Positions 1 through 64,000 of a stretch of DNA of 64,000 nt are shown in pieces. Position numbers and translations under genes: made by a program. The DNA comes from Candidatus Phaeomarinobacter ectocarpi (GTDB lineage Bacteria > Pseudomonadota > Alphaproteobacteria > CGMCC-115125). Under the pieces are notes generated by a model. It was not told the origin of the DNA. It did not search any database and saw only the letters and a list, made by a program, of their open reading frames with translations. The stretch spans positions 2,072,274-2,136,273 of the forward strand of contig NZ_HG966617.1 in NCBI RefSeq assembly GCF_000689395.1, in the 5' to 3' direction. The first letter of the stretch is position 1; each line of letters starts with the position of its first letter.

Positions 1-975
1 GAGTGCATGGGTGAGACGCGCCTGCACGTCGCCTTCGCGCCAGGTCAGGTCCTTTACTTTCGCCGTCGCGCCGCCGCCTTTGTACTTGTCAGCAATTTCC
101 AGAAGGCGGTCGGTAGCGTCCTCACGTCGATTGAGGATCACATCCTCAACATGCTCGCGAAGCTCCTCAGGGATTTCGTCATAGACCGTCAAAGACGCTG
201 GATTGACGATACCCATGTCCATGCCTGCAGGAATGGCGTGATAGAGAAACACGGCATGCATCGCTTCACGTACGGCATTGTTGCCGCGGAACGAGAACGA
301 CACGTTGGAGAGACCGCCAGACACATGGCAGAACGGCAACTCCGCACGAATGCGTTTCGTCGCCTCAAAAAACTCAACGGCATAATTGTTGTGTTCTTCG
401 ATGCCTGTCGCGACAGCAAAAATGTTGGGGTCAAAGATGATGTCTTCCGGCGGGAAGCCAACTTCATTTACCAGCACGTCGTACGAGCGCTTGCAGATTT
501 CAAACTTGCGATCTGCCACATCCGCCTGACCATCTTCGTCAAACGCCATGACCACAGCCGCGGCACCATAGCGCCGGATCTTCTTGGCGTGCTCGACAAA
601 AGGCTCATGACCTTCCTTGAGCGAGATCGAATTCACGATCGCCTTGCCCTGCGTGCATTTGAGCCCGCTTTCGATGATGTCCCACTTGGAGGAGTCAATC
701 ATCACAGGAACGCGGGCAATGTCTGGTTCTGATGCCACAAGGTTCAAGAAGCGCACCATGGCCGCTTCTGAATCCAGCATGGCTTCATCCATGTTGATGT
801 CGATGACCTGAGCCCCGCCCTCAACCTGGTCGCGTGCCACATCAAGGGCCGCGTCAAAATCCCCATCGATGATGAGTTTCTTGAACTTGGCTGACCCCGT
901 CACATTGGTCCGTTCACCGATATTGATAAACGAGCCGCCGGCCCGCTCTTCGCCTGCTTGCGCTTCTTCAGTCAT
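1..975 (-). CDS. metH: Methionine synthase, cobalamin-dependent, folate/B12 part (5' 325 codons; runs off the window)
   Basis: Transfers the methyl group of 5-methyltetrahydrofolate to homocysteine via cobalamin, in the cytoplasm. The visible 325 residues start with [10 protein letters not shown] and then carry the pterin-binding (DHPS-like) signature [14 protein letters not shown] near residues 17-30, followed by [15 protein letters not shown] and [14 protein letters not shown], all typical of the folate-binding module of MetH. The homocysteine-binding module is absent here; it is the separate upstream gene. The ATG at 975-973 overlaps that gene's TGA in an ATGA overlap, so the two are probably translationally coupled. 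The cap, B12-binding and reactivation domains should lie beyond base 1. The open frame ends only at the window edge. Confidence 0.93.
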
Positions 976-2054
976 TCCGCGGCAGCCTTTCCGGCAGATG
1001 CTGCCGCAGTAAACGGCTCAAGGCCTGACAATCGAATGCGTGTATCTATAGTCGGAATGGCGCGAGGGGCCTTCCCTTCCACAGCCTTGGCGATGGCACC
1101 AATGTGATCCGGCGTTGTGCCGCAGCACCCACCTACAATATTAAACAGACCATCATCCGCCCACTGGCCAAGCGCTTCGGCCATTTGTTCGGGTGTTTCG
1201 TCATACTCACCAAATTCGTTCGGCAAGCCTGCATTGGGATACACACTGACCGGCACGTCAGCCACACGGGACAGCTCGGCCACAAACGGGCGCATCAGAT
1301 CAGCGCCAAGGGCGCAGTTCAGCCCAACAGACAGCGGGCGCGAATGGCGCACGGAATACCAGAACGCTTCGGTCGTCTGGCCCGACAGTGTGCGACCGGA
1401 ACGATCTGTAATCGTGCCGGAAATCATCACCGGCAGTTTGAAGCCAACCTCTTCAAACACTTCATCAATCGCAAAGAGCGCAGCCTTGGCGTTGAGCGTA
1501 TCAAAGATGGTTTCCACCAGAAGCACATCCGTGCCGCCTTCAATCAGACCCTTGGTTGCTTCCTTGTAGGCAACGCGAAGCTCGTCATAGGTCACGTTGC
1601 GCGCGCCGGGGTCGTTCACGTCCGGTGACAGCGAGGCCGTCCGGTTGGTTGGGCCCAGGGCGCCTGCAACAAAGCGCTGCCGGTCGGAAGTCGCCATGGC
1701 ATCGCAGGCTTCGCGCGCCAGTTTGGCAGCAGCAACATTCATCTCATACGCCAGATCTTCCATGCCGTAGTCGGCCTGGGCGATGGTCGTTGATGAAAAG
1801 GTGTTGGTTTCAGCAAAGTCGGCGCCGGCTTCAAGATATTCCGTGTGGATATCGCGAATGGCATCGGGCTGCGTCAGCACAAGCAGGTCATTATTGCCCT
1901 GAAGCGGTCGCTCCCAGTCCTTGAAGCGCTCGCCGCGATACTCGTCCTCGCCGAATTTGTGCTTCTGGATCATGGTGCCCATGGCGCCATCCAGCACCAT
2001 AATGCGGGACTTCAATGTCTCCTGCAGGGCAATCTGCCGGTCTTCGCGAGTCAT
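972..2054 (-). CDS. metH: Homocysteine S-methyltransferase domain protein (N-terminal half of split MetH)
   Basis: Binds zinc-activated homocysteine and accepts the methyl group from methylcobalamin held by the partner encoded downstream. The 360-residue protein has [11 protein letters not shown] near the N-terminus, ETNTFSST, and the zinc-ligand regions GLNCALGAD and [11 protein letters not shown]. Its length equals one Hcy-methyltransferase domain rather than the roughly 1,200 residues of a fused MetH. The reading frame extends upstream to 2123, but I chose ATG 2054 because AAGGA lies about 10 bases before it and the conserved sequence begins there. It overlaps the next gene by 4 bases. A near-perfect palindrome at 2132-2153 may be its operator. 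Confidence 0.93.
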
Positions 2055-2131
2055 AAAACCACGGTCCTTCGAGCCAAAAACGCCGAGAAACTGCGAAAAA
2101 CACGATTTTCCGCAGGACGGCAAGGCATAAG

Positions 2132-2153
2132 GACATAAAGGTTTCTTTATATC
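2132..2153 (-). promoter_or_regulatory. Palindromic candidate operator upstream of split metH
   Basis: Two 9-base arms (gacataaag and ctttatatc) are separated by 4 bases and match at 8 of 9 positions. The site is about 80 bases before the chosen metH start and lies in the only upstream gap of the gene pair. The AT-rich AATAAAG/CTTTAT-like arms stand out in a GC-rich background. By memory, ArsR-family SAH-responsive regulators (SahR) use similar palindromes in methionine-cycle genes; that link is inference. Confidence 0.45.
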
Positions 2154-2177
2154 AATTCAAGGCGTCGTTTCAGCACC

Positions 2178-2738
2178 CTATTTCGTTGCTCCAGGCACCC
2201 ACAAAACGTCGCTCTTGCCGCCATCATTGGCGTCGCGGCCAAGCACGAACAACAGATCGCTCAGTCGATTGAGATAGGTGCCCATGAGCACGTTGATCTC
2301 GGCATGTTCCGCCAGCGCCCAGACATCGCGTTCCGCACGCCGTGCAATCGTGCGCGCCAGATGCAGATAGGCCGATGATGCCGAACCGCCCGGCAGAACA
2401 AATGACGACAACGGCTCAAGCCGCCCATTCACCGACTCCACATCTGCCTCCAGCGCTGTCACATGCGCATCGGTAATCCGCAGTGACGTTTCCGTTTTCA
2501 CCGCCTCGGGAATGGTGATGTCAGAGCCCAGATCAAACAGGTCATTTTGGATGCGGGTCAGCATGGTGCGCACTTCATCGCTCGCATGCAGCACGGCAAT
2601 ACCGATTGCCGCGTTGAGTTCGTCCACGCTGCCCTGCGCCACAATGCGGGGGTCAAACTTGGCCACGCGGCTTCCGTCAGCCAGGCTCGTCTGGCCTTTA
2701 TCGCCGCCCTTGGTCGTGATTGATGTCAAACGCACCAT
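2178..2738 (-). CDS. Cob(I)yrinic acid a,c-diamide adenosyltransferase, PduO type
   Basis: Converts cob(I)alamin plus ATP to adenosylcobalamin in the cytoplasm. The 186-residue protein begins with TTKGGDKGQTSLADG, the ATP-binding signature of PduO-type adenosyltransferases, and has the later RTIARRAERDVWAL and NRLSDLLFVLGR segments of the active-site helix bundle. I start it at ATG 2738, after an AGGGAAG ribosome-binding site; the frame extends further upstream into the transporter gene. It is the last gene of the B12 uptake run, 16 bases after the ATPase stop, so imported cobalamin can be adenosylated by a co-expressed enzyme. Its likely consumer in this window is EutBC. Confidence 0.95.
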   Translation of the reverse strand: MVRLTSITTKGGDKGQTSLADGSRVAKFDPRIVAQGSVDELNAAIGIAVLHASDEVRTMLTRIQNDLFDLGSDITIPEAVKTETSLRITDAHVTALEADVESVNGRLEPLSSFVLPGGSASSAYLHLARTIARRAERDVWALAEHAEINVLMGTYLNRLSDLLFVLGRDANDGGKSDVLWVPGATK

Positions 2739-2754
2739 GTATCTGCTTCCCTGT

Positions 2755-3540
2755 TCAAGCCTCTGCTCCAGACCGTGACCCGTCAAATGCCGCAATCAAT
2801 TGTCCGTCACTGCGGGTAACGCGGCAGGACGCATCAAAGGCGCGCGACAGCACCCCGGCCTCAAGGATAGTACTCGGGCGCCCTTGGGCAATGACACATC
2901 CATGATGAAGCACCACCACCCGGTCGCAATAGCGGTCTGCCAACGACAGATCATGCAAAGCCACAAGCGCCGCACGGCCTTTGCGTGTTTCACTTTTGAG
3001 AATGTTCATCACATCCACCCGATGGGGCGGATCAAGGTCAGAAATCGGTTCATCGGCAATCAACACCTCGTGCTGACCCGCAAGCAGCCGCGCCATCATG
3101 ACCCGCGCGAATTCACCACCCGACAACGTATCAACTGTGCGCGTTGCAAAGTGTGCCACGTCACACGCATCCAGAGCCGCAACAACTTCCGGGGACCTGG
3201 CTGTTGCATCAACGCCCTGCCACCACGGCTGGTGTGGCAGGCGCCCGAGCGCGGCCACTTCCTCAACCGGCATCGGCCACTCGACCCGCGGTCGTTGCGG
3301 CAGATACCCAACGCGGCGTGCCCGTGCTTCGGGTTTCAGATCACAAAAGTCATCAGCCCCGATGGCAATCTGCCCGGCGTTGAGCGCAGCAGCGCCGGCG
3401 AGGCACCGAAGCAATGTCGACTTGCCCGCGCCGTTGGCACCCAGAATGCCCACAAGCTCACCACCGGATACACTGACCGAAACCCGATCCAGGACCGTGT
3501 TGGGCCCATAGCTGACGCAAAGATCGACTGCGCGCATCAT
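2755..3540 (-). CDS. btuD: Cobalamin/iron-siderophore type ABC transporter ATP-binding protein (BtuD-like)
   Basis: ATPase subunit that powers import through the adjacent FecCD-family permease. The 261-residue protein has Walker A GANGAGKST at 34-42, the Q-loop region YLPQRPR near 79-85, signature LSGGE at 139-143, and Walker B VLIADEP at 159-165 followed by a switch histidine (ALHDLSLADRYCDR). Its ATG overlaps the permease TGA (ATGA at 3540-3537). A second in-frame ATG at 3537 is possible. Vitamin B12 rather than siderophore is inferred from the adenosyltransferase on one side and the riboswitch-controlled receptor gene on the other. Confidence 0.88.
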   Translation of the reverse strand: MMRAVDLCVSYGPNTVLDRVSVSVSGGELVGILGANGAGKSTLLRCLAGAAALNAGQIAIGADDFCDLKPEARARRVGYLPQRPRVEWPMPVEEVAALGRLPHQPWWQGVDATARSPEVVAALDACDVAHFATRTVDTLSGGEFARVMMARLLAGQHEVLIADEPISDLDPPHRVDVMNILKSETRKGRAALVALHDLSLADRYCDRVVVLHHGCVIAQGRPSTILEAGVLSRAFDASCRVTRSDGQLIAAFDGSRSGAEA

Positions 3541-4532
3541 ATGCCCTGCCCTCCACCACCGGCGGCGAAACGCACGCGCATGACGAGCCAGAGGAACACA
3601 GGGGCACCAAGAAGCGATGTGAGAACGCCAAGCTGCAGACGCACATCTGCCAGACCGACCCGCAATACCAGATCGGCCGCCAGAGTGAGAATGGCACCGC
3701 CGATCATCGACGGCAGCAGCAACGCACCAGGCCGCACACCGACCAACGGCCGAAGCGCATGCGGCACGACCAGCCCCACAAAAGCCAACGCCCCTATCAC
3801 CGCCCCGACAGCACCAGTCCCCGCAGCCACACCGGCGACAACCAGAAGCCGCACACGCTCAGGTCGCGCCCCAAGCGTGGTCGCCGTCTCATCCCCCAGC
3901 GCCAGCGCATCAAGGCCGCGCGACAGCGGCAAGAGAAACAGGGCCGATACAACCGCAAATGGCGCCACCAGCCAGACATCCTGCAGGGAGGCTGCATCCA
4001 GCGTGCCCATCAGCCATGTCAGAGCTTCCGCCGCCGCAAAGGGGCTTGGCGCGAGAGCAAGAGCCAACCAGGTCAATGCACCCACCAGCGCGTTGATGGC
4101 AAGCCCTGCAAGAATAAGCGTTGCAGGAGGTGGCCGCCTGCCGGACAACAGCAGCAGGCCAATAATGGCCAGACTGGCAGCGGCAAGCCCAGCCACTGGC
4201 ATGGCAACAACCGAGGCGGACGCAATACCAAAGTAAAGCGCGCCGACACCGCCAAGCGCCCCTGCGCCTGAAATGCCAAGCAGCCCCGGGTCCGCGAGAG
4301 GATTGCGCAGCAGGCCCTGCAATGCCGCGCCCGCAAGTCCCAACACGCCCCCGGCAAGAACCGCCAGAAGCGTACGCGGCACCCGCAGTTCCCAGAAAAT
4401 CAACTGCGCCCCTTCGCTCATCCCATCTTCTGACAAGAACAGGTTTCCAGCCGGCCCTGCACCAAGAGACACAAAGACAAATGCCAGAAGCAATACAAGC
4501 ATCGCAGCCGTTATGACGAGGCGTTGGCTCAT
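3537..4532 (-). CDS. btuC: FecCD/BtuC-family ABC transporter permease
   Basis: Inner-membrane channel of a B12-type importer. The 331 residues are almost entirely hydrophobic, with about ten predicted membrane segments starting at VITAAMLVLLLAFVFVSLGA. Family hallmarks include ELRVPRTLLAVLAGGVLGLAGAALQ, LLRNPLADPGLLGISGAGALG and FVGLVVPHALRPLVG (the coupling-helix region). It overlaps by 4 bases both the substrate-binding protein upstream and the ATPase downstream, so the three are a tightly coupled unit. Substrate assignment to cobalamin rests on the riboswitch and neighbours. Confidence 0.9.
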   Translation of the reverse strand: MSQRLVITAAMLVLLLAFVFVSLGAGPAGNLFLSEDGMSEGAQLIFWELRVPRTLLAVLAGGVLGLAGAALQGLLRNPLADPGLLGISGAGALGGVGALYFGIASASVVAMPVAGLAAASLAIIGLLLLSGRRPPPATLILAGLAINALVGALTWLALALAPSPFAAAEALTWLMGTLDAASLQDVWLVAPFAVVSALFLLPLSRGLDALALGDETATTLGARPERVRLLVVAGVAAGTGAVGAVIGALAFVGLVVPHALRPLVGVRPGALLLPSMIGGAILTLAADLVLRVGLADVRLQLGVLTSLLGAPVFLWLVMRVRFAAGGGGQGI

Positions 4533-5374
4533 TGGCCAACCTCCAGCCGCAGATCATCCGCCAGGGCAGCAGCCAAACGCGCCGTTTCAGTGGTGCCACA
4601 GATAAGTGCTGATGGCGGCACGCGTTTGATCCGGCTGGCGTGTTGAAGCGCCGGGTGCGCAAACAGCTTGCCCGCCTGCGATGGCGCAGCGTTCGGCCGT
4701 TCGGCAATCAGCAGCACATCCGGTGGAGACAGGGCAAGTTGCTCAAGCGAAAGATATGTCTGTCCTCCCGAATCATTTCGATACCCTGCATGCGTCAAAA
4801 CAGAACTGCCCAGCATGCCATCCGCATGGACCAGCAGGCCCGGCGACAGAATAAGCGCGCTGACATCACTAACGCGAGCAGATGCGCCAAGTAGGTCATC
4901 GATCTCGGCCGCAATTTGTTCAGCAACCTCTGACGCGCCCACACGGGCACCCACATCAAGATATGTCTGCCGAATGTCAGTCAGCGATACAGGGTCAGCC
5001 ACCCGCACGACATCAATTCCCAATCGCTCGATATGACCCAGAAGTCTCGAATGCCCGAAAGCCCCCGCAATCACCATATCTGGTTGAAGGGTCAAGATGC
5101 CTTCAAGCGACGCCTGCGTGATGGGGACCTGCTGCGCCTCCCGCCACATGACCGACAGGTCTTGGTCACGCGCCAGAAAGGAGACAGCCGCAAGTTGCTC
5201 CTTCAGATCAAGAGCCAGCAGAAGCTGATCCGTACACAGATTTATAGAAACAATACGCTGCGGCAGATCTGCCGCAATCGCCCCCTGGGGAACGACAAAA
5301 GCCGGGGCAGCAAACGCCGCCCCGGCCAACAGCACTCGACGTGCCAGTCGTGAGAATGATGACCTAGAAATCAA
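4529..5374 (-). CDS. btuF: Cobalamin-type ABC transporter periplasmic substrate-binding protein (BtuF-like)
   Basis: Captures substrate in the periplasm and delivers it to BtuCD. Residues after the signal peptide read PQRIVSINLCTDQLLLALDL, the usual opening of the BtuF/FepB-like helical-backbone fold, and later LQPDMVIAGAFGHSRLL. The open frame extends to 5548 inside btuB, but that extension is basic and unlike the family. I place the start at TTG 5374, which overlaps the btuB stop, follows GGAAG by a few bases, and gives a signal peptide (arginines, then VLLAGAAFAAPAFVVPQGAIA). GTG at codon 13 is a second candidate but leaves no basic N-region. The protein would be 281 residues. Confidence 0.85.
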   Translation of the reverse strand: MISRSSFSRLARRVLLAGAAFAAPAFVVPQGAIAADLPQRIVSINLCTDQLLLALDLKEQLAAVSFLARDQDLSVMWREAQQVPITQASLEGILTLQPDMVIAGAFGHSRLLGHIERLGIDVVRVADPVSLTDIRQTYLDVGARVGASEVAEQIAAEIDDLLGASARVSDVSALILSPGLLVHADGMLGSSVLTHAGYRNDSGGQTYLSLEQLALSPPDVLLIAERPNAAPSQAGKLFAHPALQHASRIKRVPPSALICGTTETARLAAALADDLRLEVGQ

Positions 5375-7394
5375 CCGACGCTTCCAGATAGAACGCCCGC
5401 CCCGGCTGCGGGAAAGCCCCGTAGAGGTTTGCGTTGGTGTCCGACCCCACAGAGCTGGAGAAATAGCTCTCATCAAGTACATTGCGCAGCTCACCACTGA
5501 TCGACACTTTTCCGATGGTACCGCCAGCTGCGATGTCCAGCAGGTCATATGACGGTATCTCCGGGAAAAGCTGTTCCTGATCGTTGATCATGCGCTGATC
5601 ACTGACATACCGCCAGTTGGCGTTGGCCCAGATGTTGTCTCCCGTCCACGCCACGCCAAGGCCGGCGGTCAGGTTTGGCACGACAGGCACCTGATTGCCG
5701 TTAAACGGGCCTTCCGTGAATTCAGCCCGCATCCAGTTCACGCGCGGTGTAACGCTGAAGCCGGCACCCACGTCAGCCACTGCTTCCGCTTCAATGCCAC
5801 GGCGGCGTGTCTTGTCGAGATTGGTGTTGAAGCCAAACCCGGTAATGGCACCCGGCGTGAAGGCAATCTGGTCACGCACGTTCATCTCGAAAATCGAAAC
5901 ACGTGCATCGACGGGACCCACGGAGAACTCCGTTCCCGCTTCCATGTCCCATGATGTCTGTGTCTTGAGGCCAAATGTCACCGGCAGGAATGTCAGCGGA
6001 TTTACCTGCGTCCCGACCCGCTCATCAATGGTTGGCACACGAACGGCACGGCCGCCACGCACAAAGACCTCAACCGCGTCCGTCACGTCGAAGGCCAGAC
6101 CAAGATTGGCTGCCAGATCCGTTTCATTTTTGCGGACACGTGCTTGTGGGTTCTGGGGTGATTCCAACATCAAACCCGTACGAATGGCGCGAACACCGGC
6201 GTCCAGCGTCAAGGTTTCCGTCAACGCAACATCAGCCTGACCATAAAGCGAAACGGAAGACTGCCAGCCATCGAATTCCGCTCCGCCGGCAAACCCGATA
6301 AAACGGCGTTCCACTTCAGCAGTGGTGTGGGACGCATCAATGCCGCCAATGAAATTCACGGCATGGCCGCCAATCTCACCATTGTAGCTGATCCGCGGGC
6401 TGATACTCGCAGTCGACAGTGCCCGATCATCCAGCGTGAAGGCCCCAATGAAGTCACTTGAGGTCAGGCTGCGACGATAGGCAGTGTCCACTGTGAGTTT
6501 CAGACCGTCGGTCAATTGCTGCTCGATGCCAGCTTCAAAACGCACACCGCGTTCTTCCGCAAAATCCAGGGGGTTCTGTGCACCACGTGGATTGGACTCA
6601 ACCAGATTGATTCCCGCTGGCAAATTGACAATACGATTGCCAGGCAGACCCAGCTCTTCTGTGTTGTAGGTCGCCCCAAGACGGTAGGCCGTATAGCCGA
6701 TATCTCCACTGATGGTCGCAGAATAGATGTGACGCGTCAGTTGGTTGTTGCGGCGATACCCGTCGCTTTCGGTGGTGTCAGCCGTAAGCGCAATATGTGC
6801 CTGCTCACCGCCCCACTGAAAGATGCCCCGCGCGCGGCGATAGCCGAAGCTGCCAACTGTCCCGGTGACGGAGACACCGGTTTTCTTTGGCCCGCCCTGA
6901 GTAACGATATTGATGGCACCGCCCACAGCGCCCTCGCCATACAACACCGATGCTGCAGACCCGCGCAGCACTTCAATGTGTTGAATGGAACTGCGAGATA
7001 CAAGCGCGAACTGCACACCGGATAGATCAAGATCATTGATCCGCCGACCATCGACGAGAACGAGCACGTTCTGCGTCGCCTGTTCGCCAAAGCCCCGAAT
7101 ATCGACAACCGCCGACGAGTTGCCACTGCCGAAAATATCCCGAACATGCAGGCCCGCTTCGGTCGCAAGAATTTCAGGCAGCGTTTGGCCAGGATGACGG
7201 TCAATCGCCGCCCGATCCACAATCGTGACCGACGATGAAGTCAGACCCGCGCTCAACCGGCTGGCCGTCGAGACCACAGGCGGCAATTCAAATGCACTGG
7301 TTGCAACTTCCTGAGCAGCAACGGGCTGCGCGAATACTGCAGCGCCAAGCGCTGCAATTGCTGCGCTTGCGCACAGATGTCTGGTGAGCTTCAT
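5364..7394 (-). CDS. btuB: TonB-dependent outer-membrane receptor, probable vitamin B12 receptor (BtuB-like)
   Basis: Outer-membrane gated barrel that imports its ligand using TonB energy. The 676-residue protein has a signal peptide ending VAAQ, a plug domain (EVLRGSAASVLYGEGAVGGAINIV; DIRGFGEQATQNVLVLVDGRRIND) and a beta barrel ending in ASVDF, with the terminal aromatic residue expected for outer-membrane proteins. ATG 7394 was chosen because the signal peptide starts there; the frame extends to 7436. A cobalamin riboswitch lies about 190 bases upstream and the transporter genes follow directly, which supports B12 as ligand. A possible RBS-masking hairpin covers the start. Confidence 0.92.
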   Translation of the reverse strand: MKLTRHLCASAAIAALGAAVFAQPVAAQEVATSAFELPPVVSTASRLSAGLTSSSVTIVDRAAIDRHPGQTLPEILATEAGLHVRDIFGSGNSSAVVDIRGFGEQATQNVLVLVDGRRINDLDLSGVQFALVSRSSIQHIEVLRGSAASVLYGEGAVGGAINIVTQGGPKKTGVSVTGTVGSFGYRRARGIFQWGGEQAHIALTADTTESDGYRRNNQLTRHIYSATISGDIGYTAYRLGATYNTEELGLPGNRIVNLPAGINLVESNPRGAQNPLDFAEERGVRFEAGIEQQLTDGLKLTVDTAYRRSLTSSDFIGAFTLDDRALSTASISPRISYNGEIGGHAVNFIGGIDASHTTAEVERRFIGFAGGAEFDGWQSSVSLYGQADVALTETLTLDAGVRAIRTGLMLESPQNPQARVRKNETDLAANLGLAFDVTDAVEVFVRGGRAVRVPTIDERVGTQVNPLTFLPVTFGLKTQTSWDMEAGTEFSVGPVDARVSIFEMNVRDQIAFTPGAITGFGFNTNLDKTRRRGIEAEAVADVGAGFSVTPRVNWMRAEFTEGPFNGNQVPVVPNLTAGLGVAWTGDNIWANANWRYVSDQRMINDQEQLFPEIPSYDLLDIAAGGTIGKVSISGELRNVLDESYFSSSVGSDTNANLYGAFPQPGRAFYLEASVDF

Positions 7395-7395
7395 A

Positions 7396-7435
7396 TGCCC
7401 CACCCCCTGGTTCAAATCACACGCGACATGGGGCA
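7396..7435 (-). promoter_or_regulatory. Possible ribosome-site-sequestering hairpin at the btuB start
   Basis: In the minus-strand RNA the 7-mer UGCCCCA (7435-7429) is exactly complementary to UGGGGCA (7402-7396), which ends just before the btuB ATG at 7394 and overlaps its purine-rich ribosome site. The upstream arm can also form a competing small hairpin with GGGC just before it (GGGC-UUU-GCCC). This would be a plausible expression platform for translational control by the riboswitch. The pairing is seen; the function is inferred. Confidence 0.4.
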
Positions 7436-7579
7436 AAGCCCAATGATGCGCATGACGGCAATCTGGAAGGAGGTATGCGAGGAGTACATTCCACCAGCCC
7501 CAGCGCCACGTTTACAAAAACGCAGTCGCCAAAGCGGTTTCCCGCAAGGATCGCGCCCACCGCACGACGCCTTAAGGCG

Positions 7580-7770
7580 ATGCTCGCATCGGCAGGTCTC
7601 CTGGCTCACGGGTCATCGCACTTGCAGCCGCCTTCCCAATGCATTTCTGCATCAGTGGCATAATGGCCAAAGCGCTCACCGCTCACAGTTGCGGGGGCAG
7701 CCGCGGATTTGGACAATATCTGTCCGCACCGCATTCCCTTTTCGTCGCTGTTTCCAGCGAACCGATGGTC
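7580..7770 (-). promoter_or_regulatory. Cobalamin (AdoCbl-type) riboswitch
   Basis: Read on the minus strand, conserved pieces appear in the known order: AAAAGGGAAUGCGG, then GCUGCCCCCGCAACUGU, CACUG and GGGAAGGC, and finally the B12 box AGCCAGGAGACCUGCC at 7606-7591. This is the canonical cobalamin riboswitch layout of roughly 190 bases. It heads the btuB-btuF-btuC-btuD-adenosyltransferase unit. There is no convincing intrinsic terminator between it and btuB, which suggests translational rather than transcriptional control. Ends are approximate. Confidence 0.96.
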
Positions 7771-7990
7771 GAGCGGCTTGTAACGCCACATTGCTGCACC
7801 GCGCAAGAACCAAAACACGGGCCACCCGAGAAAGGTTGACCCTACGTCAACCGCATGCCCCGGCGAAAAACAACGAGAAACCCCTCAGAAACCCGGGAGA
7901 AACAAGGGATTCCAGTTGATACCGCACGCCACCGCCGCCATCATCTGCAAAACAAATTGGACTACGGTCCAAAAAGGGAGAAGCAGCTAG

Positions 7991-9286
7991 ATGATCGATC
8001 CAAATATTCCCGATGACATTGCCATCACGGTCGTGGACCCCCGTTCCTACGCTGACGGGAACGCGATTGATGAGGCATTTGCAAAGCTGCGTAAGGACAC
8101 ACCTCTTGGTGTTGCAGGGCCACAGGGCTTTGAGCCGTTCTGGGTCGTGACAAAACACAAGGACATTGTGGAAGTCGAACGCAACAACGAGGTCTTCCAC
8201 AACGGCGATAAGTCCACGACGCTGGTAGATGCAAACACCGATACTGCCGTGCGTGAAATGATGGGCGGGTCGCCGCACCTGATCCGCTCCCTGGTTCAGA
8301 TGGACAACCCGGACCACAAAAATTATCGCGGCATCACGGCGGCCAATTTCATGCCCCAGGAGCTCAAGGCTCTTGAAGTCCAGGTCCGCAAGATTGCAAA
8401 AAGCTTTGTGGACCACATGGAAGAACTCGGCCGCAAGAACGATGGCCGGTGCGACTTCGCGAAAGACGTCGCCTTCCTTTATCCGCTCCATGTCATCATG
8501 GAACTGCTGGGCGTCCCGCAATCCGATGAACCCAAGATGCTGAAGCTCACCCAGGAGTTGTTTGGTGCGGCAGACCCCGAACTCAACCGCACCGGCAAGG
8601 AGCGCGACGACCCGAAGGAAGCACTGGCCGCCCTGTCTGGCACCGTTGCCGAATTCGTCGAGTACTTCACTGCGGTAACCGAAGATCGCCGCAAGACACC
8701 GCGTGCGGACATTGCCAGTGTGATTGCCAATGGCAAGGTCAATGGCGAGGCAATCGGCATCTTTGAAGCCATGGGCTACTACATCATCGTTGCCACCGCA
8801 GGCCATGACACCACGTCCGGCACCACTGCTGGCACCATGTGGGAACTTGCCAAGGACCGGCAGAAATTCCTGCAGGTCAAGAATGACCCCAAGCTCATCC
8901 CGCTCCTCGTTGAAGAATCCATCCGCTGGGTGACACCCGTAAAGCACTTCATGCGCTCCGCCACCCAGGACACGGTTCTTGGTGGTCAGGAGATCAAGAA
9001 GGGTGACTGGATGATGCTTTGTTATCAGTCCGGCAATCGTGACGAAGACGTTTTCGACGATCCGTTTGAATTCAAGGTCAACCGTCAGCCCAACCGCCAC
9101 ATCGCTTTTGGCCATGGCGCCCATGTCTGCCTGGGTCAGCATCTGGCTCGCATGGAAATGCGTGCCCTGTGGGAAGAGCTGCTGCCACGTCTCGACAGCG
9201 TTGAACTGGATGGAGAACCCACCCGCATGCTGGCCAACTTTGTGTGCGGACCTAAATCTGTCCCCATCAAGTTCAAGATGAGCTAA
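7991..9286 (+). CDS. Cytochrome P450
   Basis: Haem-thiolate monooxygenase, cytoplasmic (no membrane anchor), which inserts one oxygen atom into an organic substrate using electrons from a ferredoxin. The 431-residue protein has the I-helix motif AGHDTT near 269-274, ExxR (EESIR) near 307-311, and the haem-binding loop FGHGAHVCLG with the ligand Cys at about 380. The ATG follows AGGGAGAAGCAGCTAG. Substrate and CYP family are not evident; the sequence resembles bacterial class I P450s acting on terpenes, alkyl chains or steroids. No ferredoxin gene is adjacent. A flavin reductase-family gene follows after 59 bases and may act in the same catabolic route. Confidence 0.95.
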   Translation: MIDPNIPDDIAITVVDPRSYADGNAIDEAFAKLRKDTPLGVAGPQGFEPFWVVTKHKDIVEVERNNEVFHNGDKSTTLVDANTDTAVREMMGGSPHLIRSLVQMDNPDHKNYRGITAANFMPQELKALEVQVRKIAKSFVDHMEELGRKNDGRCDFAKDVAFLYPLHVIMELLGVPQSDEPKMLKLTQELFGAADPELNRTGKERDDPKEALAALSGTVAEFVEYFTAVTEDRRKTPRADIASVIANGKVNGEAIGIFEAMGYYIIVATAGHDTTSGTTAGTMWELAKDRQKFLQVKNDPKLIPLLVEESIRWVTPVKHFMRSATQDTVLGGQEIKKGDWMMLCYQSGNRDEDVFDDPFEFKVNRQPNRHIAFGHGAHVCLGQHLARMEMRALWEELLPRLDSVELDGEPTRMLANFVCGPKSVPIKFKMS

Positions 9287-9345
9287 GTCGGCACAAAGCC
9301 GCCACCAACAACACGCCTACCGACGACCTCCAGGGAGCCACCGCC

Positions 9346-11403
9346 ATGTCCGCCGCCACCCAAGCCGCACCAGGCGAGAAGCAATTCTCGCGCCTCTTCT
9401 CACCCCTTGATCTTGGCCACACCAAAATCAAGAACCGCGCCCTCATGGGCTCCATGCACACCGGCCTGGAAGAAGCAGAAGACGGTTTTGAGCGCATGGC
9501 CGCCTACTACGCCGAGCGTGCAGCCGGCGGCGTCGGCATGATCATCACCGGCGGCATCTCCCCCAATGAAGAAGGCGGCCTTGGCGCCAAGCTTGCGACC
9601 GCCGAAGAAGCAGCCCAGCACAAGATCATTACAGACGCCGTGCACGCGGCAGACCCGGACGTGAAAATCTGCATGCAGATCCTTCACTCAGGGCCGCTCT
9701 CGCCCCACGAAGGCTGTGTTGCGCCCTCGCCTGTGCGGTCCCGCATCGCCCGCTTCGTGCCCAACGAACTGGACGACGCAGGTATCGAAAAGCAGCTGTC
9801 GGATTTCGCCAATTGCGCCGCCCGCGCTCAGGAAGCGGGCTATGACGGCGTGGAAATCATTGGGTCGGCTGGCTACCTGCTCAGCACGTTCCTTGTTGAA
9901 AAGACCAATTTGCGCACCGACCAATGGGGCGGCTCTTACGAGAACCGCATGCGCTTCCCGCTCGAGGTTGTCCGCCGCATCCGTGAAGCTGTTGGCGAAA
10001 ACTTCATCGTCATCTTCCGCATTGCCGCCATGGACATGCTGCAGGGCGGCATGTCGTGGGACGAGATCGTGACGCTTGCCAAGCGTCTTGAAGAGTTGGG
10101 CGTCAACATCATCAGCACCCACTTCACCTGGCACGAGTCAGCCGTACCGACCATCGCCACCATGGTGCCGCGGGCAGCCTTTGCCAGCGTCACGGGGCGC
10201 CTGCGCAAAGAGGTCAACATCCCCTGCATCACCAGCAACCGCATCAACATGCCGGACGTTGCCGAGCAGGTGCTGGCAGACGGCCACGCGGATATTGTCT
10301 CCATGGCGCGCCCGATGCTTGCGGACGCCGATCTTGTGCGCAAAGCCCGCGAAGGCCGTGTCGATGAGATCAACACCTGCATTGGATGTAACCAGGCCTG
10401 CCTCGACCACACTTTCGGCGGCAACCAGGAAGTCAGTTGCCTGGTCAACCCGCGCGCCTGCCACGAAACCAAGCTGACCTACTTGCCCGCGAAAGAGAAA
10501 AAGAAGATCGCCGTCATTGGCGCTGGTCCTGCTGGTCTCGCCTATGCGGACGTGGCTGCCCAGCGCGGCCATGACGTCACGCTGTATGATTCAGCTTCTG
10601 AGATCGGCGGCCAGTTCAATCTCGCCAAGCGCATTCCCGGCAAAGAAGAGTTTTACGAAACGCTCCGCTACTACGGTCGGATGATTGAAAAATACGGCAT
10701 TGACCTGCGCCTCAACACCCGCGTCTCCGCAGGCATGCTGCAGAACGAAGGCTATGACGATGTCATCATCGCCACCGGCATCAAACCGCGCACCCCGGAC
10801 ATGCCCGGCATCGATCACCCCAAAGCCATCGGTTACATCGACGCCATTACCGGCAAAAAACCTGTCGGCAAGAATGTCGCCATCATGGGCGCCGGCGGCA
10901 TTGGATTTGACGTCGCGGAACTCATCACCCACGAAGGCAAGTCGTCTGCCCTTGATATTGATCTGTTCGCCAGGGAATGGGGCGTTGATTTCAAGAACCA
11001 TCCCCGTGGTGGCGTGACGGGCGTAGAGCCTGTCGTCGCGAAGTCCGACCGCACGGTCTATCTCATGCAGCGCAAGACAACGGGCGTCGGCAAGGGTCTT
11101 GGCAAGACCACCGGCTGGACCCATCGCCTCACGCTGCACCGTCGTGGCGTGCAGATGATGAACGGCGTGGAGTACATTCGTCTCGATGATGACGGTCTGC
11201 ATGTCCTCATCGGCAATGAACCACACTCGCTGGACGTTGACACTGTCATCGTCTGCGCTGGTCAGGAGCCGCTGCGTGACCTCTATGATGAATTGAAGGA
11301 CGCAGGCGTGAATGCGTCCCTGGTCGGCGGTGCCTATGAGGCATCCGAACTCGACGCCAAACGCGCCATCAATCAGGCGTGCTATCAGGCTGCTGCTGTC
11401 TGA
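9346..11403 (+). CDS. NADH:flavin oxidoreductase / 2,4-dienoyl-CoA reductase-like enzyme (FMN, FAD and 4Fe-4S)
   Basis: Old-yellow-enzyme barrel fused to an FAD/NAD(P) module, as in FadH and trimethylamine dehydrogenase. The barrel spans about residues 20-340 (LFSPLDLGHTKIKNR; GYLLSTFLVEKTNLRTDQWGGSYENR). A four-Cys cluster for a 4Fe-4S centre follows at about 345-373 (CIGCNQAC then SCLVNPRAC). The C-terminal half has the dinucleotide fold GAGPAGLAYA and a second GAGGIGFDVAEL. The 685-residue length fits the family. It probably reduces an unsaturated acyl-CoA or enone. It lies 59 bases after the P450 gene on the same strand, suggesting joint use in lipid, terpenoid or steroid breakdown. Confidence 0.92.
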   Translation: MSAATQAAPGEKQFSRLFSPLDLGHTKIKNRALMGSMHTGLEEAEDGFERMAAYYAERAAGGVGMIITGGISPNEEGGLGAKLATAEEAAQHKIITDAVHAADPDVKICMQILHSGPLSPHEGCVAPSPVRSRIARFVPNELDDAGIEKQLSDFANCAARAQEAGYDGVEIIGSAGYLLSTFLVEKTNLRTDQWGGSYENRMRFPLEVVRRIREAVGENFIVIFRIAAMDMLQGGMSWDEIVTLAKRLEELGVNIISTHFTWHESAVPTIATMVPRAAFASVTGRLRKEVNIPCITSNRINMPDVAEQVLADGHADIVSMARPMLADADLVRKAREGRVDEINTCIGCNQACLDHTFGGNQEVSCLVNPRACHETKLTYLPAKEKKKIAVIGAGPAGLAYADVAAQRGHDVTLYDSASEIGGQFNLAKRIPGKEEFYETLRYYGRMIEKYGIDLRLNTRVSAGMLQNEGYDDVIIATGIKPRTPDMPGIDHPKAIGYIDAITGKKPVGKNVAIMGAGGIGFDVAELITHEGKSSALDIDLFAREWGVDFKNHPRGGVTGVEPVVAKSDRTVYLMQRKTTGVGKGLGKTTGWTHRLTLHRRGVQMMNGVEYIRLDDDGLHVLIGNEPHSLDVDTVIVCAGQEPLRDLYDELKDAGVNASLVGGAYEASELDAKRAINQACYQAAAV

Positions 11404-11411
11404 CGCAGCCC

Positions 11412-12452
11412 TCAGTCAAGGTGAAGCGGACTTTCAAACCCGGGTGGCTTCACCGCCAGCACTGATCCGTCAATGGCAATCAGAATGTCCTCGGCGGTAT
11501 TGCCAATGATGACACCGGGGATGCCCGTACGTCCGATCGTCCCCATGACCAGCGCAATAGGGCGGCGCTCGTTTACGTACCGGGCAATGGCTTCATCGGC
11601 ATCACCCTGAAGCAGAGCCGAAGACATGTGCGAAACCTTCGTACCCGCGTCGCGACGTGCGGCGCCCACAAACGTGTCGAGGGCGGCATGATGCCAGCGC
11701 TCGACCTCGCGGACATACTGCGCCAGCTCGCTAGAGGACACACCCGGTGCCGCACGTTGCAGCAAACCCTCAGCAGGCGCCTGCCAGGCGTGAACGAATA
11801 TCAACCCCGCGCCACTTGCATGGGCAATCGACACGGCAGCCGCAACAATTGAACCATTGAGTGCATCCTGAGATGTATCTCCCGTAGCGTCCGCATCACG
11901 GTCGAAATCCACGGCAGCCACCACAAGCGGCGTCGCCGAGGGCTTGGGCCCGTCTCGATCATCAGGACCAGCATCCCGAAATGGCCGCACCACCCATACG
12001 GGGCACGGGCATTTGCGCAGCAGGTGCAGGTCCGTACTGCCAAATATATGAGCGTGAAGCCCGTTCACCTGCGCGGCAGGCTTGATCACCAGATCAGCAT
12101 CGACTTCAAGACTGCGCCGGACGACTTCCACAAACTCCTTCCCGGACACAATCGTCACAGCTGTGGTGTCTGGCAACCCCACATCGAGCAAAGCCTGCGC
12201 CACATGACCACGCCGGTCATCTCGCCTCATGTCTTCCAGCCGGTCCAAAGAAGCGCCACCCAACGCCTGGATAAAGTCTTCTCCCGGCTGAGGCTCGACA
12301 ACTGACAGCACCTCAATGATCGGCGGCTGGCGACCATCGCGCTTGGCCGCATCACACATCATGGCGGCATGCTTCAGCCCGGTATGATTATCAGCATCTG
12401 TGCAGATGACGAGAACACGCTGAAAACCATTTTCACCCGTTACCTGTGTCAT
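11412..12452 (-). CDS. Tandem universal stress protein (UspA superfamily)
   Basis: Cytoplasmic stress protein with two Usp modules in 346 residues. Module 1 starts QRVLVICTDADNHTGLKHAAMMC and ends CPCPVWVVRP. Module 2 starts PLVVAAVDFDRDA and ends with GTIGRTGIPGVIIGNTAEDIL, matching the G-x2-G-x9-G-N-T type nucleotide-binding signature; module 1 retains only part of it (HIFGSTDLHLL). The ATG overlaps the stop of the antiporter gene upstream by 4 bases, so the pair is one operon. The pairing suggests that the stress protein modulates or responds to ion and pH homeostasis; that is inference from context. Confidence 0.88.
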   Translation of the reverse strand: MTQVTGENGFQRVLVICTDADNHTGLKHAAMMCDAAKRDGRQPPIIEVLSVVEPQPGEDFIQALGGASLDRLEDMRRDDRRGHVAQALLDVGLPDTTAVTIVSGKEFVEVVRRSLEVDADLVIKPAAQVNGLHAHIFGSTDLHLLRKCPCPVWVVRPFRDAGPDDRDGPKPSATPLVVAAVDFDRDADATGDTSQDALNGSIVAAAVSIAHASGAGLIFVHAWQAPAEGLLQRAAPGVSSSELAQYVREVERWHHAALDTFVGAARRDAGTKVSHMSSALLQGDADEAIARYVNERRPIALVMGTIGRTGIPGVIIGNTAEDILIAIDGSVLAVKPPGFESPLHLD

Positions 12453-14224
12453 ACAGCTCGCTCCCTAATGTCTTCATCGCTATCTTCAATTTGTTCCTGC
12501 TCAAGTGGGTCCATCACCTCAATACGAGGCGCCTGCGGCCCGCCAAGGATCAGGTCTGTGGCGCGCTCGGCGGCGTCCTGAAAAGGCTCAAGCACGAGCG
12601 ACACACCGGCTGCCTTGAGGACGCCGTTCTCATCACCATGATGACAAACCGCTGCGATCTGACCTTGATAACCGGCATCCCGAAGACCCGTCGCAAGCAT
12701 GGCACGCGGGTCTCCCGTCGCGATTGCAGCGGCATGTTCCGGCATCGCCGCAACAGCATGCTGAACAGAGCGCAGCGGCAGGTGCATGATGAATTCAGGG
12801 TCGGTCGCGTCCCCGTAGATCACGTCCAGCCCTTCGCGGCGCCACAGGCGGATGGCGGCCGGGTTGAAATCGACACCAAGAACACACATGCCCCGTTTCT
12901 CCAGCCGCTGCGCAACCGCGCCGCCATACCGCCCCAGGCCAAAAACAAGAACCTCGGGCCCCGCTGCCGAGCGATTTTCATCCTCGTCATCCAGGCGACT
13001 CGCGTGATGATCTTTGCGTCTGAGATCAAGCCTTTGCAGCACCGGTGCCAGTCGGTCATGCAACCAGTGCGAATAGGTAATCATGTAGGTGGACGCCGCG
13101 ATGGTGATCAGCCCCACAAGGGTGACAAGCCCAAGCCCCTCCTGTGAGACATGGCCAAGCGTCATGCCCATCGCCATGAAGATGAGCGAAAACTCCGAGA
13201 TCTGCGCGACTGTCAATCCAGCCAGAAAGCCGGTGCGGGCTCGGTAGCCCATGGTGATCATGATCACCAGAACGATCAGCGGATTGCCGATAAGCACGAA
13301 GAGCGAGAAGACAAGTGCCGCCCCGACACTTTCGCCCAGGACGGTCATGTCCAAAGCCGCGCCAAGCGAGATAAAGAAAAACAGCAGCAGAAAATCACGC
13401 AGAGCCGCAAGCCGCGCAGCAATGGCTTCACGGAACGGCGTGGAGGCCAGAGACACGCCTGCGAGTAGGCCTCCCAGCTCCTTGCCAAATCCCAGATAAT
13501 GCCCAACCGCCGCCAGCAATGCGGCCCAGCCGATTGCAAAGGCAATGAGCAACTCGGGCGCTGCTGCCATACGTGTGACAAGCGGCGTTGCCACATACCG
13601 CACAAATAGAAGCACCAGACCGACAAGCGCAGCACCATAGACAAAGACCAGCGCCGCGCCGGCAAAACCTCCCCCCTCCGCTTCGGCACTTGCCTGCCCC
13701 TGCCCGATGGCAGACAGCACAATCATCGCCAGCACAACCACCAGGTCCTGGACGATCAGAAAGCCTAAAGCGATCCGCCCGTGAAGAGAGTCGATCTCGC
13801 GTTTGTCTGACAGCAGCTTGACGATGATGATCGTCGAGGAAAACGTCAGGGCAACCCCGACATAGGCTGACGTCACCCAGTCAAATCCCAAGGCCAGGGC
13901 AATCAGGAAGCCGAAGGCCGAAGTAAACGCGACCTGCCCCAGCCCGGTGACAAGCGCCACGGGTCCCAGGGTCCGAACAAGTTTGAGATCAAGCTTCAGC
14001 CCGACCAGAAAGAGCAGGATGGCGATGCCAAGTTCTGCCAGCAGATCAATATATTCATCTGACTGGGCAACATTGAGCACCGAAGGGCCCGCCAGGACAC
14101 CAACGGCAATGAAGCTGACGATCAAAGGCTGGCGCAGCAGCAGGCCAACAAAACCGACACCCGCCGCAAGCACCAGAAGTGTCGCAACTTCATAGAAGAC
14201 GTAGCCCGAAACAATTTCTGCCAT
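12449..14224 (-). CDS. KefB/KefC-type monovalent cation:proton antiporter with TrkA-N domain
   Basis: Inner-membrane CPA2 antiporter exporting K+ or Na+ for H+. Residues 1-400 form about twelve membrane segments, with the family stretch ELGIAILLFLVGLKLDLKLV and SSTIIIVKLLSDKREIDS followed by HGRIALGFLIVQDLVVV. After a charged linker, a Rossmann TrkA-N (RCK) domain begins VLVFGLGRYGGAVAQRLEKRG near 415-435 and would bind NAD(H) or another nucleotide to gate transport. The 591-residue length fits the family. It heads an operon with the tandem Usp gene. Whether glutathione adducts control it, as in true KefB/C, cannot be told. Confidence 0.92.
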   Translation of the reverse strand: MAEIVSGYVFYEVATLLVLAAGVGFVGLLLRQPLIVSFIAVGVLAGPSVLNVAQSDEYIDLLAELGIAILLFLVGLKLDLKLVRTLGPVALVTGLGQVAFTSAFGFLIALALGFDWVTSAYVGVALTFSSTIIIVKLLSDKREIDSLHGRIALGFLIVQDLVVVLAMIVLSAIGQGQASAEAEGGGFAGAALVFVYGAALVGLVLLFVRYVATPLVTRMAAAPELLIAFAIGWAALLAAVGHYLGFGKELGGLLAGVSLASTPFREAIAARLAALRDFLLLFFFISLGAALDMTVLGESVGAALVFSLFVLIGNPLIVLVIMITMGYRARTGFLAGLTVAQISEFSLIFMAMGMTLGHVSQEGLGLVTLVGLITIAASTYMITYSHWLHDRLAPVLQRLDLRRKDHHASRLDDEDENRSAAGPEVLVFGLGRYGGAVAQRLEKRGMCVLGVDFNPAAIRLWRREGLDVIYGDATDPEFIMHLPLRSVQHAVAAMPEHAAAIATGDPRAMLATGLRDAGYQGQIAAVCHHGDENGVLKAAGVSLVLEPFQDAAERATDLILGGPQAPRIEVMDPLEQEQIEDSDEDIRERAV

Positions 14225-14550
14225 AGCCCCGACGCCATAAGAGCGTACGTCGCACTTATGCTTTGGTTATGGACGGCGCATTGCTCCCCCGAGCAAATAC
14301 GGCAGCACCGCCACCGCACGCCCAACATCACGTCCGTGAGTTGAAGTCTGATCATACAATCGCCTTGGCGACGACACCATGAAATTGCGATGACGGTCCA
14401 TCGACCGACACAGAAACGTGAGAACTCAAAGGTTGGTCAATGCTCTGTGCATGGTTCAAAATCAAACCACTGTGTTCTGTCAAAACAATTTGGCGCAGCA
14501 TGCAGAAGGGGCCAACTAGGCCATGAACCCATCAAAAACGGAGCTTTTTC
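14225..14550. other. Intergenic region between divergent antiporter and peroxiredoxin genes
   Basis: 326 bases without a convincing gene. It should hold the two divergent promoters. A short perfect inverted repeat, ttgctc-cccc-gagcaa, lies at 14281-14296 about 60 bases before the antiporter start and could be an operator. GGAG about 7 bases before 14551 is the peroxiredoxin ribosome site. I could not assign -35/-10 boxes with confidence. Confidence 0.5.
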
Positions 14551-15204
14551 ATGTCCCTGCAAACCCTACTGGAAGAAACCCGCGCCGGTGCGTCCAAACG
14601 CATTCCTGAAGAAGCATTGGCCGTCATGCGCGCCGCCGACGAGGAACTGGTCGCAAAGGGTGTTGGACAGAACGCGTTGAAGGTGGGTGACACCTTGCCT
14701 GACGCAACCTTTACCAGCGCTACCGGCGACACGGTGCAGATGTCGAATCTCCTCGCCAATGGCCCGCTGATCATCAATTTCTATCGTGGCGGCTGGTGCC
14801 CCTACTGCAATTTCGAGCTCAAGGCCTACCAGGACATTCTGGGCGACATCACCGCCCTGGGCGCACAGCTTGTGGCTGTGACCCCGGAAAAACCCGACAA
14901 CTCGCTCTCCACCACCGAGAAGAACGCGCTGACATTCCCGGTTCTGACGGACAATGAAAACGCATTCGCCAAAGCACTGGGCATCGCGTTCGAGCTACCG
15001 AAACCGTTGCAGGAGCTTTATGGCAAGTTCGGCATGGACCTGCCCGGTCTCAATGCCGGCTCCGGCTGGTCGTTGCCCATCCCGGCCACCTTCGTGGTCG
15101 ATGCCAATGGCAAAATTGTTCTGGCGGATGTGGATGTGAATTACACGCGCCGCCTCGAACCATCGGATGCGCTTACAGCCCTCAAGGCCAGCGTCGCAGC
15201 CTAG
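14551..15204 (+). CDS. Peroxiredoxin-like AhpC/TSA family protein
   Basis: Thioredoxin-fold protein of the peroxiredoxin-like 2/AhpC-TSA group, likely a thiol peroxidase reducing hydroperoxides in the cytoplasm. The 217 residues contain GGWCPYCNFELKAYQ, a CxxC placed at the start of the first long helix as in this subgroup, preceded by NGPLIINFYRG. The C-terminal part has WSLPIPATFVVDANGKIVLADVDVNYTRR. An N-terminal helical stretch of about 50 residues precedes the fold. The ATG has GGAG at good spacing. It stands alone between divergent antiporter and convergent eutC genes. Confidence 0.9.
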   Translation: MSLQTLLEETRAGASKRIPEEALAVMRAADEELVAKGVGQNALKVGDTLPDATFTSATGDTVQMSNLLANGPLIINFYRGGWCPYCNFELKAYQDILGDITALGAQLVAVTPEKPDNSLSTTEKNALTFPVLTDNENAFAKALGIAFELPKPLQELYGKFGMDLPGLNAGSGWSLPIPATFVVDANGKIVLADVDVNYTRRLEPSDALTALKASVAA

Positions 15205-15953
15205 CTGTCAGTCGGCTTTTCATTCGCAATCTGTAAGGGGGCGTCGTCTTTCAGGGCGACGCCCGTCAGACTCAATTCCCGCGCCCGACCAAGCAGATAG
15301 GCAATCTTGTGACCGGCATCTTCCGGCGCCAGACCCTTGTCCCGAATGTTGGAGACACAGTTGCGATCTGCATTCTGTCGACCAACCCGCGGGCCATAGG
15401 TGAGATACGCCCCAAGACTATCTGCAGCTGACAGCCCGGGACGTTCGCCGATCAACATCACCGCAAGTTGTGCACCCAGCGCCTCACCAATCGGGTCTGC
15501 CAGGGCAACGCGGGCCTGCTGCGCAATAACAATCGGGCCAACGTCCCAACCATCAAGGTGCGCGAGAGTGGCTGCCAGTGTTGCCACACCATTCTCCATG
15601 ACCGCGCGGGCTGACAGACCATCCCCAAGGACAAACACAACGTCACATCTGTCACCAGCAGACAGAGTTGCGTCTGCATCCAACAGACGCCCCAGGTCCG
15701 GACGCTGCAAAAACGCGGCGCGATCGGGCGCCCGCGAGGCGACCAACTCAACCGACAGCGAGACACCCGCATCTACCAGCTGACGCCTCAGGACATCGAC
15801 ATCCATGCTCCCATGCACCGCGTCTCGCGCCTGCGCATGAGCAAGCTGAAATGCCAGCACCTCATCCGTCGGCAAGGCATTGCCGCTTCGGCCAAGCGCA
15901 ATGCGCGCATCGGTGTGTTGACGTAAAAAATGCCAGCGGTCAGGAGCCGTCAT
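15201..15953 (-). CDS. eutC: Ethanolamine ammonia-lyase small subunit
   Basis: Small subunit of the adenosylcobalamin-dependent lyase that splits ethanolamine into acetaldehyde and ammonia. The 250-residue protein shows the family order: RIALGRSGNALPTDEVLAFQ at the start, then FVLGDGLSARAV, LIGERPGLSAADSLGAYLTYGP and the Cys-containing RNCVSNIRDKG, which helps bind the cofactor. Its start overlaps the eutB stop (ATGA at 15953-15950). No eutA reactivase, aldehyde dehydrogenase or microcompartment shell gene is seen next to it, so this is the simple EutBC form. Confidence 0.95.
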   Translation of the reverse strand: MTAPDRWHFLRQHTDARIALGRSGNALPTDEVLAFQLAHAQARDAVHGSMDVDVLRRQLVDAGVSLSVELVASRAPDRAAFLQRPDLGRLLDADATLSAGDRCDVVFVLGDGLSARAVMENGVATLAATLAHLDGWDVGPIVIAQQARVALADPIGEALGAQLAVMLIGERPGLSAADSLGAYLTYGPRVGRQNADRNCVSNIRDKGLAPEDAGHKIAYLLGRARELSLTGVALKDDAPLQIANEKPTDS

Positions 15954-17350
15954 CGCGCTTGCTCCTCAAAACCCAACAATTTCGTGGCACCGGACTGACC
16001 TGTAAGCTGCGGACGCACACGGCCCTGCCCATCCATGATCTCCATAGATTTCAGCCATGCTTCAAATTCCGGTGCAGGCTTAAGACCCAGCACATCGCGC
16101 ACATAAAGCGCATCATGAAACGAAGTCGACTGATAGCTGAGCATGATGTCGTCTGCGCCAGGCACACCCATGATGAAGGTACAGCCTGCAACGCCCAGCA
16201 GGGTCAGCAAACCATCCATATCATTCTGGTCGGCTTCCGCATGGTTGGTGTAGCAGACGTCCACACCCATGGGCACACCGAGCAGCTTGCCGCAGAAATG
16301 GTCTTCGAGACCGGCGCGCACAATCTGTTTGCCGTCATACAAATATTCCGGCCCGATGAAGCCCACGACCGTATTGGTCAGAAACGGTTCAAACTTCCGC
16401 GCCACCGCGTAGGCTCGCGCCTCAACCGTCTGCTGATCAATGCCATGATGGGCGTCTGCTGACAGGGCCGCGCCCTGCCCCGTCTCGAAATACATCACAT
16501 TGTCACCCACTGTCCCGCGCCCCAGGGATCGCGCGGTCGCGTTGGCTTCGGCAAGCATATCGAGCGTAATGCCGAAACTTTCGTTAGCAGCCTGGGTCCC
16601 CGCAATCGACTGGAATACCAGGTCAACCGGCGCACCCATCTTCATGGCCTCAAGCGCGGTTGTCACATGAGAAAGCACACAGGATTGCGTCGGGATATCA
16701 AACCGGGTGCGGACGTCATCAATCAAATGCAGCAGACGCACCATGGCATCCACACTGTCCGTGGCCGGATTAATGCCGATCAAGGCATCGCCGCACCCAT
16801 ACATCAGGCCGTCCAGGATTGATGCCGCGATCCCCTTGGGATTATCAGTGGGGTGATTGGGCTGGAGCCGTACCCCCAGCCGCCCCGTGCCCCCCATCGT
16901 CGAGCGGAAGCCGGTGAGCACACGGCACTTGCGCGCCACGGCAATCAGGTCCTGATTGCGCATGAGCTTTGAGACCGCAGCCACCATTTCGGGCATCAGG
17001 CCCGGCGCCACGGATGAAAGGGTTGCAGCCGTCGCCTCGTCGCCCAGCAGCCAGTCCCGGAACCCGCCAACTGTCAGGCTGCGCACCGGCTCAAATGCCG
17101 CAGGGTCGTGACCGTCGACAATCAGCCGCGTGACGTCATCATCTTCATAGGAAACCAGGTGATGGTCGATAAACGCTGAAAGCGGAACATCGGCAAGTGC
17201 ATAACACGCGGCAGCCCGCTCAGCTTCACTCCGGGCAGCGACGCCCGCCAGCACATCACCGGATCGATGCGGACTGGCCTTGGCAAGCAGGTCCCTCAGC
17301 CCATCAAACTGATAGACCGTGCCGCCGATGACATGCCGATAAAGCGTCAA
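15950..17350 (-). CDS. eutB: Ethanolamine ammonia-lyase large subunit
   Basis: Catalytic TIM-barrel subunit binding ethanolamine and, with EutC, adenosylcobalamin. Family stretches include VYQFDGLRDLLAKASPHRSGDVLAGVAA near the N-terminus, GTGRLGVRLQPNHPTDNPKG, DALIGINPATDSV and NHAEADQNDMDGLL. The open frame reaches TTG 17383, but family members begin shortly before IGGTVYQF. I favour TTG 17350, preceded by GGGGGTGGG; GTG 17356 is also possible. The product would be about 466 residues. It lies downstream of tRNA-Lys on the same strand and needs AdoCbl, which the adenosyltransferase at 2178-2738 can supply. Confidence 0.93.
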   Translation of the reverse strand: MTLYRHVIGGTVYQFDGLRDLLAKASPHRSGDVLAGVAARSEAERAAACYALADVPLSAFIDHHLVSYEDDDVTRLIVDGHDPAAFEPVRSLTVGGFRDWLLGDEATAATLSSVAPGLMPEMVAAVSKLMRNQDLIAVARKCRVLTGFRSTMGGTGRLGVRLQPNHPTDNPKGIAASILDGLMYGCGDALIGINPATDSVDAMVRLLHLIDDVRTRFDIPTQSCVLSHVTTALEAMKMGAPVDLVFQSIAGTQAANESFGITLDMLAEANATARSLGRGTVGDNVMYFETGQGAALSADAHHGIDQQTVEARAYAVARKFEPFLTNTVVGFIGPEYLYDGKQIVRAGLEDHFCGKLLGVPMGVDVCYTNHAEADQNDMDGLLTLLGVAGCTFIMGVPGADDIMLSYQSTSFHDALYVRDVLGLKPAPEFEAWLKSMEIMDGQGRVRPQLTGQSGATKLLGFEEQAR

Positions 17351-17444
17351 ACCCACCCCCGAATGTGTCAGACCCGCCAGCAATACCGGCAGTCACACAA
17401 TCATACAGGGTCTGGCCTACAGGGTCTCGTCTCACCTTGGAAAT

Positions 17445-17520
<76 letters not shown>

Positions 17521-17598
17521 CGCCGGGCAGGAGGATCAGCGTCCGGGAAACTCAAGAATCTCCGTTGGAAAAGACGCTGCCTGCGCGAACGATGGCGG

Positions 17599-17627
17599 GT
17601 GATAGCAAAGCCCTGCGCCCGCCGCAA
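17599..17627 (-). promoter_or_regulatory. Probable sigma-70 promoter for tRNA-Lys
   Basis: On the minus strand TTGCGG (17627-17622) and TATCAC (17604-17599) are spaced by 17 bases. It lies about 80 bases upstream of the mature tRNA 5' end and 50 bases past the rodA stop. The GC-rich spacer and TATCAC box resemble stable-RNA promoters of alphaproteobacteria. Confidence 0.6.
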
Positions 17628-17678
17628 GTAGCCAGCGCTGATTTGTCCTGATGTAAAAACCTGTTGCGCCTGAATGGG

Positions 17679-18824
17679 CTAGATGATGCCGCCACCGCGC
17701 GGCAATTCCTCGCCCCGATGCACATAGATACTCATCAAAAGGCCAAACCCGGCCAGAATGACCAGCATGGCCGACCCGCCATAGGACACCAGCGGAAGGG
17801 GCACACCCACAATCGGGATCAGCCCCATCACCATGGCGACATTGATGAAGACATAGAGGAAGAAATTGACGGCCAGAGCCGCCACCAACAGCCGGCCGAA
17901 CTGATGACGAATGCCGATGGCAACCGTCAATGCAAAGCCAAGCACCGCCGCATACAGCCCCATGAGAGCAAGCCCCCCCATCAGCCCCATTTCCTCAGAC
18001 AGCATCACGAAAATAAAGTCGGTCTGTTTTTCCGGCAGGAAGTTCAAATGGCTCTGGGTGCCTTCCATGAAGCCCTTGCCCCACACACTGCCCGAGCCCA
18101 GCGCAATCTTGGCCTGGGTCGTGTGATAGCCGGCGCCCAGCGGATCCCTCGATGGATCAAGGAACGTAAACACCCGTTCCTTTTGATAGGGATGCAAAAA
18201 TTCCCAGACGATGGGAATGGCAGCCAGGGCAGCAGCACCCGCTGCAATAATGTAGCGCCAGGACAGACCGGCCATGAAGATGATGGAGATGCCCACGACG
18301 GACAGCAGCAGCGCCGTACCAAGATCCGGCTGACGCAGGACCAGTGCCACCGGCAAGGCGATGAACGCCAGCGCTGGCAACAGATACAGCGGATGGGAGA
18401 CCCGGTCCTGTTCCAGCACGTGATAGTAGCGCGCCAATGCCAGGGCCAGCGTAATTTTCATAAGCTCTGACGGCTGCAGCTGAATGAAGCCAAGATTGAT
18501 CCAGCGCGTCGCTCCCATACCTGTGGTGCCCGCAACCTCGACGGCAATCAGCAACAACAGAGCGAAGGCGTAAGCAGGATAAGCAAGCTGCAACCATATG
18601 CGCGGGTCGATCAGCGCAAACACAAGCAAAATCGCCATGCCCATGGCAAAGCGGATCATCTGCCGTGAGGCCCACGGGTCAAAACTGCCGTCGGCGGCCG
18701 AATACAGCATCGCAAATCCGACCGCAGCGATAGCCGTGATGAGCAGCATGAACACCCAATTGATCTCGTAGAGCTTGTCCACAAGGCTCATGCGGCCGGA
18801 GCGTGATATGGCCTCCATAACCAT
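17679..18824 (-). CDS. rodA: Rod-shape-determining peptidoglycan glycosyltransferase RodA
   Basis: SEDS-family glycosyltransferase that polymerises lipid II during cell elongation, in the inner membrane with PBP2. The 381 residues form about ten membrane segments. Conserved SEDS stretches are visible: GATRWINLGFIQLQPSELMK near 150-170, RQPDLGTALLL, and VGVPLPLVSYGGSAML near the C-terminus. Its ATG shares one base with the PBP2 stop. A second ATG 33 bases downstream (before SLVDKLYEIN) is possible. It is the last gene of the mre-mrd cluster. Confidence 0.96.
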   Translation of the reverse strand: MVMEAISRSGRMSLVDKLYEINWVFMLLITAIAAVGFAMLYSAADGSFDPWASRQMIRFAMGMAILLVFALIDPRIWLQLAYPAYAFALLLLIAVEVAGTTGMGATRWINLGFIQLQPSELMKITLALALARYYHVLEQDRVSHPLYLLPALAFIALPVALVLRQPDLGTALLLSVVGISIIFMAGLSWRYIIAAGAAALAAIPIVWEFLHPYQKERVFTFLDPSRDPLGAGYHTTQAKIALGSGSVWGKGFMEGTQSHLNFLPEKQTDFIFVMLSEEMGLMGGLALMGLYAAVLGFALTVAIGIRHQFGRLLVAALAVNFFLYVFINVAMVMGLIPIVGVPLPLVSYGGSAMLVILAGFGLLMSIYVHRGEELPRGGGII

Positions 18825-20740
18825 CAGCCACGTCCTCCTGATGCGTCCGCGGCGCTTTCAAGCGACGTCACATCACTGCCCGGTGTCAGCTTCTCATACG
18901 CGGACATCTGCATGGGGTCGCGTGTCAGGACGCGCGTCATGATGTCTTTCGCTACGGGAGCCGCGGCACGGCTGCCGCCGCCGCCATGATCGACAATGAC
19001 GGAAATGGAATAGCGTGGGTTTTCAACGGGTCCATAGCCGACGAACAACGCGTGGTCACGGAACTTCCATGGCAGCTCGTTATTCTTGAGCACGCCCCTC
19101 GCCCGTTCTTCACGCGAAATGCGGCGCACCAGAGCTGTCCCGGTCTTGCCGGCCATGCTGGCATTTTCAAGCGGCAGCCGGGAACGGAAGGCCGTACCAC
19201 CGGGAATATTCACTACCGCGTCCATGCCGTCCTGAATGACTTTCATATGAGCCGGGTCAATACCCATTGGCACCACCTGAGGCATTTCTCGCAGTTGCCC
19301 GCCTACGGACCGCACAAGCCACGGCCGAACACCATTGCCGCCATTGGCGAGGCGCGCCGCCATGGTTGCCAGCTGCAGCGGCGTCGTCAGCACATAGCCC
19401 TGCCCGATCGAGGCATTGAGCGTTTCACCCTGTTGCCAGGAAATACCCGTCGTGGCGCGCTTCCAGCCGCGCGACGGTACCAGGCCCGATTTCTCGCCCG
19501 CCATATCAACAGCCAGTTGGTCACCCAGACCAAAGCGCCGCGACATTTCCTCAATCTTGTCGATGCCAACGCGCTTGCCGATTTCATAGAAATAGACATT
19601 GCAGGACTGCTTGATGGCTTCGACCATATTGACCGGCCCATGCCCCCCGCGTTTCCAGCAGTGGAAGTCATGACTGCCCAGCGTCACCTTGCCGGTGCAG
19701 GAGATCATGCGACGCGGACTGATCGTCCCCGCCTCAAGGGCGGCAAGAGCAACAATCATCTTGTAGGTAGACCCCGGCGGGTATTGCCCGGCCAGTGTCT
19801 TGTTCACCAGGGGATTGAGCTCATTGTTCGTCAGCCCATCCCACTCGGCCTGACTAAGGCCGACATTGAACAGATTGGGGTCAAATCCAGGCGCAGACAC
19901 AATCGACACAAGTTCGCCGGTCAACACATCCATCACAACGACAGACGCACTCTCCCCGCGCACACGCTCAGTTGCGTAGCGCTGAATGTCCATGTCGAGG
20001 GTCAGAACAACTTCATCCCCCGGTGTGCCGGGATCCTTGGCCAGCTCACGAATGACCCGGCCAAATGCATTCACCTCAACGCGGCTGTTGCCCGCGCGTC
20101 CGCGCAGTTCGTTCTCCAGCAGTCGCTCAACACCCGACCGTCCAACCCGAAAGCCCGGCAGTTGCAAGAGCGGGTCGTTGGCGCCCTCCAGATCCTTGTC
20201 CGTAACGGCGGCCACATACCCCACCACGTGAGCCAGGTCTTCTCCATACGGATAATGCCGCGTATCGCCCACCTCCGGCTGAAGACCCGGAAGATCTGGT
20301 GTGTGGATATTGATCTCGGCAAAGGATTCCCACTCAAGGTTTTCCGCAACCGTGAGAGGAACAAAGCCACGCTTCTGACGCACTTCGCGCAGCAGGCGCT
20401 TACGGGTCCGGTCAGAAATGGGAATAATCTCGGAGAGCTTGTCGAGGGTGGTCTCGACGTCATCTGTCTGCTCGGGGATCAGCACAACGCGGAAATTCTG
20501 GCGGTTGGACGCCAGCTTCTCTCCGAAGCGGTCCAGAATTTCACCCCGCAGGGGTGGCAGCAGCCGAACATTGACGCGGTTTTCTTCCGCCAGAATTTCG
20601 TATTCCTGGCTTTCAATCACCTGCAGATAGTACATCCGCCCGGCAAGCACCGTGAAAAGCGCCACCTGGCCTCCGCCAAGAATGGCTGCCCGGCGGGAAA
20701 ACATCTTCTGCTTATCTGCATCGCGATCATCTAGTGCCAT
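18824..20740 (-). CDS. mrdA: Penicillin-binding protein 2 (elongation transpeptidase)
   Basis: Class B PBP that cross-links peptidoglycan during elongation, anchored in the inner membrane. The 638-residue product has a short cytoplasmic N-terminus, a membrane anchor (GGGQVALFTVLAGRMYYLQV), a dimerisation region, and a transpeptidase domain with PPGSTYKMIVAL (active-site SxxK), KQSCNVYFY (SxN) and MAGKTGTA (KTG). The frame extends upstream to 20896, but ATG 20740 begins the conserved MALDDRDADKQK sequence. It lies 10 bases past the mreD stop and overlaps rodA by one base. Confidence 0.96.
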   Translation of the reverse strand: MALDDRDADKQKMFSRRAAILGGGQVALFTVLAGRMYYLQVIESQEYEILAEENRVNVRLLPPLRGEILDRFGEKLASNRQNFRVVLIPEQTDDVETTLDKLSEIIPISDRTRKRLLREVRQKRGFVPLTVAENLEWESFAEINIHTPDLPGLQPEVGDTRHYPYGEDLAHVVGYVAAVTDKDLEGANDPLLQLPGFRVGRSGVERLLENELRGRAGNSRVEVNAFGRVIRELAKDPGTPGDEVVLTLDMDIQRYATERVRGESASVVVMDVLTGELVSIVSAPGFDPNLFNVGLSQAEWDGLTNNELNPLVNKTLAGQYPPGSTYKMIVALAALEAGTISPRRMISCTGKVTLGSHDFHCWKRGGHGPVNMVEAIKQSCNVYFYEIGKRVGIDKIEEMSRRFGLGDQLAVDMAGEKSGLVPSRGWKRATTGISWQQGETLNASIGQGYVLTTPLQLATMAARLANGGNGVRPWLVRSVGGQLREMPQVVPMGIDPAHMKVIQDGMDAVVNIPGGTAFRSRLPLENASMAGKTGTALVRRISREERARGVLKNNELPWKFRDHALFVGYGPVENPRYSISVIVDHGGGGSRAAAPVAKDIMTRVLTRDPMQMSAYEKLTPGSDVTSLESAADASGGRG

Positions 20741-20750
20741 GGGTCTGTCC

Positions 20751-21260
20751 TTACGCTGCCGGTGCCAGGATCGCCATCTGACGATTGATCCGGGTAAGGA
20801 TGAAAGAGACCGGTGGGTAGATGAGCGCCGTAATGCCTGCCTGCCATAGCAGTGGCAGAGGATTGACCGCGATGCCGTAGTGAACAGATGCCCCAAACCA
20901 CATGATCACGGCAGCGATGGCACAAATGGCAAGAAAGCCGACCCACAAAGTCGAAAAGCCGCGCCCCATCAAGAACAGGCGCTGAGAATGGGTAAGACCG
21001 TAGGCCGCCAGCAGAACAACCGTATAAAGACCAAGCGGGCCGCCTGACATGATGTCCTGCAGCAGCCCGATGAAAAACACAGCCCAAGGCGGAAAGAACT
21101 CAGGCCGGTGAACGGAGAAGAAATAGACAACCGCCAGGGTGAAGATCGGAGCGATTGTGCCCCCGGTTCCAACGCCCACGGGGACGAGGCCCAACAAAAT
21201 GCAAATGAGGGACAAGCCCACAGGAACAGCAATCCAGAATGCCTGCGATACATCACGCAT
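20751..21260 (-). CDS. mreD: Rod shape-determining protein MreD
   Basis: Small inner-membrane elongasome component linking MreC and the synthases. The 169 residues form about five to six membrane segments (for example AVPVGLSLICILLGLVPVG and FFPPWAVFFIGLLQDIMSGGPLGLYTVVLL, the latter with the family LQD-G-PLG stretch). Position between mreC (2-base gap) and mrdA (10-base gap) is decisive for this poorly conserved family. Confidence 0.9.
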   Translation of the reverse strand: MRDVSQAFWIAVPVGLSLICILLGLVPVGVGTGGTIAPIFTLAVVYFFSVHRPEFFPPWAVFFIGLLQDIMSGGPLGLYTVVLLAAYGLTHSQRLFLMGRGFSTLWVGFLAICAIAAVIMWFGASVHYGIAVNPLPLLWQAGITALIYPPVSFILTRINRQMAILAPAA

Positions 21261-21262
21261 GG

Positions 21263-22291
21263 CTACTCATCGGCCTCCCCGGCTGGCGTTGCAGGAGCGG
21301 CGTCAGATGCATTGGCACTGTCAGTGCCGGCTGCAGCGCCGGGCTCGCCTGCGCGCTCAACAATCTGATCATTGGCAGCAGGCTCAGAGTTGGGAAGCGC
21401 TGGCGTGGGCTTCGCATCATCTGCCACGTCTTCGCTGGCCGCTTCTTCGTCTGAGTCAGCGACGACACGGGTCGGGAAATCGTATTGTAGCAACCGCACA
21501 GCGCTGGTGCGGTCAAATTCAGAGTTGGTCTGCAGGCGCGGGCTACCATCGCTGGCCATGACCACAATGCCAACGGGAAGGTCCGGCGGCATCAGGCCGC
21601 CGTGTCCCGACGTGACGATCTGATCACCCGGAGACAGACGCGCTTCGGGCGGCAGAAATTCAATCTTGGGAAAGCGGCTGTTGTCGCCAACCGCAATCGC
21701 CCGATACCCGCCCGGCTCGACACGCACGGGGACGCGGCTGTTGAGGTCGGTCAAAAGCAGCACGCGGGATGCTGTCGCGCCCGTGCTGACGACGCGCCCG
21801 ATCAGGCCCTCGTCATCCACGACCGCCTGTCCCGCTTCAACGCCGGCGTCCTGGGGTACATTCACGATGAAGGCGTGAACAAATGGCCCGCCGCTATCAC
21901 CAATGATCTTGCCGGTCGCATATTGGATGGTGGGCTCAACGGTGACGTCGAGCAGCGCTTCAAAGCGGGCGACCCGGCGCTCAAGCGACAAGGCCTGCTG
22001 GCGCCAGGCTTTCAGTTCTTCGTTCTCCGCGCGCAGCCGCGCATTCTCTTCGAAGACATAGGCGTATTCGTCGGTTGAAGCGATGAAGTTGCGAACAGCC
22101 GCAACAGGGCGCGAGGCAAGCTCGAGAAGGGGTGCAGACAGATCGGTCATGACCTGACGGGTACGGTCCACGAGATAGCTCTCGGCACGACCGACCAGCA
22201 GGACGGAGGCAAGCGTAAGCGTCACCACCAGCGACAGCCGGTACGATGACACCCGAAACGGAAGTTTGACCCTGTTGGTCGGTTCCCTCAC
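21263..22291 (-). CDS. mreC: Cell shape-determining protein MreC
   Basis: Periplasmic scaffold of the elongasome with one N-terminal membrane anchor. After VREPTNRVKLPFR comes an anchor (LSLVVTLTLASVLLVG), a coiled coil (EENARLRAENEELKAWRQQALSLERRVARFEALL), and the double beta-barrel domain (KIIGDSGGPFVHAFIVNVPQDAGVEAGQAVVDDEGLIGRVV; GDQIVTSG). I chose GTG 22291, preceded by GAGGG at about 8 bases; the open frame runs to 22342. The C-terminal 80 residues are acidic and rich in Ala and Pro, probably disordered. Confidence 0.93.
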   Translation of the reverse strand: MREPTNRVKLPFRVSSYRLSLVVTLTLASVLLVGRAESYLVDRTRQVMTDLSAPLLELASRPVAAVRNFIASTDEYAYVFEENARLRAENEELKAWRQQALSLERRVARFEALLDVTVEPTIQYATGKIIGDSGGPFVHAFIVNVPQDAGVEAGQAVVDDEGLIGRVVSTGATASRVLLLTDLNSRVPVRVEPGGYRAIAVGDNSRFPKIEFLPPEARLSPGDQIVTSGHGGLMPPDLPVGIVVMASDGSPRLQTNSEFDRTSAVRLLQYDFPTRVVADSDEEAASEDVADDAKPTPALPNSEPAANDQIVERAGEPGAAAGTDSANASDAAPATPAGEADE

Positions 22292-22445
22292 TGCATACGC
22301 CCTCAAAGCAACCCGCGGATGACCGCAAGGTCGCCAGTCCACATTCCCCCAAACGGATGCCCCCGCACCCGACTTAAGCGGCTAAGCTAATGCCCTGATA
22401 TCTCAGCATTATTAACGCCGACTCACAAGACGCGCCGCCACACGC

Positions 22446-22478
22446 AAAAAGTGCTCAAGGGGCGCAAAAAACGCCCCT
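22446..22478 (-). terminator. Stem-loop between mreB and mreC
   Basis: On the minus strand AGGGGCG and CGCCCCT pair around a U-rich loop, and UUUUU follows about 8 bases after the stem. It sits just past the mreB stop, so it probably reduces read-through into mreC. The delayed U-run makes it a weak intrinsic terminator. Confidence 0.5.
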
Positions 22479-22484
22479 CAAAGC

Positions 22485-23627
<1,143 letters not shown>

Positions 23628-25214
23628 TTATGGCGCAACCATGGCTTCGGGCGCCGTTTTCAGACGCTTTGTTTGCAGCCGGTTGAGCGCGCTGACATAA
23701 GCCCGCGCACTTGCAACCAGCGTATCTGTGTCGGCACCCCGTCCGGTAACGGATTTGCCGTCTTCTTCAAGGCGCACGGAGACCTCAGCCTGCGCATCAG
23801 TCCCCCCGGTTACTGCATGGACCTGGTAGAGCTGCAGATGGGCCTGGTAAGGCACCAGTGCCTTGATCGCATTGAAAATGGCATCCACCGGGCCGTCGCC
23901 ATTCGCCTTGGTGGTGTGGGTTTCTCCATCCACTTCCAGCGTCAATGCCGCTTCCTGAGGACCTTCCGTACCCGCCACAACGGACAGCGAAATCACCTTG
24001 ATGTTCTCGTTGCCGGCAGCAACCTCGTCATCCACCAACGCCACAATGTCTTCATCGAAGACATGCTTCTTCTTGTCAGCCAGATCCTTGAAGCGCTTGA
24101 ACGCGTCCTGCAACTGGTTGTCTCCCAGCTCATAGCCCAGCGTCTGTAGCTTGTCCTTGAAAGCATGACGGCCCGAGAGCTTGCCCAGCACCAAAGACGA
24201 CTTGGAGATGCCGACACTCTCAGGCGTCATGATCTCATAGGTCTCCGTGTTCTTCAGCATGCCGTCCTGATGAATGCCGCTCTCATGAGCGAAGGCATTC
24301 TGGCCGACGATGGCCTTGTTATACTGAACCGGAAACGACGTGACGCTGGAAACAACCTTGGACGCCCGGGCAATCATTTCTGATTTGATGCCGGTGTCAT
24401 ACGGCATGACGTCTGCGCGCGTGCGCAATGCCATCACCACTTCCTCAAGCGCTGCATTGCCTGCCCGCTCACCCAGACCATTGATCGTGCATTCGATCTG
24501 ACGCGCACCAGCACCAACGCCGGCCAGCGAATTGGCAACAGCCAAGCCCAGGTCGTTGTGGCAGTGCGTTGAGAACACCGCCTTGTCTGAATTGGGCACG
24601 CGCTCACGCAGCATCGTGAAGATGTCTGCGTATTCAGTCGGCACGGTGTAGCCAACCGTGTCAGGAATATTGATGGTTGTGGCACCCGCCTGAATGGCAG
24701 CCTCGACACACCGGCACAGGAAGTCCCGCTCCGTACGTGTTGCGTCTTCGGCGGACCATTCCACATTGTCCACCAGGTTGCGGGCGAGCGACACGCTGGC
24801 TACCACCGCGTCCAGAACCTGCTCAGGCTCCATCTGCAGCTTGTGCTTCATGTGCACGGGGCTTGTGGAAATGAACGTATGAATACGCCCACGCTCAGCC
24901 TTGCGCAGAGCTTCGCCGGCACGCTCAATGTCTTTTGCCCCGGCCCGCGACAGGCCGCAGATGACGCTGTCCTTGATGCGGCTGGCAATTTCAGACACGG
25001 CCTCAAAGTCACCATTGGAGGCAATCGGAAAACCGGCCTCGATGATGTCCACGCCCATGGCTTCAAGCGTTTCGGCCACCTGGATCTTTTCACCCAGATT
25101 CATGGATGCGCCCGGCGACTGCTCGCCATCGCGCAATGTGGTGTCAAAGATGAGAACGCGGTCGGCGCCTTGGGCTGCCTGTACGCCGCGTCGTGATTTG
25201 CTATCGGGTATCAT
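23628..25214 (-). CDS. leuA: 2-isopropylmalate synthase
   Basis: First committed step of leucine synthesis: acetyl-CoA plus 2-oxoisovalerate gives 2-isopropylmalate. The 528 residues have LRDGEQSPGASM near 28-39 (catalytic Arg and metal Asp), STCHN-type metal site as FSTHCHNDLGLAVANS, the NGLGERAGNAALEEVVM helix, and a C-terminal LeuA allosteric domain (about 400-500) through which leucine would inhibit. The ATG has AAGGA upstream. A Leu-rich leader ORF and a terminator hairpin lie just upstream, so leucine probably also controls it at transcription or translation. Confidence 0.97.
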   Translation of the reverse strand: MIPDSKSRRGVQAAQGADRVLIFDTTLRDGEQSPGASMNLGEKIQVAETLEAMGVDIIEAGFPIASNGDFEAVSEIASRIKDSVICGLSRAGAKDIERAGEALRKAERGRIHTFISTSPVHMKHKLQMEPEQVLDAVVASVSLARNLVDNVEWSAEDATRTERDFLCRCVEAAIQAGATTINIPDTVGYTVPTEYADIFTMLRERVPNSDKAVFSTHCHNDLGLAVANSLAGVGAGARQIECTINGLGERAGNAALEEVVMALRTRADVMPYDTGIKSEMIARASKVVSSVTSFPVQYNKAIVGQNAFAHESGIHQDGMLKNTETYEIMTPESVGISKSSLVLGKLSGRHAFKDKLQTLGYELGDNQLQDAFKRFKDLADKKKHVFDEDIVALVDDEVAAGNENIKVISLSVVAGTEGPQEAALTLEVDGETHTTKANGDGPVDAIFNAIKALVPYQAHLQLYQVHAVTGGTDAQAEVSVRLEEDGKSVTGRGADTDTLVASARAYVSALNRLQTKRLKTAPEAMVAP

Positions 25215-25238
25215 GTATCTCTAGTCCTTCTCGGGTCC

Positions 25239-25264
25239 AAAAGCATGAGAGACCCCTCCCATGC
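25239..25264 (-). terminator. Attenuator-type terminator in the leuA leader
   Basis: The minus-strand RNA GCAUGGGAG-GGGU-CUCUCAUGC forms a 9-bp stem (one G-U) followed by UUUU. It lies between the Leu-rich leader ORF and leuA, 25 bases before the leuA ATG, where an attenuator is expected. The U-run is short. Confidence 0.6.
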
Positions 25265-25337
25265 GGTTCGAAGATGTTGCTTCGTCCCCTGAATGCCCGC
25301 CCTTCCGTATATTGATGAGAAGAAGGACCGCCAGCGC

Positions 25338-25421
25338 TCAGGGGCTGGTAAGGAGAAGGCGCGTACCGAGAAGTAGCAGACGAGCGTAATTGACGTCCGG
25401 GCCAAAGGCGCCGGCGGTCAA
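25338..25421 (-). CDS. leuL: Leucine-rich leader peptide of leuA
   Basis: Short ORF ending ARLLLLGTRLLLTSP and a TGA at 25340-25338; seven of its last sixteen codons are leucine, using CTG, CTA, CTT and CTC. I place the start at TTG 25421, preceded by GGAACGGAA, for a 27-residue peptide; an in-frame ATG at 25457 would give 39 residues but lacks a visible ribosome site. It precedes a terminator hairpin and leuA by 125-220 bases. The arrangement is that of ribosome-stalling attenuators for leucine operons. It does not resemble any leader I can name. Confidence 0.65.
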   Translation of the reverse strand: MTAGAFGPDVNYARLLLLGTRLLLTSP

Positions 25422-25457
25422 TTCCGTTCCAACGATGTCAGCGCGAGCAATGCCCAT

Positions 25458-25778
25458 TGCGCGTCAACCCAATCTTATGTCTGCCAAGCTTCGCAGGTAG
25501 CTATCCACGAATGCCAAAACCACTAAATAAAGCTAGGACTTGGGTGGTTAACGAAAGGTAACCGGATGAGACGAACAGGGCAGAACTCCTGACCTATCAA
25601 CCCGCCCGAAAAGACCCAACGTCACCGCAATCGCCCTAACTTGGCGTTCGATACGCGTAAAAACCTTTTAGGCCAATCCGTGCCCGATGCGCAACAGGTT
25701 GGCAGGCTCTATCTCTATGTTATTTCCGGCTTTTTCAAGGCTCACAGCAGCTCAATGAGGCGGCTGTGCCCGTTGAAC
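25458..25778. other. Intergenic region between leuA leader and LysR gene 3' end
   Basis: 321 bases with no convincing gene. It must contain the leuA promoter on the minus strand, but I could not pick boxes with confidence. A partial dyad ggtta-N8-taacc lies at 25546-25563 and includes TTAA-N7-TAAC, one base off a CtrA site. The part near 25779 is the 3' flank of the LysR gene. Confidence 0.4.
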
Positions 25779-26774
25779 TCATTCAGCGGCGGAAATCGCA
25801 GGTCCATGATCGTTGGCCCCAAGAGTTTCCGTTGCCGGATCATCCTGATGTCCAAGCAGCGGCACCTTGGCCACCTTGGCGCAATTGACCACAAAATCCA
25901 TGGCATCACGCACGCGCCCCACATGGGCGCTGTCATTGTGGGTCACGAGCCAAAGTTCCAGAGCACCCACGTCTTCTGCCTGCCCCACGCGCATAAGCAA
26001 CGGGTCCTGATCACCGACGATGCAGGGAAGTGCCGTAAGACCAAGCCCCTGACGTGCGGCCTCGGCCCTGACAGCAACAGCGTTTGAGCGCATCACGACG
26101 CTCGCCCCCTGCTCTGCCCGGCTCATCCACCACACCGGCCCAAGCGGGCTTTCAGAAAGGCTGAAGCCAATGACCTGATGGCCCGCAAGACGTCCAGGTT
26201 CTTCCGGTGCACCACGCACCGCCAGATAGGCCTGGCTCGCATAAAGCCCGTAGGCCATGTCGCCAATTTTGCGAACAATCACATTGCCCTGTGTCGGCCG
26301 CGCAAAACGAATGGCCACATCAATGTCTTTGAGCGAGCCTGCCGGTGCACCAGCGGACGGTGCCGGACCCGTCAGGTTGGGGTCAGCGACAATTTCAAGC
26401 CGCAGCTCCGGGTGCTCATCGCGAAATGTCGGCAGTTGCGGCGCCAGAACGGCCGATGCCAGAACATCTCCCGCCGCAACGCGGACCACTGCATCCGCCT
26501 CACTGTCATCCGCTACGAAGTCGCGCGCGAGCGCAGACAGTCGCTGATCGACCGGCGCAAGTTGCGCCAGCAACCGTTCGCCGCGCGGCGTCAAACGGTA
26601 TCCGGATCTGGATCGGTCAAACAATCGCGCTCCGAGCGCATCCTCAAGGGACGCGACGCGGCGCAGAACCGTTGTCGTGTTGACCTTTAGAAGCGACGAC
26701 GCAGCAGACAGGCTTCCCGCCTCCGCAACCGCGAGGAAAAACCGCAGATCATCCCAGTTCAATCCGGCAGACAT
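25779..26774 (-). CDS. LysR-family transcriptional regulator
   Basis: DNA-binding regulator of 331 residues. The N-terminal winged helix is clear: LNWDDLRFFLAVAEAGSLSAASSLL, then TTTVLRRVASLEDALGARLFDRSRSGYRLTPRGERLL. The remaining part is a periplasmic-binding-like effector domain. ATG 26774 follows AGGAG by 6 bases; the frame extends 15 bases further. It reads away from purT's 3' end, and its target is unclear; the short dyad TTGC-N6-GCAA about 80 bases upstream could be an autoregulatory site. Confidence 0.93.
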   Translation of the reverse strand: MSAGLNWDDLRFFLAVAEAGSLSAASSLLKVNTTTVLRRVASLEDALGARLFDRSRSGYRLTPRGERLLAQLAPVDQRLSALARDFVADDSEADAVVRVAAGDVLASAVLAPQLPTFRDEHPELRLEIVADPNLTGPAPSAGAPAGSLKDIDVAIRFARPTQGNVIVRKIGDMAYGLYASQAYLAVRGAPEEPGRLAGHQVIGFSLSESPLGPVWWMSRAEQGASVVMRSNAVAVRAEAARQGLGLTALPCIVGDQDPLLMRVGQAEDVGALELWLVTHNDSAHVGRVRDAMDFVVNCAKVAKVPLLGHQDDPATETLGANDHGPAISAAE

Positions 26775-26850
26775 GGCCAACTCCTGCAAATGGTCTGTCT
26801 AGACTATGCAGGATATTGCAGCGCAAAAACGCAAAAATGCGACAAACAAT

Positions 26851-26864
26851 TTGCAAATACGCAA
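26851..26864 (-). promoter_or_regulatory. Candidate LysR-type site upstream of the LysR gene
   Basis: ttgc-N6-gcaa dyad inside a short AT-rich stretch with several gcaaa repeats (26821-26866), about 80 bases before the LysR start. Only the symmetry and position support it. Confidence 0.3.
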
Positions 26865-26888
26865 ACTTGTAACCGATCGCTAGCCGGT

Positions 26889-26904
26889 GGCTTTTGCAAA
26901 AGCC
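26889..26904 (-). terminator. Perfect 16-base palindrome after purT
   Basis: ggcttttgcaaaagcc is a perfect palindrome 38 bases past the purT stop on the minus strand. It can form a 6-bp stem with a tetraloop and probably marks the 3' end of the purT transcript; it lacks a following U-run, so a protein-binding site upstream of the LysR gene is the alternative. Confidence 0.4.
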
Positions 26905-26942
26905 GCAGAAATCCGCATAAATTGAGGTGGTATTGCTGACGA

Positions 26943-28139
26943 TCAGGCCTGAATCGGCTTCACCAGGGATGCAGCCTCTTTGGCGCGGTCTCGGGCCGTG
27001 TCCACGTCCTTGGCACACACAACCGCCACGCCCATGCGTCGCCTTACAAACGCTTCTGGCTTGCCGAACAGTCGGATTTGGCTTTCTGGCACCCGCAAAG
27101 CGTCATCCAGACCGTCATAGGCAATGCCCTTGGCGGCCATGCCGCCATAGATCACCGCACTGGCCGCCGGCTGAGCCAGCCCGGCAGACACAGGAAGGCC
27201 CAGAATGGCGCGTGCATGCAGTGCAAACTCGCTCTGCCGCTGGGAGCCGAGTGTGACCAGCCCCGTATCATGAGGACGCGGGCTGACCTCGGAGAACCAG
27301 ACGTCGTCCCCCTTCACAAACATTTCCACACCGAACACACCGCGACCGCCGAGCCGGGTCGTCACTTTGGCCGCAATCTGCTGGGCCGTCGCCAGGGCCC
27401 GTTCTGACATCGCCTGCGGCTGCCAGCTTTCCACATAGTCGCCGTGTTCCTGACGATGCCCGATCGGTGCACAGAAGGACGTTTCAATCGCCCCCTGCGC
27501 ATCCAGCGACCGAACCGTCAAAAGCGTGATTTCATAATCAAAGTCGATGCGCCCCTCGACGATGACGCGGGCCTCTTCCACCCGCCCCGCCTGCAGCGCG
27601 TAGGCCCACGCATCGGACACTTCTTCGGCGCTTTGAACAAAGCTCTGACCCTTGCCCGAGGACGACATCACCGGCTTGACGAACACCGGCATCCCGATAT
27701 CGGCAGCGGCTTTGCCAAGTTCCCGCTCGCTTGTGGCAAAGGCATAAGGAGATGTCGGCAGACCTAATTCTTCCGCGGCCAGTCGCCGGATGCCTTCGCG
27801 ATTCATCGTGAGCTGTGCCGCTTCAGCTGTTGGAATGACTTCCGCCACACCTTCAGTCTCAATGGCTGCGAGCTCGCTGGTGGCGATGGCCTCGATTTCC
27901 GGCACGATGATGTGCGGCCGCTCGGCCTGAACCACCCGCCGGATCTCATTGCCCTTGGTCATGTCGATGACGTGGGACCGGTGCGCCACCTGCATCGCAG
28001 GTGCACCCGCATATCGGTCCACGGCAATGACTTCAGCGCCGAAGCGCTGCAGTTCTATCGCCACTTCCTTGCCCAATTCGCCGGACCCCAGCAGCATGAT
28101 ACGGGTTGCAGAGGAAGAAAGCGGCGTACCGATGCGCAT
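26943..28139 (-). CDS. purT: Formate-dependent phosphoribosylglycinamide formyltransferase
   Basis: ATP-grasp enzyme that formylates GAR using formate and ATP in purine synthesis, an alternative to PurN. The 398 residues begin with [31 protein letters not shown], the PurK/PurT preATP-grasp fold. The ATP-grasp region has [14 protein letters not shown] and [29 protein letters not shown] near 290-320. Length is normal for PurT. It starts 24 bases after the SDR gene stop on the same strand, so the two may be co-transcribed. Confidence 0.96.
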
Positions 28140-28163
28140 GTGGGGCCTCGTAGGGGGAAGGAG

Positions 28164-29126
28164 TTAGGCGAACTGCTCTCCTACCATTTCTTCAGACTTA
28201 GTCCAAAGGGCTGCCGCTGTTTTGGGGTCCTGCGCGTGAGGTAGAACGCCACCACGAATTTCCGCCATCCGTTCAGGTGTCACCTGCTCCGACTTGTGGC
28301 AGTCCTCGCAGTAATACCCGCCTTCGCCATCAAGCTCAGGTGCCGTTGCACACCAGGCGGCAGTTGCCCCGCCCTGCTCCACGGTCTTGAAACCCGGATG
28401 CACTTCACCCTTGTCATTAACCCAGCCAAGCACCTTGAATTCCTCGGGATCCATGTCGCGTTGCAGGTTGGTCATGATGCCGCCGGGATGGACAGAAAAG
28501 GCGCGAATACCCCGGTCCTTGAACCGATTGTCCAGCTCAAGCGCAAACAGCGCATTGGCTGTTTTTGCCCGTCCATACGCGGTCCACTTCTCGTATTCGG
28601 TCGTCTCGAAATTCGGGTCATCGAGGCTGACATCGCAAATACGGTGACCCGTCGACGACAATGCAACAACCCGCGCACCGTCCGCTTTTTCAAGGGCAGG
28701 CAGCAGATGGCCGAACAGCACGAAGTGGCCAAGGTGATTGGTGCCGAACTGGCTTTCAAAGCCTTGCGCCGTCTTGCGATGTGGGGTCGCCATGATGCCC
28801 GCATTGTTGATCAGAATGTCGAGCTGCTTGCCGGTTGCAACGAACCCATCAGCAAACGCACGCACACTGTCCAGATCACCAAGATCAAGCGCCCCGGTCT
28901 CAACATTGCTGTTTCCAGTGGTCTTCTTGATGTCATCAACCACGCTCTTGAGCTTGTCCGGGCTGCGCCCCGGAATGATCACATGCGCCCCGGCACCGGC
29001 CAGCGCCCGCGCCGTTTCAACGCCCAGGCCTGACGAAGCGCCGGTCACAATTGCGACTTTGCCTGAGAGGTCCAGCCCTTCAACCACGTCTGCGGCTGAA
29101 GACCGCATTCCAAATTCTCGCGCCAT
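28164..29126 (-). CDS. Short-chain dehydrogenase/reductase (retinol-dehydrogenase-like)
   Basis: NAD(P)-dependent oxidoreductase of unknown substrate, 320 residues. It has the cofactor motif TGASSGLG near 29-36, NNAGIM, the catalytic Ser in VVALSSTGH and YGRAKTANA for Tyr and Lys. The sequence resembles the WW-domain oxidoreductase/retinol dehydrogenase subgroup. A C-terminal YYCEDCHKSEQ stretch holds two cysteines that could bind metal. ATG 29126 follows GGGAGAGAG; the frame extends to 29192 without family support. It is divergent from the hydrolase gene. Confidence 0.9.
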   Translation of the reverse strand: MAREFGMRSSAADVVEGLDLSGKVAIVTGASSGLGVETARALAGAGAHVIIPGRSPDKLKSVVDDIKKTTGNSNVETGALDLGDLDSVRAFADGFVATGKQLDILINNAGIMATPHRKTAQGFESQFGTNHLGHFVLFGHLLPALEKADGARVVALSSTGHRICDVSLDDPNFETTEYEKWTAYGRAKTANALFALELDNRFKDRGIRAFSVHPGGIMTNLQRDMDPEEFKVLGWVNDKGEVHPGFKTVEQGGATAAWCATAPELDGEGGYYCEDCHKSEQVTPERMAEIRGGVLPHAQDPKTAAALWTKSEEMVGEQFA

Positions 29127-29236
29127 ACGTCTCTCTCCCTGATAGTGTCCAAACGGAGTCGCCGTAGCGCTCCACTGATCATTCTTAAACATGACCCACG
29201 GTCATTTAATTACATGCTAGGCTATTTCAACCGCCG

Positions 29237-30004
29237 ATGGCCACAACAGAAATCATAAAACGGACTCATCCCGTGCAACGAATCCCGTCATTGCCCAAAT
29301 CCATGCGCTTCCGTGATGTTCTCGGTGAAGGCCGCGCCATACTCGAGCTTGGGACATTGCCCGCATCCCTACCCGCCCTGATGAGCCTCAGCCCCCGCGG
29401 TGACGGTCAGCCCGTGCTGACGCTCCCGGGCCTTATGGCATCGGATAGCTCCATGGCCATCATGCGCCGCTTTCTTCGCGAGCTGGGCTATTCGGTACAC
29501 CCGTGGAAGCTTGGCCGCAATCTTGGCCCCAATGCTGAGCTGCGTGCCGGCATGATGGCGCGCCTTGAAGAAATTGAAGGCCGCGTTGGCCGCAGGGTCT
29601 CAATTGTCGGCTGGTCACTGGGCGGCATCTACGCCCGGGAACTTGCCCGCCGCTCACCCCGGCTTGTCCGCCAGGTCATTACGCTCGCAAGCCCGTTTGC
29701 CGCCGGCATGCGCATGGACAACAACTATGTGGATGAGGCCCTGGCCGAGCGCCTGCGCACGCCTCCGCCCGTACCATGCACAGCCCTGTATACGCGCCAC
29801 GATGGCGTCGTTCCCTGGCAGACCTGCCGCGAGGATGTTCATCCGCACACGGAAAACATTGAGATCCCGGCAACCCACATCGGCATCGGCGTCAACGCCC
29901 TGGCGCTTTATGCCATTGCGGATCGTCTGGCCCAGCCCGAAGGCAAGTGGCAGCCCTTCAAGAAGAACGGCGTCAAGTCCCTGCTCTATCGCGAACGAGG
30001 CTAA
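29237..30004 (+). CDS. Alpha/beta hydrolase
   Basis: Probable esterase or lipase of 255 residues. The nucleophile elbow is GWSLGGIYA, preceded by PVLTLPGLMASDSSM, which is the oxyanion-side strand. The acid is probably the Asp in YTRHDGVVPW and the His is in PATHIGIGVN. No signal peptide is seen. The MFS gene starts 3 bases after its stop and is probably translationally coupled. Its substrate is unknown; the close pairing with an efflux-type transporter suggests handling of a toxic or signalling ester. Confidence 0.88.
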   Translation: MATTEIIKRTHPVQRIPSLPKSMRFRDVLGEGRAILELGTLPASLPALMSLSPRGDGQPVLTLPGLMASDSSMAIMRRFLRELGYSVHPWKLGRNLGPNAELRAGMMARLEEIEGRVGRRVSIVGWSLGGIYARELARRSPRLVRQVITLASPFAAGMRMDNNYVDEALAERLRTPPPVPCTALYTRHDGVVPWQTCREDVHPHTENIEIPATHIGIGVNALALYAIADRLAQPEGKWQPFKKNGVKSLLYRERG

Positions 30005-30007
30005 GAG

Positions 30008-31282
30008 GTGTCCAGCGAAGCGGAGGCCACGAAAAATCCGGTCGCCAAACGCGCCCTTCCCTTCCTGCTCATCACCATTCTGATTGATGCGATCGGCGTC
30101 GGCATCATTGTGCCGGTATTGCCCAGCCTGATCACCGAAGTAACGGAGCTGGACCTGTCCGATGCCGCCTTGTGGGGCGGCGCGCTCATTTTCATCTACG
30201 CCCTGATGAGCTTTCTGTTTGCGCCGGTGCTCGGCAATCTGTCGGACCGGTTTGGCCGACGGCCGGTGCTTATTATTGGCCTGACCGTTCTTGGTATCGA
30301 CTACGTGGTCATGGCGCTGGCCCCCACTATCTGGTGGCTTTTGGTCGGGCGCACCATGTCCGGCATCGCTGCGGCCACCTTCACCACCGCCAATGCCTAC
30401 ATCGCCGACGTGACAACACCCAATGACCGCGCGAAATCCTACGGGCTGCTCGGTGCCGCATGGGGCACAGGCTTCATGATGGGGCCGGTGCTGGGTGGAT
30501 TGGTAGCCGACTTTGCCGACAGCGCCCGCGCACCATTCTATCTGGCTGCCGTGCTTGCCTTTGCCAACGCCGCTTACGGCTTCCTCCTCCTGCCCGAAAG
30601 CCTGCCCCCCGAGAAGCGCCGCGCCTTTGATATCAAGCGGGCAAACACCATTGGTGCTATCCGCATGGTCGCCAAGCATCCGGGCCTGCTGGGGCTGCTC
30701 ATCGCGATGGTGTTCTACCAGATCGGTCACGATGCCAATCCGGCCATTTGGTCGTTCTACACCATGTACAAATTCGGATGGGACGCGGGCGACGTCGGCT
30801 GGTCGCTGGGGTTTGTCGGCGTCTGCCTGATCTTCTCGATGGGATGGCTGACAGGCTATGCTGTCCCGCGACTGGGAGAAAAACGCGCCATACTCATTGG
30901 ATTCACCAGCGCAGGCATCGGCTTTCTGGGATATGCCCTCGCCACTCAAAGCTGGATGATGTACGTCGCCACCATCTTCTTCGCCATGGTCGGCATCGGC
31001 TCTTCCGCCCTGCGGTCAGTTCTGTCCAAACAGGTGTCAGAAACAGAACAGGGCGAACTGCAGGGTGCCATCACCAGCGTGATGGGCCTCACGGCCATCT
31101 TTACGCCGCTTGTGATGACCGGTCTTTTCTCGGCCTTCACCGGTGACGATGCACCAATCCATCTGCCCGGAGCGCCCTACCTCCTCGCAACGGTGGCCAT
31201 GGTCGCGAGCATCTGCATGGTCCTGATCTTCATCGGGCGAGTGGCCGTCAAACCGCAGCCGGCAAGAGGTGACGCGGACTAA
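30008..31282 (+). CDS. MFS transporter of the TetA-like drug:H+ antiporter group
   Basis: Inner-membrane proton antiporter, 424 residues with about twelve membrane segments. The opening LLITILIDAIGVGIIVPVLPSL and motif A as GNLSDRFGRRPVLIIGL are those of the Tet/TCR group (class A-G-like). Motif C appears as GAAWGTGFMMGPVLGGL. The start is GTG 30008, right after the hydrolase stop with AAGAGG between them. Actual tetracycline export is not shown: environmental alphaproteobacteria carry many such homologues for other compounds. It is convergent with the cation transporter gene. Confidence 0.92.
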   Translation: MSSEAEATKNPVAKRALPFLLITILIDAIGVGIIVPVLPSLITEVTELDLSDAALWGGALIFIYALMSFLFAPVLGNLSDRFGRRPVLIIGLTVLGIDYVVMALAPTIWWLLVGRTMSGIAAATFTTANAYIADVTTPNDRAKSYGLLGAAWGTGFMMGPVLGGLVADFADSARAPFYLAAVLAFANAAYGFLLLPESLPPEKRRAFDIKRANTIGAIRMVAKHPGLLGLLIAMVFYQIGHDANPAIWSFYTMYKFGWDAGDVGWSLGFVGVCLIFSMGWLTGYAVPRLGEKRAILIGFTSAGIGFLGYALATQSWMMYVATIFFAMVGIGSSALRSVLSKQVSETEQGELQGAITSVMGLTAIFTPLVMTGLFSAFTGDDAPIHLPGAPYLLATVAMVASICMVLIFIGRVAVKPQPARGDAD

Positions 31283-31902
31283 GCGGCAACCGGTATCGAC
31301 CGCAGCTCTGCGCGCGCCTGCTGGATGATGGACACTGCGGAGCTTGTAAACAACCACGCCATGAAAGCCGCAACCGCAAGGTCCGGCCAGGCCGTCCCTG
31401 AAACAGCGACCACACCTGCAGCAGCAATCACGGCAACATTGCCGATCGCATCATTTCGGCTGCACAGCCAGACAGACCGCACATTGGCATCCCCATCCCG
31501 AAACTTCATCAGGATCAGGACACTCACGATGTTTGCCACTAGCGCCAGTGCGGCAATGCTCCCCATGATTTCTGCTGATGGATCGTTGAGAAAAATCACG
31601 CGATACGCCGTCAGGCCAAGCACCCCCAGGCCCATGAGAAGCAGCGAGAAACCTTTGACAAGCGCTGCCCGTGCCCGCCAGTGCAGCGCCATACCAATGA
31701 CCATCAGCGACATGGCGTATGTCGCCGTATCACCGGCAAAGTCCAGCGCATCAGCCTTGAGCGCCATGGATTGCCCGGCAAAGCCGGCACTCCCTTCCAC
31801 GAAAAACATCACGCCGTTAATGGCAATCACGGCCCATAATGCCCGTTTGTAGGCAGCACTTGCCCCGTCAAAATCCACGTCGTGATTGCACCCTGCGCTC
31901 AT
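31279..31902 (-). CDS. Short cation diffusion facilitator-like heavy-metal transporter
   Basis: Probable Zn/Cd/Co exporter in the inner membrane, 207 residues with six hydrophobic segments. The first metal pair is in ALKADALDFAGD and the second region is WLCSRNDAIGN, corresponding to transmembrane segments 2 and 5 of CDF proteins, with Asp or Asn in place of the usual His. The C-terminal cytoplasmic dimer domain is absent. ATG 31902 follows AGGTGAC; the frame extends to 32034 over the regulator promoter. A MerR-type promoter and a divergent MerR regulator indicate metal-induced expression. It overlaps the MFS stop by 4 bases, tail to tail. Confidence 0.82.
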   Translation of the reverse strand: MSAGCNHDVDFDGASAAYKRALWAVIAINGVMFFVEGSAGFAGQSMALKADALDFAGDTATYAMSLMVIGMALHWRARAALVKGFSLLLMGLGVLGLTAYRVIFLNDPSAEIMGSIAALALVANIVSVLILMKFRDGDANVRSVWLCSRNDAIGNVAVIAAAGVVAVSGTAWPDLAVAAFMAWLFTSSAVSIIQQARAELRSIPVAA

Positions 31903-31948
31903 GTCACCTGCCTTTGAAATTGGGCTTGTATCTGCCCCGGTGACAGTC

Positions 31949-31979
31949 AACATAGGAGCTACAGCGACTAGAGCTTCAA
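31949..31979 (-). promoter_or_regulatory. MerR-type promoter of the cation transporter (19-bp spacer, operator in spacer)
   Basis: On the minus strand TTGAAG (31979-31974) and TATGTT (31954-31949) are 19 bases apart, the overlong spacing typical of MerR-activated promoters. The spacer contains the dyad agct-N11-agct with inner matching AG and CT (31957-31975). It faces the transporter gene and lies just before the divergent MerR gene. Confidence 0.72.
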
Positions 31980-32004
31980 GAGGCAAATCTAAAAAGGCGC
32001 AAAA

Positions 32005-32457
32005 ATGTTCACGATCGGAAAGCTGGCAAAGCAAAGCGGCGTCAAGGTTCAGACCATCCGCTACTACGAGGAAATCGGCCTGATGCCGATCGCGGAACGC
32101 TCAGCGGGCAATCAGCGCCTCTACACCCAGGCCCATGCAGACCGGCTGGGATTTGTCCGCCACGGGCGCGAGCTGGGGTTCCCCCTCGACGCCATCCGTA
32201 CACTGCTGGATCTGACCGACAAACCCGATGCCTCTTGCGAAGAAGCAGACCAGATAGCCCGTGCCCGCCTGCAAGAAGTCGAAAGCCGCATCGCGCGCTT
32301 GGAAGCCCTCAAGACAGAACTCACCCGCATGATTGCGCAATGCGCACATGGAACCGCATCGGACTGCCGGGTGATTGAAGTGCTGGCGGCGACAGATCAC
32401 GCAGAATGCGCAACCGATGACCATCTGGCAGACGCAACGCCTAGGCTTGCGCCCTGA
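32005..32457 (+). CDS. MerR-family metal-responsive regulator (ZntR/CadR-like)
   Basis: Dimeric activator that twists an overlong promoter on metal binding. The 150 residues start MFTIGKLAKQSGVKVQTIRYYEEIGL (winged helix), followed by a long dimerisation helix at about 80-112. Putative metal ligands are Cys78, Cys113, His115 and Cys121, in the pattern of Zn/Cd/Pb regulators (ZntR uses Cys79, Cys114, His119, Cys124). It is transcribed away from the cation transporter, with the candidate operator between them. Confidence 0.9.
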   Translation: MFTIGKLAKQSGVKVQTIRYYEEIGLMPIAERSAGNQRLYTQAHADRLGFVRHGRELGFPLDAIRTLLDLTDKPDASCEEADQIARARLQEVESRIARLEALKTELTRMIAQCAHGTASDCRVIEVLAATDHAECATDDHLADATPRLAP

Positions 32458-33133
32458 CCGCCGCAATCGCCGCAGCCAGACCACCCGCCGGACTCGTCAG
32501 CACAGGCACGGACATATCCATGCCGTCCAGCGCATCCATCATGGAGGCTTGAGCCAGCACGATGACATTGGCTCCGGCCTGCTGGGCCAGGAGAATGCTA
32601 TCGGCAATAAGCTGGTTCATCTTGTCCGTGTCGCCAGCCTCAAATGCATCCCACGCCCCGTCAACCAGGACCGGAGCGATGTCCGGCTTTTCGGCAACAT
32701 GGCGCACTTCATCCGCAACCAGGTCACAGGTTGGTTGGAGCGTGCATTTGAGGGTCGCAAGAACGGCAATCGAGCGACCCGCCCGCGCTGCCTCCGCAGC
32801 CATGGGGCGATCCACGCGAAGAACGGGTTTTTCCGTTTTGGCATTTGCTTCATCCGCAGCGGGACCAAGCGTGGAACAGGTGCAAAGCACAGCATCCGAG
32901 GACGCGGTGGCTTCGTGCAGGATGCGCACCGCACGGGCGCGCGTGTCCTCGGGAAGAACGCCGGACACGATCGCGCGCTGCAGCAGGTCTTCACGCACCA
33001 GATGAGACAACCGGATCTCCGGCTGGTCCTGACTGATGTCACCGCCGGTGAGGCGCGCAAAAAGACGTTCAAAAACGTCAACGTGCCGGGGCGACGTGTG
33101 CAGCAGTGTCAAAACAAGAGCACGACGCTTCAC
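32441..33133 (-). CDS. Asp/Glu racemase superfamily-like protein
   Basis: Cytoplasmic protein of 230 residues with the two half-site motifs of the Asp/Glu/hydantoin racemase superfamily: AVLCTCSTLGPAADEA, holding a potential catalytic Cys, and later VIVLAQASMM, where the second Cys is replaced. Between them is SIAVLATLKCTLQPT. With one Cys missing at the usual position, a racemase reaction is uncertain; decarboxylase- or isomerase-like members also exist. I chose GTG 33133, preceded by a strong GGAGG; the frame extends to 33238. It lies 62 bases after ilvC on the same strand and its 3' end overlaps the MerR gene tail. Confidence 0.75.
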   Translation of the reverse strand: MKRRALVLTLLHTSPRHVDVFERLFARLTGGDISQDQPEIRLSHLVREDLLQRAIVSGVLPEDTRARAVRILHEATASSDAVLCTCSTLGPAADEANAKTEKPVLRVDRPMAAEAARAGRSIAVLATLKCTLQPTCDLVADEVRHVAEKPDIAPVLVDGAWDAFEAGDTDKMNQLIADSILLAQQAGANVIVLAQASMMDALDGMDMSVPVLTSPAGGLAAAIAAVRAQA

Positions 33134-33195
33134 GTTACCTCCGGCACGCTTACATGGTTGGACCTGGGTCGATAATCCGACGAGCGGATTGTGAC

Positions 33196-34227
<1,032 letters not shown>

Positions 34228-34272
34228 TTATCTGCGGTCGGTTGTTCAGTGTGGCCGAATATTTGGCCGTGA

Positions 34273-34785
34273 TTACATCTGCTCCGCACCGCGGGCAATG
34301 GCGACGACGCCGGTACGGCTGACATCGACAAGGCCCAGCGGGCGCATGAGATTGACGAATGCATTGATCTTTTCCGGCGAGCCGGTGATCTCAAAAACGA
34401 AAGACGAGTGCGTGGTGTCCAGCACACTGGCGCGGAAGGCATCAGACAGGCGCAGCGCCTCAACGCGTTTCTCGCCGGTGCCGGAGACTTTCACCAGCGC
34501 CATTTCGCGCTCAATGGAAATCGTGTCCAGCGTCAGGTCCACTACCTTGTGAACCGGCACCAGCCGGTCCAGCTGGGCCTTGATCTGTTCAATCACCATG
34601 GGCGTGCCATTGGTCACAATGGTGATGCGCGACTTGTGCGCATCTTCATCGACCTCGGCGACAGTCAGGCTCTCAATATTGTATCCGCGCCCTGAAAACA
34701 GGCCGATGACACGCGCCAGAACGCCCGCCTCGTTGTCCACGAGAACGGCAATGGTGTGGCTTTCAATTTCGGCAGCAGCTGGCAT
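34273..34785 (-). CDS. ilvH: Acetolactate synthase regulatory (small) subunit
   Basis: Binds valine through its ACT domain and activates the large subunit. The 170 residues have the N-terminal ACT domain (HTIAVLVDNEAGVLARVIGLFSGRGYNIESLTV) and the C-terminal ACT-like domain (ALRLSDAFRASVLDTTHSSFVFEITGS). ATG 34785 was chosen; the frame extends upstream without family support into a region with a large stem-loop. It lies between ilvI and ilvC. Confidence 0.96.
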   Translation of the reverse strand: MPAAAEIESHTIAVLVDNEAGVLARVIGLFSGRGYNIESLTVAEVDEDAHKSRITIVTNGTPMVIEQIKAQLDRLVPVHKVVDLTLDTISIEREMALVKVSGTGEKRVEALRLSDAFRASVLDTTHSSFVFEITGSPEKINAFVNLMRPLGLVDVSRTGVVAIARGAEQM

Positions 34786-34840
34786 GAAAAGTGAGCTTCT
34801 CTCGGACTTATTGGGGTTTTTCGTCTTTTTTGAATGATCA

Positions 34841-34875
34841 AATGGCCGGTCCGGCGAACTGCCGGACCGGCCATT
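34841..34875 (-). repeat. Perfect 15-bp inverted repeat between ilvI and ilvH
   Basis: aatggccggtccggc at 34841-34855 and its exact complement at 34861-34875 flank a 5-base loop. In minus-strand RNA it lies 19 bases past the ilvI stop and is followed by UUGAUCAUUC, so it is at best a partial terminator. It probably tunes ilvI:ilvH stoichiometry or mRNA decay. Confidence 0.75.
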
Positions 34876-34893
34876 CAAAGAGGTGCGGGCGCG

Positions 34894-36657
34894 TTATACG
34901 AGGATTTTGCCTTCTTCGGAAATAGCATCCGTCGGGTCTTTGGCCTCATCCGCCAGAATCATATCGTTATGAGCTGCCCCCGAGGGGATCATCGGGAAGC
35001 AGTTTTCAGTTTTATCAACGATGCAGTCGAACAGAACCGGCTTCTTCACATCCACCATTTCGCGGATCTTGTCGTCGAGTTCCGCCGGGGTTTCAGCCCG
35101 GATGCCGACGCCGCCATATGCCTCTGCCAGCTTTACAAAGTCCGGCAGCGCCTCGGAATAGGAATGTGAGTAGCGCGCGCCGTGCAGCAACTGCTGCCAC
35201 TGGCGGACCATGCCCATATATTCGTTGTTCAGGATGAAAATCTTGACCGGCAGATCATACTGGATCGCCGTCGACATCTCCTGCATGCACATCTGGATGG
35301 ACGCTTCACCGGCAATGTCCACAACCAGCGCATCAGGGTGCGCCATCTGCACGCCAATGGCAGCCGGAAGGCCATAGCCCATGGTGCCCAGACCACCGGA
35401 TGTCATCCAGCGGTTCGGCTCATCAAAATGGAAATGCTGGGCCGCCCACATCTGGTGCTGCCCGACTTCCGTCGTGATGTATGTGTCGGGGCCCTTGGTC
35501 AGTTCCCACAACCGCTGAACCGCATGCTGCGGCTTGATGATCGTGTCGGAGTTCTTGAACTCAAGCGATTTGCGCGCACGCCAACCTTCAATCTGTGACC
35601 ACCACTGCTCAAGTGATGCCTTGTCCTGCTTGGCGGCCTTGGCCTTCCACAGACGCAGCATGTCCTCAAGGACGTGGGCGACATCGCCGATGATCGGGAT
35701 ATCGACATGGACGTTCTTGTTGATGGACGACGGGTCGATATCAACGTGAATCTTCTTCGAGCCTGGCGCGAATTTGTCGAGGACGCCGGTGACGCGGTCG
35801 TCAAAGCGGGCACCCAGGTTGATCATGACGTCACAGTCATGCATCGCCCAGTTGGCTTCATACGTCCCGTGCATGCCCAGCATGCCCAGCCACTGCTTGT
35901 CGCTGGCAGGATAAGCACCCAGTCCCATCAAGGTGGACGTGATTGGGAAGCCGGTCGTGCGAACGAATTCACGCAGAAGCTGGCTTGCTTCCGGGCCTGA
36001 ATTGATGACGCCGCCGCCTGTATAGAAGATCGGCTTCTTGGCCGTGGCAATGAGATCAATCGCTTCCTTGATCCGATCGATGTTGCCTTTGACCTGCGGG
36101 CGGTATGTCGGGTGCCCTTGTGTGGTCGGCCCGGAATACATGCCCAGCTGAAACTGGATGTCCTTGGGGATATCAACAACAACCGGACCCGGACGACCAT
36201 GGGTCGCGACGTAAAACGCTTCGTGCAGAATGCGTGGCAGATCATCAACGGACTGAACCAGCCAATTATGCTTGGTGCACGGCCGCGTGATGCCGACCGT
36301 GTCCGCTTCCTGAAAGGCATCATTGCCAATCAGATGCGTCGGCACCTGGCCGGTAATGCAAACCAGCGGAATGGAATCCATAAGGGCATCTGTCAGACCG
36401 GTGACCGCATTGGTCGCACCGGGGCCTGAGGTAACCAGCACAACGCCCGGCTTGCCGGACGAGCGTGCATAGCCTTCAGCCGCATGAACAGCGCCCTGCT
36501 CATGGCGGACGAGCACGTGCTTGATCGATTCACGGTCAAAAAGCGCGTCATAGATGGGAAGCACGGCGCCGCCTGGATACCCGAACAGCGTATCCACGCC
36601 GTGGTCCTCCATGGCTTTGACAACCATCTCCGCACCGCTCAACTCGCGCGAGGCCAT
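34894..36657 (-). CDS. ilvI: Acetolactate synthase catalytic (large) subunit
   Basis: Thiamine-diphosphate enzyme condensing pyruvate to acetolactate. The 587 residues have the N-terminal PYR domain (FGYPGGAVLPIYDALF; RHEQGAVHAAEGYARSSGKPG with the catalytic Glu), the central FAD-binding domain, and the C-terminal ThDP motif region GTMGYGLPAAIGVQMAHPDALVVDIAGEASIQM, where GDG is replaced by GEA. ATG 36657 follows GAAGGA; the upstream frame has no family match. First gene of ilvI-ilvH-ilvC with a structured leader. Confidence 0.97.
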   Translation of the reverse strand: MASRELSGAEMVVKAMEDHGVDTLFGYPGGAVLPIYDALFDRESIKHVLVRHEQGAVHAAEGYARSSGKPGVVLVTSGPGATNAVTGLTDALMDSIPLVCITGQVPTHLIGNDAFQEADTVGITRPCTKHNWLVQSVDDLPRILHEAFYVATHGRPGPVVVDIPKDIQFQLGMYSGPTTQGHPTYRPQVKGNIDRIKEAIDLIATAKKPIFYTGGGVINSGPEASQLLREFVRTTGFPITSTLMGLGAYPASDKQWLGMLGMHGTYEANWAMHDCDVMINLGARFDDRVTGVLDKFAPGSKKIHVDIDPSSINKNVHVDIPIIGDVAHVLEDMLRLWKAKAAKQDKASLEQWWSQIEGWRARKSLEFKNSDTIIKPQHAVQRLWELTKGPDTYITTEVGQHQMWAAQHFHFDEPNRWMTSGGLGTMGYGLPAAIGVQMAHPDALVVDIAGEASIQMCMQEMSTAIQYDLPVKIFILNNEYMGMVRQWQQLLHGARYSHSYSEALPDFVKLAEAYGGVGIRAETPAELDDKIREMVDVKKPVLFDCIVDKTENCFPMIPSGAAHNDMILADEAKDPTDAISEEGKILV

Positions 36658-36680
36658 GACCCTAATCCTTCGTGTCCATG

Positions 36681-36713
36681 CCCGCCTTCGGCCAATTCGT
36701 TGCCAAAAGCGGG
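36681..36713 (-). promoter_or_regulatory. 12-bp hairpin in the ilvI leader, just before the ribosome site
   Basis: Minus-strand CCCGCUUUUGGC pairs with GCCGAAGGCGGG (12 bp including two G-U) around a 9-base loop, ending about 24 bases before the ilvI ATG. It may regulate ilvI translation or follow the preceding terminator-like hairpin. Confidence 0.45.
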
Positions 36714-36724
36714 AGAAATCCAAC

Positions 36725-36762
36725 AAAAAGGCTTCGGAAAAGGCACAAACCTGCCCCGAAGC
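36725..36762 (-). terminator. Terminator-like hairpin between miaA and ilvI
   Basis: Minus-strand GCUUCGG...CCGAAGC (7 bp, with an inner GGCA/UGCC pairing) is followed by CUUUUUG. It lies 40 bases past the miaA stop, but also just downstream of a good promoter facing ilvI, so it could end miaA transcripts or act in the ilvI leader. Confidence 0.65.
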
Positions 36763-36770
36763 GCGCGCGG

Positions 36771-36799
36771 ACATTAGGGCCGATTGTGCGCTGCGTCAA
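36771..36799 (-). promoter_or_regulatory. Sigma-70 promoter for ilvIHC
   Basis: TTGACG (36799-36794) and TAATGT (36776-36771) on the minus strand are exactly 17 bases apart. The site begins 3 bases past the miaA stop and about 110 bases before the ilvI ATG. Transcription should start near 36765. Confidence 0.7.
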
Positions 36800-36801
36800 G
36801 A

Positions 36802-37731
36802 CTATTCAGAAAGCAATGACAAAATTTCTTTGCGTTTTCTTTTCGATTGTTGCGTGGAAATGGCGTTCCACGAAACCATTTGCGTTCGCGCCCAGGTCAG
36901 TTGCCGCTTGATGTAGCGGCGCGTCTGCCCCTTTCCCTGCTCCATGGCCTCCTTCAGGGATAACTCTCCGCGCAGATGCGCCATCAGCGGCGGCACACCC
37001 ACCGCCTTCATGATCGGCAAATCAGGATCAAGATCGCGGGACAGGAGCTTTTGCACTTCATCAAGCGCTCCGTCCTCAATCATCTGATCAAACCGGGCAT
37101 CGGACCTCTCGGTCAGCTCAGACTTCTCCGGCGTGAGCACCACCTTGATGAAGTCCGCCTTCAGCAGCGGTACGGCGGGTGCGTCCTGCCAGTCCGCCAG
37201 GCCACGGCCGGTGGCCGCCAGCACTTCAAGCGCCCTTGATATGCGCTGTGGGTCTGTCCGCTTGATGCCGGCCGCGGTCTTGGGGTCACGGTCAGCCAAA
37301 TGAGCATGTGCCTGCTCCGGCCCCAGTTCCTCAACAAACACGCGCGCGGCTTCCCGATTGATGCCGGGAATGTCGGGGATTGCAGAAAGCCCCTCTGTCA
37401 GCGCCCTGAAGTACAGCCCGGTCCCGCCGACGAGGATCGGCAGATGGCCCCGCGCCCAGACGGCTTCAATTTCCTGCACGGCAATTCGTGCCCAATGGGC
37501 CGCCGAGCACGCAACAGACGCATCCATGAAGCCATAGAGGTGATGAGGTATCTGTGCCTCGTCTTCGGGAGAAGGACGCGCGCTCAACACCCGCAGATCG
37601 CGATAGACCTGCATCGAATCCGCATTGATGATTTCGCCATCGGTCCGGCTGGCAACATCCATTGCCACAGCCGACTTGCCGCTCGCCGTTGGCCCTGCAA
37701 TAAGCAGCACACGTCGCCTATCTGGTGTCAT
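36802..37731 (-). CDS. miaA: tRNA dimethylallyltransferase
   Basis: Adds the dimethylallyl group to A37 of tRNAs reading UNN codons. The 309-residue protein has the P-loop GPTASGKS at 13-20, then ADSMQVYRDL, HHLYGF, and LVGGTGLYFRALTEGL; the C-terminal part has RRYIKRQLTWAR, binding the anticodon stem-loop. I chose ATG 37731; the frame extends upstream into the divergent serB gene region. The intergenic space to serB is only 53 bases. Confidence 0.97.
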   Translation of the reverse strand: MTPDRRRVLLIAGPTASGKSAVAMDVASRTDGEIINADSMQVYRDLRVLSARPSPEDEAQIPHHLYGFMDASVACSAAHWARIAVQEIEAVWARGHLPILVGGTGLYFRALTEGLSAIPDIPGINREAARVFVEELGPEQAHAHLADRDPKTAAGIKRTDPQRISRALEVLAATGRGLADWQDAPAVPLLKADFIKVVLTPEKSELTERSDARFDQMIEDGALDEVQKLLSRDLDPDLPIMKAVGVPPLMAHLRGELSLKEAMEQGKGQTRRYIKRQLTWARTQMVSWNAISTQQSKRKRKEILSLLSE

Positions 37732-37784
37732 TTGTCTCTTGTCTATTCGGCCGATACGCGGCCTTTGAAATCGAAGTGAGTAAC

Positions 37785-38681
37785 ATGCGGTCGGTCCTGA
37801 CACTCATCTCAAATCCGCAAACACGCAAGCTGTCTGTTGAAGATCTGGACGCTGTGCGGCGTGCCGTCCCGGAAGCTGGTGCCCCCGCCTGGCTCTCCGA
37901 CGATGTCGCCTGCGACCTGCTGGTGGACATTGACCCGGCCGAGCTCCACGCCATTGAGGCCGCGGCCCGTGCAGCCCTCGATGGCCTGCCGATAGACATC
38001 ATCGCCCAGGGGACGAGCCACCGCCGCAAGGCGCTGCTCATCGCCGACATGGACTCGACTGTTATCGAGCAGGAATGCATCGATGAACTGGCGGCAGAGG
38101 CCGGTATTGGCGCCCACGTCGCAGACATCACCGAACGCGCCATGCGCGGCGAACTGGCCTTTGAGCCGGCCCTGCGCGAACGCGTCAAACTGCTTGAAGG
38201 CCTGCCGGAAGCAAAGCTCGAACAGGTATTTGAAACACGGATCACGCTGTCTCCCGGTATTCGCACAGTAACGGACACCATGCGCCTCGATGGTGGCTAC
38301 TGCGCCCTCGTTTCAGGCGGGTTCACATTCTTCACCGCCCGTGTGGCCGTGACGGCAGGCTTCGACACCAACCGCGCCAACATTCTTGAGATGAAAGATG
38401 GCCATCTTACGGGCACCGTCGCCGATCCCATTCTTGGCAGAGCCGCGAAGCTTGAGAGCCTTCAACAACTGGCAGCTGAACATTCGCTCGCCATTGAAAG
38501 CACCATGGCTGTGGGCGATGGCGCCAATGACCTTGCCATGATTGAAGCCGCTGGTATTGGTGTGGCCTACCACGCAAAGCCCGTTGTGGCGCAGGCGGCC
38601 CCTGCCCGACTGGACCACACGGACCTCACCTCATTGTTGTACATCCAGGGCTATGCCCGCGATGAGTTTGCAGGCCAGTAA
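37785..38681 (+). CDS. serB: Phosphoserine phosphatase
   Basis: HAD-family phosphatase for the last step of serine synthesis. The 298 residues have an N-terminal ACT-like region of about 80 residues, then the catalytic DMDST at 88-92, the cap helices (EQECIDELAAEAG; RAMRGELAFEPALRERV), motif II SGGFTFF, and motif III GDGANDLAMIEAAGIGVAYHAKP. ATG 37785 follows GAAGTGAG; the open frame begins 60 bases earlier. Divergent from miaA. Confidence 0.97.
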   Translation: MRSVLTLISNPQTRKLSVEDLDAVRRAVPEAGAPAWLSDDVACDLLVDIDPAELHAIEAAARAALDGLPIDIIAQGTSHRRKALLIADMDSTVIEQECIDELAAEAGIGAHVADITERAMRGELAFEPALRERVKLLEGLPEAKLEQVFETRITLSPGIRTVTDTMRLDGGYCALVSGGFTFFTARVAVTAGFDTNRANILEMKDGHLTGTVADPILGRAAKLESLQQLAAEHSLAIESTMAVGDGANDLAMIEAAGIGVAYHAKPVVAQAAPARLDHTDLTSLLYIQGYARDEFAGQ

Positions 38682-38682
38682 C

Positions 38683-38715
38683 AAAAAGGCCCCGCACCGC
38701 TGGGGTACGAGGCCT
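38683..38715 (-). terminator. Terminator after degP (convergent with serB)
   Basis: In minus-strand RNA, GGCCUCGUACCCC and GGGGCC form a GC-rich stem followed by UUUUU (38687-38683). It is 38 bases past the degP stop and 2 bases past the serB stop, so it may serve both transcripts, with the U-run favouring degP. Confidence 0.65.
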
Positions 38716-38752
38716 GTTTCATCTTGTCTGCTTCGTTTGAGCGGAAAGCGGC

Positions 38753-40222
38753 TTAGCTGCCTTCAACCCGAAGAGCGACGAAGCTGGTTTCACCACCACG
38801 GCTGATCTGCAGCAGCACGGACTTCAACCCTTCAGACTTGGCGCGAGCAACCTGCTCTTCCACCTTGTCCGGATTGGTCACGTTTTCCTGTGCAACCTTG
38901 ACGATGACATCACCTGGACGCACCCGCTTCTCAGCAGCCTGACTGCCAGGAACAACGGCGACGACAAGCACACCGTCCACATCATCGGCAACTTCGTACT
39001 GCGCCCGCAGTACGTCGTTCAGCGAGGACAGGGACAGGCCGAGCGTTTCATTCTCGGCAGGCTTACGCGGCTCAGCCTTGGCTTCAACGGTGCCGTCAGC
39101 TTCTTCAAGACGCCCAAGAGTGACCTGATAGGTTTCCTCCTTGCCGTCACGCAGAACCAGCACATCCACAGCCTTGCCAACTTCAGTGTCCGCAACAATG
39201 CGCGGAAGATCCCGCATCTTGTCGACAGGCTTGCCGTCGAACTTGATGATCACATCACCTGCTTCAAGACCACTGCCGACGGCGGGGCCACCTTCCTGGA
39301 TGCCCGCAACAAGAGCACCCTTGGTGTCTTCAAGACCCAGGCCTTCAGCCAGATCATCGGTGACTGTCTGAATACGCACACCAAGCCAGCCACGGCGTGT
39401 TTCACCAAATTCCTTCAGCTGATCGATGACGCTTGTGGCCGTCGTCGCAGGAATGGAGAAGCCGATGCCGATTGACCCGCCGGTTGGTGAAATGATGGCT
39501 GTGTTCACACCCATGACTTCGCCGGCCATGTTGAACAGCGGGCCACCGGAGTTGCCGCGGTTGATCGAGGCATCTGTCTGCAAGAACGCGTCATACGGAC
39601 CGGCATTGATGTCGCGGTCACGCGCCGAAAGGATACCGGCGGTTACCGTGCCACCAAGGCCAAACGGGTTACCAATCGCCATGACCCAGTCGCCGACGCG
39701 CAGGGCTTCGCTGTCGCCGAAGCGAACGAAGGGCAGCTTGCGGTCCGCTTTCACCTTGAGCAGGGCCAGGTCCGTCTTGGGATCACGCCCCAGAACTTCA
39801 GCGTCCAGTGTTTCGCCATCGGAGAACGTAACCGTCACTTCGTCGGCGTCTTCCACCACGTGGTTGTTGGTGACAACCAGACCATCGGGGTCAATCACAA
39901 AACCGGAGCCAAGTGACTGCACCTTGCGGGACTGCTGTTCGCCGCCATGGCGCTCAAGAAATTCTTCGAAATATTCCTCAAACGGGGAGCCCGGAGGAAA
40001 TTCGGGGAGCGGGACACCGCTGCCACCGGACACAGTCTGTGCCGTTGAAATATTGACCACTGCAGGCGTTAGCTTTTCAGCGAGGTCTGCAAAGCTCTCA
40101 GGCGCGGACCGTGCGTCTGCCGGTGTCCAGGCAAGAGAGGCTGCGCCAATCGCCACAACGCCAAGTGCGAGCGTTGCTGCGCGCGCAATGCGGGTGGCGG
40201 AAAATGTTGTTTGGAATGTCAC
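38753..40222 (-). CDS. degP: Periplasmic serine protease DegP/HtrA (Do family)
   Basis: Degrades or refolds damaged envelope proteins. The 489-residue protein has a signal peptide (cleaved near residue 38), the catalytic triad His121 (NNHVV), Asp151 (KTDLALL) and Ser225 (GNSGGPLF), and two PDZ domains at about 285-370 and 400-480. A long LA-like loop rich in Pro and Glu lies at 64-98. It follows the hflK-hflC-DUF2065 genes on the same strand, a common alphaproteobacterial order pointing to membrane quality control. Confidence 0.97.
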   Translation of the reverse strand: MTFQTTFSATRIARAATLALGVVAIGAASLAWTPADARSAPESFADLAEKLTPAVVNISTAQTVSGGSGVPLPEFPPGSPFEEYFEEFLERHGGEQQSRKVQSLGSGFVIDPDGLVVTNNHVVEDADEVTVTFSDGETLDAEVLGRDPKTDLALLKVKADRKLPFVRFGDSEALRVGDWVMAIGNPFGLGGTVTAGILSARDRDINAGPYDAFLQTDASINRGNSGGPLFNMAGEVMGVNTAIISPTGGSIGIGFSIPATTATSVIDQLKEFGETRRGWLGVRIQTVTDDLAEGLGLEDTKGALVAGIQEGGPAVGSGLEAGDVIIKFDGKPVDKMRDLPRIVADTEVGKAVDVLVLRDGKEETYQVTLGRLEEADGTVEAKAEPRKPAENETLGLSLSSLNDVLRAQYEVADDVDGVLVVAVVPGSQAAEKRVRPGDVIVKVAQENVTNPDKVEEQVARAKSEGLKSVLLQISRGGETSFVALRVEGS

Positions 40223-40431
40223 TTGAGGACGTCTCCTTGGGTTTTCTCGAAGGCCCCAGCCGGTGAGTGAACTGATTGTCAGAGCCAGGTGGCGCTCCCG
40301 ACAAGATATGCCGCGAAACGCCTTGTTCTAGGGTACTGCCCATTTCACTAGCGTTAACCACAAAGCTGGGCAGAAAAAGGACAAGCGGCTTGATACACAT
40401 CCGCATTCTCTCGCTTATCGGCAGAAAATGT

Positions 40432-40487
40432 GGGCAAAAGGAGGCGCTTTGCCCCCATGAACATTACGTTTTCGTGAGGTTCATGGG
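40432..40487. repeat. Two adjacent hairpins between the DUF2065 gene and degP
   Basis: gggcaaa (40432-40438) pairs with tttgccc (40448-40454), and cccatgaac (40454-40462) pairs exactly with gttcatggg (40479-40487). The two hairpins share a base and stand in the 292-base gap between the DUF2065 gene and degP. Neither has a U-run in the minus direction. They may mark the end of the hflKC transcript or the degP leader; the rest of the gap shows nothing else I can name. Confidence 0.5.
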
Positions 40488-40514
40488 TCTGGCCCACAGC
40501 CCTGATCGCAGGCC

Positions 40515-40700
40515 TTAGCCGCGCACCAGCCAGACAATCACCAGGCCCATCGACGCCGCCAATAATCCGCCCATGCGCAAGGAAGCGTCAGGCGTATCTT
40601 CCACCATCTTCAGCATACGGCGGAACAGCTGGGGGAAAGCAGCATAGGCCACGCCCTCTATGACGAGGACGAGGCCTATGGCAACCACAAGATCGGTCAT
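40515..40700 (-). CDS. Small membrane protein of the DUF2065 (YjeT-like) family
   Basis: 61-residue protein with two membrane segments: VVAIGLVLVIEGVAYAAFP at the N-terminus and GGLLAASMGLVIVWLVRG at the end, joined by a charged loop (RRMLKMVEDTPDASLRM). The E-G-x-x-Y/L-x-A-x-P pattern and length match DUF2065, which is commonly found beside hflKC. It lies 18 bases past the hflC stop. Function unknown; context suggests a partner of the HflKC complex. Confidence 0.85.
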   Translation of the reverse strand: MTDLVVAIGLVLVIEGVAYAAFPQLFRRMLKMVEDTPDASLRMGGLLAASMGLVIVWLVRG

Positions 40701-40718
40701 GTTTTGAGCACCGCCCGC

Positions 40719-41804
40719 TTACTGGGCAGGCGCTGCTTCTTCTGTTTCAACAGTCGGCTCCGTCACCGGTGGGATATCAATCGGTGCTTCAGAAGGAAGC
40801 TCGATATCCACCGCTGGTGCAGCCCGCTCGAGCTCAGCGCACAAGATGCTGCGCAACGTGGCATCGCCCTCAAGCCGGGTCAGGAGCGCTTTTGCCTGTA
40901 TGGATGCGGACCGCCCAATGGGTGCATTCACGTTTGGAATGGCATTGGGATTGGTGAAATAGCGGAAGAACTCGCTATCTGGTGACAAAACAGCAGTTGT
41001 CTCACCCGCCATCATGGACCGCTCATAGGACTGCATGGAGCGATAGAAAGCAAAGAAGTTGGGATCAATCCCAAACGCTTCCGCAAAGATGCGGTTACGG
41101 CAGGCATCACCCTCACCACGAATGATTTCAGCATTACGTGTCGATTCAGCGATCGTCACCGTGGCACCACGGTCGGCATTGGCGCGAATACGCTGCGCCA
41201 CTTCCTGACCCTGCGCACGGAACTCATTCGCTTCACGCTCACGTTCCGTCTGCATCCGGCGGAAAATGGCCTGACTGTTGGCTTCCGGCAGGTCAGCACG
41301 GCGGATGCGCACATCCACGACGTCGATGCCAAACTGCTCGGCTTCACCGTTCATCTGGTCCTTGATGCGCTCCATCAGCACGGCACGGTCGTCGCGCACC
41401 ACGGCTTCAAAGCTTTCCTCACCAAGTACACGGCGAAGGCTCGATCCCAGAATGGTGCCAAGACGCGAGCGGGCAACAGATTCGTTGCCGACCGAAATAT
41501 AGAATTTCAGCGGGTCAACAATCCGGAACCGGGCAAACGCATCCACCACGAGGCGCTTCTGGTCAGACGCAATAACTTCTTCCGGCTGAATGTCCAGATC
41601 AAGAATGCGCTTGTCGATGGTGATGACGTTCTGAACAAACGGCACTTTGAATTTCAGGCCGGGCTCCAGAACGACTTTCTGAGGCGCACCAAACTGCAGA
41701 ACAAGTGCCTGCTGGGTCTGATGGACCGTGAACAATGAATTGGCTGCAACAATGCCGCCAATGATAAGAACGACCGCAAGGCCGATGAGTGTAGTACGGC
41801 CCAT
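40719..41804 (-). CDS. hflC: HflC, SPFH-domain membrane protease modulator
   Basis: Subunit of the HflKC complex that surrounds and tempers FtsH in the inner membrane. The 361 residues have an N-terminal anchor (LIGLAVVLIIGGIVAANSLF), the band-7/SPFH domain (HQTQQALVLQFGAPQKVVLEPGLKFKVPF), and a long helix with many Arg and Glu residues (REREANEFRAQGQEVAQRIRA). The C-terminus has an extra Pro/Glu-rich tail of about 35 residues. Its ATG shares one base with the hflK stop. Confidence 0.95.
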   Translation of the reverse strand: MGRTTLIGLAVVLIIGGIVAANSLFTVHQTQQALVLQFGAPQKVVLEPGLKFKVPFVQNVITIDKRILDLDIQPEEVIASDQKRLVVDAFARFRIVDPLKFYISVGNESVARSRLGTILGSSLRRVLGEESFEAVVRDDRAVLMERIKDQMNGEAEQFGIDVVDVRIRRADLPEANSQAIFRRMQTEREREANEFRAQGQEVAQRIRANADRGATVTIAESTRNAEIIRGEGDACRNRIFAEAFGIDPNFFAFYRSMQSYERSMMAGETTAVLSPDSEFFRYFTNPNAIPNVNAPIGRSASIQAKALLTRLEGDATLRSILCAELERAAPAVDIELPSEAPIDIPPVTEPTVETEEAAPAQ

Positions 41805-42952
41805 TAGTTTGCCTCCTGCGTCGCGTTGCGACGGCGTTCAACCTCAGGCAACGGCAGATACGGCACAACGCCCGATCCACTGTCACCATCGATCAGCACC
41901 TTGTTCATTCTGTCGAGCACACGTTCCATGGTCTCAAGGTACATGCGCTGGCGGGTCACATTGGGTGCCAGTGCATATTCACCGTAGATGGAAAGGAATC
42001 GGCGGGCCTGACCTTCGGCTTCTTCAACTGTCTGGTCACGATAGGCAGCAGCTTCCTGCTCAACACGTTCAGCCTGACCACGCGCTTCTGGAAGCACCCG
42101 GTTGGCATAAGACTCTGCTTCGTTTCGTGAACGCTCAGCATCCGCACGGGCTGCCTGCACGTCACGGAACGCATCAATAACCGCAGATGGTGGGTTGGAG
42201 CCCTGGATCTGCACCTGCGTGATGCGGATACCCGCACCATATTCATCCAGCAGGTTCTGCATCAGGTCCGACACGCGGGCCTGCGCCTGCAACCGGCCTT
42301 CGGTCAGAAGCGGCTGAATATTTGATTCGCCAACAACCTCACGCATAGAGCTCTCGGCAACCGCTTTCACGGTGCCGACCGGGTTCTGGATGTTGAACAG
42401 ATAGTCGTCCGCATCCTTGATGACCCAGAACACTGAAAAGTCGATGTCGATGATGTTTTCATCACCAGTGAGCATCAGACTCTCTTCCGGCACGTCGCGC
42501 ACAGCGCCCTGACGAACAGAGCGTGTGTCTTCACCGGTCCGCATGCCCACATCAACGCGGTTCACCCGCGTCACTTTCGGGGTGTAGACCGATTCAATCG
42601 GATACGGCAGGCGGTAGTTCAGGCCAGGCTGGGTCGTCTTGCTGTATTCGCCAAAGCGCAGAACAACGCCCTGCTCATCCGGCTGGACGCGATAAAAGCC
42701 TGAAGCAAGCCAGACCAGCGCCAGAACGACCACGCCGACGAGAATACCGCGAGCGCCGATGCCACCGCCGGATCCGCCGGGGAATGACTGGCGAAAGCGT
42801 TCCTGCCCGCGCCGGAGGATTTCTTCAAGGTCGGGACCTTGGCCACCTGGACCGCCGGAACCGCCCGGACCACCCGAGCCATTGCCACGTCCGCCGCCTG
42901 AAGGCCCCTGCCCCCATGGACCGCCACCACCACTTTTGTCGTCCCAGGGCAT
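41804..42952 (-). CDS. hflK: HflK, SPFH-domain membrane protease modulator
   Basis: Partner of HflC. The 382-residue protein begins with a Gly-rich, Asn/Pro-containing cytoplasmic tail (MPWDDKSGGGGPWGQGPSGG), has a single membrane segment (GILVGVVVLALVWLASGFY), the SPFH domain (VQPDEQGVVLRFGEYSKTTQPGLNYRLPYPI) and a C-terminal coiled helix. I chose ATG 42952, preceded by GAGGAAG; the frame extends to 43027. First gene of hflK-hflC-DUF2065. Confidence 0.96.
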   Translation of the reverse strand: MPWDDKSGGGGPWGQGPSGGGRGNGSGGPGGSGGPGGQGPDLEEILRRGQERFRQSFPGGSGGGIGARGILVGVVVLALVWLASGFYRVQPDEQGVVLRFGEYSKTTQPGLNYRLPYPIESVYTPKVTRVNRVDVGMRTGEDTRSVRQGAVRDVPEESLMLTGDENIIDIDFSVFWVIKDADDYLFNIQNPVGTVKAVAESSMREVVGESNIQPLLTEGRLQAQARVSDLMQNLLDEYGAGIRITQVQIQGSNPPSAVIDAFRDVQAARADAERSRNEAESYANRVLPEARGQAERVEQEAAAYRDQTVEEAEGQARRFLSIYGEYALAPNVTRQRMYLETMERVLDRMNKVLIDGDSGSGVVPYLPLPEVERRRNATQEAN

Positions 42953-43126
42953 ATGTCTTCCTCTTGATCTGGCGCGCGCACCGCAAATTGACCGCGCCGC
43001 CTTGACTAGTTGCTGACGGGCAGCCAAGTGCTACCCCTCAAAAAGATCTGTACCGGCTTATATGATAGGCAAACCGCCCGCTGCAACGCGAACCGGAATA
43101 AATCGCACGGCATACCCCCTAACTGT

Positions 43127-43142
43127 GTAAGGGAAACCTTAC
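43127..43142 (+). promoter_or_regulatory. Short hairpin with GAAA loop upstream of mrp
   Basis: gtaagg-gaaa-ccttac forms a 6-bp stem with a GNRA-type tetraloop, 56 bases before the mrp ATG in the divergent hflK-mrp gap (246 bases). It could be a leader hairpin or operator; nothing else in the gap is clear. Confidence 0.3.
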
Positions 43143-43198
43143 CGAGCTGACCTTAGCGGGACCAATCCGGGACACCAAATCAAGGACCCTTTAGCGAT

Positions 43199-44335
43199 AT
43201 GACCAGCCGTTCTGGACCGAACAGGGATCAAATCCTCGCCGCCCTGGCCACCGTCAGCGCCCCCAACGGCAAAACCCTGCCTGATGCGGGCCTGGTTCAA
43301 GGGCTGGTGATCCGTGATGGCAATGTGGGATTTGCCCTCGAAATTGACCCGGCTCAGGCTGAGGTGATGGAGGAAATCCGCGTCGCGGCAGCTGCAGCGG
43401 TCAAGGACGTTCCCGGAGTCCTGTCGGTCACCGCTGTTCTGACAGCCCACAACGAAGCCCCCTCAGCACCGCCACCCAGGCAGGACGCCGCGCCCCAGGC
43501 GCCGACACACGCACCGGGCGGGAAAACCGGCCCGCTCGACATTCCCGGCGTCGGCGCCATCGTGGCAGTCGCCAGCGGCAAGGGCGGCGTTGGCAAATCA
43601 ACCCTTGCTGTCAATCTCGCTCTGGGACTTCACGCGCTCGGCCTGAAAGTCGGGTTGCTGGATGCCGACGTGTACGGCCCCTCCATCCCCCGCATGCTGG
43701 GCCTCAACCGCAAACCGGATGCCAGCGAAAGCAAGAAACTCATTCCGCTCGAGGCCTATGGCATCAAGGCCATGTCCATCGGCCTCATTGTCGAAGAAGA
43801 CACACCCATGATCTGGCGAGGCCCCATGGTCCAGTCCGCCATTTCGCAGATGCTGGTGGATGTGGAATGGGCACCCATTGATGTTCTGATCGTCGACATG
43901 CCACCGGGCACCGGCGACGCACAGCTGACCCTTGCACAACGGGTCCCCATGACCGGCGCCGTGATTGTTTCCACCCCGCAGGAAATTGCCCTCATCGATG
44001 CTCGCAAGGCCGTCGCGATGTTTGAAAAAACGCGGGTGCCCATTCTGGGTGTCGTGGAAAACATGGCCTGGCTCGAAATGCCGGACGGGTCCCGCAATCA
44101 CATCTTCGGTGAGGGCGGCGCCCGCAAGACCGCTGAAAAGCTGAACGTACCGTTTCTTGGCGAGGTGCCATTGATCACGGCCATTCGTGAAGGCGGTGAC
44201 GATGGCAGGCCGGTGTCTGGCGTCGAGCCGGACGGCCCATCGGCATCCGTATTCAAACAGATTGCCGCCGGGTTGATGGCATCCCTCGAAAACACAGGAC
44301 AAAAACCCGCCCCACGCATCGTCGTCACAGATTGA
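43199..44335 (+). CDS. mrp: Mrp/NBP35-family P-loop ATPase, iron-sulfur carrier type
   Basis: Deviant-Walker ATPase proposed to carry Fe-S clusters to apoproteins. The 378 residues have an N-terminal MIP18-like (DUF59) domain of about 90 residues, a Pro/Ala linker, then ASGKGGVGKSTLAVNLA (deviant Walker A), DADVYGPSIPRMLGL and VDMPPGTGDAQLTLAQ. The C-terminal CxxC that bridges a cluster in many homologues is absent here: the corresponding stretch reads ENMAWLEMPDGSRNHIFGEGG. That loss occurs in other alphaproteobacterial members, to my knowledge. Divergent from hflK. Confidence 0.95.
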   Translation: MTSRSGPNRDQILAALATVSAPNGKTLPDAGLVQGLVIRDGNVGFALEIDPAQAEVMEEIRVAAAAAVKDVPGVLSVTAVLTAHNEAPSAPPPRQDAAPQAPTHAPGGKTGPLDIPGVGAIVAVASGKGGVGKSTLAVNLALGLHALGLKVGLLDADVYGPSIPRMLGLNRKPDASESKKLIPLEAYGIKAMSIGLIVEEDTPMIWRGPMVQSAISQMLVDVEWAPIDVLIVDMPPGTGDAQLTLAQRVPMTGAVIVSTPQEIALIDARKAVAMFEKTRVPILGVVENMAWLEMPDGSRNHIFGEGGARKTAEKLNVPFLGEVPLITAIREGGDDGRPVSGVEPDGPSASVFKQIAAGLMASLENTGQKPAPRIVVTD

Positions 44336-44339
44336 ACGC

Positions 44340-44368
44340 AAAACGGGGCTCTCGCATGAGAGCCCCGT
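44340..44368. terminator. Bidirectional terminator between mrp and the FPGDRNP protein gene
   Basis: acggggctctc and gagagccccgt make a perfect 11-bp stem with loop gcat, 7 bases after the mrp stop. On the minus strand UUUU follows, so it probably ends the small gene's transcript as well. Confidence 0.85.
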
Positions 44369-44415
44369 TGGCAGCGTCATGGGTTCAGAACCCGGGACGT
44401 ATTTTCATGCGGGTG

Positions 44416-44706
44416 TTACACGCGACCATGCGGGTTGCGGTCACCAGGAAATTCGTCTGGCTGCAGAGCGATATTGCTCTGGGCAGAGGAACCTGCGGCA
44501 GACGTTGTGCCGTGCTGATGGCCGGGATTGCGGTCGCCAGGGAAGTCGTCATTGCTCATGTGAGCAGTCTTGTCAGCAGATACAGCCTGCTCAACAGCAA
44601 CCGGCGCATGCGGGTTGCGGTCACCTGGGAAATCACCAGATGCTCCAGCAGCAAGAGCGGGAGCGGAAATTGCGACAAGCGCAGCTGAGATCAAAAGCGT
44701 TTTCAT
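44416..44706 (-). CDS. Small secreted protein with three FPGDRNP repeats, unknown family
   Basis: I do not recognise this 96-residue protein. It has a clear signal peptide (KTLLISAALVAISAPALA, cleavage near 19-20). The mature 76 residues carry three near-identical nonapeptides: DFPGDRNPH at 25-33, DFPGDRNPG at 54-62 and EFPGDRNPH at 85-93, spaced 29 and 31 residues apart. The linkers are Ala/Ser/His-rich and unlike each other, so the motif is what is conserved. There are no cysteines. A strong GGAGG precedes the ATG and a perfect terminator follows, so it is a real, well-expressed monocistronic gene. A periplasmic or extracellular role, perhaps metal or ligand binding through the Asp/His-rich motifs, is only inference. 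Confidence 0.8.
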   Translation of the reverse strand: MKTLLISAALVAISAPALAAGASGDFPGDRNPHAPVAVEQAVSADKTAHMSNDDFPGDRNPGHQHGTTSAAGSSAQSNIALQPDEFPGDRNPHGRV

Positions 44707-44870
44707 TGGATGTCCTCCGGACGTTTGTTGTTGATTACCTCATGCACATCCTTGTGCCGCTCCAATGTGCGCATTCAGCCAATCACACGCACATCAAGCC
44801 GACACGCATATGTGTGAGACACCCGTGAGTACACAAATCCGCAGTCTTCCGCCCGCCTCATCGCACAAAC

Positions 44871-44901
44871 ACAAAGGGCCGGAGCATTTCTGCCCCGGCC
44901 C
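44871..44901 (-). terminator. Terminator after the small secreted protein gene at 44924
   Basis: Minus-strand GGGCCGG and CCGGCCC form a 7-bp GC stem around a 12-base loop, followed by UUUGUGUUUGUG, 23 bases past the gene stop. Confidence 0.7.
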
Positions 44902-44923
44902 CGTGATCGCGTGTGATGGATTG

Positions 44924-45271
44924 TTAGCGTCCAGCGACGAGAGTGGCGCTTTCAGCGGACCCATCAGGTGCTGTGAGTTCCCATGTATCGCCAACAGCAC
45001 GCTCGGCTGCTTCAACACAGTAAGGACCGGTCTCAGCAGTTGCCGCTGAGGAGAAGCATGCTTCTTCGCCCGCAATCTCCCACGTGCCATCCAGGGTCGT
45101 GTCACCCATGACCTGCGAATAGCTGCCGTCTGCATTGATCAGCACAGAGCGCTCTGCGCCGTCAGCACCGGTGACATTCACGGTGTTCTCATAGAACGAG
45201 GCCATGGGGTCAGCCAGCGCTACACCCGTCATAAAACCAAGGGCTGCAAGCGTTGCAAAAATAAGTTTCAT
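44924..45271 (-). CDS. Small secreted protein, unknown function
   Basis: 115 residues with a signal peptide (KLIFATLAALGFMTGVALA, cleaved before DPMASFYENTV). The mature part is beta-rich in appearance, with VNVTGADGAERSVLINADGSYSQ, WEIAGEEACF and a second Cys (GPYCVEAAE) that may form a disulfide. I chose ATG 45271 because the signal peptide starts there; the frame extends to 45313. It follows the SMP-30 gene's stop with a 4-base overlap into its tail, on the same strand. No family recognised. Confidence 0.75.
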   Translation of the reverse strand: MKLIFATLAALGFMTGVALADPMASFYENTVNVTGADGAERSVLINADGSYSQVMGDTTLDGTWEIAGEEACFSSAATAETGPYCVEAAERAVGDTWELTAPDGSAESATLVAGR

Positions 45272-46329
45272 CGTCGGTTCCTCCCAGAACGCGTTTTGTT
45301 TTTGGCACCCCACACAGAGGTTTGGTTAACGCGGAGGAGACAGTGCCACAAAAAACAATCCGTGCAAGAACTGTCTTTCGCGCCAAACCCTTGGTGAGAC
45401 TGGACCTGAGCCCACTTATTCAGGAAATTCAGCGGCAAACCTGCGGTTGGCCACTGCATTTTTACAAGCTTTCCTGTGCCCGAGAGCGTGATGTACGCCG
45501 TCTTGAGGTCCGCACCGCCAAAGCAGATGTTTGTCACCAGAAGATCCGGCAGCGCTGTGTGCGTCACCGTCTGCCCGTCCGGTGATACGGACGTGATGCC
45601 ACCATTGAAGATCGTCGCCACACAGATATTGCCGTCGGCATCCACAGCCAGACTGTCAAAATACTGCAGGCCCGGCGCTGACATCAGCAGATTGGCCGAA
45701 ATGGGACCATCCGGAGATTTCGCGACGCCCGGGCTTTCAATATCGAGATACCAGACACGACCAGACACGGTGTCGGCGAAGTAGACGGTCTTTTCGTCCG
45801 GCGACAGGCCAACACCGTTGGGCGTGTTCAGCGGAAAGGCCTGCTGGGTGATCGAAGACCCATCAGGCTTTGCATAGAACAGCGCACCCCGATCCGTGAC
45901 GCGGCCATAGCTTTTGCCAAGATCGGTAAACCAGAAGCCGCCTTCCTTGTCGAAGACGATGTCATTGGGTCCGTTCAGCGGCACCCCGTCGCACTCCGTA
46001 TACAGAACATCCACCTTGCCGGTCTCAAGATCCACCCGCTCGATGCGCCCACCGGAATAGTCATCCGGTTTGTCGCCGGGGATCAGCAAGCCGTCCTGCT
46101 CATGCCAGGCAAAGCCCCCATTGTTGCAGACATAAACCGCACCGTCGGGACCGATAGCAGCACCATTGGGACCACCGCCAAGTTCAGCGATCACTGAGAC
46201 GTCGCCATCTGCAGATACACGGCTGAGTGTCCCACGTTCGATTTCAACCAGAATGATCGACCCATCATCCATAGCGATCGGGCCTTCTGGAAACCGAAGA
46301 CCTGAAGCAATCTCTGTGAAGTCAGTCAT
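45268..46329 (-). CDS. SMP-30/gluconolactonase/LRE-like protein
   Basis: Six-bladed beta-propeller lactonase or hydrolase of the SMP-30 family, probably cytoplasmic. The 353 residues show LRFPEGPIAMDDGSIILVEIERGTL at the start (metal Glu), GGGPNGAAIGPDGAVYVCNNGG, LNGPNDIVFDKEGGFWFTDLG and NTPNGVGLSPDEKTVYFADT, covering the conserved Asn and Asp metal ligands. ATG 46329 follows GGGAGAAA. The last blade normally ends near GLPLNF; here the frame runs on for about 40 residues rich in Cys, Trp and Asn, overlapping the next gene, which looks like a tail exposed by a shift near the original stop. Confidence 0.88.
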   Translation of the reverse strand: MTDFTEIASGLRFPEGPIAMDDGSIILVEIERGTLSRVSADGDVSVIAELGGGPNGAAIGPDGAVYVCNNGGFAWHEQDGLLIPGDKPDDYSGGRIERVDLETGKVDVLYTECDGVPLNGPNDIVFDKEGGFWFTDLGKSYGRVTDRGALFYAKPDGSSITQQAFPLNTPNGVGLSPDEKTVYFADTVSGRVWYLDIESPGVAKSPDGPISANLLMSAPGLQYFDSLAVDADGNICVATIFNGGITSVSPDGQTVTHTALPDLLVTNICFGGADLKTAYITLSGTGKLVKMQWPTAGLPLNFLNKWAQVQSHQGFGAKDSSCTDCFLWHCLLRVNQTSVWGAKNKTRSGRNRR

Positions 46330-46370
46330 TGGTGTTTCTCCCATGAAACAGAATTTGGTTTTGTAGTTTT

Positions 46371-46883
46371 CTAGTAGCGGCGCGGCGGGTCCCCTGCCCG
46401 GTCAAACCGCAAAATCGTAAATGCGGCGCTGTCATTCTCACCGGCCTCAAACCGCTGCGAGGAAACCTCTGTCCATTCGTCCTGATCAAACACGGGAAAG
46501 AGCGTGTCACCCTCCGCATCCATATGGACGCAAGTGTAGTGCAGCGTATGAGCGTAGGGCAGCGCAAGCGCATAGATCTCCGCACCGCCGGTCACGCAGG
46601 CCTCGTCGGCACCCGTTGCTTCCGCAGCCTTGAAGGCGTCCTCAAGTGACGACACAAGGACCACACCATCTGGCACGCCACCGGCTCGGCGGCTCATCAC
46701 GATATTTGTTCGGCCAGGCAATGGCTTTCCGATGGAGTCATAGGTCTTGCGCCCCATGATGATCGGCTTGCCCATGGTCGTGGCCTTGAAGTGCTTCAGG
46801 TCGCCCTTCAGGCGCCATGGGAGATCGTTGTCAGCACCGATCACACCATTCTCTGCAACGGCCACCACAAGTGAAATACGCAT
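46371..46883 (-). CDS. folA: Dihydrofolate reductase
   Basis: NADPH-dependent reduction of dihydrofolate. The 170 residues have SLVVAVAENGVIGADNDLPWRLKGDLKHFK with the substrate Asp, then MGRKTYDSIGKPLPGRTNIVMSRR and VTGGAEIYALALPYAHTLHYTCVHMDAEGDTLFP. It lies 51 bases after thyA, on the same strand, the usual thyA-folA pair that cycles folate during dTMP synthesis. Confidence 0.97.
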   Translation of the reverse strand: MRISLVVAVAENGVIGADNDLPWRLKGDLKHFKATTMGKPIIMGRKTYDSIGKPLPGRTNIVMSRRAGGVPDGVVLVSSLEDAFKAAEATGADEACVTGGAEIYALALPYAHTLHYTCVHMDAEGDTLFPVFDQDEWTEVSSQRFEAGENDSAAFTILRFDRAGDPPRRY

Positions 46884-46934
46884 TACCTGAACCTCAATCC
46901 GGCGTGTGCTGCAGGGGGCGCCAAATGCAGATGG

Positions 46935-47729
46935 TCAAACAGCGACCGGGGCCTTGATATGGGGATGGGCCTGATAATCCTCGAGGCTGAAATCCTCATA
47001 GGTGAAATCAAACAGCGAGCGCACCTCGGGGTTCAGCACCATCTTCGGCAAAGCGAAGGGCGCCCGCGACAGCTGCTCGCGGGTTTGCTCAAGGTGGTTG
47101 GAATACAAATGCGCGTCCCCGAAGGTGTGCACAAAGTCACCTGGCTCCAGGCCAGTCACCTGAGCGATCATCATCGTCAGCAGCGCGTAAGATGCGATGT
47201 TGAACGGCACACCCAGAAAAATATCGGCGGAGCGCTGATACAGCTGGCACGAGAGCTTTCCATCCGCGACGTAGAACTGAAAGAGACAGTGGCATGGCGC
47301 CAGGGCCATCTTGTCCAGATCCGCCGGGTTCCAGGCGGTTACGATCAGGCGCCGCGAATTGGGATTGGTGCGGATTTCCTCAACCAGCCACTTCAGCTGA
47401 TCAACTGTCCCGCCTTCCGGCATGTCCCAGGATCGCCACTGTTTCCCGTAGACCGGGCCAAGCTCGCCCTTCTCGTCAGCCCACTCGTCCCAGATACTGA
47501 CACCATTGGCCTTGAGATACCGGGTGTTGGTATCCCCGGCAATGAACCACAACAGCTCATGTATAATTGACTTGAGATGAAGCTTCTTGGTCGTGACCAA
47601 GGGAAATCCCTTGCTCAGATCAAACCGCATCTGGTGACCAAAGACGGACAGGGTTCCGGTGCCGGTCCGGTCACCCTTTTGGGCACCATCCGCCAGAACG
47701 CGTTCCATAAGCTCGTGATATTGCTGCAT
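46935..47729 (-). CDS. thyA: Thymidylate synthase
   Basis: Methylates dUMP to dTMP with methylene-tetrahydrofolate. The 264 residues, standard ThyA length, contain [28 protein letters not shown], the catalytic Cys in [12 protein letters not shown] near 146, and [29 protein letters not shown] for dUMP binding, ending in KAPVAV. First gene of thyA-folA. Confidence 0.98.
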
Positions 47730-47778
47730 GCAGACAGAATATCGTGAGTCTCAGACCGGCGGAACCCGGATTCTCGTC

Positions 47779-50028
47779 CTAGGGGCAGGTCGTTCCGTTC
47801 GTGAAGCCAATAGATCCAGTCTGGACACCCAGATTTGAGCAGAAAGCAACCGTGGGCACTGTGTTATCCACATTGCCGGACCCGCTGACCACATTGCCGG
47901 TGCCGTCATAGGCCACTGTGTTGGTCGGCGTGCCGTTAAGCGAGGTCAGGTTGATGGTCACGTTATTGTTGTTCGTGAACTCAAGCGCCCGGTTGCCGGT
48001 CACCGTCACAGACGACCCGGTTACCACGAGCGTATTGTTGTCAGAAATATCAATCCCTTCCTGACCCCCTGTTGAAGACAGAGCCACATTTGTCAGCGTG
48101 ATCGTGTTTCGATCATCTGAATCAAATGCTTCAAGCGCGCTTGAGTACTGCCCGCCGGTGACCGTCACGACGTTATCATCATCAATGTTGAAGGATTGAC
48201 CTGCTAGGTTGCTGGTCATCGAGTTCGTAACGGTGACGGTATTAAAGTCATCCAAGTCCAGGAAGTCCTGGCCACCGTTGGACGCCGTAACGCCCGAGAT
48301 TGTGATGACATTGTTGTCGTTACCGAACAGGGCATCCGCACTCACGTTGGTGAATGTTGAATCCATCAGCGAAATGGTGTTTCGGTTGTTGAACGCAATA
48401 CCGTCCACACCGATCGTCGAGAAAGTAGTTCCCGAAATCGCGATGCCGTTTCGGCTGTTCAGATTAATGCCGTCAATTGTCGTGTTCGAGATGGTCGCGT
48501 CGGCAACATTGACGGTGTTCTGGTTGTTGAAGAACAGACCGAACAGACCCCGGTCAAAAACACCGCCTTCGACCGACACGGTGTTGTTGTTAATAAAGGC
48601 CACGCTCGGCGCATTGGGTGTGTTCGAGACATTCACGTTTATGAGCCGCGCGGTGTTTCGGTTGGTGCCCAGCACACCCTCCAGACCAACATTCGCAATA
48701 TCAACATTCTGCAGCACCACAAACTGATCAGACCCTACCAGCACCCCGGTGTTGGCAAAATTGATCGTGTTCCCTGTGACCATGACCGATGCCAGATGTG
48801 TCCGGTCGGCAAGTGTAACTGTGGGCACATTGAGCGCATTGGTGAAGGTCGGTGTCTGACCTGGAGCCGTAAGCGTTGCCACCGTGCCTGACCGCAGGCC
48901 GCGAACCTGAATGCTGCCACCCCCACCCAGCAGTGTCTGGTTTGCCTGCAACGCCTGAGGACCTGCAATGGCGCCACCGCCGCCATCCGCTACCAGCAAG
49001 GTGTTTCCACCAGCAGCCGTTGCGGGTGCTGTCACGCCGGTTGCGCCGTTTACATCAACGGCCCTGTCGAAATCGACACCGGTCAAAAAGTCTTCAACAT
49101 TTTCACGTTCGCTGCGTGCCGTGACAATGTCGGTGTCTCGCTCCAGACCGTCTGTCATTCGACGCCACTGAAGGGATTTTTCCGACATGCGAACCGCGTT
49201 GCCGCCAACGACGGAAAACGGCAGGCGAAACCGCAAGCCCGCTTCCACATGACCACCGCGCACCCTGTCCGAACGCCACTCGGTTTCAAACGCCAGCAAG
49301 GACCCCGGAATGCTCTCCAGAATGTCGTCAATGCGCCATTCAATACGTGCTTTGGGACCGGTTACTTTTTCAAGCGCCTCTTTGTCATCAAAATAAAAAC
49401 CGCCCGCATAGGCCCGAAGTCCGTGGCGCTGAGCGTCAATTCCAAGGGTCTCGATTGGAACGCGAACGCCAACCTCACCATCCACTCCAGACAGCGGAAC
49501 TTCCTGACCGCCAAGCAGAAACACCTGACCGCCTTCAATCACGGCAGATGCAAGGCCCGGAGACCCCTTCGGATCACTGATGGCAAGATAGCCGTTAAGG
49601 CGTAGATCGAAATTGTCCGTCAGAGCTTCCAGCCCACCGGAGGCTGCCCAGAATATATTGTCCTGAGACGTGTCGCGCCGATCAGCACCCGCCCATGCGC
49701 CAAGGTTCCAACCTCCCAGCAGCATATGGCGGTACCCGACCGCCGCATTGATTTCAGAAACCTGTTCTTCAAACAGCTTGCCGCGTGCATCCAGAAAGAA
49801 AAGGCCCTTCTCGCCCTGCACAATCGGCAGAAAAACCGCGGCCTCCGCGCGATCTTCATTTGAGCCACCCAGCGCCCCACCAAGTTCCGCCCAGCCGCCC
49901 CAACGGCTTGCGTCAGCAGACTGGGCCGGAATTGCTCCGACAGTCTGCGCCAGGACAAATATGGCAGCGAATGCGTGTGCACCGCATTTTTGGATTCGCT
50001 TCACCTGGAGGCCCCCCGATCGTCCCAC
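47779..50028 (-). CDS. Inverse-autotransporter-like outer-membrane protein with beta-helix repeat passenger
   Basis: 749-residue surface protein. A signal peptide (AFAAIFVLAQTVGAIPAQSADA) is followed by a region at about 40-320 with alternating beta strands (GYRHMLLGGWNLGAWAGADRR; RGGHVEAGLRFRLPFSVVGG) and then SLQWRRMTDGLERDTDIVTARSE, which resembles the intimin/invasin-type inverse autotransporter barrel and its following segment. From about 465 to 720 come ten repeats of roughly 22-27 residues with the core N-N/D-N-T-V/I-x-V/I, as in right-handed parallel beta-helices (NNNTVSVEGG; DDFNTVTVTNS; SDDRNTITLTN). Two cysteines close the protein. GTG 50004 is an alternative start, with a GGGGGG ribosome site. 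A CtrA-type box lies 24-39 bases upstream. Confidence 0.75.
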   Translation of the reverse strand: MGRSGGLQVKRIQKCGAHAFAAIFVLAQTVGAIPAQSADASRWGGWAELGGALGGSNEDRAEAAVFLPIVQGEKGLFFLDARGKLFEEQVSEINAAVGYRHMLLGGWNLGAWAGADRRDTSQDNIFWAASGGLEALTDNFDLRLNGYLAISDPKGSPGLASAVIEGGQVFLLGGQEVPLSGVDGEVGVRVPIETLGIDAQRHGLRAYAGGFYFDDKEALEKVTGPKARIEWRIDDILESIPGSLLAFETEWRSDRVRGGHVEAGLRFRLPFSVVGGNAVRMSEKSLQWRRMTDGLERDTDIVTARSERENVEDFLTGVDFDRAVDVNGATGVTAPATAAGGNTLLVADGGGGAIAGPQALQANQTLLGGGGSIQVRGLRSGTVATLTAPGQTPTFTNALNVPTVTLADRTHLASVMVTGNTINFANTGVLVGSDQFVVLQNVDIANVGLEGVLGTNRNTARLINVNVSNTPNAPSVAFINNNTVSVEGGVFDRGLFGLFFNNQNTVNVADATISNTTIDGINLNSRNGIAISGTTFSTIGVDGIAFNNRNTISLMDSTFTNVSADALFGNDNNVITISGVTASNGGQDFLDLDDFNTVTVTNSMTSNLAGQSFNIDDDNVVTVTGGQYSSALEAFDSDDRNTITLTNVALSSTGGQEGIDISDNNTLVVTGSSVTVTGNRALEFTNNNNVTINLTSLNGTPTNTVAYDGTGNVVSGSGNVDNTVPTVAFCSNLGVQTGSIGFTNGTTCP

Positions 50029-50050
50029 CCCAATGGGACGAAGGTTTTTT

Positions 50051-50067
50051 GTTAACGTCTTGTTAAC
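50051..50067 (-). promoter_or_regulatory. CtrA-type box upstream of the inverse-autotransporter-like gene
   Basis: gttaac at 50051-50056 and 50062-50067 contain TTAA-N7-TTAA (50052-50066), the full consensus for the cell-cycle regulator CtrA, and the two palindromic halves are 11 bases apart. It lies in the 148-base gap between divergent genes, closest to the surface protein gene. Confidence 0.65.
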
Positions 50068-50176
50068 ACTCTTAATCTGCCACGCCAGCGTCCGGCGGCC
50101 AAGGACATCCGCTGATAATGGTGTATAGACGCGATAATGCCCTTTAAAAGGGCCAATTCAGGGTCGGGAACATACA

Positions 50177-51352
50177 ATGCTGAAATGGTCAGCCATCATT
50201 CTGGGCGCTCTGGCCGCCATTTATTACGGTACTGCCTGGTACATTGTCCCCGGAGCATTGGAGCGACCGAACAACCGCGTTATCGAGCATGCTGGCTACA
50301 AGGTCAGTGATGCTGCCAGAGAACTCCATGCGTCTTTGACCATCGGCGATCTCCACTCAGACACGCTGTTGTGGAGCAGAAGCGTCCTTGACCGTGCAGA
50401 TCGCGGCCATGTGGATGTCCCCCGGTTGGTTGAAGGCAATGTGGCCCTTCAGGTGTTTGCCGCCGTCACCAAAGTGCCTGATGGCCGCAACTATGATGAA
50501 AACACCGGTGACAGTGATCAGATTACGTTGGCAGCCATGGCCCAGGCATGGCCGATCGCGACGTGGAGCAGCCTGCTCGAGCGGGCGATCTATCAGGCAG
50601 ACAAGCTTCACTCTGCTGCCCGTCGCGCACCTGATGCACTGAAAGTCATTCAGTCCCGGACCGACATCGATGCATTGCTGGTCGAACGCGCAGCCGGCAA
50701 GCCTGTTGTCGGCGGCCTTCTGGCAACCGAAGGCGGTCATCCGCTTGAAGGGGACATTGAGAACATCAATGTGCTGTATGACGCCGGCTACCGGATGATC
50801 GGGCTGCACCATTTCTTTGACAATTTTTTGGGGGGCTCACTCCACGGCATTACCGGCGAAGGCCTGAACGAGCATGGTCGGGCTGTGGTAAAAGCTGCCG
50901 AGGAGCGTCGGATGATCATTGACGTGGCCCACTCCTCTCCCAATGCAGTGGCCGACGTGCTGGACATGGCAACCCGCCCCGTCGTTGTCTCCCATACCGG
51001 CATACGCGGAGCATGCGACAGTGTCCGCAACCTGTCCGATGACCTGATGCGGCGCATCGCGGCCCAGGGGGGGCTTATTGGGATTGGCTACTGGGAAGGC
51101 GCTGTATGTGACATCTCTCCGGCCGGCGTGGCGGCAAGCATTGTCTATGCGGTCGCGCTTGTCGGCGAAGACCATGTGGCGCTTGGCTCTGATTATGACG
51201 GAGGCACCCAGGTTGCCTTTGACACATCAGAGCTTGTGGTGCTCACCGAAGCTCTACTCAAGGCAGGCCTGACCAAGGAAACCATTGCCAAGATCATGGG
51301 CGGCAATTTGGTGCAGTTTTTGCGCGCAAACCTGCCCTCCGGCGATGCCTAG
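50177..51352 (+). CDS. Membrane dipeptidase (peptidase family M19)
   Basis: Zinc dipeptidase related to renal dipeptidase, anchored by an N-terminal membrane segment (WSAIILGALAAIYYGTAWYIV) with the catalytic part outside. The 391 residues show the metal ligands in order: DLHSDT near 57-62, TEGGHPL near 183-189 (bridging Glu), GLHHF, VVSHTGIRG and GSDYDGG near 340. The family cleaves dipeptides, including D-residue ones, so peptidoglycan recycling or dipeptide use are both possible. Divergent from the inverse autotransporter gene, 10 bases after the CtrA-site gap ends. Confidence 0.93.
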   Translation: MLKWSAIILGALAAIYYGTAWYIVPGALERPNNRVIEHAGYKVSDAARELHASLTIGDLHSDTLLWSRSVLDRADRGHVDVPRLVEGNVALQVFAAVTKVPDGRNYDENTGDSDQITLAAMAQAWPIATWSSLLERAIYQADKLHSAARRAPDALKVIQSRTDIDALLVERAAGKPVVGGLLATEGGHPLEGDIENINVLYDAGYRMIGLHHFFDNFLGGSLHGITGEGLNEHGRAVVKAAEERRMIIDVAHSSPNAVADVLDMATRPVVVSHTGIRGACDSVRNLSDDLMRRIAAQGGLIGIGYWEGAVCDISPAGVAASIVYAVALVGEDHVALGSDYDGGTQVAFDTSELVVLTEALLKAGLTKETIAKIMGGNLVQFLRANLPSGDA

Positions 51353-51396
51353 GCCGAAAACCTTTAATCAACGCTCATATGTGCATATATTGGGGG

Positions 51397-51735
51397 TGTG
51401 CCAGGTCGCACCTGGATATGGCGATAAACGGTCTGCGAAATAAACCTATCGGACCCGGGGGCAGTACCCGGCGCCTCCACCACAAACCCGCCGATATTGG
51501 CCAATCAGGTCAACGTCGGGCTTCTGTGGGGGCGAACTAGGATCGACGAGGGCGTAAAGGCAGTTCTTTTGCTCGGCATGGTTCCGCCGTTATCGGGCCG
51601 ATTTAGTAGTTGCAAACGACAACTATGCGGAAGCACGTCTCGCTGCTTAGCAGCGCGATTGGTTTCAAATTGAGTCTTAGCGGTTCGCGCCGTTGAGCGG
51701 GGTTCGAGGGCACCTGGCAACAGAAGCCCTCACTT
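51397..51735 (+). ncRNA. ssrA: Permuted two-piece transfer-messenger RNA (tmRNA)
   Basis: Rescues stalled ribosomes by adding a degradation tag. The 3' acceptor piece comes first: GGACCCGGGGGCAGTACCCGG forms a T-arm with a GGCAGTA loop, and it ends CGCCTCCACCA at 51482. After a 45-base spacer the coding piece begins GGGGGCG at 51528, pairing with CGCCTCC of the acceptor. The tag reads ANDNYAEARLAA (51612-51647) and stops at TAG 51648-51650. A stem-loop followed by TTTTATT ends it. This permuted order is typical of alphaproteobacteria. The 5' end of the acceptor piece is approximate. The adjacent sspB gene acts in the same pathway. Confidence 0.97.
51612..51650 (+). other. tmRNA proteolysis tag reading frame (ANDNYAEARLAA)
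   Basis: Twelve codons and a TAG inside the coding piece, starting at the resume codon GCA. The AA terminus and the N-rich start are the ClpX and SspB contact ends of alphaproteobacterial tags. Confidence 0.95.
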
Positions 51736-51739
51736 TTAT
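51706..51739 (+). terminator. Terminator at the end of ssrA
   Basis: gagggc (51706-51711) pairs with gccctc (51726-51731), followed by ACTTTTATT. Confidence 0.75.
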
Positions 51740-51871
51740 TCCTGTGAGCATTTGCACCTAAGTAACCACATCGCGTAAACGCGCTTTGACCTTGCGTCCG
51801 CATTGGCGTTAAACAGACACCAATACATCCGGGTACCCCGGACCTGATGCGGACCTTCGGAGCAAAAAGAC

Positions 51872-52342
51872 TTGGCCACTGACTCAATCCAATATGACGT
51901 CCTCGCCCGTGAAGCGCTTCGCCACGTGGTGCGTGAGGTATTGGAATTGGCGCGCCGTGAGGGACTGCCTGGCGAGCACCATTTCTTCATCACCTTCCAG
52001 ACCACCGCTCCGGGCGTGTCCATGAGCGACGACCTGCGCGGTGAATTCCCCGAAGAAATGACAGTCGTGCTCCAGCACCAGTATTGGGACCTCGAGGTCA
52101 CCGATGAACAGTTCAGCGTCAAGCTCGCGTTCGGTGGCGTGCCCCGTGAGTTGGTTGTGCCCTTCAAGGCCGTAACCGCGTTCTTCGACCCGAGCGTCCA
52201 GTTTGGTCTTCAGTTCACCGCCAACCTGGTGGGAGAAGAAGAACCAACGCCGGGACCAGCTGAAGTCGACATGTCCGAAGATGACAAAAAGCCAGATGAA
52301 CCCGGCGAAGTTGTCAGCCTGGATGCTTTCCGCAAGAAGTAG
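51872..52342 (+). CDS. sspB: SspB, ClpXP specificity-enhancing factor (alphaproteobacterial type)
   Basis: Adaptor that binds ssrA-tagged proteins and tethers them to ClpX. The 156 residues have the SspB core (about 1-125: HHFFITFQTTAPGVSMSDDLRGEFPEEMTVVLQHQYWDLEV; FGGVPRELVVPFKAVTAFFDPSVQFGLQF), an acidic flexible linker, and a C-terminal EVVSLDAFRKK that would be the ClpX-binding tail. The start is TTG 51872, preceded by GGAG. The tmRNA gene ends 130 bases upstream, placing tagger and delivery factor side by side. Confidence 0.95.
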   Translation: MATDSIQYDVLAREALRHVVREVLELARREGLPGEHHFFITFQTTAPGVSMSDDLRGEFPEEMTVVLQHQYWDLEVTDEQFSVKLAFGGVPRELVVPFKAVTAFFDPSVQFGLQFTANLVGEEEPTPGPAEVDMSEDDKKPDEPGEVVSLDAFRKK

Positions 52343-52440
52343 AGATGCCGCATGCTGCTGCCAACGCTGGTGGCATGATCCGTGAGTGCGTGCTAAACCG
52401 CTGGCCGTTTCGATTAACAGCCAGATGAGAAGCCCACACC

Positions 52441-53835
52441 ATGACGAGCACGCGCACCGAGACCGATAGCTTTGGCCCGCTGGAAGTCCCTTCCGAAAAA
52501 TACTGGGGCGCTCAGACGCAACGCTCGCTTGGCAACTTCAAGATCGGCACCGAGACCATGCCCAAGCCGCTGGTCCGCGCCCTTGGCATCGTCAAGCGTT
52601 CCGCAGCGCTCGCCAACATCTCACTGGATAATATTGACAAGAAGACCGGTGACGCGATCGCCGCAGCAGGCCTTGAAGTGGCCGAGGGCAAGTTCGACGA
52701 CAACTTCCCCCTTGTGGTCTGGCAGACGGGCTCCGGCACCCAGTCAAACATGAACGCCAACGAAGTCATCGCCAACCGCGCCATTGAAATGCTCGGCGGC
52801 GTAATTGGCTCAAAAGACCCCGTTCACCCCAATGACCATGTGAACCGCTCTCAGTCTTCCAACGACACCTTCCCCACCGCGATGCACATCGCAGCGGGCG
52901 AAGAAGCAAGCCTTGCGCTTATCCCAGCGTTGCAGAAACTGCGCAATGCCCTGAACGACAAGGCAAAGGAATGGGCGGAGATCATCAAGATCGGCCGTAC
53001 CCACACACAGGATGCAACCCCGCTCACGCTGGGCCAGGAATTCTCCGGCTATGTCGCCGCCGTCGACAATGGCATTCGCCGTATTGAGCAGTCCCTGCCC
53101 GCCATCTTCCAGCTTGCCCAGGGCGGCACGGCCGTCGGCACGGGCCTTAATGCCAAGATCGGCTTTGCGGAAAAGTTTGCCGAAGAAGTCGCAACCCTGA
53201 CCAAGCTGCCCTTTGAAACTGCGCCCAACAAATTTGAAGCGCTCGGCACTCACGACGCGATGGTAGAGCTTTCCGGTGCACTCAACACGGTCGCTGTCAG
53301 CCTCTTCAAGATTGCCAACGACATTCGCTTCCTTGGGTCTGGTCCCCGCTCTGGTCTTGGCGAACTGGCACTGCCGGAAAACGAACCCGGCTCATCCATC
53401 ATGCCGGGCAAAGTGAACCCCACCCAGTGCGAAGCACTGACGATGGTCTGCACCCAGGTCATGGGCAACCACACCACTACAACTATCGCCGGCAGCCAGG
53501 GCCATTTTGAGCTCAATGTCTACAAGCCCGTAATCGGCTATTCGGTTCTGCAGTCGATCCGGCTCATTGCAGATGCATCTGTCAGCTTCACGGACAATTG
53601 CGTGGTCGGCATCGAACCGCGCAAGGACAACATTGCAGACCTCATGAGCCGGTCGCTCATGCTGGTGACCGCACTGGCGCCCACAATCGGCTATGACAAC
53701 GCCACCAAGGTCGCCAAGACGGCACACAAGAACGGCACGACCCTCAAAGAAGAGGCGGTCGGTCTTGGATTTGTAACGGAAGAAGAGTTTGACGCCGTGG
53801 TACGGCCTGAAAACATGATCGGGCCATCCGCCTGA
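52441..53835 (+). CDS. fumC: Class II fumarate hydratase
   Basis: Iron-independent interconversion of fumarate and malate in the TCA cycle. The 464 residues contain [18 protein letters not shown], the catalytic-site [33 protein letters not shown] and the family signature [16 protein letters not shown] near 318-333. Length and motifs fit FumC rather than aspartase. The ATG stands 98 bases after sspB. Confidence 0.98.
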
Positions 53836-53853
53836 CGAACAGGACATGAAACC

Positions 53854-54102
53854 ATGCCTGCAGAGATAAAACGATCAGTGACACTGTCAGGACACCGGAC
53901 CTCCATTACCCTGGAGCCCGAATTCTGGTCCGCTCTGAAAGAAATGGCCTGCACACGCAAAGTCTCTGTGAACGAACTGGTGCGCCAGATTGATGAAGGC
54001 CGCGACGGGGATGACCCGCGCGGCCTTTCCAGTGAAGTACGCGTCCATGTTCTTGCCCACTTCAAACAGGCTCCGGACTGCACCACGGACGACGAGACCT
54101 AG
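53854..54102 (+). CDS. Ribbon-helix-helix domain protein (RHH_4 type)
   Basis: 82-residue DNA-binding-like protein common in alphaproteobacteria. The ribbon is KRSVTLSGHRTSITLEPEFW, then helix ALKEMACTRKVSVNELVRQIDEGR. It follows fumC by 18 bases, probably in the same transcript. Its target is unknown. It overlaps the 3' end of the convergent AsmA gene by 4 bases. Confidence 0.85.
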   Translation: MPAEIKRSVTLSGHRTSITLEPEFWSALKEMACTRKVSVNELVRQIDEGRDGDDPRGLSSEVRVHVLAHFKQAPDCTTDDET

Positions 54103-57100
54103 GGCGTCGCGCTTTCCGCTTCCTGATCCTTCGCCAGATCAAGAATGACCTGCAACTCCGACGACTCGCCGCCCCCTATGGCGTCAATCTCCTTTTGCAG
54201 AAGCTGCCGGCCAGCAAAGGCCTCCAGATCAACCGTGTTTACGGTCCTTTCCGGATCGGAGAAATCACCTGCAAACACGATGGTAGCTGCCGGCGCACCC
54301 TCAGGCACATTGAGGGTAAAGGTTGTTTCAGCATCAAGTGCCGCCCGGCCAATGTCCGCATAGGCGGCGGTTTTCACCTCTGCCATCTCCACCGCAACGT
54401 CAATGTCCGGCGCCCGCATAACGCCAGCCGTCATGGCAATCGTTCCGGCAATCTCGGAATAGGGTGTGGCGCCGGATGTAAGCGTGGCGTCAGCCAATGA
54501 CGCAAAATTCTTGATGTCTTCAAGTTGTTGAAGGCCATCAGACAACGCCGCCAGATCAAGCCCCGCCAATGTGCCGCCTTCGACCTTGAAACTGCCTTCG
54601 CCTTTGAGAGAGGAAACAAAAGCAAGTGCACTCAGACCGTTGCCCGTTGCAGTCAGGTCAAAAGCTGCGGTCCCTGTACCCACGGTTCCAAATCCCAGGG
54701 CTTCTGACGTGAGACCAGCATCGAGGTTTGTAGCTGCCATGGTTGCTTCAAGAGCAATCCCTGCATCGGCATTGACAGTGAGCACGCCGCGCACTTCCCC
54801 GCCAAAGACAGACGCGCGCAAATCAGAGAACGACAATTCCTGATCGACCACTTGCCCGCTCACAACCAGCTGATCCGCCACCAGCGGCCCGAACGAGACA
54901 CCGCCTCCGCTCGCGGTGAAATCAATGTCAGCCAGGTTCAGCAAGGAAGTGTCGAGAAGATCCGCGCTCCAATAGGAGTTGTTGTCAGCGTCAATGTCTT
55001 CTTCGTCTGACGTTACAGGGACGCGAAAATAGGTGCCGTCGAGAAGCCGGGAGAGCAGCAACAAATCGGTTTCCCGCGACGTCACCACCAAGGCACCAGC
55101 CGGACGTTTTTCAGCAGGCGCAAGACGCCCGTTTATGTCTGCATCAAAAGCACCGTCGGTGCCTTCAATGCGCACGGATGTTGCACCGATATCATAGCCG
55201 GTGCCGTCAAACGCCAAGCCACCGGTGACATCTACGGAACTGATGTCGCCAAGATAGTGCCCGGCCGCCTGTGCCACCGCCTGCGCGATCGGCGTGTCGA
55301 AAGCGACATCAAGATCAAAGCGTGCCGGCGAATGTGCAAAGTCCACCTGCCCGGCAACTGTCCCGGTCATGCCTGCCGTCGACGCCTGTATCGCCACAAT
55401 AGCCGGCGCACCCATCGTGCCCTCAACAACAGCAGTAACCGTCTGGGGTGTATCCGCAGCGCTCTTGGGCAACTGGTCCTGCGCGTCTGCCTCGGCCTGC
55501 TCTGCCGTATCACCGGAGAGCGCCATAAAGGCAGCCCCCACGCGCACCAGCTTTTGCCACTGGTCAGCACCAAACGTCGTGGTTACCGAGTACGCAGCAT
55601 CGGAAGTGCCATTCTGGCCCGGCGCAAATTGACCTTCGGTCTCAACGCGCACATCACCCGCGCGACCAAGAACCGAAAAACCCACCGTTTCCATCTGGCC
55701 ATCTGCAGCATCGCCAAGCGCCGCCTCGTCAGGCCACTGCGCCTTTGCGCTCATGGAGAGGGAGGAAAGACTGTCGAGGGATGCCTTGGGCAAAGGCAAA
55801 AGCCCGTCAAGCGAGGCAACGCTTGGGGCGGTCAACGTCGCCTGGAACTGTCCCTGCGTTGCTGACGACTGACCTGACAGCGTGGCACTCGCCCCCTGGG
55901 CACTCTGGAACAGCAATTCGCGAAGTGTCACATCGGTTTCATTGGTTTCAAGTTTAAGCGACAGGCTTTCCAGGTGGATCGGACCTGCATCAAGGGCCTC
56001 AACATTGAAAGCAACATTGCCGTCAAATCCCAGATCCACAGGTCGACCGGGAACGATTTTTCCAACGACCGGCAGGTTGTCCGTAGGCAGAGCAATTTTC
56101 TCGATATTGAGGGAAACCTCGACCTGCGGGCGTTGTTCAAACGAGGTGGCAAGCTGACCCGATATCAGTCCGCCATCCAGATCGATAAAGAGTTTGTCGA
56201 GGCTGACGCGAGCTGGCGTGAGGAAAACGGATGCTTTGGCCGCCATCTTCTCAAGTGGTTGCTCTGAGAAAATGTGCGGCACGGACCCCTTATTCAACCA
56301 ACTGACCAACTCTGAGGTCTTGCTGCCGCGAACAGAGACATCGCCTGAGAAATAGGCCCCTTCTCCGCCAATGGACAAGGCACCCTCAGCATTCGCCTCG
56401 GCATCCCCCGGCATCTGCACACTCAGGGATTTGACAGATATGGTGTCTCCGCCCGCTTCCGCTGAAACCTCCAGGTTGGACAGCCGGTCAGACGGCAACC
56501 GGACATCTTCAACCAGCACCCGATAAGAGCCGGCAGGCGCCTGTTCGATTGTCGCCTGGATCGCGCTGGCAACGGACGTCATTGTGAGCGGAAGACCGGC
56601 TGTATCAAATCCCGTGAAATCCAGCCGATTGAGAACAGCGTCCGTCTCAACGGTGAAACTGGGACCAGCCGTTGCAACAAACCCACCGGTCAGTGATACA
56701 GCCCCAGCCTCAGCTTCGATCTCGCGCAGAGTTATGCCGCCCGGTGTTGCCACCACCCCCGCTGACAGGGCCACTGGCTGCCCTGCGGTTAGCGCACCCA
56801 GAGCCGGCGCAAGTCCTGCTGCCGCATTGGCACTCACAGCCCCATCAAAGCGGATGTCCGCGCCCCGCCCGGTGACGATGCCACTGAAGGCCGCCTCTGC
56901 ATCCTTGAACGTCAAGGACACATTAGCCGGGTACGCTTTTTCAGATGATACTTCGCCCAGTGTCGCCAGAAAGTCCGCCTGCTCGCCGACAAACACCCCG
57001 GTGCCTTTGGCCTTGTACGGACCATTCAGGCTGCTGGCACCCACCAGCGCATTGATGGATGTAATTTCAAAGTCGGTGCCGATGCCAAGATTGCGCAGAC

Positions 57101-57620
57101 CAATCTGTCCCTCTTCAATTTCAATCTCGCCGATTGTCAAAGGCGGCAGGACATCAAGGGCGCCTTGAACAGCGCTATCAGGCTCACTCGGCGTAACGAG
57201 CGTCTCACCCTCAGGACTTTCTGAAGAACCATTCTGGAAGAGCCAGTTGCCGCGCCCCTCAGGCGTTTCCTCAAGCCACAGCACGGGTTGCTTCATGGAC
57301 AGGCGGCTGATGTTCAGATCACCCCTGAAAAGGGAGCCCACGGACAACTCTGCCGTCATGCTCTCTATCTCAGCCATGTGAGGTGCCGAGGCGCCCGGCG
57401 CATTCGCAAGCGTCATGCGGCCCAGTGTCAGCTTTGGTGTTGGAAGAAGTGAAATGCGGACATCACCCGATATAGTGACATCCCGACCTGTCACGGCCTC
57501 TGCCTGAGCCTCGATCAGACCGGCATAGCGGCTCCAATCCAGAAATCCAGGGACAATCAGAATTGCTGCCACAATGAGTGCAAGTGCCAACCCTGCGTAG
57601 GACCAGATAGACCGCAACAC
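54099..57620 (-). CDS. Large AsmA-family protein
   Basis: 1,173-residue inner-membrane-anchored periplasmic protein of the AsmA/TamB-like group, thought to help outer-membrane lipid or protein transport. It starts VLRSIWSYAGLALALIVAAILIVPGFLDW, one membrane segment, then the AsmA domain (GRDVTISGDVRISLLPTPKLTLGRMTLANAPG). A long beta-repeat region follows, and the C-terminal AsmA_2-type segment is GTAAFDLTATGNGLSALAFVSSLKGEGSFKVEGGTLAGLDL. I chose GTG 57620 (GGGGAG upstream); the frame extends to 57677. It is divergent from the DUF4169 gene. Confidence 0.9.
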   Translation of the reverse strand: MLRSIWSYAGLALALIVAAILIVPGFLDWSRYAGLIEAQAEAVTGRDVTISGDVRISLLPTPKLTLGRMTLANAPGASAPHMAEIESMTAELSVGSLFRGDLNISRLSMKQPVLWLEETPEGRGNWLFQNGSSESPEGETLVTPSEPDSAVQGALDVLPPLTIGEIEIEEGQIGLRNLGIGTDFEITSINALVGASSLNGPYKAKGTGVFVGEQADFLATLGEVSSEKAYPANVSLTFKDAEAAFSGIVTGRGADIRFDGAVSANAAAGLAPALGALTAGQPVALSAGVVATPGGITLREIEAEAGAVSLTGGFVATAGPSFTVETDAVLNRLDFTGFDTAGLPLTMTSVASAIQATIEQAPAGSYRVLVEDVRLPSDRLSNLEVSAEAGGDTISVKSLSVQMPGDAEANAEGALSIGGEGAYFSGDVSVRGSKTSELVSWLNKGSVPHIFSEQPLEKMAAKASVFLTPARVSLDKLFIDLDGGLISGQLATSFEQRPQVEVSLNIEKIALPTDNLPVVGKIVPGRPVDLGFDGNVAFNVEALDAGPIHLESLSLKLETNETDVTLRELLFQSAQGASATLSGQSSATQGQFQATLTAPSVASLDGLLPLPKASLDSLSSLSMSAKAQWPDEAALGDAADGQMETVGFSVLGRAGDVRVETEGQFAPGQNGTSDAAYSVTTTFGADQWQKLVRVGAAFMALSGDTAEQAEADAQDQLPKSAADTPQTVTAVVEGTMGAPAIVAIQASTAGMTGTVAGQVDFAHSPARFDLDVAFDTPIAQAVAQAAGHYLGDISSVDVTGGLAFDGTGYDIGATSVRIEGTDGAFDADINGRLAPAEKRPAGALVVTSRETDLLLLSRLLDGTYFRVPVTSDEEDIDADNNSYWSADLLDTSLLNLADIDFTASGGGVSFGPLVADQLVVSGQVVDQELSFSDLRASVFGGEVRGVLTVNADAGIALEATMAATNLDAGLTSEALGFGTVGTGTAAFDLTATGNGLSALAFVSSLKGEGSFKVEGGTLAGLDLAALSDGLQQLEDIKNFASLADATLTSGATPYSEIAGTIAMTAGVMRAPDIDVAVEMAEVKTAAYADIGRAALDAETTFTLNVPEGAPAATIVFAGDFSDPERTVNTVDLEAFAGRQLLQKEIDAIGGGESSELQVILDLAKDQEAESATP

Positions 57621-57776
57621 TTTCTCCCCACCGGCATCAAAGGCCACAACCGCACAAACGGCCCCACGCCTTCGCATTTCCCTGCATTCGGAATACGCTA
57701 CTCAGGCTCGAAGGCCAAATATTTACGCGATTTTTGGCGAAATTTGAGAGCCATTCTCATCGGGATATCGCTCATT

Positions 57777-58037
57777 GTGACGGATAAAGACAATCAGCCC
57801 GAAAATGTGGTCGATCTGGCCTCTGTAAAACGAGCCAAAACCGCGACCAGCAAGCCGCGGCACGTCAAGAAGCAGGAAGCCCGCGCGGAAAAGGCAAGGA
57901 AGGCTGAGGCCAACCGCGTTCGATCCGGCCGCTCGAAGGCACAGAAGGCGCGCGACAAAGCTCCTACGGAAAAGCTTCACAGGCTCGTGGACGCTTCGCG
58001 CCTCAACAAGACACCGGACACAGACCCCGACAGCTAA
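57777..58037 (+). CDS. DUF4169 family small basic protein
   Basis: About 86 residues, very rich in Lys, Arg and Ala: NVVDLASVKRAKTA, then KKQEARAEKARKAEANRVRSGRSKAQKARDK. This N-term 'V-NL/DL-x-RK' start and the charged helix match DUF4169, an alphaproteobacterial family of unknown function. GTG 57777 is my start; TTG 57744 would add 11 residues. Convergent with the oxidase gene, 6 bases apart. Confidence 0.8.
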   Translation: MTDKDNQPENVVDLASVKRAKTATSKPRHVKKQEARAEKARKAEANRVRSGRSKAQKARDKAPTEKLHRLVDASRLNKTPDTDPDS

Positions 58038-58043
58038 CCGGCT

Positions 58044-59444
58044 TTACGCATCCGGCAGCATCTTGCCCGGGTTCATGATGCCCTGAGGATCAAAGGCCCG
58101 TTTGACGGCACGCATCGCCGGCACAGCGTCGCCGTGTTCGCGCAGCAGAAAATCGCGTTTCCCAAGGCCAATACCATGCTCCCCCGTGCAGGTACCCCCG
58201 GCATCAAGCGCACGCATCACAAGCCTCTCATGCAGAGCCTTTGCCGACGCAACCTCGTCCGGCTTCAATGGATCCACCAGCATGATCAGATGAAAGTTGC
58301 CGTCCCCCACATGCCCCACCAACGGCGCCATCAGATCGGTACTGTCTACGTCAGCACGCGTGTCAGAGATGACATCGGCCAGCCGCGACACGGGCACACA
58401 AACATCCGTTGTGAACCCCTGCTTGCCCGGCTCCAGTGCAAGGGCCGAATAATAGGCGTTGTGCCGGGCTTCCCATAGGCGGGTGCGGTCCTCAGCACGC
58501 GAACTCCATTGAAAACCGCGACCGCCATTAGCGTCCGCCAGATCAGCCACCCGTTGCGATTGTTCCTGTACCGAGGCTGACGTGCCATGAAACTCAAGGA
58601 ACAACATCGGCTGCTCCGGCAGTGTCAGCTTCGAATATGCATTGCATGCCCGCACCATGGCGGCATCCATCAGTTCTATGCGCGCCACCGGAATGCCCGA
58701 TTGGATGGTCTCGATCACCGTAGCAACAGCCTGATCCACACTTTCAAACGAGCATGTCGCTGCGCCCACATCTTCCGGGATGCCGTGCAAACGCAGTGTG
58801 ATTTCCGTCACCACGCCGAGCGTGCCCTCGGACCCCACAAGCAGGTGCGTAAGGTCATAGCCGGCAGCAGATTTGCGCGCGCGACCGCCGGTCTGAACAA
58901 TTGAACCGTCCGCCATGACGACAGTCAGACCCAACACGTTTTCACGAATAGTGCCGTAGCGAACGGCATTGGTGCCACTTGCGCGCGTTGACACCATGCC
59001 GCCAATGCTCGCATCCGCCCCGGGATCCACAGGCATGAAAAGACCTGTGTCGCGCAGATGTGCATTGAGTGCTTTTCGGGTGATGCCTGCTTCAACCGTA
59101 CAATCAAGGTCTTCAGGCGAGACACGTATCACCTGCGCCATCTGAGACATATCAATGGCAATGCCACCATGAACCGCCGTTACGTGCCCCTCAAGAGACG
59201 TACCCGCTCCAAAGGGAATGACGGGCACTTTGTGTTTTGCGCACAGGGTAACAACCGTGGAAACCTCCTGCGTGGTCAGGGGAAACACGACTGCGTCAGG
59301 GGCAGCTCCGGCGTGCCAGCTTTCATCATGCCCATGCTGGTCGCGGACGGCCTGTGCCGTCGAGAGCCGCTCGCCAAACAGGGGGCGCAAGTCATCAATG
59401 ACTTCATGCGCGGTTGGGCATTTGAACGCCTCAGGCAAATCCAT
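58044..59444 (-). CDS. FAD-linked oxidase, D-lactate dehydrogenase/glycolate oxidase GlcD type
   Basis: FAD enzyme oxidising a 2-hydroxy acid, electrons passing to the respiratory chain. The 466 residues have the FAD-binding_4 domain (VPVIPFGAGTSLEGH; PGADASIGGMVSTRASGTNAVRYGTIRENVLGLTVVMADG; SEGTLGVVTEI) and the FAD-oxidase C-terminal domain ending GTCTGEHGIGLGKRDFLL and FDPQGIMNPGKMLPDA. D-lactate is the likeliest substrate. ATG 59444 follows AGGAG; the frame extends to 59504. Confidence 0.92.
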   Translation of the reverse strand: MDLPEAFKCPTAHEVIDDLRPLFGERLSTAQAVRDQHGHDESWHAGAAPDAVVFPLTTQEVSTVVTLCAKHKVPVIPFGAGTSLEGHVTAVHGGIAIDMSQMAQVIRVSPEDLDCTVEAGITRKALNAHLRDTGLFMPVDPGADASIGGMVSTRASGTNAVRYGTIRENVLGLTVVMADGSIVQTGGRARKSAAGYDLTHLLVGSEGTLGVVTEITLRLHGIPEDVGAATCSFESVDQAVATVIETIQSGIPVARIELMDAAMVRACNAYSKLTLPEQPMLFLEFHGTSASVQEQSQRVADLADANGGRGFQWSSRAEDRTRLWEARHNAYYSALALEPGKQGFTTDVCVPVSRLADVISDTRADVDSTDLMAPLVGHVGDGNFHLIMLVDPLKPDEVASAKALHERLVMRALDAGGTCTGEHGIGLGKRDFLLREHGDAVPAMRAVKRAFDPQGIMNPGKMLPDA

Positions 59445-59640
59445 ACGGCCTACTCCTGAAAAAGCTCGCTGGTGAGGCTTCAGCTTAACCGCCACTGCGA
59501 CCATTCGCCATTCAGCACCCGTTCACCAGCACTCTTATAGCGTTGCCCGGTACATAGGCGACCAAGCCGCTTGGGGATTGGCCGTGGCTCCCCCTATGAT
59601 CAGCACCAACAGTTTAATTGGTATGATAGCAGGCAACACT

Positions 59641-60159
59641 ATGACCGCCGCCACAAAGTCCTACACAGCTCCCCTCGTCGCGCCTCCCATGAAGGTCATC
59701 GAGGAGTGGATTGACTACAATGGCCACATGAACATGGCCTTCTACAACACCGTGTTCGACAAGGCGGTAGATGCCCTTTTTATGGATGTGGGCATAAGCG
59801 AGGATTACGTCACCAAAGAGTTGGCATCTGTTTTCACAGCTGAAATCCATGTGACCTATGCGCAGGAACTGTCCCTGCACGACCCCATCAAAGTGACCTG
59901 CCAATTGCTCGACTTTGATGCCAAGCGCATCCATATGTTCCTGGAGATGTATCACGCAGAAGAAGGCTACCTCGCCGCAACCATGGAGCAGATTGGCATC
60001 CATGTGAGCATGGAGTCTCGGCGCTCCGCCGTAATGCCCGACTGGGTACTGGCGGAACTGCAGGCCCTGAAAGACGCCCATAAAGAGTTGCCCATCAAAC
60101 CTCAGGTCGGCCGCGTGATCGGCATTCCCAAAAAGTCCGCAGGAGCGACAAGCGCGTGA
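59641..60159 (+). CDS. Hotdog-fold thioesterase family protein
   Basis: Acyl-CoA thioesterase of the 4HBT type, about 172 residues. The active-site helix region reads WIDYNGHMNMAFYNTVFDKAVDALF, with Asp/Asn and His-Met pattern seen in 4-hydroxybenzoyl-CoA thioesterase relatives, and VTYAQELSLHDPIKVTCQLLDFDAKRIHMFLEMYHA follows. Similar sequences include betainyl-CoA thioesterases of carnitine breakdown, so a polar acyl-CoA is possible. Start is uncertain; ATG at 59641, 59623 or 59596 or TTG-type 59578 are in frame. Its TGA overlaps the next gene's GTG. Confidence 0.88.
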   Translation: MTAATKSYTAPLVAPPMKVIEEWIDYNGHMNMAFYNTVFDKAVDALFMDVGISEDYVTKELASVFTAEIHVTYAQELSLHDPIKVTCQLLDFDAKRIHMFLEMYHAEEGYLAATMEQIGIHVSMESRRSAVMPDWVLAELQALKDAHKELPIKPQVGRVIGIPKKSAGATSA

Positions 60160-60671
60160 TCCAACTATTCTTCCTGGTTCTGACGGTTCTCTTCGTGCCT
60201 GCACACATAGTGCCGGCACAGGCACAACAAATTGGTGCGGATTGTCAAAGCCCCGCCCTCCCCGGCGTCAACTGGCATCGCTGTTACCTTGAAGACAAAC
60301 CCCTGTCGCGCGTTGACCTGACCGGCGCCAAGCTGCGGGAGGCCCGCCTGCTCCGCGCAATCCTCATTCAGGCAACGCTTGTTGATGTTGATGCGCGCCG
60401 CGCAAAACTCATGCGCGCACGCGCAGAACAGGCCGACTTCACCAACGCTGATCTGCGTGAAGCGGATTTCACGCGCGCAAACCTTGACGGCGCAAACCTG
60501 ACAGGCGCTGATCTGCGCCGCACCCGATTGTTCAAGGCAACCCTGCGCGGTGCGAACCTGACCAATGCCCGTCTGGGCCGTACAGATATTCTGGATGCGG
60601 ATCTTACCGGCGCGACCTGGACCAACGGCACCTATATCTGCGGACCAGATTCAATCGGGCAGTGCAAGTAG
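60156..60671 (+). CDS. Secreted pentapeptide-repeat protein
   Basis: 171-residue protein with a signal peptide (IQLFFLVLTVLFVPAHIVPAQA) followed by about twelve A-D/N-L-x-x pentapeptides (VDLTG AKLRE ARLLR; ADFTN ADLRE ADFTR ANLDG ANLTG ADLRR), which make a quadrilateral beta-helix. Two cysteines precede the repeats and two follow them (CQSP, HRCY; ICGP, QCK), so disulfides may cap the coil in the periplasm. The GTG start overlaps the thioesterase stop (GTGA). Its function is unknown; location outside the cytoplasm argues against a gyrase-mimic role. Confidence 0.85.
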   Translation: MIQLFFLVLTVLFVPAHIVPAQAQQIGADCQSPALPGVNWHRCYLEDKPLSRVDLTGAKLREARLLRAILIQATLVDVDARRAKLMRARAEQADFTNADLREADFTRANLDGANLTGADLRRTRLFKATLRGANLTNARLGRTDILDADLTGATWTNGTYICGPDSIGQCK

Positions 60672-60674
60672 CAC

Positions 60675-60980
60675 CTAGGATTGCGCCGGTGCGCAGCGCG
60701 CAAGCATCGCTTCCAGACTGCGCGCCTGCTGGCGCAGTCGCCTGTGAGGAATTGAGTCGACCCGTTCCCTGTAGCGCACCACAGACACGTCCAGGGAGCT
60801 CATTTCGTCCCGCAGCCTGTCCATATGCGCACGAAATTGAGCAATTTCGGCTTTCTGCTTGTCGATGGCCTCAACGATCCCGGCAACCCTTCGGCCCAGG
60901 TCGTCCAGTTCATCTGTCTTGGTGACCGTGTCGCCAGCGATTTCCGAACACCGCCGCGTAAACTCAACAACATTACCCAT
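60675..60980 (-). CDS. Small coiled-coil hypothetical protein
   Basis: 101 residues, mostly one heptad-like helix (VAGIVEAIDKQKAEIAQFRAHMDRLRDEM). No signal peptide or membrane segment. GGAGG lies 9 bases before the ATG, which supports expression. It is convergent with the pentapeptide gene (4 bases apart) and divergent from the ClC gene. No family recognised. Confidence 0.65.
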   Translation of the reverse strand: MGNVVEFTRRCSEIAGDTVTKTDELDDLGRRVAGIVEAIDKQKAEIAQFRAHMDRLRDEMSSLDVSVVRYRERVDSIPHRRLRQQARSLEAMLARCAPAQS

Positions 60981-61162
60981 TCTAGAGTGCCTCCAACTCT
61001 CGTGACCCTGCTCCTTCCTACGTAGCCTGACCGCATATCGGACTTCCCGGGACCCGCGAGCATGGTCAAATTCAGGCCGGAAACCGGCACTTTGGTTAAG
61101 CCTTTACTTTCATGATGCCGTTTCCCGGTTTATCCATGTGTCAGAAAGGGAATTTCGAGTGC

Positions 61163-62791
61163 ATGAGTGACACCCCGCTGACATCCCAACGCATCAGGCT
61201 CGAAAACGCCCTGCGCCGCGCGACCACGTCGCCCGTGCCTCGCGTATGGCTGGCAGCGCTGCTTGTTGGTGTCCTGGCAGGATACGCGGCAATCGGCTTC
61301 CGGCTCGCCATTGGCGGCATCCAGTATCTCTGGCTCGGAGAAACCGAAGAAAATCTGTTCCGGTTTCTACAGGAGACCCCCGCCTGGCTGATCATCGCAG
61401 GGCCAACCACCGCAGGCCTCGTAGTTGGCCTGTGGCTGACCTTTTTGCAGCCTGGCAATCGCGCCGAAGGCGTGGCGGATGTGATTGAAGCCCGAGCGGT
61501 GGGTGCTGGACGCCTGCCCCTGTGGAAGGGTCTGGGCAGCGCCATCGTATCAATCATTTCATTGGGCGGTGGTGCCAGTGCCGGCCGCGAAGGCCCCGCG
61601 GTCCATTTGGGCGCCACTCTTGGCTCGTTTCTGGGGGAGCGTTTCGGCTTCACGCCAACCCATCTGCGGACACTGCTGGCAGCCGGTGCAGCGGCGGCTG
61701 TCGCTGCTTCCTTCAATGCGCCCATCGCAGGGGTTTTGTTCGCACTGGAAGTTGTTCTGGGCCACTACGCCTTGCGGGCATCCGGCCCCATCGTCATCGC
61801 CAGTGTGGTGGGCGCGTTGCTCGCCCGCATCCACATGGGGTCATCTCCCACATTCGTCATTCCCGAATACATGATCACCAGCCTGGCTGACTTTCCAGCC
61901 TTCGCCCTGCTCGGCGTCGTGTCCGCCCTCGTTGCCATGGCTTTCATGGCAACGATCATGCGCGCCGACACACTGGCACGGCAGGTTAGCATTCCCTTGT
62001 GGCTGCGGCCCGTCCTTGGAGGTCTGATCATCGGCGCCATCGGCATCTGGTATCCGCAGGCTCTTGGCGTTGGGTATGCAGCCACCGATGCGGCATTGCA
62101 GGGTCAGTTTGGTCTGGTGCTTCTGCTGAGCCTCATCGTCGTGAAAACACTCGCCACCGCAATCACCATCGCCAGCCGATTTGGCGGCGGTGTGTTTTCG
62201 CCAGCCTTGTATCTGGGCGCCATGACCGGCGGCGCTTTTGGACTGATCATCGCGCAAGCCGCACCCGAGATCGCATTCTCCACCCACGCGGTCTACGCCA
62301 TTGTTGGCATGGGGGCGGTTGCAGGTGCAGTCCTTGGCGCGCCGCTCTCCACCCTGCTAATCGCCTTCGAATTGACCGGCGGCTATGAAATGACAGTGGC
62401 CTTGATGGTCGCGATCTCCATCGCCACTGCCCTGACGCAGGGTCTGTTGGGCAAAAGCTTCTTCCACTGGCAGTTGGAACGCCGTGGATTGCGGCTCTAT
62501 GGCGGGCCGCGCTGGCAGATCTTGCAGACGGTGTTGGTGCAGGATTTCATGCAGCGCGTCGTGGATGATGAAAACACACCACTCCAGAAACTGGACGAGG
62601 ACGACGAGCGGCTGTTCATCGGCGACACGCTGGAGAAAACGCTGGCCCTCTTCGAGGCCTCTCAGCACGAGACATTGCCGGTGGTTCAACCTTCAGAACA
62701 CCTCGAAATCGTGGGAACAGTCAGCCATGCAGACGCCTTGCGCGCCTACAATGAAGCCCTGGTTGAAGCCTCTCGGGAAGAACACGAGTAG
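61163..62791 (+). CDS. ClC-type chloride channel or H+/Cl- antiporter
   Basis: Inner-membrane anion transporter of about 542 residues. The selectivity-filter motifs are GREGPAVHLGATLG (gating Glu at the E148 position of EcClC) and GGGVFSPALYLGAMTGGAFG. A C-terminal cytoplasmic segment (VLVQDFMQRVVDDENTPLQKLDEDD... and HLEIVGTVSHADALRAY) is CBS-like, one or two degenerate repeats. ATG 61163 begins the conserved part; the frame starts earlier at 61112. Channel versus antiporter cannot be told by eye. Confidence 0.92.
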   Translation: MSDTPLTSQRIRLENALRRATTSPVPRVWLAALLVGVLAGYAAIGFRLAIGGIQYLWLGETEENLFRFLQETPAWLIIAGPTTAGLVVGLWLTFLQPGNRAEGVADVIEARAVGAGRLPLWKGLGSAIVSIISLGGGASAGREGPAVHLGATLGSFLGERFGFTPTHLRTLLAAGAAAAVAASFNAPIAGVLFALEVVLGHYALRASGPIVIASVVGALLARIHMGSSPTFVIPEYMITSLADFPAFALLGVVSALVAMAFMATIMRADTLARQVSIPLWLRPVLGGLIIGAIGIWYPQALGVGYAATDAALQGQFGLVLLLSLIVVKTLATAITIASRFGGGVFSPALYLGAMTGGAFGLIIAQAAPEIAFSTHAVYAIVGMGAVAGAVLGAPLSTLLIAFELTGGYEMTVALMVAISIATALTQGLLGKSFFHWQLERRGLRLYGGPRWQILQTVLVQDFMQRVVDDENTPLQKLDEDDERLFIGDTLEKTLALFEASQHETLPVVQPSEHLEIVGTVSHADALRAYNEALVEASREEHE

Positions 62792-62856
62792 GACATTCCT
62801 GATTTGCGGCTTTCTGCCTCGCCGCGACGCATGTTCATGCTAAGTTCCCGATTCTG

Positions 62857-64000
62857 ATGAGCGACCCTTTTGACCTTGGCGACATTCCTGAAGAGGAAAC
62901 AGCGCGCGGCCCGTCCATTTCGGAACGGGCGGCGGCAGGTGTTGCTGCGCCCACGCCTTATCTGGACAGCCTGAACGGCCCGCAACGACAGGCCGTTGAA
63001 GCTCTGGATGGTCCTGTTCTGGTGCTCGCAGGCGCCGGAACAGGCAAAACCCGGGTGCTCACCACCCGTCTCGCCCATGTGCTCAACACCAAGCGTGCCT
63101 GGCCCGGCCAGATACTGGCTGTGACCTTCACCAACAAGGCCGCACGCGAGATGAAGCAGCGCATCGGCGCGCTCATAGGTGGCGTGGTCGAAGGCATGCA
63201 GTGGCTCGGCACATTCCATGCGCTGGGGGCGAAAATTCTGCGCCGCCATGCCGAGCTCGTCGATCTGAGATCAGACTTCACCATTCTGGACGCAGACGAC
63301 CAGGTGCGCTTGATGAAGCAGATCATCAAGGCGGCCGACATTGATGAAAAACGCTGGCCTGCCCGTCAGCTGGCCAACCTCATTGACAGCTGGAAGAATC
63401 GGGCCCTTGCCCCCGACCAGGTGCCCAAGGGAGAAAGCTTCGCCTTTGCCAATGGCAAGGGTGCTGAACTCTATGCGGCCTACCAGGCCCGCCTCAAAAC
63501 TCTCAACGCCGTCGATTTCGGCGATCTGCTGGTAGAAAATCTGCGCATCTTCCAGGAACACCCGGAAGTGCTGGAAGATTACCAGCAGCGGTTCAAATAC
63601 ATTCTGGTGGATGAGTATCAGGATACCAACGTCGCCCAGTATCTGTGGCTTCGGCTCCTTGCGCGCGGCCACAAGAACATCTGCTGCGTCGGGGATGATG
63701 ACCAGTCCATCTATGGCTGGCGCGGCGCTGAAGTCGACAACATCCTGAAATTTGAAAAAGACTTCCCCGGCGCTACGGTCGTGCGCCTGGAGCAGAACTA
63801 CCGGTCGACACCCCACATTCTGCAAGCAGCCTCAGGTCTCATCACCGCCAATGAAGGCCGCCTTGGCAAAACCCTGTGGACCGATGCAAATGACGGCGAA
63901 AAGCTGACCGTGCGCGGCGTCTGGGATGGCGAAGAAGAAGCCCGGACCATCGGCGAAGACATCGAGCAGTTTCAGCGCAAGGACCACCAGCTTAACGAGA
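62857..64000 (+). CDS. UvrD/PcrA-type superfamily I DNA helicase (N-terminal part, runs off the window)
   Basis: 3'-5' DNA helicase for repair or plasmid/replication conflict resolution. The first 381 codons are visible: an acidic N-terminus (MSDPFDLGDIPEEE), LNGPQRQAVEALDG (Q motif), GAGTGKTRVLTTR (motif I), AVTFTNKAAREMKQR (Ia), FGDLLVENLRIF, LVDEYQDTNVAQYLWLRLL (II), VGDDDQSIYGWRGAE (III) and LEQNYRSTPHIL (IV). An extended N-terminus of about 45 residues precedes the Q motif. The frame is open to the window end. Confidence 0.95.
   Translation, partial: MSDPFDLGDIPEEETARGPSISERAAAGVAAPTPYLDSLNGPQRQAVEALDGPVLVLAGAGTGKTRVLTTRLAHVLNTKRAWPGQILAVTFTNKAAREMKQRIGALIGGVVEGMQWLGTFHALGAKILRRHAELVDLRSDFTILDADDQVRLMKQIIKAADIDEKRWPARQLANLIDSWKNRALAPDQVPKGESFAFANGKGAELYAAYQARLKTLNAVDFGDLLVENLRIFQEHPEVLEDYQQRFKYILVDEYQDTNVAQYLWLRLLARGHKNICCVGDDDQSIYGWRGAEVDNILKFEKDFPGATVVRLEQNYRSTPHILQAASGLITANEGRLGKTLWTDANDGEKLTVRGVWDGEEEARTIGEDIEQFQRKDHQLNE

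Follow-up and report, generated by a model that had tools for sequence, protein, structure and literature searches.

An open reading frame at positions 44416-44706 of the window (the whole 64,000-nucleotide stretch of Candidatus Phaeomarinobacter ectocarpi DNA that was analyzed) raises the question of whether a short protein carrying one nonapeptide three times is a real gene product and, if so, what the repeated motif might do. A first-pass annotation had described an unrecognised secreted protein and had guessed that the motif binds metal, sugar, or a partner protein. Reading the frame, referred to here as gene X, gave a 96-residue protein (MKTLLISAALVAISAPALAAGASGDFPGDRNPHAPVAVEQAVSADKTAHMSNDDFPGDRNPGHQHGTTSAAGSSAQSNIALQPDEFPGDRNPHGRV) with the 76-residue mature part, the three [DE]FPGDRNP[HG] copies at about 30-residue spacing, and the unlike linkers of that description. 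The gene and its immediate flanks contain the following features.

44416-44706, minus strand: gene X, 96 amino acids with three [DE]FPGDRNP[HG] copies; orthologues in 4/4 genomes of the genus
44647-44706, minus strand: X signal peptide MKTLLISAALVAISAPALAA, Sec and signal peptidase I type, assigned by eye and from conserved alignment columns
44608-44634, minus strand: motif copy 1, DFPGDRNPH, residues 25-33
44521-44547, minus strand: motif copy 2, DFPGDRNPG, residues 54-62
44428-44454, minus strand: motif copy 3, EFPGDRNPH, residues 85-93
44714-44718, minus strand: ribosome-binding site GGAGG, 7 nt before the X ATG, kept in 4/4 genomes
44342-44369, minus strand: perfect 12-bp inverted repeat with a 4-nt loop between the convergent X and mrp genes; probable terminator with a short T run

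The N terminus of X reads as a Sec-type signal peptide (MKTLLISAALVAISAPALA), in which no lipobox cysteine was seen by eye. Judging by this peptide, X is likely exported to the cell envelope, which agrees with the secretion first proposed. In the mature part of 76-77 residues, the motif copies are spaced by 29 and 31 residues (starts at 25, 54, and 85), and the two linkers between them are dissimilar. None of 20,000 shuffled versions of the mature part contained a 7-mer three times, and the longest k-mer that they contained three times was 4 residues. Because the three copies differ in their codons, they do not stem from a recent DNA duplication and are either ancient or maintained by selection. 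X is single copy in its own genome, and the PGDRNP pattern had three matches in that whole genome, all inside X (0 for a reversed control). The strong ribosome site of the first-pass annotation was confirmed as the GGAGG sequence. Its perfect terminator stood only in part: the stem is indeed perfect over 12 bp, but the T run after it is short (GTTTTGCG) and a terminator scan that required 5 T in 8 did not pick up the hairpin. Transcription termination at this hairpin is likely, though less certain than had been claimed.

X was compared across four genomes of the genus, the source genome (G000), G003, G002, and G001. The order is represented by these four only, so sister lineages are poorly sampled. 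All four carried an X orthologue, and two of them, G000 and G003, are close to each other at X. The G003 protein was 94% identical to that of G000 and had three motif copies, whereas the most distant one, from G001, was 46% identical and had two degenerate copies (DDVPGRNSP and DDVPGDRNPR). The G002 gene is cut by a contig end and showed at least one copy (DYPGDRNPN). The repeats are therefore kept in close relatives, with a copy number that varies across the genus. In G001 the motif is small and variable, one copy being without the D, but its core was retained and the linkers were not; His and Cys are both absent from this orthologue. The gene order, SGL-family gene, Y, X, and convergent mrp/apbC, was the same wherever the neighbors in the genus were readable. 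Between G000 and G003, X had a pN of 0.028 and a pS of 0.263, with 6 silent and 0 replacement changes in motif codons and 12 silent and 6 replacement changes in linker codons. Judged by these counts, purifying selection acts on X, and on this sequence evidence X is a real gene under selection.

We searched for X beyond the genus. A profile search of 385 Alphaproteobacteria gave matches with an E value of <0.01 in 14 genomes, comprising all four of this genus and ten outside it. Inspection of the ten (L040 to L049) revealed no small exported protein that both matched and had a PGDRNP-type motif; the top match among them, L040, had only the signal peptide in common with X. Beyond such signal-peptide similarity, nothing like X was found in the 381 other Alphaproteobacteria. 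DNA matches to DxPGDRNP in four other Alphaproteobacteria were due to chance, lying in long, mostly off-frame open reading frames. The sole match among 84,980 species genomes, in Halopiger (L002), was spurious, with an internal stop codon and no PGDRN motif. Viral contigs, phages, plasmids, PHROGs, Pfam, NCBIfam, and the PDB gave nothing above thresholds. The best NCBIfam match was BRANT (NF047414), which is likewise a small exported protein resembling X from the signal peptide on; it scored 17.2 bits against a cutoff of 44 over residues 6-44, mostly signal peptide, and BRANT is His rich, whereas G001 X is not. DUF4148 (PF13663), another group of small exported proteins with which X shares small size and a signal peptide, reached 10.2 bits against a gathering cutoff of 27 over residues 1-32 only. 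A literature search for FPGDRNP returned no match. As far as these searches reach, the X family appears undescribed, as the first-pass annotation had supposed, and confined to one genus. Genus-wide, the looser pattern [DE]xPGxRN had 40 matches, and no further convincing exported protein was found among the loci read; ten of the 40 matches, which lacked a locus, and another four, on short contigs of G002, lie outside that set. A G001 cytochrome c ends in GDDMPGRNN, but its orthologues end in DEPERNGRPNTETAQ or similar, which makes it a weak tag.

The DNA upstream of X was compared in the four genomes. Its TCAC repeats, which recur every 11 bp, and CTTGATGTGCG were conserved in all of them, including the otherwise diverged G001; no clear -10 element was seen. 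Two elements were delimited in the window.

44793-44798, minus strand: CTTGAT, probable -35 element, identical in 4/4 genomes
44814-44829, minus strand: direct repeat CTCAC-N6-CTCAC with an 11-bp period, kept in 4/4 genomes; probable OmpR-family response-regulator site

There are two TCAC units in G000, G003, and G002 and three in G001 (TCACGGAATGG, TCACGGAACCT, and TCACATGAATG). Of 638 pieces of 200 bp from the window, 2 reached two units, and one of these may be the X promoter itself; the arrangement TCAC-N7-TCAC-N13-17-CTTGA was found at X alone, a single time each in G000 and G001. Direct repeats of 10 to 11 bp are typical of OmpR-family regulators (PMC9275681), and the repeat at the X promoter is probably the site of such a regulator. 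Exported envelope proteins account for many members of the CenR regulon of Rhodobacter sphaeroides, and X is likely such a protein; in that regulon, T[GC]A-N8-T[GC]A direct repeats immediately precede the -35 element (PMC9275681), as the X repeat does its probable -35 element. With a CenR matrix built from the 31 R. sphaeroides sites published in the same paper, the X repeats scored 7.6 (G000), 9.9 (G003), 10.8 (G002), and 11.4 (G001), to be read against a median of 8.6 for left-out true sites and a 95th percentile of 9.4 for the best score per 200-bp piece. Among window positions the X repeat ranked from the top 0.1% (G000) to the top 0.006% (G001). TCA-N8-TCA was present at the X promoter in 4/4 genomes, a pattern that cannot tell one such regulator from another, and CenR, to whose sites the repeat is a weak match, is only a possible regulator of X. 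At tolQ, a CenR target elsewhere, no CenR-type site was found within 300 bp in this genus; the operon perhaps begins further upstream. The 5' leader of X gave no sign of a conserved structure (z-scores of -0.8, -1.0, and -0.1, with differing folds), nor any Rfam match at the gathering score.

The gene upstream of X also encodes an exported protein.

44924-45271, minus strand: gene Y, 115 amino acids, exported protein with its own terminator-like hairpin at 44902-44875

Y is conserved in 4/4 genomes of the genus and has two Cys and a mature part that is likely beta rich. It matched no Pfam, NCBIfam, or PHROGs model, and its predicted structure, made with the 14 C-terminal residues left off, was poor (pLDDT of 51). 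In G002, an extra gene, Z, lies between Y and the SGL gene (L004, 912-1316, minus strand) and is paralogous to Y (31% identity; E value of 2e-8), with no close counterpart in the other genomes of the genus. Unlike Y, Z has ADDTPGRNQP right behind the signal peptide and SDLPGRNR at the C terminus; the short form PGRN is common to Z and the first motif copy of G001 X. The motif is thus borne by two unrelated exported proteins of one locus in G002, an incomplete genome. Its position at the free ends of Z makes a linear, portable motif more likely than a repeat that forms a fold. The motif looks portable, to the extent that Z in this one genome allows.

The mature part of X contains 11.8% Gly, no Cys, and few large hydrophobic residues, with a mean hydropathy of -0.99, and fell on the disordered side in a charge-hydropathy analysis. 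AlphaFold2 run without an alignment, a weak test of disorder, returned no fold and no regular elements of note (pLDDT of 55; pTM of 0.11). In the PDB, no relative of X had an E value below 0.7, and the hits were compositional. These predictions suggest that mature X is probably intrinsically disordered.

How might such a protein act? Our leading explanation, to which we give slightly less than an even chance, is that X docks multivalently, through its two or three motifs, on an envelope partner. X would be exported by the Sec route, its selected units would be two or three short linear motifs of the form [DE]-x-PG-(D)-RN-x-P in a disordered chain, and the freely evolving linkers would hold them apart. 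Each motif would be bound by the same folded, putative partner in the periplasm or outer envelope, for which X would act as an adaptor, ligand, or competitor, and an OmpR-family response regulator would bind the 11-bp TCAC repeats beside CTTGAT, probably switching X's own promoter. The absence of replacements in motif codons, the survival of the motif core in G001 without the linkers, the restriction of PGDRNP to X in the G000 genome, the free-end copies of Z, the predicted disorder, and the conserved promoter arrangement, confined to X in G000 and G001, all speak for docking. Against it count the putative status of the partner, the presence of X in four genomes only, with the G002 copy cut, and the origin of Z in a single incomplete genome; the variability of the G001 motif would also allow a looser reading. 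An extension, which we regard as unlikely, is that D-x-PG-(D)-RN is a portable envelope tag of the genus read by a single periplasmic or outer-membrane partner, with X as a multivalent ligand and Z tagged at its ends.

The same composition and predicted disorder could instead mark X as a hydrophilin-like bulk protectant of the envelope, in which composition matters, the repeats are loosely kept, and no specific partner exists. Like hydrophilins, X is Gly rich (11.8% and 12.7%, above the 6% limit), hydrophilic, and possibly stress regulated (hydrophilins are induced by osmotic or drying stress), and its regulator-type promoter repeats and lineage restriction would suit this role. However, its hydrophilicity index (0.99 and 0.91) just misses the limit of >1, the motif is strictly conserved three times while the linkers change, PGDRNP is kept in G001, and a role for composition only leaves the motif at both Z ends unexplained; we consider a protectant unlikely. 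Multi-copy peptide precursors have a signal peptide followed by conserved core copies with divergent spacers. X fits this layout, and the gene for an HtrA/DegP-like trypsin/PDZ protease lies some 4 kb from X (38753-40222), so that an envelope or secreted protease might cut the linkers and release motif peptides as signals or antimicrobials. The cores are present, but the linkers share no cleavage signature, X is not adjoined by genes for a dedicated exporter, maturation enzyme, or receptor, the G001 copies differ in number and sequence, and Z has the motif at either end of a larger domain, all of which makes a precursor improbable.

Two further readings concern the chemistry of the motif and seem very unlikely to us. 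Acidic and amide side chains in every copy, together with five His in G000 X, could form an Asp/Asn- or His-based metal or small-ion binding unit. The G001 orthologue, without His or Cys, does not support the His-based metal site, the motif resembles no EF-hand, thrombospondin type 3, or RTX-like pattern by eye, and the PDB offered only the compositional hits. A covalent modification site of exported proteins, such as a glycosylation site, would suit a short, exposed, repeated motif with Asn and Pro near the protein ends of X and Z, but the bacterial N-glycosylation sequon D/E-X-N-X-S/T (X not Pro) does not match GDRNPH in G000, where Pro follows Asn and no Ser/Thr stands at +2, and no modification genes are adjacent to X. 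Sugar binding is unlikely for a 76-mer predicted to be disordered. Among the three initial guesses, docking on a partner protein is the best.

X represents a real, undescribed orphan family that is under selection and restricted to one genus; it is of an ordinary kind but has an unusually clean motif. Lineage-restricted small exported proteins make up a large dark part of bacterial proteomes; X offers a selected nonapeptide as bait and a promoter repeat that predicts its switching. With a partner that reads it, the motif would represent a new envelope recognition unit for these Alphaproteobacteria; without one, X is a well-delimited orphan gene.

In the wider locus (38753-47729), thyA-folA and hflK-hflC-DUF2065-HtrA-type protease lie on the same strand as two blocks split by the SGL gene, Y, X, and the opposite-strand mrp. 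These blocks are contiguous in many Rhizobiales, so the segment between them looks like an insertion. The HflK/HflC-type Band 7 proteins and the HtrA/DegP-type protease are nearby envelope quality-control genes, and the protease or its regulators would be a reasonable first place to seek the putative partner, although proximity is weak support in the case of a gene that, like X, is read from its own promoter and converges with mrp. The SGL-family frame (45268-46344, minus strand) runs about 47 residues beyond LNFLNK, the point at which the G003, G002, and G001 proteins end, and extends into the start of Y; G000 seems to have lost the stop codon. Further along, at 47779-50028 on the minus strand, a 749-residue open reading frame with many short N/T/V-rich repeats resembles a beta-helix surface protein.
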